DNA from: a virus
Strand: one strand, 5' to 3'
Virus record (IMG/VR): IMGVR_UViG_3300018049_000101
Span: 1 to 29,715 of that record
Length of the DNA stretch: 29,715 bases
The position numbers and the translations under genes are program-made. Below the pieces are notes generated by a model that was not told the origin of the DNA, searched no databases, and saw only the letters and a program-made list of their open reading frames with translations. Of the stretch, positions 1-29,715 are shown piece after piece (position 1 is the stretch's first letter; each line of letters starts with the position of its first letter).

Positions 1-187
1 AAAGCGTATATATAGGAATAGGGGGTACAAGAATATATAGATGTATATATAGAGAGACTAATTTTTTCGGGCTTAATCTCTTTATATAAGGGTCTAAACC
101 TCGCCAGAAAAATATCCCGGGTTTCCGGGGCTGATTAAAAAATAGTCAGTTGTGTCTCCTATAAGAGAAATCTCGGTGGAGATAAAA
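1..187 (+). promoter_or_regulatory. AT-rich leader upstream of the packaging genes
   Basis: No gene is visible here. The stretch has runs of TATATA (8-13, 45-50), a weak inverted repeat (GAGACTAA 54-61 with TTAATCTC 73-80), a short GC-rich hairpin (CCCGG 116-120, loop GTTT, CCGGG 125-129), and then the promoter-like repeat at 152-168 before the first ribosome binding site. The hairpins may end transcripts arriving from upstream and the repeat may start the packaging transcript, but that division of roles is inference. Nothing shows whether position 1 is a natural genome end. Confidence 0.45.
152..168 (+). promoter_or_regulatory. Promoter-like repeat, copy 1
   Basis: GTGTCTCCTATAAGAGA. It matches the copy at 1949-1965 at 16 of 17 positions and the copy at 19996-20012 at 14 of 17. 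It ends about 20 bases before the first start codon at 188, with the ribosome binding site GGTGGAG (175-181) in between. Recurrence at transcription-unit boundaries suggests a promoter for a phage RNA polymerase, but no polymerase gene lies in the window to support this. Confidence 0.5.
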
Positions 188-313
188 ATGATACGCAAAA
201 TAAACCCAGTGGCTAGAAGTATGTTATCTTTGAGGAAGCCACCACAAGTTGTTAAGCCTAAGAAAGGTAAAGGTAGTTACACTAGAAAGGGTAGGAGGAC
301 AGGGCGTGGATAA
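188..313 (+). CDS. Small very basic protein upstream of terL (41 aa)
   Basis: A 41-residue protein rich in Lys and Arg, ending in a Gly/Lys/Arg tail (GKGSYTRKGRRTGRG). ATG at 188 follows the purine-rich site GGTGGAG with good spacing. The last eight bases overlap the GTG start of the terminase gene, so the two are probably translationally coupled. There are no membrane segments or cysteines. Short basic proteins of this type sit beside packaging genes in other podoviruses, from memory, but I know no function. The charge would suit nucleic-acid binding. It is short, so the support is the ribosome binding site, the biased composition and the coupling. Confidence 0.6.
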   Translation: MIRKINPVARSMLSLRKPPQVVKPKKGKGSYTRKGRRTGRG

Positions 314-1949
314 CAGGAAGAAATTAGCTTTATTGAAAGAGGCTCGAAAGCGTAAGCTTATAAAAGAGTATGAGACTAATTTTAAGGCGTTTGCTGAAGA
401 TCAGGTAAAGATTATTACTAAAGACGCTAAGAAAGGTTTTGTACCTTTTACTTTTAATGAGGCTCAAGATGTAATTAACACAAAACTAGAAGAGCAGTTA
501 GCTAAAGATAAGAAGGTTAGGGCTATTATATTAAAAGCCAGACAGCAAGGCATATCTACTTATTGTACTGCTCGCACTGCATGGAAGAGTTATTTTACTC
601 CGCACGCGAGGTCTGTAGTAATGGCGCATGATAGCGCGACTTCAGACGCATTGTTTACTATGAGCAAAAACCTTATTCAGTATATGGATGATGAGTTTAG
701 GCCATCACTAGTAGCATCAAACGCGAAGGAGATTAAATTTGAGCACAATCAAGCAGGTTATAGGCTATACACGGCTGGTTCGCCAGAAGCCGGCAGAGGT
801 ACTACTCCATCAATTGCTCACCTATCGGAGGTGGCATTCTGGACATTTGATGAGAAGATCCTTGCAGGATTATTCCAAGGTATTTCCCAAGCTGATGGAA
901 CGGAAGTTATACTTGAGAGTACGGCTAATGGCGCGTCGGGTGAGTTCTATAGACTCTGGCGCTCTGCTGTACAAGGCTACGAGAGAGGCGAGTCAGAGTA
1001 TGTTCCGATCTTTTTGCCATGGTTCATTACTTCCGAGTATAGAAGGGAGGCTCCCGAGTCTTTTGAGCCAGATACTCAAGAAGAAGGGCTTATTAAAGAG
1101 TTTGGGCTTGACTATGACCAGCTATACTGGCGCCGTCTTAAGATCGCGGAGTCGGGCGAAAGAAAGTTTATGCAAGAATACCCGGCCTACGCGGAAGAAG
1201 CGTTTCTTGTTTCAGGATCAAGCGTCTTTGATATGAAGAAGCTAATAGACATGGAGCCATCTGCATACTTGAAAAAAATGAGGTTCGATCTAGACTCGAA
1301 GATTTGGCAAGATAGTTCAGAAGGCGATTTAGAAGTCTATAATTATCCAGGCACCCACGAGCCCTACGTAATAGGAGCTGATGTATCTTTAGGCGTAGGT
1401 CAAGACTATAGCTCAGCGGTTGTTCTAAGTAAGGATAGACAGGTTGTTGCTCTATATAGAAACAATCGTATAGATCCTAGTAAGTTTGGTGATTTGCTTT
1501 TTTATTTAGGCAGGTATTATAATAATGCCTTGCTCGCTGTTGAAAGTAATTCAATGGGTATTGCAACTTTGCAAAAGCTTGATGATTTGAGCTATGTAAA
1601 CCTGTATAGGCAAACAAAGATTGCAGCTATTAATAAAGAAGAAGGCGAAAGATTAGGATTTAGGACTACAACAGCAACTAAGAGTACGATTATAGGTAAT
1701 TTAAAGAATGCTATTGAAAACGAGGACGTATATGTTCCGTGTCCTATCATGATACAAGAACTTAAAGATTATACTGCTACTGAAACAGGTAAGACTGAGG
1801 CTGCACCAGGATGTCATGATGATACAGTCATGTCATTAGCTATTGCATTAGAGGTTTTAAGAACTCATTGGGATAAAATAGTTACGCATAAGGTTGCATG
1901 GAATCAAAGGTGGCAAAACAATTTAGAAGATAATACGGCATGGATATAG
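306..1949 (+). CDS. terL: Terminase large subunit (ATPase and nuclease), TerL
   Basis: Packaging motor, 547 aa from the GTG at 306. That start is chosen because AGGAGG (293-298) lies at ideal spacing; an upstream in-frame TTG at 249 would add 19 residues but has no comparable site. The ATPase part has a Walker A-like KARQQGIST at about residues 77-85, a Walker B region IAHLSEVAFW at 170-179 with its catalytic Glu, and a coupling motif ESTANG near 204. The C-terminal RNase H-like nuclease supplies the acidic triad: Asp near 359 (IGADVSLG), Glu near 413 (ESNSMG) and Asp-Asp near 505 (HDDTVMS). Length and motif order are typical of a full TerL. It would dock on the portal encoded at 4083 and cut and translocate DNA into the prohead. 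Confidence 0.95.
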   Translation: MDNRKKLALLKEARKRKLIKEYETNFKAFAEDQVKIITKDAKKGFVPFTFNEAQDVINTKLEEQLAKDKKVRAIILKARQQGISTYCTARTAWKSYFTPHARSVVMAHDSATSDALFTMSKNLIQYMDDEFRPSLVASNAKEIKFEHNQAGYRLYTAGSPEAGRGTTPSIAHLSEVAFWTFDEKILAGLFQGISQADGTEVILESTANGASGEFYRLWRSAVQGYERGESEYVPIFLPWFITSEYRREAPESFEPDTQEEGLIKEFGLDYDQLYWRRLKIAESGERKFMQEYPAYAEEAFLVSGSSVFDMKKLIDMEPSAYLKKMRFDLDSKIWQDSSEGDLEVYNYPGTHEPYVIGADVSLGVGQDYSSAVVLSKDRQVVALYRNNRIDPSKFGDLLFYLGRYYNNALLAVESNSMGIATLQKLDDLSYVNLYRQTKIAAINKEEGERLGFRTTTATKSTIIGNLKNAIENEDVYVPCPIMIQELKDYTATETGKTEAAPGCHDDTVMSLAIALEVLRTHWDKIVTHKVAWNQRWQNNLEDNTAWI

Positions 1950-2218
1950 TGTCCCCTATAAGAGATTATCCGCCAAATGATTTACCTAGAACAAAGCTTG
2001 TATGGCGAGACAGTAAAGGTAATAAGTGGCGAAAGTATGTGCGATATACTGAGGTTCCTAATTATGCTATAGAATGGCTAATAGTTCCTGAGTTTATAGC
2101 ACCACAAGAAGGATCAGAACACGCAGAAAGCTATGTACATGAGGACTGGTATAGAACTAGGTGTGGACATAGAGTTGACTTATGTCAGTGCGTATTACAA
2201 GAGAGGGAATTCAAATGA
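1940..2218 (+). CDS. Unknown small protein with C-terminal Cys/His cluster (92 aa)
   Basis: Overlaps the terL end by ten bases and itself ends in an ATGA overlap with the next gene, which supports it as a coupled operon member. The protein is rich in Trp and Tyr and ends with RTRCGHRVDLCQC, a Cys/His cluster that could bind a metal but is too short for a confident zinc-finger call. The ribosome binding site is weak (AGAAGA). A copy of the promoter-like repeat lies at 1949-1965, just inside this reading frame, so a transcript starting there would lack this start codon and would mainly serve the genes downstream. No family recognised. Confidence 0.65.
   Translation: MDIVSPIRDYPPNDLPRTKLVWRDSKGNKWRKYVRYTEVPNYAIEWLIVPEFIAPQEGSEHAESYVHEDWYRTRCGHRVDLCQCVLQEREFK
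1949..1965 (+). promoter_or_regulatory. Promoter-like repeat, copy 2
   Basis: GTGTCCCCTATAAGAGA, differing from copy 1 by one base, a C for a T. It begins on the last base of the terL stop codon and lies within the first codons of the next gene. A near-identical 17-mer 1.8 kb downstream in an unrelated sequence context is unlikely by chance. The role as a promoter is inference. Confidence 0.45.
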
Positions 2219-2631
2219 GTAGAGACGGAAAAATGCATCCGAATTCTTTGAAGAACTTGAAACCCTTCACTCGAGAAGGTGCGCGCGAGGGACAACGCAA
2301 CTCTGTTATAGCGCGCAAAGCGAACAAAGAGGCGCGAGAAGCGCTAAAACTATCTATGAGTGATTGGAAAGAATTAAGAGACGAATTAAAAGACGAAGCT
2401 CCAAGCGCGTTAGACGTGCTGAAGGTTGCAATGATGAAAGCTCTTGCAGTCGAAGACATGGATGAAGCTACTCGTCTAGCTACTGTTCTCGCAGAATTTG
2501 AGGCGCCGAAACTTCAAAGACAGGATATTACGCAAGTTACTAAGACTAGCGACATGTCAGATGAAGAGCTTCAGAAGGCAATAGAAGAATTAGGGTTCGG
2601 ATTTGAAGGAGACAGATCCGTCCTAAACTAG
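2215..2631 (+). CDS. terS: Probable terminase small subunit (138 aa)
   Basis: Start at ATG 2215, which forms ATGA with the preceding stop and follows GAGAGGGA; an earlier in-frame start at 2182 is less likely. The N-terminus (PNSLKNLKPFTREGAREGQRN) followed by a Lys/Arg/Glu-rich helical stretch resembles the DNA-binding part of phage small terminases. The C-terminal MSDEELQKAIEELGFG resembles their tails. TerS recognises the packaging site and regulates TerL. It lies after terL rather than before it, which is less common. The assignment rests on recalled sequence style and neighbourhood, not a diagnostic motif; a scaffolding or DNA-binding helper is the alternative. Confidence 0.5.
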   Translation: MSRDGKMHPNSLKNLKPFTREGAREGQRNSVIARKANKEAREALKLSMSDWKELRDELKDEAPSALDVLKVAMMKALAVEDMDEATRLATVLAEFEAPKLQRQDITQVTKTSDMSDEELQKAIEELGFGFEGDRSVLN

Positions 2632-2714
2632 TTCCCGTTGTCCTCACTACTCCGGCGGAAGTAGGGGAAAAATCCGCCATTTAACTCAATATAAATATAG
2701 TACAGGAGAAAACT
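2632..2714 (+). promoter_or_regulatory. Intergenic hairpin region after the packaging genes
   Basis: The largest gap in this part of the window, 83 bases. Two mutually exclusive hairpins can form: GGCGGA (2653-2658) with TCCGCC (2672-2677), and CTACTCC with GGAAGTAG through a bulged A. The run following the second is GGGGAAAAA rather than T-rich, so this is not a classical terminator. An AT-rich TATAAATATAG stretch and an AGGAGA ribosome binding site precede the gene at 2715. A processing site, weak terminator or local promoter are all possible. Confidence 0.3.
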
Positions 2715-2912
2715 ATGTTAATGTTTAAGAAAACATGGGTCTTAGAAGAAGACTATGCGGCAGGAGATCGCATTGATATTTATCACGATGGTTTAGGTCG
2801 CATGCATATTGAAAGGCATGTATCACCAGAAGAACGAGAACAGATTCAAAAGAAGAGGCGACTAAAGGCGCTTCGAGAAGAAATTGAGCTGCTTGAAAAA
2901 GAAGTAGCATAG
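2715..2912 (+). CDS. Unknown small charged protein with C-terminal coiled coil (65 aa)
   Basis: ATG at 2715 follows CAGGAGA. The N-terminal half is mixed with several aromatics (KKTWVLEEDYAAGDRIDIYHDG). The C-terminal 30 residues are almost all Glu, Lys, Arg and Leu with a helical repeat (LKALREEIELLEKEV), so a short coiled coil or oligomerisation helix is likely. No family is recognised. It lies first in a run of small genes between packaging and portal, and is followed ten bases later by a membrane protein gene. Confidence 0.7.
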   Translation: MLMFKKTWVLEEDYAAGDRIDIYHDGLGRMHIERHVSPEEREQIQKKRRLKALREEIELLEKEVA

Positions 2913-2922
2913 GAGACGATAT

Positions 2923-3132
2923 ATGAGTGTAGAGACCTTTTTACGTTGGAAAATACTTCCTCGATTTATGATGTTGGTTTCTACACTCATGTCTTGGCGA
3001 TGCGCTGAATGGTTTATGGCTTTACCTGAACCAACAGGCGCACAGTCGGCCTTTGTATCCGTAGTTATGGGTGTTATGACCGGCGTATTCGGAATATGGA
3101 TGGGTCATGAACATAAGGATTTAAAGCCATGA
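2923..3132 (+). CDS. Small membrane protein, holin-like (69 aa)
   Basis: Two hydrophobic segments are visible: roughly residues 12-33 (PRFMMLVSTLMSW onward) and 42-60 (AFVSVVMGVMTGVFGIWMG), ending in a short charged tail (HEHKDLKP). This gives a hairpin topology typical of small phage holins, but holins are too diverse for a firm call. The gene has a good AGGAGA site and overlaps the next gene by ATGA. It is well away from the lysis cassette at 18258-19991, so it may be a second holin, an antiholin or an unrelated membrane protein. Confidence 0.65.
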   Translation: MSVETFLRWKILPRFMMLVSTLMSWRCAEWFMALPEPTGAQSAFVSVVMGVMTGVFGIWMGHEHKDLKP

Positions 3133-3323
3133 ATATAATGATTTGGGCGCTAGTATTAACTGTATGCACTGCAGATGGTAAATGTTTTAATCAAACGGTA
3201 CAATGGTTTGATAAAGAAAACGAATGTTTACGCTATAAACAAATATACGAAGATATACCTAAAGATGGTAGTTGGGCATCTGTTGAATACAAATGCGGTA
3301 TTGTTGGAGCACTGGAGACATGA
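3129..3323 (+). CDS. Small hydrophobic-start protein with four cysteines (64 aa)
   Basis: Coupled by ATGA at both ends. An N-terminal hydrophobic run (IMIWALVLTV) lacks a positively charged start and is followed by four cysteines at about residues 13, 19, 33 and 56, which could form disulfides if exported. It shares the pattern ALVL-C, a central EC and a late Cys followed by a Val with the 69-residue protein at 18947, so the two look like distant paralogues. VLTVC is only a poor lipobox because Val precedes the Cys. I know no function for this family. Confidence 0.7.
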   Translation: MNIMIWALVLTVCTADGKCFNQTVQWFDKENECLRYKQIYEDIPKDGSWASVEYKCGIVGALET

Positions 3324-3448
3324 AAAGTCCGTGTGTAAAGATTTGCAAGTTAGATCCTACGGGTCGCTATTGTATCGGATGTGGTAGAACATTAGAACAA
3401 ATAGAGGAGGCTGGAAATGTCGATCGAAGTCGGAGGAGAAACCTTTAG
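3320..3448 (+). CDS. Minimal DUF1289-like cysteine protein (42 aa)
   Basis: The first 31 residues, starting SPCVKICKLDPTGRYC and continuing IGCGRTLEQIEEAG, match the DUF1289 signature as I recall it: Ser-Pro-Cys, C-x3-C, a Pro-containing turn, then C-x2-C-G-R-T. The four cysteines (residues 5, 9, 18, 21) probably bind a metal. The gene starts in an ATGA overlap with the previous stop, has a GGAG site, and overlaps the next gene by 32 bases, so its final ten or so residues are dictated by the other frame. Cellular DUF1289 proteins usually run longer, with a helical tail that is absent here. Function unknown. Confidence 0.7.
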   Translation: MKSPCVKICKLDPTGRYCIGCGRTLEQIEEAGNVDRSRRRNL

Positions 3449-3695
3449 TGGTCTCAATAAACCAAAAAGAACACCGGGACATTCCGGCTCGTCTCATGCC
3501 GTAGCTGTTCGTAATCCTAAGACTGGAAATCCGAAGCTAATTAGGTTTGGCCAGCAAGGAGTAAGCGGCGCAGGTAAAAATCCTCAGTCAAAAAAGGACA
3601 AAGCTAGGCGTAGATCGTTTAAGGCGCGTCATCGTAAAAACATAGCGAGAGGTCCTCTGTCAGCCGCGTATTGGGCTGATAAGGTGAAGTGGTAA
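3417..3695 (+). CDS. Conserved phage protein of unknown function, basic (92 aa)
   Basis: Start ATG 3417 follows a strong GAGGAGG site. The sequence is Gly/Ser-rich at first (SIEVGGETFSG), then has IRFGQQGVSGAG, a very basic patch (KKDKARRRSFKARHRKN) and the end SAAYWADKVKW. The combination of R-S-F-x-A-R-H and a terminal YW motif recurs in small proteins of many tailed phages, from memory. It could bind DNA or be a minor virion protein near the portal. No function can be assigned. The stop overlaps the next start (TAATG). Confidence 0.75.
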   Translation: MSIEVGGETFSGLNKPKRTPGHSGSSHAVAVRNPKTGNPKLIRFGQQGVSGAGKNPQSKKDKARRRSFKARHRKNIARGPLSAAYWADKVKW

Positions 3696-3925
3696 TGTCT
3701 AACGTTAAAAGCTCATTAGCAGCTAAAGCTAAAAAATCAGGCCTTCCGTTAAGCGTTCTTAGAAAAGTGTTTAATAGAGGAATGGCAGCATACAGACAAA
3801 GTCATAGACCTAGCGTAAAGTCGCCACAACAGTGGGCCCACGCTAGAGTAAACGCATTTATAAATAAAAAGCCCACAGTATGGGGTAAAGCTGATAAAGA
3901 CTTAGCTAAGCAGGCGCGTAAATAA
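3695..3925 (+). CDS. Conserved phage protein of unknown function, basic (76 aa)
   Basis: Start at ATG 3695 (TAATG overlap, with AAGGTG upstream); an in-frame GTG at 3689 is less likely. The protein is helical and basic, with VLRKVFNRGMAAYRQSHRP, then SPQQWAHARVNAFI and a final KADKDLAKQ. This arrangement, a short helical N-terminus, an HRP turn, a QQWA-x-ARV helix and a D-DL tail, recurs in tailed phages near portal genes as far as I remember. Function unknown. No membrane segment and no cysteine. Confidence 0.75.
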   Translation: MSNVKSSLAAKAKKSGLPLSVLRKVFNRGMAAYRQSHRPSVKSPQQWAHARVNAFINKKPTVWGKADKDLAKQARK

Positions 3926-3939
3926 CCCAGGAGCGGTAT

Positions 3940-4083
3940 ATGTCGAGATTCATACAAGAAGTTAAAAGGCCAAGTAAACCTAAAAAAGAAAGTACAAAAG
4001 AACTGTCTAAACCAGGATCTTATACTGTCAAGGACTTGGAAAATAGTAAAAAGATTTATTCTAATACGGGAGGTAAATACTGA
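3940..4083 (+). CDS. Small basic protein directly upstream of the portal gene (47 aa)
   Basis: ATG at 3940 is preceded by CAGGAG, and the TGA overlaps the portal start as TGATG, so the two genes are coupled. The sequence is Lys-, Ser- and Pro-rich (EVKRPSKPKKESTKE) with a Gly-Gly-Lys-Tyr end and is probably disordered. No family recognised. Position and coupling suggest a head-assembly accessory role, which is inference. Confidence 0.6.
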   Translation: MSRFIQEVKRPSKPKKESTKELSKPGSYTVKDLENSKKIYSNTGGKY

Positions 4084-6242
4084 TGGCCGACCCGATGGGA
4101 TACAAAGAGCCTATTACAGACGAACAATTAATTAATCTTATTGAAAGCGGAGTTCAAAACTCTACAGGAGATTGGTTAAACTCTTCTGACTTGGCTCGTG
4201 AAAGACTGAAAGCTACTTACGAATATGCAGGAGTAGCTGATGCACATTTAACTCCACAAGGAGTCTCGTCAATTGTAGATACCTCAACTACTGAAGTTAT
4301 TGAGGCTTACACAGCTATATTATCAGATCTGTTTTTGAATAATCAAAAGCTTGCGCGCTTCGTGCCATACGACGATAGTCCTGGCGCGTTTAAAGCTGCG
4401 AAAGATGCTTCTGCTATAACTAACTATTGCTTATTTAAGAAGAATAATGGTTGGGAACTTATGCAACAGTGGATGAAGTCTGCGTTGCTTTGGAAAAATG
4501 CAGTTTGTAGATGGGACTATGTTGAAGATTACGATTATGCATTTGAAGAATACGAAGAAATAAGTCAAGCTAAATTAGACGAATTACTTTCTGACGACAA
4601 CATTGAAATAATCGGTGAACTTCAGTTTGAAAACGTTACACGTATTGACGAACAAACAGGTGAAGACGCTGTTGAGCTAATGTACGTTGATGTGCGAGTT
4701 AGAAAAACAATAAATAATTCTCGCGTAAAAGTAGAGCTTATTCCACCAGAAAATTTTAGAATTTCTAGAGATTGTCAAAGTATTGATGAGTCGCAGTTTG
4801 TAGGTATTCAAACAGACATGACTCGTTCTGAAATACGAAAGTATTGGCCAGAAGTAGCAGAGTCTATTGAAAGCTGGGACGAGCTAGGACACAGTGATAG
4901 CTGGTTAGGAGCATCTAAATACGCTCAAGATGTTGCAGCTAGAAAACATGTTGTCGGACAAGAATATTGGCAGGGATCTACGCAGCACGAAATTATGCCG
5001 TTAGAGGCAAACAGAGAAGTTACTGTTACTGAGTGCTGGTTGAGAGTTGATCGTGATGGCGACGGTATAGCTGAGCTTAAGAGGTTTATTGTTGTTGGAA
5101 GTCATATACTATATGAAGAAGATACAGACGTTATTCCGCTGGCCTCTATCGTTCCATTCGATATTCCACACGAATTTTATGGCCTATCAATGGCAGACTT
5201 TACTAGAAGCTCTACTCTTGCTTCTACTGCTATTTTACGCGGCTTTGTAGAAAATACATATTTAACTAATTATTCGCCTAAGTTGGCTGATCCAAACGTA
5301 GTAGATTTTTCTGCTCTTCAAAATATGAAGCCAAAGCAGATTATTCCTACTAACGGTAATCCAACTGGCGCAGTTCAAACCTTATCACCAGAAGCTATTT
5401 CTACCGGGACTGTTCCGCTGTTGACTCACTTGCAGTTAATAAAAGAACAAGCTACTGGTATGTCAAAAGCTGCTCAAGGTTTGAACGATACATTATACGT
5501 TTCAGGTAACTCTGAACAAAAACTTTCCGCTGTCCAATCCGCAGCCCAGAAGCGCATTCAACATATTGCGCGGCGATTTGCAGAGACAGGCTTTAAGCGG
5601 TTAATTGCTGGCATCTACGAAACCATGCATAAGAATATGAAAGGAAAATATACTTACAATCTTGATGGCGTATATGGTTCAGTAGATATGGACGCACTTC
5701 CTTCTAAGATGGACGTACAGATTTTCTTGGACATTGGCGAAAATTCTAATATGTCAATGATTAACAAGTTATCTAAGATTGGTGCAGAAGTTCTGCCAGC
5801 TCTCAATCAGCAAGGCGCTGGCATGGTTATTAAAAGAGAGGCACCAGCAGTTCTTGCTACGAAGCTTATTGAAGCTATGAACTTAGACAGTAATGACTTT
5901 TTAGAAGATTATACTACTGACGAGTTTAAGCAAAAAGCTATGCAAGCTGTAGAACAGCAAAGTAAGATGGCTCAAATGACAAAAGAAATAGAACAACAAA
6001 AGGCTCAGGCTGATGTTCAACTTTCTCAAGCTAATGTAGCCTATACTACTGCTCAAGCTAGAAATACTATGGAAGATAACGCAAGAGCGCTTGCAGTATC
6101 TATTGATAAGCATTTCCAAGAGTGGGCGGATCTTACTATTAAAGCAACAAAAGAAGGCGCTCAAATGCCGCCACATCCGGGCTTTGATGAAATACTTCAA
6201 ATGGCTCAAGGCATTATGATGGCCGCTGAAAAACAAGGATGA
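4083..6242 (+). CDS. Portal protein, P22-like (719 aa)
   Basis: The dodecameric ring at the capsid vertex through which DNA enters and leaves; TerL docks on it during packaging and the adaptor afterwards. The length fits large podovirus portals such as P22 gp1 (725 residues). The N-terminal region (LKATYEYAG, then SSIVDTSTTEVIEAYTAILS near residues 60-80) and the wing/stem region with the conserved-looking ISRDC and LRVDRDGDGIAELKRF stretches match P22-type portals. The C-terminal 120 residues are Gln/Ala/Lys-rich and helical (QQSKMAQMTKEIEQQKAQADVQ), as expected for a barrel or coiled-coil tail. It follows the small gene at 3940 in a TGATG overlap. Confidence 0.9.
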   Translation: MADPMGYKEPITDEQLINLIESGVQNSTGDWLNSSDLARERLKATYEYAGVADAHLTPQGVSSIVDTSTTEVIEAYTAILSDLFLNNQKLARFVPYDDSPGAFKAAKDASAITNYCLFKKNNGWELMQQWMKSALLWKNAVCRWDYVEDYDYAFEEYEEISQAKLDELLSDDNIEIIGELQFENVTRIDEQTGEDAVELMYVDVRVRKTINNSRVKVELIPPENFRISRDCQSIDESQFVGIQTDMTRSEIRKYWPEVAESIESWDELGHSDSWLGASKYAQDVAARKHVVGQEYWQGSTQHEIMPLEANREVTVTECWLRVDRDGDGIAELKRFIVVGSHILYEEDTDVIPLASIVPFDIPHEFYGLSMADFTRSSTLASTAILRGFVENTYLTNYSPKLADPNVVDFSALQNMKPKQIIPTNGNPTGAVQTLSPEAISTGTVPLLTHLQLIKEQATGMSKAAQGLNDTLYVSGNSEQKLSAVQSAAQKRIQHIARRFAETGFKRLIAGIYETMHKNMKGKYTYNLDGVYGSVDMDALPSKMDVQIFLDIGENSNMSMINKLSKIGAEVLPALNQQGAGMVIKREAPAVLATKLIEAMNLDSNDFLEDYTTDEFKQKAMQAVEQQSKMAQMTKEIEQQKAQADVQLSQANVAYTTAQARNTMEDNARALAVSIDKHFQEWADLTIKATKEGAQMPPHPGFDEILQMAQGIMMAAEKQG

Positions 6243-6245
6243 TAA

Positions 6246-6584
6246 ATGGATAAATACCGTAAGGCAGCCGAGAAGAGGCTGGGTAATAATAAATCATACG
6301 GTAGACATAAGGTTCATCCCGACGAATTGGCGCGATTGGCTCATACTAAGGGTCATTTCGCTGCCAAAGAGCGGGACGAATTTTTTGAAGAAGCGTATGG
6401 TGAAGTTTTAGTGGAATATTTTATTGAATGGTTAAAGACAGATCCTCATGAGACAAAGACTCGAGAGTTTCTGTATTCAGCCGCTATGGCTTTAGGTAGT
6501 GTAAAAGAAAAGCTAATAAGCTTTGAGACCTATGGTAAAAATATTCCACATTTAATGGAGGACGACGAAGATGAGAACAATTGA
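6246..6584 (+). CDS. Unknown protein between portal and scaffold (112 aa)
   Basis: Soluble, strongly charged and mostly helical. The N-terminus is basic (MDKYRKAAEKRLGNNKSYGRHK) and the C-terminus very acidic (EDDEDENN). The central part EEAYGEVLVEYFIEWLKTDPHETKTREFLYSAAMALGSVKEKL looks like a compact helical bundle. It starts three bases after the portal stop with an AAGGATGA context and overlaps the next gene by 14 bases. Because portal, scaffold and capsid genes surround it, a head-assembly role is reasonable, but no family is recognised. Confidence 0.75.
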   Translation: MDKYRKAAEKRLGNNKSYGRHKVHPDELARLAHTKGHFAAKERDEFFEEAYGEVLVEYFIEWLKTDPHETKTREFLYSAAMALGSVKEKLISFETYGKNIPHLMEDDEDENN

Positions 6585-6786
6585 TAATGAAAAGCTACTT
6601 AAGAATGTTACTGATATGATTAATCTTCTTGAGTATGACTCAATGCGTAGTAGCGGCAAAGCTAAAATTAACGCCGCTAATTTACGAGATTTAATTGAAT
6701 TGCAAAAACATTATACTGCAAAAATTAATTCTAGTAAGCAACCTGTAGCAGCTAAAGTAGTTGCTAAGAAAAAGGAGGCTAAATAG
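6571..6786 (+). CDS. Unknown small protein upstream of the scaffold gene (71 aa)
   Basis: Overlaps the preceding gene by 14 bases and has a GGAGG site inside it. Residues 1-50 look helical (LLKNVTDMINLLEYDSMRSS, then INAANLRDLIELQKHYTAKI). The tail is Ala/Lys/Val-rich and basic (AAKVVAKKKEAK), much like the basic end of the scaffold encoded next. No family is recognised; a role in head assembly is inferred from position only. Confidence 0.7.
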   Translation: MRTIDNEKLLKNVTDMINLLEYDSMRSSGKAKINAANLRDLIELQKHYTAKINSSKQPVAAKVVAKKKEAK

Positions 6787-6788
6787 AT

Positions 6789-7889
6789 ATGGCTGAAGCA
6801 CAAACAGACTCTACCCAGTTGGATGACTCTGTAGCTACAGATAGTCAAACTGAAGCATCTCTTCTGGATAACATTATGCGGAACACATCGTTCCTTGATG
6901 CAGAATCTTTACCCGAGCAGGAAGAGGTACCTCAAATAGACACGGAAGAATCTGACGAAGAAGTACCCGAAGCGTCAGAGGAAGACGATACTGAAGAAGT
7001 TGAAGAGGAAGTAGAAGACGAAGAAGATGATACCGCTGATGAGGATGCCGACGATGAGTCCGCTACCCAAGAAGCAGAGGTTTATTCTACTGACGATCTT
7101 GACTTGGAGGCTAAAGTAGTTGTTAAAATAGACGGCGAAGATACGGAAGTTTCCTTTGGTGACCTTATTAAAGGTTACTCTACTGAACAACATCTATCAA
7201 AGAAGGGTCGTGAACTCGGTGATGCAAGACAGGAGATGGAGCAAGAGTACCAACAAAAGTTGGAACAAATCGAAAGTATTACTCAAGCTTCAGCAGCTGT
7301 CCTATATTCTGACGAACAAAAGTTTGCGAAAGAATACCACGATCTCGAGGCTAAAATTGAAAAAGCCCGAGAAGAAGGCGATAATTATGAACTAAGTGAG
7401 CTTAAAGATAAGCGTGAACAGGTTCAGAAAAATTATTGGACTTCTAGAAATAATCGCGAAGAGCTTATGAAGCAGGTAGAACAAAACGTTCAAAAGCAAA
7501 GTGAGCAAATGTGGCAGGAACAAATCGACTATTTTAATGAGACTATTCCTTCACTAATTCCAGACTTTAGTGAAGATACCGCAAAATCTATCAGGCAATT
7601 TGCCTTAGATGAAGGTATTTCTGCAGAAGTTTTAGACGCGATTGCAGATCCTATGATTGTAAAGTTTGTTGACGATTACAGACGCCTAAAACAAGGTGTA
7701 AGTAAAGGCGCAGCTAAACGTAAAACAGTCGTAGCTAAGAAGGCGCCTTTAAAGAAGTCAAAGCCGGCTGCTAAAAAGAAACAAGCAGCTAGCGAAAGAA
7801 CTCGAGATAGGGTGCTTAGTGGTAACGCAGACGAATCAGAACAAATGGACTTTCTCCGTGGCCTTGCAGAACGCTCTTTAAATCTTTAG
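6789..7889 (+). CDS. Capsid scaffolding protein (366 aa)
   Basis: Composition and position identify it: it lies immediately before the major capsid gene, after an AAGGAGG site. Residues 40-98 are an acidic, probably disordered stretch (runs of Glu and Asp). Residues about 140-240 are a long Glu/Gln/Lys-rich coiled coil (EMEQEYQQKLEQIESI, then LEAKIEKAREEG). Residues about 304-342 form a strongly basic segment (KRKTVVAKKAPLKKSKPAAK), which fits the capsid-binding C-terminal end of podovirus scaffolds. It would organise capsid subunits around the portal and then leave or be degraded. No protease domain is visible. Confidence 0.8.
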   Translation: MAEAQTDSTQLDDSVATDSQTEASLLDNIMRNTSFLDAESLPEQEEVPQIDTEESDEEVPEASEEDDTEEVEEEVEDEEDDTADEDADDESATQEAEVYSTDDLDLEAKVVVKIDGEDTEVSFGDLIKGYSTEQHLSKKGRELGDARQEMEQEYQQKLEQIESITQASAAVLYSDEQKFAKEYHDLEAKIEKAREEGDNYELSELKDKREQVQKNYWTSRNNREELMKQVEQNVQKQSEQMWQEQIDYFNETIPSLIPDFSEDTAKSIRQFALDEGISAEVLDAIADPMIVKFVDDYRRLKQGVSKGAAKRKTVVAKKAPLKKSKPAAKKKQAASERTRDRVLSGNADESEQMDFLRGLAERSLNL

Positions 7890-7912
7890 TACCGTTTTGG
7901 AGGTAATAAGAA

Positions 7913-9073
7913 ATGGCTACAACTCTCGGTGTACGCGGTGTAGGTGGACCAGCCGGACCAGCTCGCGCGTCTAACAAAGATGTCTCACAACGTGAGGATC
8001 TTGCTAACTTTATCACGATGATTACTCGTGATGAGACCCCTTTTATTTCATCTATTGGTAAAACCAAAGCAACTGCTATTTACCATGAGTGGCAAACAGA
8101 TACTCTTGAAGCCCCAGGTTCTTCACGGATTCCTGAAGGCCAAGACTTTCTGGAGCCAGCATCTGGTGGCGCAACAGGCACTCCTGCCGTTGGCGACAAG
8201 TTTGCTGAAAGCGGCCCAACACGCTCTCGTTTGGGTAACTACACTCAGATCAATGGTAAGACTATCGCTGTATCAGGCACACGCCGTGCAGTAGATCAGG
8301 CTGGTATTGCTGATGAGTATGCTTATCAACTGAAAAAGCGTGGCACAGAGCTGCGTCGCGATGTTGAGCATGATATGGTTCATGGCTATAACGTGTCCGC
8401 TGCAGTAGGCTCTCAAGGTAATACTGCACGTTCTGCAGGTGGCTTTCAGTCGTTTATTAACGCTGCTGCTACTGTAGATTACGTAGGTGAATTCCAAGCT
8501 CCTTCAGCTGCAGGCACAGGTGCTGGCGCAGACGCTGCAGGTACAGCTATTGCTCGCTCAAGCATTAACGGCTCAACTACTGCTCCTGATCGTGATCCAC
8601 TAGCATTGGCTAATATTGACAGTGTTATGCAAAAGATTTACCAGGAAGGTGGTAAAGCTACTCGCGTTATGGTTTCACCAAAGCTGCGTCGTGACTTCTC
8701 TGACCTAATGGTTGGCGACACAGGTGTACGTCGTAATCTTGACGAGGCAGGCAAACTGCGTCAGTCAGTAGACGTGTACATGTCAGACTTTGGCGATATT
8801 ATGGTTATGCCTAACTATATCATGGGTCTTACAAATAACATTGCATTTGACGGTGACGACAACGTTGCTCACTCAGGTGCAGGTGTAACTAACGTTGCTG
8901 ACTTTGCTGCGTTGATCTATGACCCAATGTGGTTTAACATTGCTACTCTGCGTCCACTTGCAGAAGTAGACGTAGGCCAGAAAGGCGACTCAACTGTCGG
9001 CATGATGGTTGAAGAATTTACTCTTGAAGTTCGCAACCCATATGGTTGTGGCGCCATCTACGGCCTCGAGTAG
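7913..9073 (+). CDS. Major capsid protein, SU10-like (386 aa)
   Basis: Builds the icosahedral shell. The N-terminal signature DETPFISSIGKTKATAIYHE at about residues 40-59 followed by WQTDTL is characteristic of the SU10-type capsid family (DUF5309), and the end RNPYGCGAIYGL also fits. Start ATG 7913 follows TTGGAGG. Codon use is more GC-rich and evenly C-ended than in neighbouring genes, as is usual for a highly expressed virion protein. An intrinsic terminator begins ten bases after the stop, which would cap the head transcript. The central Ala/Gly/Thr-rich stretch (AGTGAGADAAGTA, residues about 200-220) is probably a surface loop. Confidence 0.92.
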   Translation: MATTLGVRGVGGPAGPARASNKDVSQREDLANFITMITRDETPFISSIGKTKATAIYHEWQTDTLEAPGSSRIPEGQDFLEPASGGATGTPAVGDKFAESGPTRSRLGNYTQINGKTIAVSGTRRAVDQAGIADEYAYQLKKRGTELRRDVEHDMVHGYNVSAAVGSQGNTARSAGGFQSFINAAATVDYVGEFQAPSAAGTGAGADAAGTAIARSSINGSTTAPDRDPLALANIDSVMQKIYQEGGKATRVMVSPKLRRDFSDLMVGDTGVRRNLDEAGKLRQSVDVYMSDFGDIMVMPNYIMGLTNNIAFDGDDNVAHSGAGVTNVADFAALIYDPMWFNIATLRPLAEVDVGQKGDSTVGMMVEEFTLEVRNPYGCGAIYGLE

Positions 9074-9083
9074 AACTTAATTT

Positions 9084-9116
9084 TAGGGAGGCTCTAACTA
9101 GGGTCTCCCTATTTTT
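9084..9116 (+). terminator. Intrinsic terminator after the major capsid gene
   Basis: Stem TAGGGAG (9084-9090) pairs perfectly with CTCCCTA (9105-9111) over a 14-base loop, and five T residues follow directly (9112-9116). It sits between the capsid stop at 9073 and the next start at 9133. It probably lets only part of the transcription through, so downstream tail genes are made at a lower level. Confidence 0.8.
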
Positions 9117-9132
9117 ACTGTAGGAGAGTTAA

Positions 9133-9330
9133 ATGAAAAATTGTCCAACTTGCCCGTATCCGGATAAGTGTAATGCGGCAGGAAAATGCGTTAAAATGGC
9201 GATGCCTAAGAAAAAGCCACGTCACGCAAATCCAAATCATCCAATGAATACAGAACGTACTGGTCCATCAACTCTCAAAGAAGATCCAGTATATAAGAAA
9301 TCAGGCGGTAAAATCTATAACTGCCGTTAA
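9133..9330 (+). CDS. Small cysteine-rich basic protein (65 aa)
   Basis: Five cysteines at residues 4, 7, 13, 19 and 64; the first four (CPTCPYPDKCNAAGKC) form a compact knuckle that could hold a metal ion. The remainder is Pro/Lys/Asn-rich and probably extended (MPKKKPRHANPNHPM). ATG 9133 follows TAGGAGAG. It is the first gene after the capsid terminator, a common position for head decoration or completion proteins, but nothing in the sequence proves such a role. Confidence 0.75.
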   Translation: MKNCPTCPYPDKCNAAGKCVKMAMPKKKPRHANPNHPMNTERTGPSTLKEDPVYKKSGGKIYNCR

Positions 9331-9349
9331 ATAAAAAGGAGTACAGTAA

Positions 9350-9574
9350 ATGCTAGTTATTCAAACAGCTAACGGGAATACTTACCCCGCAGATACATGT
9401 GTATGGCGTACAGCAAAGATTGCTAATTCGCCAAGCTATATTTTAACCCACCTATCAGTGGGAACGCCTAGTGTAGCAGTAACCGCTGCTCCAGCAGCCG
9501 CACCAGCTGGCGCTCAGCTAGGTTATATCGGAAAGTCAGGTCGTTTTGTAGCATATACAGAACCGGCTGCCTAG
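9350..9574 (+). CDS. Unknown small protein, possible head accessory (74 aa)
   Basis: ATG 9350 follows AAAAGGAG. It has a beta-rich N-terminal half (MLVIQTANGNTYPADTCVWR, then SPSYILTHLSVG), an Ala/Pro hinge (VAVTAAPAAAPAGAQ) and a final short strand region (LGYIGKSGRFVAYTE). The fold style would suit a capsid decoration protein, but the family is not recognised and this is inference from its position between capsid and adaptor genes. Confidence 0.7.
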   Translation: MLVIQTANGNTYPADTCVWRTAKIANSPSYILTHLSVGTPSVAVTAAPAAAPAGAQLGYIGKSGRFVAYTEPAA

Positions 9575-9590
9575 TTAGGAGATAGAGGAC

Positions 9591-9935
9591 ATGGCTAAAG
9601 ATAACGAATTTAAGTTTTATAGTAAAACAGTAGACAAAGACAATACGATTCACGCTGGTTTTGATTTAGAAACCTCTCAATGGGAAGCTAAGCAAAATGT
9701 TCAACAGTATATAGAACATGCTCGGCTAGAAAGAGAAAAGGAAGCTTACTATGGCCGTAATAAAAGTGCAGGTTATAGAAAGCTAGCAACAATTCCAGAT
9801 ATTGTAGCTATTAAGATATTTGAAGATCACAAGCTTGATTTGCACGATCCTGCTTTTATGCAAGATCCTAATAATCTTAAAAAGCTTAAGAAAATTTTAA
9901 TGTCTGAGTATGCTGATTTACTTGTCAACACCTAA
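9591..9935 (+). CDS. Unknown protein between capsid and adaptor genes (114 aa)
   Basis: Charged and soluble. The N-terminal part (FKFYSKTVDKDNTIHAGFD) may be beta, then comes a long charged helix (QQYIEHARLEREKEAYYGRNK). The C-terminal 50 residues, with IPDIVAIKIFEDHKLDLHDP and the end KKLKKILMSEYADLLVN, look like a well-defined helical domain. I recall similar proteins next to connector genes in related marine phages but no assigned function. Good GATAGAGG site; 13 bases before the adaptor gene. Confidence 0.75.
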   Translation: MAKDNEFKFYSKTVDKDNTIHAGFDLETSQWEAKQNVQQYIEHARLEREKEAYYGRNKSAGYRKLATIPDIVAIKIFEDHKLDLHDPAFMQDPNNLKKLKKILMSEYADLLVNT

Positions 9936-9948
9936 TTAGGAGGCTATA

Positions 9949-10827
9949 ATGGCAAGAACTTACGGTGAACTTATAGATCTCGTTCGAGATTGGTCGAATA
10001 GAGACAACCAAGTTCTTGGCGATGGTATTATAGAAGATTGTCTTAAATACGCGGCGGATAAAGCGTATCGATTTTTAAGAATACCACCGCTAGAAGACAT
10101 AATTACTTACGGCAGCACAGCCTTAACGGCTGCTACTTCAGAGGCTGCTAACGGACTACCTAGTGTAACAACAGTCGCTTTGCCCGCTGATTTTATAGAG
10201 TTTATACAAATTCGAGAAATTGATTCAAACGGCTTAACTACTAGAGTCTTTAATGAAAAGGTCGACATTAGATCTTTTAATGACCTACTTTCCGGTATTC
10301 ATTATACCAGTGATGGCTATTACTCACGTCAAGCAGGCAATATTTTGCTTGCTCCAGGATTTGGGTTTGGCAGTTTAGGAAACGCAGATAAGATTGAGAT
10401 TTATTACTATAAAAGACTTCCTGCTTTAGACGCAGCGTACACAGTTACACCTGCTAACTATTCTGCAGGTCTTTTAAACAGCGTGCTTTCTACTACGCCA
10501 AGTGCTCAAATACTTTATATCTCTACTGTAGGATCTACATCAACTGCACATACTACATTAGCGGCGGCTACAGCTGCAGGAGGTACTGTGACAACTGAGT
10601 ACTTTACAGGACAATTAGTACCAAACTGGTTAAGAGACGACAACGAAAGAATTTTATTGCAAGGTGCTTTAGCAGAAGTATTCTTTTATTTGCAAGACGA
10701 CGATCAAAGCGTTAAGTACGCTCAACTGTTTCAAGCAGAGATAGCGTCATTAAACGACGAAGATAAAAGAAGAAACGCTAAAGGCGGAAATATTCAAACT
10801 AATTACTCAGGAGGAGGCTTATTATGA
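9949..10827 (+). CDS. Head-to-tail adaptor protein, SU10-like (292 aa)
   Basis: The N-terminus (TYGELIDLVRDWSNRDNQVL, then IEDCLKYAADKAYRFLRIPPLED) and the following VALPADFIEFIQIREI stretch are the usual signature of podovirus adaptors of the SU10/T7 gp11 group. A twelve-copy ring would sit beneath the portal and hold the nozzle and tail fibres. The C-terminal part (WLRDDNERILLQGALAEVFFYLQDDDQSVKYAQLFQAEIA) gives the helical bundle expected for this family. An Ala/Thr-rich insertion near residues 185-215 is probably a loop. TAGGAGG precedes the ATG and the stop overlaps the next gene by ATGA. Confidence 0.85.
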   Translation: MARTYGELIDLVRDWSNRDNQVLGDGIIEDCLKYAADKAYRFLRIPPLEDIITYGSTALTAATSEAANGLPSVTTVALPADFIEFIQIREIDSNGLTTRVFNEKVDIRSFNDLLSGIHYTSDGYYSRQAGNILLAPGFGFGSLGNADKIEIYYYKRLPALDAAYTVTPANYSAGLLNSVLSTTPSAQILYISTVGSTSTAHTTLAAATAAGGTVTTEYFTGQLVPNWLRDDNERILLQGALAEVFFYLQDDDQSVKYAQLFQAEIASLNDEDKRRNAKGGNIQTNYSGGGLL

Positions 10828-12053
10828 GTACAACACCCGCAACTCCTGACGTAAATCCGATAGGAGCAACAGATGACGCAGAAGGTGGAGGCCTTTTTGG
10901 CGGAACTCAAACCTCATTTGTAGGTATTTCAGCAACAGTGGCTCAAAGCGTTACAGACGCGCAAACCGCGGCTAATTCAGCAGCAGCTACGGCAGCTCAA
11001 ATAGCGGCAGATACAACAACAGCTAGTAACGCGGCAACTGCCGCAGGTGTTTCAGAGACAAATGCAGCAAATTCCGCAACCACAGCCAGTAACGCAGCAA
11101 CAAACGCGTCTAATAGCGCTACTGCAGCTAGCACGTCTGAGTTAAATGCGTTAGCTTCTGAAAACTTAGCTGAAGATTGGGCAATTAAGACGTCTGGACC
11201 AGTGGCAAACGGCGAGTATTCTTCAAAATACTATGCAGGAACTATAGCAGCAGATGCAGCTACGGCTAATACTAAAGCAGCTGAAGCTTCTGATGATGCT
11301 GATGACGCAGAAAAGCTAGCTATTAATGCATATAACGTGCAATATACGCTTAGTGATGGCGTAACAACTGGCTATTCTGCCTTACACCACGCTACTAATG
11401 CGTCTACATCTGAAACTAACGCCTTAAATAGTGAAACTTTAGCTAGCGAATGGGCAAGTAAAGTAGATGGTATTGTAGATAGCACAGATTACTCAGCTAA
11501 AGCATGGTCTATTGGTGGTACTGGTGTTACAGACACAGCTGGGGCTGGCCCCGCAAAAGATTGGGCTATTGAAACCACTGGTCAAGTAGATGGTACTGAG
11601 TATTCTGCTAAGGAATATGCTCAAGGAACCCAATCAAGCACCGGAGGTAGCGCAAAAGACTGGGCTATTAAAACTACAGCAGACGTAGATAGCGTTGACT
11701 ACTCGTCTAAAGAGTGGGCTGTAGGAAGTCAGTCTTCTCAAGCAAATGGATCTGCTAAACAGTGGGCCATTGGTGGAGGAAGCACGTTTGATAGAGATAC
11801 GCTTGTAGATGCTAGCGAATACTCAGCTAAATATTACGCAGAACAGGCCAGGTTGGAAGCAGTGTCTGCTGCCGCTGCCGCGGGTGGTGGTGCAGTTAAA
11901 GTTAGTACTGCAGATACTTCCACCGGAGAACTTTCTGTAAAGCTCGTAGAAGGAACTGAGATTAAACTTGATATTGTTGATCCAGGTGGAGCAGAAACAT
12001 TAAAAGTAAGTGCGCCTAATATGGTTGCTTATGCTATTGCACTTGGAGGTTAA
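10824..12053 (+). CDS. Repeat-rich tail fibre protein (409 aa)
   Basis: Residues 40-110 are an Ala/Ser/Thr/Asn-rich, probably trimeric coiled-coil shaft (many A-A-x-S and N-S-A-x repeats). Five copies of a roughly 25-residue unit follow with consensus A-(K/E)-(D/Q/E)-W-A-I, a turn with Val-Asp, then (E/D)-Y-S-(A/S)-K-x-(Y/W), centred at residues 117-138, 207-230, 244-268, 277-302 and 311-340. This unit is familiar from phage tail fibres. The end (STGELSVKLVEGTEIKLDIV onward) is a short beta region. No receptor-binding tip or chaperone is evident, so the tip may lie on another protein. Coupled by ATGA to the adaptor gene. Confidence 0.75.
   Translation: MSTTPATPDVNPIGATDDAEGGGLFGGTQTSFVGISATVAQSVTDAQTAANSAAATAAQIAADTTTASNAATAAGVSETNAANSATTASNAATNASNSATAASTSELNALASENLAEDWAIKTSGPVANGEYSSKYYAGTIAADAATANTKAAEASDDADDAEKLAINAYNVQYTLSDGVTTGYSALHHATNASTSETNALNSETLASEWASKVDGIVDSTDYSAKAWSIGGTGVTDTAGAGPAKDWAIETTGQVDGTEYSAKEYAQGTQSSTGGSAKDWAIKTTADVDSVDYSSKEWAVGSQSSQANGSAKQWAIGGGSTFDRDTLVDASEYSAKYYAEQARLEAVSAAAAAGGGAVKVSTADTSTGELSVKLVEGTEIKLDIVDPGGAETLKVSAPNMVAYAIALGG
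11172..11843 (+). repeat. Five-copy degenerate coding repeat in the tail fibre gene
   Basis: Encodes the five DWAI...YSAK units described under the tail fibre gene. The repeat is clear at protein level and diverged at DNA level, which argues for old duplication under selection rather than recent expansion. Spacing between units varies from about 30 to 90 residues. Confidence 0.7.
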
Positions 12054-12055
12054 TT

Positions 12056-15000
12056 ATGGCTAAAAAACTTTTACAATATTATACGTTTGACGCAGCCACT
12101 CAAACGATTACTATTGAAGGTATCTATGGCTTAGACCGATTTTTGATGATTACAAACGTAACGGATAATATTATTCTTTATGTGTTTAGTAATCCAGACT
12201 TCGGATTTTCTAGCTATTCAATTGATACCGAGGCAGAAACAACGACAGTTGTAGTAGACTACGACACCACGTCTATGTCAAATAGCGATGAACTACAGAT
12301 CTTTATTGAACAAGAAGGTCAAGAGTTTATGCCAGCAGAACCGTACATTGATGCAGTATCTAAGTTTCGGGTAACAAATCCTCAAAACTTGATTGATACT
12401 GACTTTGAATACGGTCTTCAGTCTACAAAGTGGGAAACACTTGAGCTTGTTAAAAACATTCCTACGTTTTATAGTAGAAACGGTGATGAATCGTTAGATC
12501 TTGTTAGTATTACTCGCACTAGCGGAAGCGAAATTATTAGTGTTGAAACAGATCAAGCTCACGGCTTGGCAGTAGGTAATCCGATTATTGTTCAAGGTAC
12601 TGATAGTATTAGTGCTAATGGTGCTTTTGTTATAACTAAAGTAGTTGACACTACTAATTTCCAGTATAAAAGTAAGTCTTCACAAACATCAACAGGAAGC
12701 ATTTTAGATACTTATACTCAAGTATTTGTTGGTAGTGTTTATCAAGGAACAGAGTTTCAACTAAGCGATATAAACAGTATTACTACAGATAGCGCATCAC
12801 CTGCTTCTACATTAACTGTAAGTACTGAAACTCCTACAGGGTTTTCAACAGGGACTAGCTTTTTCTTAAGCAATAGCGTTGGTAGTAAACAAATAACCTT
12901 TGACGCTGCTGCAGTTGATCCTAGTAATACTGGTTGGAAAGTAGAAACTCATAACTCACCAGAAGAAACAGATGATCAAGATACTTCCGGTTGGTCAAGA
13001 ATTCACTGGCAACCTTATAAGTGGACTCCTAAAAAGGCTAAGTTTTTTGTAGGTGGTACAGATCCAGATGCTACTATTACTGTACAAAATACTTATGAAA
13101 TAACGTTTACTGATAGCGGTCATGGATTTTCTGATGGCGATTGTGTTATGCACTATAACGCTTCAGGTAATACAAGTCCTGGTGGCCTTTCAGAAAGGTG
13201 GTATTATATAACTACAGTAGACGCTAATACGTTTAAACTATCTACTTCTTATGCAAATTATCAAGCAGGAACGTTTGTAGCTATTACAAGTGCAGGAGCA
13301 GCTAATTTATACGCACGTAGTTGTTTTGCAGAAGCTATTGAGCCTATTTCACTAAGTTCAAATACGTTTACATTTAGACAAAATGTTCCGTATACAGATA
13401 CTCCATATATTGCAGCCTATAGCACTGTTTCAAACTTTCAAGCAAGCGCTGGCTATACTGCTGCACAGTTGTTAAGCAACTATGATGATTTTGGAAACGG
13501 TCATGTTTGTTATGCTTTGTCTAGTGGATCAACTACTACGCAGTTTTCAAACACAGACGGTGGTTCAGTAAGAACCTTTACTAGTACTACTTTTGCTGGT
13601 GTCCTAGTACCTATGAAACCATGGGCAGGACAACATGAAGGGTTTAGTGTTTATTTGCCAGATGCAGGTTTTGAAGATGGTGATTATGTAGTTATAGAGC
13701 ATGAATCTACTTATCCTGTTGGTTTAGCCGTAAACAAAATGTACGAATTATCAGAAATTGGTAGTGATTATCCTAATCGCTTTCATATTAAAAACTCTGG
13801 GAATACCGCAAATAATGATATAGTAGAGTTTACATCTTGGGGAAATTTGAGTACAGGTAACGCTTTTCAATTTAAAGAGTCTGATTGGCGAACAATGGAC
13901 GAAGCAACGACTGAAGCAGGGTTTAATTACTCTCCTTTTGATGCCCATTGGATAACTCCTGATGATGCTATTTATTTTAAGCCAGATGGTATTGACGCAA
14001 CAATTGCTAATAACCAGCTTACGTTTGCTACTCCTCATGGAATAACTAATGGCGATACTTATGCGTATTTCATGGGATACGGTAACGCAGTTATAAATAC
14101 GCTAGCAGACAGTCGTTGGTATTACATAAAAGTTATTGATTCTACTACGATTGAATTCTATACAAACTCTGACTTAACTACTGGTAAACTAGCAATTACT
14201 GCGTTTGGAACTAATGGTGGAAGAACACGATCAGCGCTTATTCGCTGTTACACTACAGCAGGAGCGTTAGGTGCTAGTGATACTAAAGAAGAGGTTTACT
14301 TTGTTGAGCCTTTAGACGGCGCAACTACTGGTGGCTCACAGGCTTATTTTCCTGTCTATACAACGTTTGCAGGATTTAGTGTTGGAACTTCAAGTAGCTT
14401 TTTGATAAATGATTATAGCAGTTATTTAATCTATCCAAAGAAAGTTACTAACAATGGCCAAACAGTAGTCTTTTCAAGCACAGTAAATGGAAGTGTAAAA
14501 AATGTTACTAGCACTACAGCCACAGGCGCAGTAATCAAGGCATCTTTAAATCCTGCTAGATGGACGATGCTTAGTAGAGACGCAAGCAAGTGGACTGTAG
14601 GAGACTATATTTATCATGTTGCTTCAGGAACTGCTGGTGGTTTAACTAGCGGCGCGTATTATATACTCGATAAGATAGTTGGAAATAGAATTGGATTTAG
14701 AACCCTTGCTTCATCAACTTCATTAGTCCTCACGACTCCGAGCTCATACACTACTTCTGCTTATTATAGCTATTGGCTTCCTCGTAGTTCTTATAATTCT
14801 GAAGGTGATTATATAAATGCTACAAATCATGGATTAAATGATGGTGATCTTGTTGCTTATGATGCAGGGTCAGGGAATCTGCCGTTAAAAGGATTAACAG
14901 ATGGTACTACGTATTATGTGTTTAATTCCGAAAACGACAAGTTTCAATTAGCTACTACGATAGATGGTTTTTCTGAAGATGCAGTAGAGTTCAACCAAAA

Positions 15001-18000
15001 TAACACATTTATCGGTAGCAACGTTAATATTTATCCAGGACCAACTACTTCTACTGTACACAACTTTAATACAGGAGATAGAGTACAGTATCTTAGCGAT
15101 ACGCCTGTTCCTGGGTTACAAAACGGCCAGTTTTACTTTGTAAAAGATCAGGCTAGTACTTATATTAGACTGTATCAAACTAGAGAAGGAGCTATTAATA
15201 ACGTAGCTACAGACTTAATTTACATTGGATATCCAAGAACAGGATCAGGAACGTTTAGAAAAACCACTGCTGTAGACATTCTTACGGCAGGAACAGGTAA
15301 TCAAACGTTAAATGCGAGTACTGTAGGTTCTTCTGATGGTGTATATACAATAGATAGTATTGTAGACGATACGACCTTTACTATGGCCGCTAATACACAG
15401 ATTAATAATAGATCTGTAAACTTTAGTGGTTTGCCAAATGTTTGGGTAGAACAAGACGCTATCTATCTTCCAGACCATTTCTTTGTAAATGGCCAAGAAG
15501 TGACTTACTCTCATGACGTTGCTTTAACTAGCATGGGTGGCTTAACTAATGGAAGTAATTACTTTATTATTAAAATAGATCGTAATTGGATTCGGTTAGC
15601 TTCAAGCGCAGCAGATGTTTTAACTAACACCTATATTACCATTACATCTAAATTTGGTGGAACGCATACTTTAACTGCTTCAGCGATTTCTGGAGAAGTA
15701 ATAGGAGCAGGAACTGTAAACGTTGATAGTGGAAATGATAAAGTAACTGGTGTAGGAACTAACTTTACTTCGTTCTTTAATACTGGCGATTCAATTACGC
15801 TATATCAAGATCCTTCAACTACTAGCTTAGCAGTAACTGCTGTTAACACTTCAACAGCGGTTTATACTACAGCAGCACATGGATTAACTACTGGCGATAT
15901 GGTTGTTATGGATGCAGTAGATCCTCCAGCAGGAACGGTTAATGGTTATATTTACTATGTAAATGTATTAACCTCAACTACTTTTACCATTCATACTAGC
16001 GAAGCTAATGCAATAGCAGGGACCAATGCTGCAGTTGCGTCAGACGCTGGTACTACTGTAGCGTTTAAAATCTATAATGATTTAGGTGATGTACATACAG
16101 GCATTATTAAGGCTGTTACAGGTCCAGGAACTTTAGAGTTAACTGAAAATGCTACGGTTTCTTTGAGTGATGCAAACTATGCTATTGGTACTTCATTGCT
16201 TATGCGTGCCGACGGTTTTGCTTTGCATAGACCTTATGATGGCGGCGTAGATCTTATTCCGTCAAAGAACCCTGACAGTTCTATGATACGTCAAACAAGA
16301 CGATACTTTAGATATCAATCAGGTAAAAGTATTCAAGTTTCTTTTGCAGTAAACTTTAGTCCGTCTACTCAAATTGAAAACTATACTTATGATTCGGTAA
16401 CACAACTAGGTACTATAACTACACGTTATCCTCATCGTTTAGATGATACGCTTAGCGTAGTTATTTCAGGTGCAACTACTACTAGTCCAACTAACTATTG
16501 GAATGGGGTAAAACCGATTGATAGTATCGTTGATGATTACACATTCAAAGTAACGCAAGGAGGAGCGCCTACTGTTGATGCATCGTCAGGCCCAGGCGGT
16601 TTGCCTGAGTTTTATGTTCAAAGCTGGAGTAATAGCGCTTTACGTTGTGGATTATTTGATGATCAGAACGGTATGTTCTTTGAATATGATGGCTCTACTT
16701 TATATGCTTGTCGTAGAAGTTCTACAGTTCAGTTAACCGGCACTTCAGCTGTTACATTTAGAAGTGGTCAAATTCTTGGCACAGGAACTAAATATACCAA
16801 GCAAGTAGTTGTTGGCGATAAAATCGTTATTAAAGGCCAAACTCATGTAATAACTAAGATTGCTAGTGATACATTGATGTACATTATGCCTTCTTATAGA
16901 GGTGTAAGTAATTCTAACGTTATTATTACAAAAACAGAAATTACAAGAGTAGCTCAAAGCGATTGGAACCTTGATCCTTGTGATGGTACTGGTCCAACAG
17001 GATTTTACTTAAGACCACACCGTATTCAAATGGCTTATATTGATTATAGCTGGTATGGTGCAGGTAAAGTAAGATTTGGGTTTAAAGACCAAAGAGGCCG
17101 TGTTGTTTATGTACACGAGTTTGTGCATAATAACCATAAGAACGAAGCATATTTACGTTCAGGTAATTTGCCTGCTAGATATGAAATTGAGAATGTAGGT
17201 ACACCAACTTATGTTCCAGCCCTAGCACACTGGGGTACTTCAGTTATCATGGATGGTAAGTTTGATCCTGATAATGCTTATGTCTTTACTGCAGCTAGTA
17301 ATAATATTCAGTTAACTGGCAGCTCAACCGTTACTGTATCGGCAAGAGCAGAAACCCAAAGCGATTACTATTATTTCTTTAATAATAGATGGTATAATAT
17401 GGGTAGAGCGTTGTTAATCGAGACTCCGAGCTTCTTATATAACTCTGTTCCGGCTAACAAGATAATTGCTGGAGCAAGTGTAAATAGTAACACATATACG
17501 CGTAATCCTTATTCGTACTTTGGATTACCTAATCAGCCTTATCAAGTTAGTTTAAGAACAAGATATGGAAGTGCTAGTGCATCAAGTACTGAAGATGTTA
17601 GGAGCTTAATGCTAATTAATCAATCACCAACAGGAACCGCAGGAACTGTAAGTAACTATACTGTTACTGTAGCAACTACTGGTGCGCCTGTTGTTTACGA
17701 TGTACCATTAATTAGTATTCGATTAGCTCCCTCGGTAGATACAAATACTCCTGGTTTCTTAGGTGAAAGAGAGATTATTAACCGTATGCAATTAATTTTG
17801 AACTCGGTAGGTATTCTATCTACACACAACGCAGAAATAACTCTAAGACTTAATGGTCTTACTACTAATACTGCGTGGGAACGAGTACAAAACCCAAGCT
17901 TAAGTCAACTTGTTTATCATACTAACCAAGATACAATTAGTGGTGGTATTGATATATTTGAATTTAGAGCGCAAGGTGGTGTTGGTACTACAGGACGTAG

Positions 18001-18196
18001 CGCGTTGGTTACTGATCAAAGTCTTATTGGAACTACTACGCTAGGTAACTCTATACTTGGCGGTGATAACGTATTTCCAGACGGGCCAGACGTTTTAACG
18101 GTAGTTGCAAAACTATCTGAAGATCCGTCTACAGTTAGCAATACAAATCCGTTTAACATTACGTCAAGAATATCTTGGTCTGAATCACAAGCTTAA
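12056..18196 (+). CDS. Giant virion structural protein, probable tail or receptor-binding component (2046 aa)
   Basis: The longest gene here. It contains at least eight variants of a beta-type module marked by H-G-(L/F/I)-x-x-G-D-x-V, with histidines near residues 169, 356, 661, 925, 1002, 1141, 1275 and 1460; each is followed by an NG/Y-(Y/F)-x-(I/V) strand and an F-(K/Q/T)-(L/I) strand. The part at about 1525-1750 (WNLDPCDGTGPTGFYL, then MAYIDYSWYGAG and LRSGNLPARYE) I associate with large virion proteins of marine podo- and myoviruses. Thr/Ser/Asn-rich throughout, no coiled coil and no recognisable hydrolase site. Position after the fibre gene suggests a long fibre or adhesin, though the exact location in the virion is not shown by the sequence. 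Confidence 0.75.
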   Translation: MAKKLLQYYTFDAATQTITIEGIYGLDRFLMITNVTDNIILYVFSNPDFGFSSYSIDTEAETTTVVVDYDTTSMSNSDELQIFIEQEGQEFMPAEPYIDAVSKFRVTNPQNLIDTDFEYGLQSTKWETLELVKNIPTFYSRNGDESLDLVSITRTSGSEIISVETDQAHGLAVGNPIIVQGTDSISANGAFVITKVVDTTNFQYKSKSSQTSTGSILDTYTQVFVGSVYQGTEFQLSDINSITTDSASPASTLTVSTETPTGFSTGTSFFLSNSVGSKQITFDAAAVDPSNTGWKVETHNSPEETDDQDTSGWSRIHWQPYKWTPKKAKFFVGGTDPDATITVQNTYEITFTDSGHGFSDGDCVMHYNASGNTSPGGLSERWYYITTVDANTFKLSTSYANYQAGTFVAITSAGAANLYARSCFAEAIEPISLSSNTFTFRQNVPYTDTPYIAAYSTVSNFQASAGYTAAQLLSNYDDFGNGHVCYALSSGSTTTQFSNTDGGSVRTFTSTTFAGVLVPMKPWAGQHEGFSVYLPDAGFEDGDYVVIEHESTYPVGLAVNKMYELSEIGSDYPNRFHIKNSGNTANNDIVEFTSWGNLSTGNAFQFKESDWRTMDEATTEAGFNYSPFDAHWITPDDAIYFKPDGIDATIANNQLTFATPHGITNGDTYAYFMGYGNAVINTLADSRWYYIKVIDSTTIEFYTNSDLTTGKLAITAFGTNGGRTRSALIRCYTTAGALGASDTKEEVYFVEPLDGATTGGSQAYFPVYTTFAGFSVGTSSSFLINDYSSYLIYPKKVTNNGQTVVFSSTVNGSVKNVTSTTATGAVIKASLNPARWTMLSRDASKWTVGDYIYHVASGTAGGLTSGAYYILDKIVGNRIGFRTLASSTSLVLTTPSSYTTSAYYSYWLPRSSYNSEGDYINATNHGLNDGDLVAYDAGSGNLPLKGLTDGTTYYVFNSENDKFQLATTIDGFSEDAVEFNQNNTFIGSNVNIYPGPTTSTVHNFNTGDRVQYLSDTPVPGLQNGQFYFVKDQASTYIRLYQTREGAINNVATDLIYIGYPRTGSGTFRKTTAVDILTAGTGNQTLNASTVGSSDGVYTIDSIVDDTTFTMAANTQINNRSVNFSGLPNVWVEQDAIYLPDHFFVNGQEVTYSHDVALTSMGGLTNGSNYFIIKIDRNWIRLASSAADVLTNTYITITSKFGGTHTLTASAISGEVIGAGTVNVDSGNDKVTGVGTNFTSFFNTGDSITLYQDPSTTSLAVTAVNTSTAVYTTAAHGLTTGDMVVMDAVDPPAGTVNGYIYYVNVLTSTTFTIHTSEANAIAGTNAAVASDAGTTVAFKIYNDLGDVHTGIIKAVTGPGTLELTENATVSLSDANYAIGTSLLMRADGFALHRPYDGGVDLIPSKNPDSSMIRQTRRYFRYQSGKSIQVSFAVNFSPSTQIENYTYDSVTQLGTITTRYPHRLDDTLSVVISGATTTSPTNYWNGVKPIDSIVDDYTFKVTQGGAPTVDASSGPGGLPEFYVQSWSNSALRCGLFDDQNGMFFEYDGSTLYACRRSSTVQLTGTSAVTFRSGQILGTGTKYTKQVVVGDKIVIKGQTHVITKIASDTLMYIMPSYRGVSNSNVIITKTEITRVAQSDWNLDPCDGTGPTGFYLRPHRIQMAYIDYSWYGAGKVRFGFKDQRGRVVYVHEFVHNNHKNEAYLRSGNLPARYEIENVGTPTYVPALAHWGTSVIMDGKFDPDNAYVFTAASNNIQLTGSSTVTVSARAETQSDYYYFFNNRWYNMGRALLIETPSFLYNSVPANKIIAGASVNSNTYTRNPYSYFGLPNQPYQVSLRTRYGSASASSTEDVRSLMLINQSPTGTAGTVSNYTVTVATTGAPVVYDVPLISIRLAPSVDTNTPGFLGEREIINRMQLILNSVGILSTHNAEITLRLNGLTTNTAWERVQNPSLSQLVYHTNQDTISGGIDIFEFRAQGGVGTTGRSALVTDQSLIGTTTLGNSILGGDNVFPDGPDVLTVVAKLSEDPSTVSNTNPFNITSRISWSESQA

Positions 18197-18212
18197 CGGT
18201 AATAATAATAAA

Positions 18213-18247
18213 CTCAAGAGATCTTCATGGTCTCTTGGGTTTCCTTT
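18213..18247 (+). terminator. Hairpin terminator after the giant structural gene
   Basis: CTCAAGAGA (18213-18221) pairs with TCTCTTGGG (18231-18239), with one G-T pair inside the nine and two further pairs closing a five-base loop. It is followed by TTTCCTTT. It lies 17 bases after the stop at 18196 and just before the ribosome binding site of the lysis cassette. The interrupted T-run suggests moderate strength. Confidence 0.7.
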
Positions 18248-18257
18248 GGAGGTTAAC

Positions 18258-18446
18258 ATGACTTTAGAAGCTGAAGCCGTTCAAAAGGAACTGGAGGCCC
18301 ACGAACGCGAATGCGCTATAAGATACGGCGCAGTACAAGAAAAACTTGAATCGTTAGATAAACGCTTATGGCGTCTTGAAGCGATGATTATGGGTTCAAC
18401 GATAGTAATTGTTGGACTTGCCCTTACTTTAATGATGAAAATGTGA
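18258..18446 (+). CDS. XhlA-like membrane-associated lysis protein (62 aa)
   Basis: Start ATG 18258 is chosen because TTTGGAGG lies just upstream; the frame is open back into the previous gene. The first 40 residues are a charged amphipathic helix or coiled coil (LEAEAVQKELEAHERE, then VQEKLESLDKRLWRLEAM) and residues 44-60 are a single membrane segment (MIMGSTIVIVGLALTLMM). This is the organisation of hemolysin XhlA-type proteins, which assist holins. It opens the lysis cassette directly after a terminator. Confidence 0.7.
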   Translation: MTLEAEAVQKELEAHERECAIRYGAVQEKLESLDKRLWRLEAMIMGSTIVIVGLALTLMMKM

Positions 18447-18463
18447 GGTTGAAATATATATAA

Positions 18464-18937
18464 ATGATAGCTGAAACCATGGCTGGAATAGCTTTGGTAA
18501 AGAGTGCTGTTGAGGGCATTAAATCAGCAATCAATACCGCCAAAGATATCGGTGAGATAGCATCTCATGTAGATAATCTTTTAGAGGGCGAAAAACAAGT
18601 ACAACAAAAGCGGGCTAAATCATCTGGCGTTGGAGGTATTGGCGACCAATTAGGTCTGAAGTCAGTGGCACAAGAGGTTATAGATGCTAGGCTTGCTCAA
18701 GAAAAAATAAATGAAATGAGAACTATGATTGACATGAGATTTGGTCCAGGAACTTGGCAATCTATTGTTGATGAACGAGCAAAGAGGATACAACAAATAA
18801 AAGAGGCTGAAAAACAAGCTAAGAAAGAAGCGTTATTAAAACAAGAAGAGTTAATTGAAAACGTAAAAATCGGTGCTGTAGTAGTAAGCGCGTTAGTAGC
18901 GTTGTTTCTTATTCTTGTTTTAATTATCTCAAAATAG
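18464..18937 (+). CDS. Tail-anchored coiled-coil membrane protein in the lysis cassette (157 aa)
   Basis: Residues 1-40 form a mildly hydrophobic amphipathic helix (AGIALVKSAVEGIKSAINTAK). Residues about 80-130 are charged and helical, starting with RFGPGTWQSIVDERAKR, a stretch I recall from a protein common in marine phages. Residues 134-156 are a strong C-terminal membrane anchor (VKIGAVVVSALVALFLILVLIIS). The start is less certain than for its neighbours: the nearest GAGG is too far from ATG 18464, and ATG 18479 is an alternative. Function unknown; a membrane-anchored lysis or entry role is inferred from context. Confidence 0.7.
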   Translation: MIAETMAGIALVKSAVEGIKSAINTAKDIGEIASHVDNLLEGEKQVQQKRAKSSGVGGIGDQLGLKSVAQEVIDARLAQEKINEMRTMIDMRFGPGTWQSIVDERAKRIQQIKEAEKQAKKEALLKQEELIENVKIGAVVVSALVALFLILVLIISK

Positions 18938-18946
18938 GAGGATGCA

Positions 18947-19156
18947 ATGTTTGAGGCGCTAGTATTAATATGTATAAACGGTGACATTAACGAACAATGT
19001 TTAGAGGCGGCAGACACTTATGGCCCTTATGTTACTGTTGACGAGTGTAAGCATCGTGTTGCAGAAATGGTTTATGATTTATCTATTATAGACTCACCAT
19101 TCAAGCCAGCTGGAACACGTTGTCACGAAGTAAAACCAAAAGGAGATGCAGTATGA
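18947..19156 (+). CDS. Small four-cysteine protein, paralogue-like of the one at 3129 (69 aa)
   Basis: Short hydrophobic start (FEALVLICI) with cysteines at 9, 18, 34 and 59, a central VDEC motif and an end with RCHEVKP. The order ALVL-C, C, E-C, C-x-x-V parallels the protein encoded at 3129. ATG 18947 follows TAGGAGG and the stop overlaps the holin start by ATGA, so it is part of the lysis operon. A disulfide-stabilised exported protein is possible but no standard signal peptide is present. Confidence 0.7.
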   Translation: MFEALVLICINGDINEQCLEAADTYGPYVTVDECKHRVAEMVYDLSIIDSPFKPAGTRCHEVKPKGDAV

Positions 19157-19551
19157 TACAAGCGCTTATTGGACCTGCAACCGCTTTACTAGATAAGTTT
19201 ATAGAAGATAAAGATCAAAAGGCAAAATTAGCTCATGACTTAGCTACTATGGCTGAGCGTCATGCGCAAGAGCTGGCTAAAGGACAACTTGAAATAAACA
19301 AAGCAGAAGCACAAAGTAGAAATATGTTTGTAGCTGGTTGGCGACCGTTTGTTGGTTGGTCTTGCGGCTTAGCCTTGTTTTGGCATTTTCTTGGACTACC
19401 TTGTACAATGTTTGCAATGTCCGTTTTAGACGTTGCTATACCGGCCGATCTTCCGGAGTTTGATATGGATACCTTAATGACTGTGCTATTAGGTATGTTA
19501 GGACTCGGTGGCATGAGAAGTTTTGAGAAGTTTAAAGGAATTACTAAGTAA
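19153..19551 (+). CDS. Holin, GTA-type 3TM family (132 aa)
   Basis: Start at ATG 19153 (ATGA overlap; AGGAG upstream) rather than the earlier in-frame 19120. Residues 15-55 are charged and helical. MFVAGWRPFVGWSCGLALFW (58-77) and MDTLMTVLLGMLGLGGMRSF (105-124), with hydrophobic segments between, match the 3TM holin family described for gene-transfer-agent release; the WRPFVGW and LGLGG-x-RS-x-EK motifs are typical. It would permeabilise the inner membrane so the lysozyme encoded next can reach the wall. Its stop codon shares a base with the lysozyme start. Confidence 0.85.
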   Translation: MIQALIGPATALLDKFIEDKDQKAKLAHDLATMAERHAQELAKGQLEINKAEAQSRNMFVAGWRPFVGWSCGLALFWHFLGLPCTMFAMSVLDVAIPADLPEFDMDTLMTVLLGMLGLGGMRSFEKFKGITK

Positions 19552-19991
19552 TGAATGTAGATAAATTAAGAGCAGATCTTGAACTTGACGAAGGAGTCAA
19601 ACATGAAATTTATCTCGATCATCTTGGCCTTCCTACTTTTGGCATCGGCCATCTCGTACGGGAAGAAGATCCGGAGTTTGGAGAGCCAGTTGGCACATTT
19701 GTCTCAGACGATCGAGTGGCTGAAGCGTTCGAACAGGATATACAAATCACAATTGACGACTGCGAAAAACTCTATCCCGATTTTTATGAATTGCCAGAGG
19801 AAGCCCAGCTCATTATCGCAAATATGTGCTTCAATCTTGGATACCCACGACTATCTAAATTTAAAGGAATGAAACGTGGTGTAGACGCCCGTGATTGGAA
19901 CACCGCAGCAGATGAAATGGTAGATAGTAAGTGGTATCGGCAAGTTCCTAATAGAGCCGAGAGGCTTGTCCAAAGAATGAAATCAATTTAG
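19551..19991 (+). CDS. Endolysin, T4-type lysozyme (GH24, 146 aa)
   Basis: Cleaves the glycan backbone of peptidoglycan. The catalytic triad of T4 lysozyme is recognisable by spacing: Glu14 (DEG), Asp23 (YLDH) and Thr29 (LPTFGIGHL). The C-terminal half, with ANMCFNLG, LSKFKGM and SKWYRQVPNRAERLVQRM, is the usual GH24 end, and the length is close to the 164 residues of T4 lysozyme. No signal peptide, so it depends on the holin. Codons for residues 20-35 all end in a pyrimidine, exactly where another frame (19603-19872) encodes a membrane segment. Confidence 0.93.
   Translation: MNVDKLRADLELDEGVKHEIYLDHLGLPTFGIGHLVREEDPEFGEPVGTFVSDDRVAEAFEQDIQITIDDCEKLYPDFYELPEEAQLIIANMCFNLGYPRLSKFKGMKRGVDARDWNTAADEMVDSKWYRQVPNRAERLVQRMKSI
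19603..19872 (+). CDS. Candidate inner-membrane spanin nested inside the lysozyme gene (89 aa)
   Basis: This frame lies wholly within the lysozyme gene, shifted by one base. AAGGAG (19591-19596) stands six bases before its ATG, a textbook ribosome binding site. Residues 3-19 are a membrane segment (FISIILAFLLLASAISY), ending in Lys-Lys. Hydrophobic residues then fall at 23, 26, 30, 33, 37, 40, 47, 51, 54 and 58 with Asn at 44, an unbroken 3-4 heptad pattern over five heptads. An N-terminal anchor plus a periplasmic coiled coil is the architecture of Rz-type inner-membrane spanins, and this gene is in the lysis cassette, where a spanin is otherwise missing. Caution: the binding site uses the conserved Glu-Gly codons of the lysozyme, and no lipoprotein partner was found. 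Confidence 0.6.
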   Translation: MKFISIILAFLLLASAISYGKKIRSLESQLAHLSQTIEWLKRSNRIYKSQLTTAKNSIPIFMNCQRKPSSLSQICASILDTHDYLNLKE

Positions 19992-19995
19992 TCTC

Positions 19996-20012
19996 GTGTC
20001 CCCTATTACAGA
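19996..20012 (+). promoter_or_regulatory. Promoter-like repeat, copy 3
   Basis: GTGTCCCCTATTACAGA, in the 48-base gap between the lysozyme stop and the ribonucleotide reductase start. It differs from copy 2 at two positions. It is the only recognisable signal in this gap apart from the AGGAAGAGG ribosome binding site and would give the reductase gene its own transcript. Confidence 0.5.
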
Positions 20013-20039
20013 TCGAAACTATAATAGGAAGAGGCTAAA

Positions 20040-21776
20040 ATGCACAACATAGAATACATAGGCCCGGAGACCTCACTCTCCCAAGAAATAGATAAGATGA
20101 AGTATAGGCAAGAAAACGAAACGTTTGACGAAAAGATTAAGCGCATTGCAAAAGCCTTAAGTGATGGTGAAGAACATAGATACCAATTAGAAGATATTCT
20201 TGGCAACATGAGATTTTTACCTGCTGGTAGAGTTCAAGCCGCTATTGGATCTAATCGTATCACTACTGCCTATAACTGTTTTGTATCTGGTGAAATTGAA
20301 GACAGTATGAATAGTATAATGGAGAAAGCCAGTGAAGCAGCTGAGACTATGCGTAGAGGAGGTGGTATCGGTTATGACTTCTCTAAAATCCGCCCACGTG
20401 GTGACAGGATTAAATCACTTGATAGCCAGTCGTCGGGGCCGGTTAGTTTTATGGGCATATTTGATGCTGTATGCCAAACCATCGCGAGTTCGGGACATCG
20501 GCGAGGTGCACAGATGGGCGTTCTTAGGGTTGACCATCCGGATATTGAGGAGTTCGTTGCTGCTAAACGTAATTCTGACAAGCTTACTGGTTTTAATGTT
20601 AGTGTAGGTATAACAGATGAGTTTATGGAGGCCTTAACAAATGATGGCGACGACTCTTTTACATTGCGCTTCAATGGTATCGAACACAAGATCATTTCTG
20701 CAAAAACATTGTGGGAAGAAATCATGTCGTCGACTTGGGATTGGGCGGAACCTGGTGTGTTGTTTATTGACCGCATTGCGGAGATGAATAACCTTCACTA
20801 TTGTGAAACTATATCTGCAACCAACCCTTGTGGTGAGCAACCTTTGCCTCCGTATGGAGCGTGTTTATTAGGAAGTTTTAATTTAACAAAGTATGTAGGA
20901 GACTCTACATTTGACTTTAATAAATTTAAGAAAGATATTGCGGAAGTTGTACGAGCAATGGACAACGTTATTGACCGTACGATTTACCCGCTTAAAGAAC
21001 AATCAGACGAAGCAAAGAACAAACGCCGTATGGGACTTGGAGTTACAGGGCTTGCCAATGCTGGCGAGTTATTGGGATACGAGTATGCTTCAGAAGAATT
21101 TATGGAATGGGCAGAGTCCGTCTTTGTTTCTCTCAGAGATAGCTGCTATAGAGCTTCAGCAAGACTCGCTAAGGAAAAAGGTCCATTCCCACTATACAGA
21201 GAAGAATATTTAAAGTCTAACTTTATTCGTACTTTACCCGCATCTATTAAAAAGGAGATACGTGAATATGGTATACGCAACAGCCACCTAACTAGTATTG
21301 CACCTACTGGTACTATTAGTATCGTAGCTGATAACGTGAGTGGTGGTATCGAACCTGTGTTTAGTCACTATTATGATAGAACAATTCAAACGTTTGAAGG
21401 TCCTATTGTAGAAAGAGTGGAGGATTATGCGTATGCTAGAGGTATAAAAGGAAGAACAGCAAATGACATTTCAGTTCAGGATCATTTAGCTGTTTTGCTT
21501 TTAGCTCAACACTACATTGATTCTGCTTGTTCAAAGACTTGCAATGTAGGAGAAGACGTATCGTATGAAGAGTTTAAACAGGTTTACTTGGATGCCTGGA
21601 AAGGCGGGGCGAAAGGATGTACGACGTTCAGACTTGGTGGAAAAAGGTTTGGCATCATGCAAGCCGTGGAAGAGGAAGAGACGAGTACTGGCGAGACTGC
21701 GGAAATGGCTGAAGAAACGGGAAAGGCAGAGGCTTGCTTTATCGACCCGACAACTGGCCATAAAGAGTGCGCATGA
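20040..21776 (+). CDS. nrdJ: Class II (adenosylcobalamin-dependent) ribonucleotide reductase (578 aa)
   Basis: Reduces ribonucleotides to deoxyribonucleotides with a B12-derived radical and no second subunit or oxygen, supplying dNTPs for phage replication. Visible residues: the first redox Cys80 (AYNCFVSG), the active-site Asn262, Cys264 and Glu266 in ATNPCGEQP, the phosphate loop PTGTIS at 422-427, Cys497/Cys501 (SACSKTC), one of which may be the second redox cysteine, and a C-terminal Cys566/Cys577 pair that could shuttle electrons. There is no N-terminal ATP cone, so activity control by ATP/dATP is unlikely. NPCGEQPLPPYGACLLGSFN is typical of the class II type. It is odd to find it between lysis and tail genes, with its own promoter-like repeat. 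Confidence 0.93.
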   Translation: MHNIEYIGPETSLSQEIDKMKYRQENETFDEKIKRIAKALSDGEEHRYQLEDILGNMRFLPAGRVQAAIGSNRITTAYNCFVSGEIEDSMNSIMEKASEAAETMRRGGGIGYDFSKIRPRGDRIKSLDSQSSGPVSFMGIFDAVCQTIASSGHRRGAQMGVLRVDHPDIEEFVAAKRNSDKLTGFNVSVGITDEFMEALTNDGDDSFTLRFNGIEHKIISAKTLWEEIMSSTWDWAEPGVLFIDRIAEMNNLHYCETISATNPCGEQPLPPYGACLLGSFNLTKYVGDSTFDFNKFKKDIAEVVRAMDNVIDRTIYPLKEQSDEAKNKRRMGLGVTGLANAGELLGYEYASEEFMEWAESVFVSLRDSCYRASARLAKEKGPFPLYREEYLKSNFIRTLPASIKKEIREYGIRNSHLTSIAPTGTISIVADNVSGGIEPVFSHYYDRTIQTFEGPIVERVEDYAYARGIKGRTANDISVQDHLAVLLLAQHYIDSACSKTCNVGEDVSYEEFKQVYLDAWKGGAKGCTTFRLGGKRFGIMQAVEEEETSTGETAEMAEETGKAEACFIDPTTGHKECA

Positions 21777-21958
21777 AAATAGACCTTCCTACTGTTCCAC
21801 CAGAAATAGAGAATTACAGATTTAACATATGCAAGTCATGTGACAAGTATATTAAACTAACAAACCAATGTAAACGCTGCGGCTGCTTTGTGTCTTTAAA
21901 AGTAAAGCTGCAGCAAGTACGTTGTCCTGACGGAAAATGGGAGGCTTATGATGGCTAA
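21773..21958 (+). CDS. Zinc-ribbon protein of phage type (61 aa)
   Basis: Starts in an ATGA overlap with nrdJ; a GTG at 21767 in the same frame is less likely. Six cysteines: C20-x2-C23, C33-x2-C36-x-C38 and C51, in the arrangement FNICKSCDKY, then QCKRCGCFVSLKVKL and CPDGKW. From memory this is a small zinc ribbon found in many phages, often near tail genes. Coupling to nrdJ might hint at a redox role, but the protein is not a glutaredoxin or thioredoxin. The last eight bases overlap the nozzle gene. Confidence 0.8.
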   Translation: MKIDLPTVPPEIENYRFNICKSCDKYIKLTNQCKRCGCFVSLKVKLQQVRCPDGKWEAYDG

Positions 21959-24900
21959 CGAACTTGTGTCTATAAATCAGCTCGACGCAGCTGGTGTAAT
22001 ATTAGACGCTCCACCTTCGGGTCTTGCTCCTAACGCGTTCAGCGATGCTCGTAACGTAAGATTTAGAGATAGCGCTGCGTCTAAGATGACTGGCGAAGTT
22101 ATATTGAACGCTATTCCTGACCAAGACTCAGTTCTTGTAACAGAATACGCGGCGTTTGGAACGACCTTTGGCCCTGCAAGATACCTTGCGTATTGGCCTA
22201 ATCCGAATCTTGGTGAGCTTTCTGCTTATTATATCTTTATTATGGCTGTATACAACAGTAACGGTGTTCATATAGCTGATAGGGTTTATTTGCAAGACGA
22301 AGAAGGTAATTTTAAAGACGTTACTCCACCAACCTTAGTCAACGATGATGGCTATAAAGGGTTTAGTCCACGTGGGTCTTGGCACCATACGTCTTTTACA
22401 GGTGGATTTGCTATCATTATTAATAACGGTATTGATAGACCTCATTACATTTTAGATACAATCAACAATACAGTCTTGAATGACGTGCCTGTGTTTGCTG
22501 AGTTGCCTGGTTGGGACTCTTACAATATTGATATTGAAGCAATCAATATTATTTATGATACTCACCAGGGAGTCACGTTTAACTTAGGTCAAAAAGTAGA
22601 TTTCGCTAATTATTATATTGAGGTAGACGTTAACGGAACAAGCTATTCAGTAGTTACAGGAACGCCAAGCGGATCAGGTACTCCTAACGGTACTGACTTT
22701 GTTCCAGGTACTTTACCTACTTCTGGAATCTCTATGTCTTCAAATCAATTTGAGATATATAATGATGCAGCCTCAGATACGACTGTTGTTGCAATCGATT
22801 CGCTTGTACAAGACGATCCATTAAGTATTAAGATTATTTCTAGAAACGTAGTTCAAGTAAGAGCAGGAGTGTTACGATCTTTTGGAAACTTGTTAGTAGC
22901 CGGAGATTTAGTTGAAATAGACTCTGTTTCTGGAGACGTTATTAGAAGATTATCAGGTGTTGTAAGAACTTCTGACATTGCTGTAACAGGCGCTATTCCT
23001 AATAACTGGAACCCGTTTGCTGCAGGAGCAAGTACTGCCGATGAGTTTACTTTGTCTGATACTAACGTAATTCAAGAAATGAAATCTATTCAAGGTAGCT
23101 TGTACATTTACACAAATAGTTCAATTCATTCCATGTCTTTAACTAATAATCCTCTGCTACCTGTTAGGTTTACTCAAGTTACAGAAAGCTACGGTTGTAT
23201 TACTACAGGTGCTGTTGTTGAATACGACGGTAAACATCTAGTTGTAGGTAGTAATGATATATACGCTTTTCCTGGACATCCAGCAAATATTCAATCAGTA
23301 GCAGCAAACAGAGTTAGAAATTACTTTTATAAAAACCTAAACCCGCTGCATGAAACAAAGTTGTTTACTCTTTTAAACAAGGCTCAAGATGAGATTTGGA
23401 TTTGTTACCCAACTTTGAATTCAATAACTGGCGAATGTGATGAAGCTTTAATTTGGAACTATCGCCAAAATAACTGGACAAAAAGAGATCTTAACGAAGT
23501 TATTGCTGGAGATATGTCTCCTATTCGTGGTGGAGGAATACCTCTTACAACTATAGATCTTACTTCTGGTTCTTCAGGAAACGATATAGCTATAAACACA
23601 GGTCGTCAAGAAGTTCAAACTATGACTATCTCTGGTAAAATGATGGCAGATCACGATGGTGTTAAGCAACAACAAGAATTTGACATACCTACGTTTACAG
23701 CGTTTAGTACTGAATCTCCAGAAGAAATGGAATATACGTTTATTGGAGATACAGGACCAAATATTACTTATGCTAAGTCTAGAATTTACTTTGGTCAGGC
23801 TGGAAGAGTCATAGCTTCAAGCGATGCAGGAAATGTAAATGATGTTGTGTTTACAAGAAATGCAGCTGTAGGAGGAGGCTTAGTAATAGAGTTTACTCTT
23901 CAAAACGGCGGAGGTGCTAGTAATGTTCCTATCAGAATTAATGGATCGGACATATATAATACTAACGATGGAGTGACTAGAACCGTTGATACGTTTCTTA
24001 CAGACCTTGCAAGTTATATAAACGATCTTGATGGTTCACACGCATTAGGAGACGTTACAGCAAGTCGCGTAATTTACGGACAAGACTCTAACGGCGATGA
24101 TATTCATCTTTTAGAAATAACTTCTAACGTCCCAGGACAGCGAAGCATTACAAATGTTACTGCAGACGTTTACACTGGTACAACTGTCGGTACTTCTGGT
24201 AATGGCACAGATCAAGAAGTTGATGTTAGCTTTACTCAAACGGCAGCTACTACGCTAGGCTATTTGTGGCCTACTCAAGCAACTTACAAAGCAACTAGTA
24301 CGACCACTCCTGGAACTGGTGATCCAAACTTATCTATTCCTTTCTTTGACGAAGATTATACTTGGAACAATTTTGGTAGCACAGCTACTAGCGATTCAAG
24401 CGGTCATGAAACAGTAAGAGACGCTATTAGCGAATTACAAATGTTTATTGGAGGTTGGACAACTGCAGGAGCAGGTGGTAGTTACCCAAGCAACTTTACT
24501 ACTACTTATACAGTAGCTAGAACTGGCGACTTGTACTTTATTTTAACAGGAGCTGGTGGCGGCGGTGCTGACCATAACTATGGTGGTGGAGCTGGTGGAG
24601 CTGCAGGTGGTACAATTGCTGCACAAGCAGGAGATACGATTGACGTAACAGCAGGTGCTTCAGGACCACGAGATAGTTACGGTGGTGCTGGTTATAGTGG
24701 ACGCGCATCTAAGATAGTGTGGAAACGAAACAACGTTATATTAGCAACTATTGAAGCAAAAGGCGGTGGAGGTGCAGATAACGGTTCCGTTGGCTATGGA
24801 GGCTCAGCTACGCCCAGTTCTGCGCCTAGTGGTATAACTAATTATTGGACTTATAGAGGCGAGAACTCAACAGGTTCAGTAAACCCTGGAGAAGGTAATC

Positions 24901-27731
24901 GTGGTGGCTCTAGAAACGGTGGTCGTGGTGTTTTTGCTTGGTATCAAAATACTACAGGACTAACAAGAACACTTACACTTGATCCAATTACTACTAATAA
25001 TACTGGCTTAGACGGAAGAACATACGCTGGTCGTTGGTCTCCTGGTTCTCTTAATTGGAAGCCTGAATATGGTGGTTTTGGTGATGGTACACAAGCTCAC
25101 TCAGATTCTCCATCCTGTTGTACATGGAATGCTATTCCGCCAGGAGCCGTATGGCTTTGGCAAGATGGTGTAACTACCGATTATACTATTACTAATAATA
25201 GAACAATTGGAAATCATTTTTTGCAGCAAGATCTATATAATCTTACTTTAAACGCGGTTCCTGATCAAACTGTAAACTACTTAGCTACAGGTAGTTCTAC
25301 TACAGTTTCTATATTAGGGGCTTATTCAGATCTATCATGGACAGCTGAAGTGTTAGGAACACAATACTCATCTTTCAGTCTTAGTGGAGGCAGCAGTGGA
25401 TACTTCCCAAACGCTGGCGGAACAGGAATAGATGTAACTTACTCTTATCATCCTCAACAGCAACCACCCGGATCATTAACTTTTACGAATAACGGTAATG
25501 CTCCGGCTACAATTTCATCGATTAATGTGGGCGGTAATACTTTTAACTTTTCAGACGCTGATTTTCAAATTGGAGAAACTCACGGTCCTTGGGGTAGCAG
25601 CCTCTCAGGGTGGACGATTAATGGTACGTACCTCACTAACACAGGAGGAGATACTGCTTTAGGAACAGATGAATATACTTCTACGCAAGGTAATGGCGTT
25701 TATGGAATATCAGCTAATGATAGCCCATCAATAACAATTAGGTTTGCTCAAACTGCTTCATCATATGTGCCTAACGGCTTTACAATAGATGTTACTTTAC
25801 CTGCTAATGAAACAAGTAGCGAAGATATATCTTTAAATCTGGTTGCTGCGTTAAAACAAATAACTGAGTTTTCTGGTTTAGATCCTAGAATTCCAAATCA
25901 AACGCAACCAACTGGAGCTTATTATTATGTTGAAGCTAACGCAGACTCTTTACTTAGGGTTGGTAGTAATGCAGTAAACATTTTCTCGATAAGTAATGAA
26001 GATATTGATGCGTCATTGTTAGTTGTTTCTGCAATAACTAAAACGGCTAGTACAGAATATTTAAGTACTCAATTTGGCGGTCAAATGCAAATTACGCAAA
26101 TCGTTAACATAGATGGCTCAACAGCTACAGGAACTAGAGCTCCAACTATTAGAATGTTATATGATAATACGTATCTTGATTTTGTTTTGTTTGGCCAAAA
26201 CTGGACTCAAGAATTATTGGCTGAAAAGGTGGCGCAAGTTTTAGATAATACACCAACATTTAGGGGACAGTATTCTAATACTTCACCGTATACAGTTACT
26301 GCAACACGAGAAATAGGTGAAGCAAATACAAACTTAATAACTATTGGAGTTATTTCAGATCCTGATAATGTTATGCCAGCTACTCTTGCTGGACAATTTA
26401 CAGAAACTGTAGCAGGTGTAGACCCTAGCGCAGGTCAAGGAACTATGACCTTAACTTTACCAGCTAGTGAGTTTCTTCCCGCACAAAACGTTACTGTTAG
26501 AGTTGCAGGAAACTATAACAACCAAACCTCTACTGGGGTAGAGTTAAATTCTAGTCAAATAGGCGACTTGATTAGAAGTACTAATATTTCTGGTTGGGTA
26601 ATAGGTGGTTATGGTGCTGATGTTACCTTTACAACCGCAGATAATTGGTCTGTAAATAGATTAGACGATGGCGCTGGTACAGGAACGGTTCAAAACTTCT
26701 TATGGGAAATGACTGCAGATGATGATGGTGGTTTATTTGCTGTTCCATCTGATCCGTTGCAAGACACTACCGCTGTTGAAACAACATCAGGAATACCTGT
26801 TAGATATTCTCAACCAACAGTATTTCGTATTTTGTACTCTGATAATACGTTTCAAGACTATGTATTTGGAGGAGGATATAATGGAGCGTTAGCTATAAGT
26901 ACTCCTTATAATGCTAATTTGTATTCGGGTGGTCAAAGTACTACAACTTATACTAACGTTGAAATGGTAGATAAGCTAGAGTCTGGCATTAAAGCAATTG
27001 GTGGTAGAACTTTGAATGTAGAAAGAACAGGCAATAGCTTGCGTATTTCGCCTATTCAGTACAGTACTACGGGTCTATATATTCAAAGTGCAACACTTAC
27101 TTACGGAGGAACTTTAGCTCCTCAGTCTTTAACGGTTCCTATACAAACGGAAGTACTTTCTACATTAGGTAGTACAATAAGTTCGTTTGGAAGGTTTGAT
27201 CCGGACAGGCCTTGGGCTAATGACCAAGTAAAAAGCGGTAGTATATATCCGATCTTTATACAAACAAGTAACGCTAATACTTCGGATAGTAAAATAGTTG
27301 CTGCAGATATAGGATACAAATTTAACGCTGATCCCACTAATAATATTGCAGGTGATGAGTATATTTCTTTTGTTGAACGTAGAGAACTTGGTATTTCTCC
27401 ACATTTAGATACAGAACAAATAGTTACTACAGCTTTGCAAGCTACCGGCGGTACAGCAACCGAACTTAATGGTCCTTTGTATTATCCAACGCTGCATATG
27501 AGAGTGTCGCCAACAAACTATACTGGTGATAAAGCAAATCTTTTAGCTACTGCGAGTCTTACAAATGACTACACTATAACGCAAGACTACAAGATTGATA
27601 CTAAGATTACTGGTCGATTCTTAAACTATAGAATTGACGATGCAGATCAAGATCCTACAGTCGCAGCGACTAGTTACGCTTGGAGCTTGTCAAGTTTACA
27701 AATGGAGATTAATAAAGGAGGATCTCGTTAA
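21951..27731 (+). CDS. Nozzle-like tail protein with adhesin-like extension (1926 aa)
   Basis: The first 600 residues look like a podovirus nozzle (T7 gp12/SU10 type): an N-terminal APNAFSDARNVRFRDSAASK stretch, repeated beta units, and FPGHPANIQSVAANRVRNYF then EIWICYPT and NYRQNNWTKRDL near residues 440-515. Known nozzles run to roughly 800-1000 residues; this one continues for over 1000 more. Residues about 865-955 are extremely Gly-rich (GAGGGGADHNYGGGAGGAAGG), like phage adhesin domains, and the remainder is Thr/Ser/Asn-rich beta sequence. Start ATG 21951 is preferred over 21948 because GGGAGG is then six bases away. It would close the tail channel and may also bind the host. Confidence 0.75.
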   Translation: MANELVSINQLDAAGVILDAPPSGLAPNAFSDARNVRFRDSAASKMTGEVILNAIPDQDSVLVTEYAAFGTTFGPARYLAYWPNPNLGELSAYYIFIMAVYNSNGVHIADRVYLQDEEGNFKDVTPPTLVNDDGYKGFSPRGSWHHTSFTGGFAIIINNGIDRPHYILDTINNTVLNDVPVFAELPGWDSYNIDIEAINIIYDTHQGVTFNLGQKVDFANYYIEVDVNGTSYSVVTGTPSGSGTPNGTDFVPGTLPTSGISMSSNQFEIYNDAASDTTVVAIDSLVQDDPLSIKIISRNVVQVRAGVLRSFGNLLVAGDLVEIDSVSGDVIRRLSGVVRTSDIAVTGAIPNNWNPFAAGASTADEFTLSDTNVIQEMKSIQGSLYIYTNSSIHSMSLTNNPLLPVRFTQVTESYGCITTGAVVEYDGKHLVVGSNDIYAFPGHPANIQSVAANRVRNYFYKNLNPLHETKLFTLLNKAQDEIWICYPTLNSITGECDEALIWNYRQNNWTKRDLNEVIAGDMSPIRGGGIPLTTIDLTSGSSGNDIAINTGRQEVQTMTISGKMMADHDGVKQQQEFDIPTFTAFSTESPEEMEYTFIGDTGPNITYAKSRIYFGQAGRVIASSDAGNVNDVVFTRNAAVGGGLVIEFTLQNGGGASNVPIRINGSDIYNTNDGVTRTVDTFLTDLASYINDLDGSHALGDVTASRVIYGQDSNGDDIHLLEITSNVPGQRSITNVTADVYTGTTVGTSGNGTDQEVDVSFTQTAATTLGYLWPTQATYKATSTTTPGTGDPNLSIPFFDEDYTWNNFGSTATSDSSGHETVRDAISELQMFIGGWTTAGAGGSYPSNFTTTYTVARTGDLYFILTGAGGGGADHNYGGGAGGAAGGTIAAQAGDTIDVTAGASGPRDSYGGAGYSGRASKIVWKRNNVILATIEAKGGGGADNGSVGYGGSATPSSAPSGITNYWTYRGENSTGSVNPGEGNRGGSRNGGRGVFAWYQNTTGLTRTLTLDPITTNNTGLDGRTYAGRWSPGSLNWKPEYGGFGDGTQAHSDSPSCCTWNAIPPGAVWLWQDGVTTDYTITNNRTIGNHFLQQDLYNLTLNAVPDQTVNYLATGSSTTVSILGAYSDLSWTAEVLGTQYSSFSLSGGSSGYFPNAGGTGIDVTYSYHPQQQPPGSLTFTNNGNAPATISSINVGGNTFNFSDADFQIGETHGPWGSSLSGWTINGTYLTNTGGDTALGTDEYTSTQGNGVYGISANDSPSITIRFAQTASSYVPNGFTIDVTLPANETSSEDISLNLVAALKQITEFSGLDPRIPNQTQPTGAYYYVEANADSLLRVGSNAVNIFSISNEDIDASLLVVSAITKTASTEYLSTQFGGQMQITQIVNIDGSTATGTRAPTIRMLYDNTYLDFVLFGQNWTQELLAEKVAQVLDNTPTFRGQYSNTSPYTVTATREIGEANTNLITIGVISDPDNVMPATLAGQFTETVAGVDPSAGQGTMTLTLPASEFLPAQNVTVRVAGNYNNQTSTGVELNSSQIGDLIRSTNISGWVIGGYGADVTFTTADNWSVNRLDDGAGTGTVQNFLWEMTADDDGGLFAVPSDPLQDTTAVETTSGIPVRYSQPTVFRILYSDNTFQDYVFGGGYNGALAISTPYNANLYSGGQSTTTYTNVEMVDKLESGIKAIGGRTLNVERTGNSLRISPIQYSTTGLYIQSATLTYGGTLAPQSLTVPIQTEVLSTLGSTISSFGRFDPDRPWANDQVKSGSIYPIFIQTSNANTSDSKIVAADIGYKFNADPTNNIAGDEYISFVERRELGISPHLDTEQIVTTALQATGGTATELNGPLYYPTLHMRVSPTNYTGDKANLLATASLTNDYTITQDYKIDTKITGRFLNYRIDDADQDPTVAATSYAWSLSSLQMEINKGGSR

Positions 27732-27898
27732 TGCAAAATAAACCTCCTATGGTTGAAGATAATACTATGGCTACATGGTTATTTGAAGCGACTGATAACA
27801 TTAATCTTCAAGATGATAAAATGGCTAATTTGCTAGACGCTATTAAAAAGGCGACTAGCTTAGCCGACTTGCAAGATAGAGTAAAGGAACTATATTGA
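27731..27898 (+). CDS. Unknown small acidic protein (55 aa)
   Basis: Starts in a TAATG overlap with the nozzle gene, which also carries its AAAGGAGGATC ribosome binding site, and ends in a TGATG overlap with the next gene. The sequence looks helical, with MATWLFEATDNINLQDDKMA then LLDAIKKATSLADLQDRVKEL. No family recognised; its tight coupling on both sides is the main support. Confidence 0.65.
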   Translation: MQNKPPMVEDNTMATWLFEATDNINLQDDKMANLLDAIKKATSLADLQDRVKELY

Positions 27899-28374
27899 TG
27901 ATACGTAAAATAGAGGACAATGATGTATTAGAAGCAATTAAGCTTATGGACAAGTCGACAAAAGATCATAAGTATCTTGGATACGATCGTAACGAAACTA
28001 TTTGGATACAGTATTTTTTGTCGCTTGTTGAAAAGCAAAAGGAAGGAAGTCCTCATGTTTTAGTTATTGGTGACTATGCTAATGACGGAAAACTTAGAGG
28101 CTTTCTTTCTGCTTCTACATTTAGCAGTTATTATACAAAAGAGTGGGTGATGGACGTAAAAGATTGTATTGTAGATCATGACTATAATAATACGTTTACT
28201 GTCTATCGCTTGTTTGACGCTATGATTGCTCATGTTAAAGAGCATGGTGGTAAACATTGGCGTGCCGACTCTGTTCGTAGTGAGCAAGAAGCTATGGACT
28301 ATGGTCGTTTCTTGCAACACCGCTATAACGCGGCATTACACGTTTCGGTAAGAGGCGTTATACAGGAGAATTAA
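27898..28374 (+). CDS. GNAT-like acetyltransferase fold protein (158 aa)
   Basis: Start ATG 27898 in a TGATG overlap. The order of elements fits a GNAT fold: a first strand and helix (MIRKIEDNDVLEAIKLMDK), central strands (HVLVIGDYANDGKLRGFLSA), a further strand (WVMDVKDCIVD), a long helix (FTVYRLFDAMIAHVKEHGG) and a final strand (HWRADSV). The usual acetyl-CoA loop (Q/R-x-x-G-x-G/A) is not clear, so activity cannot be claimed. Proteins like this recur in phage structural regions, from memory, where they may be virion components or modify a host protein. Confidence 0.6.
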   Translation: MIRKIEDNDVLEAIKLMDKSTKDHKYLGYDRNETIWIQYFLSLVEKQKEGSPHVLVIGDYANDGKLRGFLSASTFSSYYTKEWVMDVKDCIVDHDYNNTFTVYRLFDAMIAHVKEHGGKHWRADSVRSEQEAMDYGRFLQHRYNAALHVSVRGVIQEN

Positions 28375-28989
28375 ATGCTTTTAATTAAAATGATGGCGGG
28401 AGGAGATCCGTTTGGAAGTTCCATTGCCCGCAAAGGAGGAGGCGGTGGTGGTGGTACTACTACTACCACTGTTTCCGGTATTGATAAGGAATTTAAGCCT
28501 TATCTAAAACGAGTTCTTTCAGACGTTACTGATCGTTACGAAGCTGAAGTAGCTGGAGGGCCAGACGCAATTGTAGCTAAGCTTGACCAAGCGCAAATTG
28601 ACGCTATTAACGCACAAGAAGGCCTGGGCCGTGACGCACTAGCGGGTCGTGGTATCTATGACGTACGTGGCGCTCAAGAAAGAGACTTACAAAATCTTGC
28701 TGGCAGCCAAGCTATGCAACAATATATGAGTGGAGGCTTAGGCGGAGCAAGAGCCCAGCGTGGAATGCAATCAGCGTTGGCCGATCGTTCATCTCAAAAC
28801 TTGGAAGAACAACGTAGAATACAGCAGTATGGTATGTCTCAACTAGGAGAAGCAGGTAGTACTCGACAGGCTTATGAACAACAGCGTCTTGATGCGCCTC
28901 ATACGTCGGCTAGTCGCTACTTTGGATACCTTGCTGGTGCTCCACAATCTACAACGCAAACTCAAACTGGCGGAGGAGGTGGTAAATGA
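28375..28989 (+). CDS. Probable internal virion or ejection protein (204 aa)
   Basis: ATG 28375 follows CAGGAG. It has a short hydrophobic start, a poly-Gly then poly-Thr hinge (residues 20-32), then a helical Gln/Arg/Ala-rich body with FKPYLKRVLSDVTDRYEAEV, and a mirrored Gly/Thr/Gln-rich end (STTQTQTGGGGGK). The helical, low-complexity composition and position after the nozzle match the small internal or ejection proteins of marine podoviruses. No lytic transglycosylase motif is visible. Coupled to the next gene by ATGA. Confidence 0.6.
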   Translation: MLLIKMMAGGDPFGSSIARKGGGGGGGTTTTTVSGIDKEFKPYLKRVLSDVTDRYEAEVAGGPDAIVAKLDQAQIDAINAQEGLGRDALAGRGIYDVRGAQERDLQNLAGSQAMQQYMSGGLGGARAQRGMQSALADRSSQNLEEQRRIQQYGMSQLGEAGSTRQAYEQQRLDAPHTSASRYFGYLAGAPQSTTQTQTGGGGGK

Positions 28990-29715
28990 TTACTTTAGCA
29001 CGTCCACAAGACGAAGAAAATAAACGTCCCTTTAGACAGGCGGCCGCTCCTGCAACTCAAGCAACTCCACAGCAAAGAACTCCTGGAGCAATGGAACAGT
29101 TTGGAAACATGGCTATGCAGCGTGGTATGGAAAGAGGCCTCAACAAAGGAGAAGAGCTTGTTACTGAGTACGGTGGTAAAGCAATTGATTATGGAAAGCA
29201 AGCCTTAGGTTTTGGTACTCCAGGTCCTTTAGCAACTCCTTCAGCTACTCAAATGACTGCGCTACAGTCGGCCGCACCAATGGCTTCTGCGCCAATGGCT
29301 CCTGCAGCTACAATGGGTGTTAGTCCAGGTGCAGCACAAGCTATATTAGGATCAGGTTCTTCAGCTGCCCCTGCTGTTGCTAACGCAGCGGGTATGACAG
29401 GAACTCAGCTAGCAGGAACTACTGCGGCTCAGCTAGCAGGAACAGGCGCTGCAACAGGCGCCGCAACAGGCGCTGCGGGTGCCGCAACAGGCGCTGCTGG
29501 CGCAGGTCTTGCAGGTGGCGGAGCTATGGCCGCATTAGGCACTGCTATGCCGTGGATCGGAGCTGGCCTATTAGCCGGTAAAGCGTTTGGATTATTTAAC
29601 GAAGGCGGTATGGTCGGTCCTTTGTCTCCGTCCTATAATTTTATGGGTGGACTTATGAAAGGAGCTGGCGCGCAAATGATGGAAAAAGCTGTAACAGCTC
29701 AAGGAAACCAATCAA
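28986..29715 (+). CDS. Probable internal virion protein, runs off the window end (at least 243 aa)
   Basis: ATG 28986 in an ATGA overlap; the frame stays open to the last base, so the C-terminus is missing. Residues 1-85 are Gln/Gly/Met-rich. A long Ala/Gly/Thr/Met region follows that includes a tandem A-T-G-A repeat, then a hydrophobic stretch (MPWIGAGLLAGKAFGLF) and NEGGMVGPLSPSY. The Ala/Gly-rich hydrophobic part could insert into membranes during DNA ejection. The F-N-E-G-G-x-V-G-P-L motif is one I recall from internal proteins of related phages. Function is inferred from composition and position. Confidence 0.6.
   Translation, partial: MITLARPQDEENKRPFRQAAAPATQATPQQRTPGAMEQFGNMAMQRGMERGLNKGEELVTEYGGKAIDYGKQALGFGTPGPLATPSATQMTALQSAAPMASAPMAPAATMGVSPGAAQAILGSGSSAAPAVANAAGMTGTQLAGTTAAQLAGTGAATGAATGAAGAATGAAGAGLAGGGAMAALGTAMPWIGAGLLAGKAFGLFNEGGMVGPLSPSYNFMGGLMKGAGAQMMEKAVTAQGNQS
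29404..29494 (+). repeat. Short direct repeats inside the last gene
   Basis: CTCAGCTAGCAGGAAC occurs at 29404-29419 and again at 29428-29443. GCAACAGGCGC occurs at 29451-29461, 29463-29473 and 29484-29494. They encode Ala/Thr/Gly repeats, and their near-identity at DNA level suggests recent slippage or unequal recombination, so copy number may vary among related phages. Confidence 0.8.

Follow-up and report, generated by a model that had tools for sequence, protein, structure and literature searches.

Overlapping genes of tailed-phage genomes are mostly omitted by annotation. The locus described here raises the question of whether a phage lysozyme gene contains, in its +1 frame, a second gene for a small membrane protein, and what such a protein would do for the phage; the initial annotation had proposed an inner-membrane spanin (i-spanin) of the Rz type, sharing one sequence with the endolysin. 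The window, meaning the whole stretch of DNA that was analyzed, is a viral fragment of 29,715 bp with 99.8% identity to part of a 46,660-bp IMG/VR record (G001).

Lysis genes and nested frame in the window

The host frame of the overlap is a GH24 (T4-type) lysozyme, or endolysin, at 19551..19991 on the plus strand (PF00959, E = 1.4e-8; PHROG matches to endolysin/tail lysozyme). It is preceded on the same strand by a separate gene for a holin with three transmembrane (TM) segments (GTA_holin_3TM, 19120..19551; PF11351, 5e-21; phrog_3427 holin, 2.5e-36), whose stop codon overlaps the lysozyme ATG. The nested ORF, 19603..19872 (+), lies wholly inside the lysozyme gene in the +1 frame and encodes 89 aa. 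Its N-terminal membrane segment, predicted at residues 3–19 (19609..19659, +), has a best 17-residue hydropathy of 2.39, and within the hydrophilic tail, residues 23–58 (19669..19776, +) form a heptad or coiled-coil-like stretch with a heptad index of 0.78, the a/d residues being I23, L26, L30, L33, I37, L40, N44, Y47, L51, A54, and I58. A Shine-Dalgarno (SD)-like motif, AAGGAG (19591..19596, +), is located within the lysozyme Asp-Glu-Gly codons and ends six bases before the nested ATG.

In this geometry, each wobble base of the lysozyme falls on the middle position of a nested codon. Every synonymous change in the lysozyme therefore alters the nested protein, and the nested frame can acquire a stop solely where xTA precedes a purine or xTG precedes A. 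Lysozyme codons 20–35 have a pyrimidine third base throughout (P = 0.0002 given the codon usage of the window). When synonymous lysozyme codons were redrawn using the codon usage of the window's genes, the frame stayed open for 89 codons or more in 0.055% of redraws and for 50 codons or more in 1.5%. What the initial annotation had read directly from the letters, namely the ORF, AAGGAG, the membrane segment, the heptad positions, and the pyrimidine-ending codons, was all confirmed on the sequence. The nearest relatives of the window's lysozyme are found in T4-like contigs carrying a T4-type DNA polymerase, and thus the lysozyme of this phage, nested gene included, may have been acquired by transfer from a T4-like phage.

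Conservation of the frame among relatives

Several hundred relatives were gathered through six scans of viral contigs. A tblastn search of phage records with the nested protein found no relatives among isolates, and a search among genomic hosts returned a single distant, uninformative match. As a null model, the same lysozyme proteins were recoded from each contig's own codon usage, with dinucleotide context left out. A frame was counted as open when it had at least 46 nested codons, and the counts refer to those members of the window's clade that lack an adjacent 3-TM holin, after dereplication. Among these 124 representatives, the frame is open in 80%, vs. 3.2% expected, and after dereplication at 75% nucleotide identity it is open in 68% of 40 lineages, vs. 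2.9% expected. The ratio of observed to expected stops in this clade is 0.18, 0.20, 0.45, 0.93, and 1.17 for nested codons 1–20, 21–46, 47–69, 70–89, and 90–125, respectively; depletion is thus confined to codons 1–69 and the frequency is normal further on. The corresponding ratios in the Kolga-like sister clade B, which matches the null expectation and serves as a negative control, are 0.85, 0.83, 0.82, 1.08, and 1.14. From these profiles, the signal has a beginning, an end, and a negative control.

Selection therefore keeps the second frame beyond the constraint of the host frame, as is required of an overprinted gene. It acts on an open frame of about 69 codons (89 in the window's subclade), on an apolar membrane segment, and on a hydrophilic tail. 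The end points of the frame vary, being at 46–50 codons in several lineages, at 69–74 in most members, and at 89 in the window's subclade. Among the lineages without an adjacent 3-TM holin, 20% have a broken frame. Three loci (L059, L041, and L072) have one early stop in a frame that is otherwise open and apolar, as if the gene had been lost lately or started downstream. Clade C (the C48C1 group) was also considered as support and was rejected: its +1 frame runs for 75 codons without a stop in some members (L081 and L146–L150), but the product is hydrophilic without a TM segment.

GGA, the Gly codon that completes AAGGAG, is used in 55% of relatives without an adjacent 3-TM holin, vs. 26% expected, and a 4-base SD core is present in 81% of clade A vs. 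33% of clade B. The initial annotation's placement of a putative ribosome binding site in the lysozyme Glu-Gly codons is supported by the AAGGAG sequence and by the doubling of GGA in relatives. The nested ATG is found in 77%, only a slight excess over the 66% predicted by codon usage, and the lysozyme DEG and [HY]E codons partly dictate both this ATG and the SD-like motif. In all of the open members without the ATG (11/11), a different in-frame start codon stands at that site or upstream of it. In clade B (loci L177–L256), the nested ATG at lysozyme codon 17 is mostly replaced by ACG through the use of TAC codons (18 of 27 representatives), which perhaps avoids internal initiation.

Membrane segment and hydrophilic tail

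In open relatives the membrane segment contains 0.22 polar residues, vs. 1.96 expected, and the rate of purine/pyrimidine change at fourfold sites is 0.254 within the segment vs. 0.466 downstream; the control clade has no such drop. Since fourfold sites in the segment differ in 53% of member comparisons, the members are not simply recent. Reduced synonymous variation over the overlap, which the initial annotation had suggested as a check, was found in part: the overall drop is mild (0.48–0.54 vs. 0.56), and it is marked only for purine/pyrimidine changes in the TM segment.

Charged residues are enriched in the tail, and AlphaFold2 predicts a single helix over nested residues 2–66 (mean pLDDT 83) for the window's protein. 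The heptad pattern depends on the length class. In the 89-codon class the heptad index is 0.58 vs. 0.25 expected, with 16/16 members above expectation and a heptad Z of 3.5, whereas in the 69–74-codon class, to which most members belong, it is weak (0.39 vs. 0.27 expected) and prolines are in excess after the TM segment. The heptad tail is thus real in the window's subclade and at best weak in the 69–74-codon class. Of the features that homologues had been expected to share, the open frame and the SD-completing codon are favored, while the ATG stays near expectation and strong heptads are limited to the 89-codon class.

The +1 frame is very probably a real overprinted gene, judged from these comparisons: stop depletion, TM constraint, and the recoding null all uphold a single-TM gene inside the endolysin gene conserved by selection. 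It is very improbable that lysozyme residues, codon bias, or shared ancestry alone produced the open frame and its apolar segment, a reading consistent with the partial origin of the SD-like motif and ATG in conserved codons, the near-expected ATG frequency, and the broken frames in one fifth of holin-free lineages, but opposed by recoding that leaves 3% open against the 68–80% seen, by a TM segment that excludes purines although synonymous sites are near saturation, by a sister clade that acts as null, and by a depletion that ends at codon 69. The gene is thereby backed by strong comparative evidence, in a well-known enzyme of more than 100 divergent marine phage lineages, T4-like and of other types. 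Furthermore, overprinting can be studied cleanly in this system, with a sister clade lacking the gene, repeated losses, variable ends, and a subclade seemingly elaborating a coiled coil.

Possible roles of the nested protein

The nested protein probably helps to open the host cell, and it is probably not a spanin. The more specific reading, that it works in lysis as a holin, co-holin, or antiholin rather than as an Rz-type i-spanin, has in our judgment an even chance of being right. Translation would begin at the SD/ATG inside the lysozyme mRNA, giving, alongside the endolysin, a small single-pass inner-membrane protein with N-in, C-out topology that acts at the lysis step; we infer translation, topology, and role alike. 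The lysis role is suggested by the location of the gene, by its complementarity with dedicated holin genes, and by a precedent. In Staphylococcus aureus phage 187, the endolysin gene ply187 contains hol187 in a different frame (Loessner et al., 1999, J Bacteriol 181:4452, as cited in PMC5810103 and PMC4553209). As cited there, the likeness is that a gene for a small membrane protein lies entirely within an endolysin gene but is read in a different frame, and a single mRNA would thus yield both products. The kind of arrangement is therefore already known, and what is new is the scale, the host range, and the enzyme: unlike hol187/ply187, the present gene occurs in another host group, in a GH24 T4-type lysozyme, encodes a single TM segment with a hydrophilic tail, and is spread over more than 100 divergent marine phage lineages, sometimes beside a complete Rz/Rz1 pair.

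Gene order in relatives points in the same direction. In all nine representatives in which Rz/Rz1 closely follow the lysozyme (L018, L066, L070, L078, L137, L330, L332, L357, and L360), the nested frame is intact, and all but L070 have no other obvious holin between. Because lysozyme, Rz, and Rz1 follow each other without an evident separate holin in most of these cassettes, the nested protein is a natural holin candidate, and it may supply the missing holin for marine phages with endolysin, Rz, and Rz1 but no recognized holin. Other TM ORFs are found near some of them. For example, small TM ORFs with a good SD lie near lysozyme-Rz-Rz1 in L070 (5511–5663, 50 aa) and L066 (6678–6803, 41 aa) and are alternative holin candidates. 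Near the lysis region, L018 (6479–6823), L066 (7146–7469), and L030 (1290–1610) encode a conserved EF-hand-like protein that has two TM segments and occurs in T4-like and other marine phages. The T4-type holin PF11031 was not found in 20 partial records, and among the other proteins of T4-like genomes are some with 2 TM segments that are possible holins. The contigs are incomplete, which makes a missing holin or Rz1 a weak argument.

Frame loss appears to be tied to a dedicated adjacent 3-TM holin, though the association is only suggestive: the frame is open in 6 and broken in 24 representatives with such a holin, against 88 open and 21 broken without one (Fisher 1e-9, not significant in phylogenetically independent pairs, of which five were supported). 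The phage of the window is one of the exceptions: it has a GTA-type 3-TM holin, and its nested frame is nevertheless open. Its nested protein could be a second holin-like partner beside the 3-TM holin, or could have been carried over with the lysozyme from a T4-like phage.

In layout, the nested proteins (46–89 aa, with a TM segment and charged tail) resemble single-TM holins. Holin Superfamily II is described by a single TM, a charged C-terminal tail, and 78 ± 14 aa (quoted in PMC4553209); proteins of 69–89 aa with one TM segment and a charged hydrophilic C-terminus, encoded next to the endolysin and, in relatives, near Rz/Rz1, agree with it. The nested gene differs in being overprinted instead of upstream and in the heptads of the window subclade's tail, and the likeness is one of layout, not of sequence similarity.

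The leading alternative, which we regard as rather unlikely, is that the small membrane protein serves a different purpose, for example superinfection exclusion, inhibition of an incoming tail lysozyme, or regulation of the endolysin. Position within a lysozyme gene alone is no proof of a lysis function, and selection restricted to the TM segment and a short tail, with end points at 46, 69–74, or 89 codons, would suit such a protein. The recurrent pairing with complete endolysin-Rz-Rz1 cassettes and the frequent loss of the frame beside a dedicated holin speak instead for the holin, co-holin, or antiholin reading.

Less probable again is that the gene, if only in the 89-codon subclade, encodes an Rz-like i-spanin with an anchor, a periplasmic coiled coil, and a putative outer-membrane partner. 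Spanins are classed as embedded, overlapped, separated, and unimolecular, and the passages on these classes describe Rz1 nested in Rz, with no endolysin-nested i-spanin among them (PMC6139136). The window's subclade shares with lambda-type embedded Rz/Rz1 and other two-component spanins an N-terminal anchor followed by a coiled coil and a lysis gene nested out of frame, but the known nesting, as described in that source, is of an o-spanin in an i-spanin, whereas here it is in an endolysin. A TM segment followed by heptads that clearly exceed chance in each of the 16 class members, weak Rz-like PHROG matches, a window phage with holin and endolysin in which no other spanin was found in 46.7 kb, and partial genomes of other 89-codon members in which a search for Rz/Rz1 found none would all fit an i-spanin. 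The window's protein matches phrog_739 weakly (E = 0.007), and the best match among relatives' nested proteins is to phrog_214 (E = 6e-5). The phrog_739 profile also matches 14/14 control genomes, so that weak matches to it tell only of a TM segment and a coil.

Further evidence argues against this identity. In at least nine relatives whose nested frame is intact, the lysozyme is directly followed by a conventional i-spanin and an overlapping lipoprotein o-spanin (Rz/Rz1; for the G010 pair, phrog_739 5.6e-10 and phrog_812 2.6e-12), and the nested protein would thus not be the sole i-spanin of these cassettes. Such pairs, which the initial annotation had named as evidence that would count against its proposal, are found in these relatives, and none was found in the partial records of the window's own subclade. 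A lipobox scan of the window and the 46.7-kb G001 record, possibly incomplete, gave no credible o-spanin partner, and phrog_812 is absent from that record. Frames ending at 46–50 codons in several lineages are too short to span the periplasm, and most members have weak heptads. A spanin identity of the nested protein in general is therefore not supported. For the window's subclade it is doubtful, slightly more so than the i-spanin reading as a whole, that an ancestral membrane protein of this kind acquired a coiled coil and a longer tail and now serves as an outer-membrane disruptor with a putative partner; if so, one sequence would encode both wall cutting and outer-membrane disruption.

Two further proteins are encoded upstream of the lysis genes in the window. 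One of 96 aa (18156–18446), whose N-terminus resembles a coiled coil and whose C-terminus carries a TM segment, an XhlA-like layout, gave no family matches in Pfam-type and PHROG profile searches. The other, of 157 aa (18464–18937), has a coil-rich body and a C-terminal TM segment; similar proteins adjoin the lysozyme in L052, L118, L135, and L357, and it is possibly an unconventional spanin or a structural protein.
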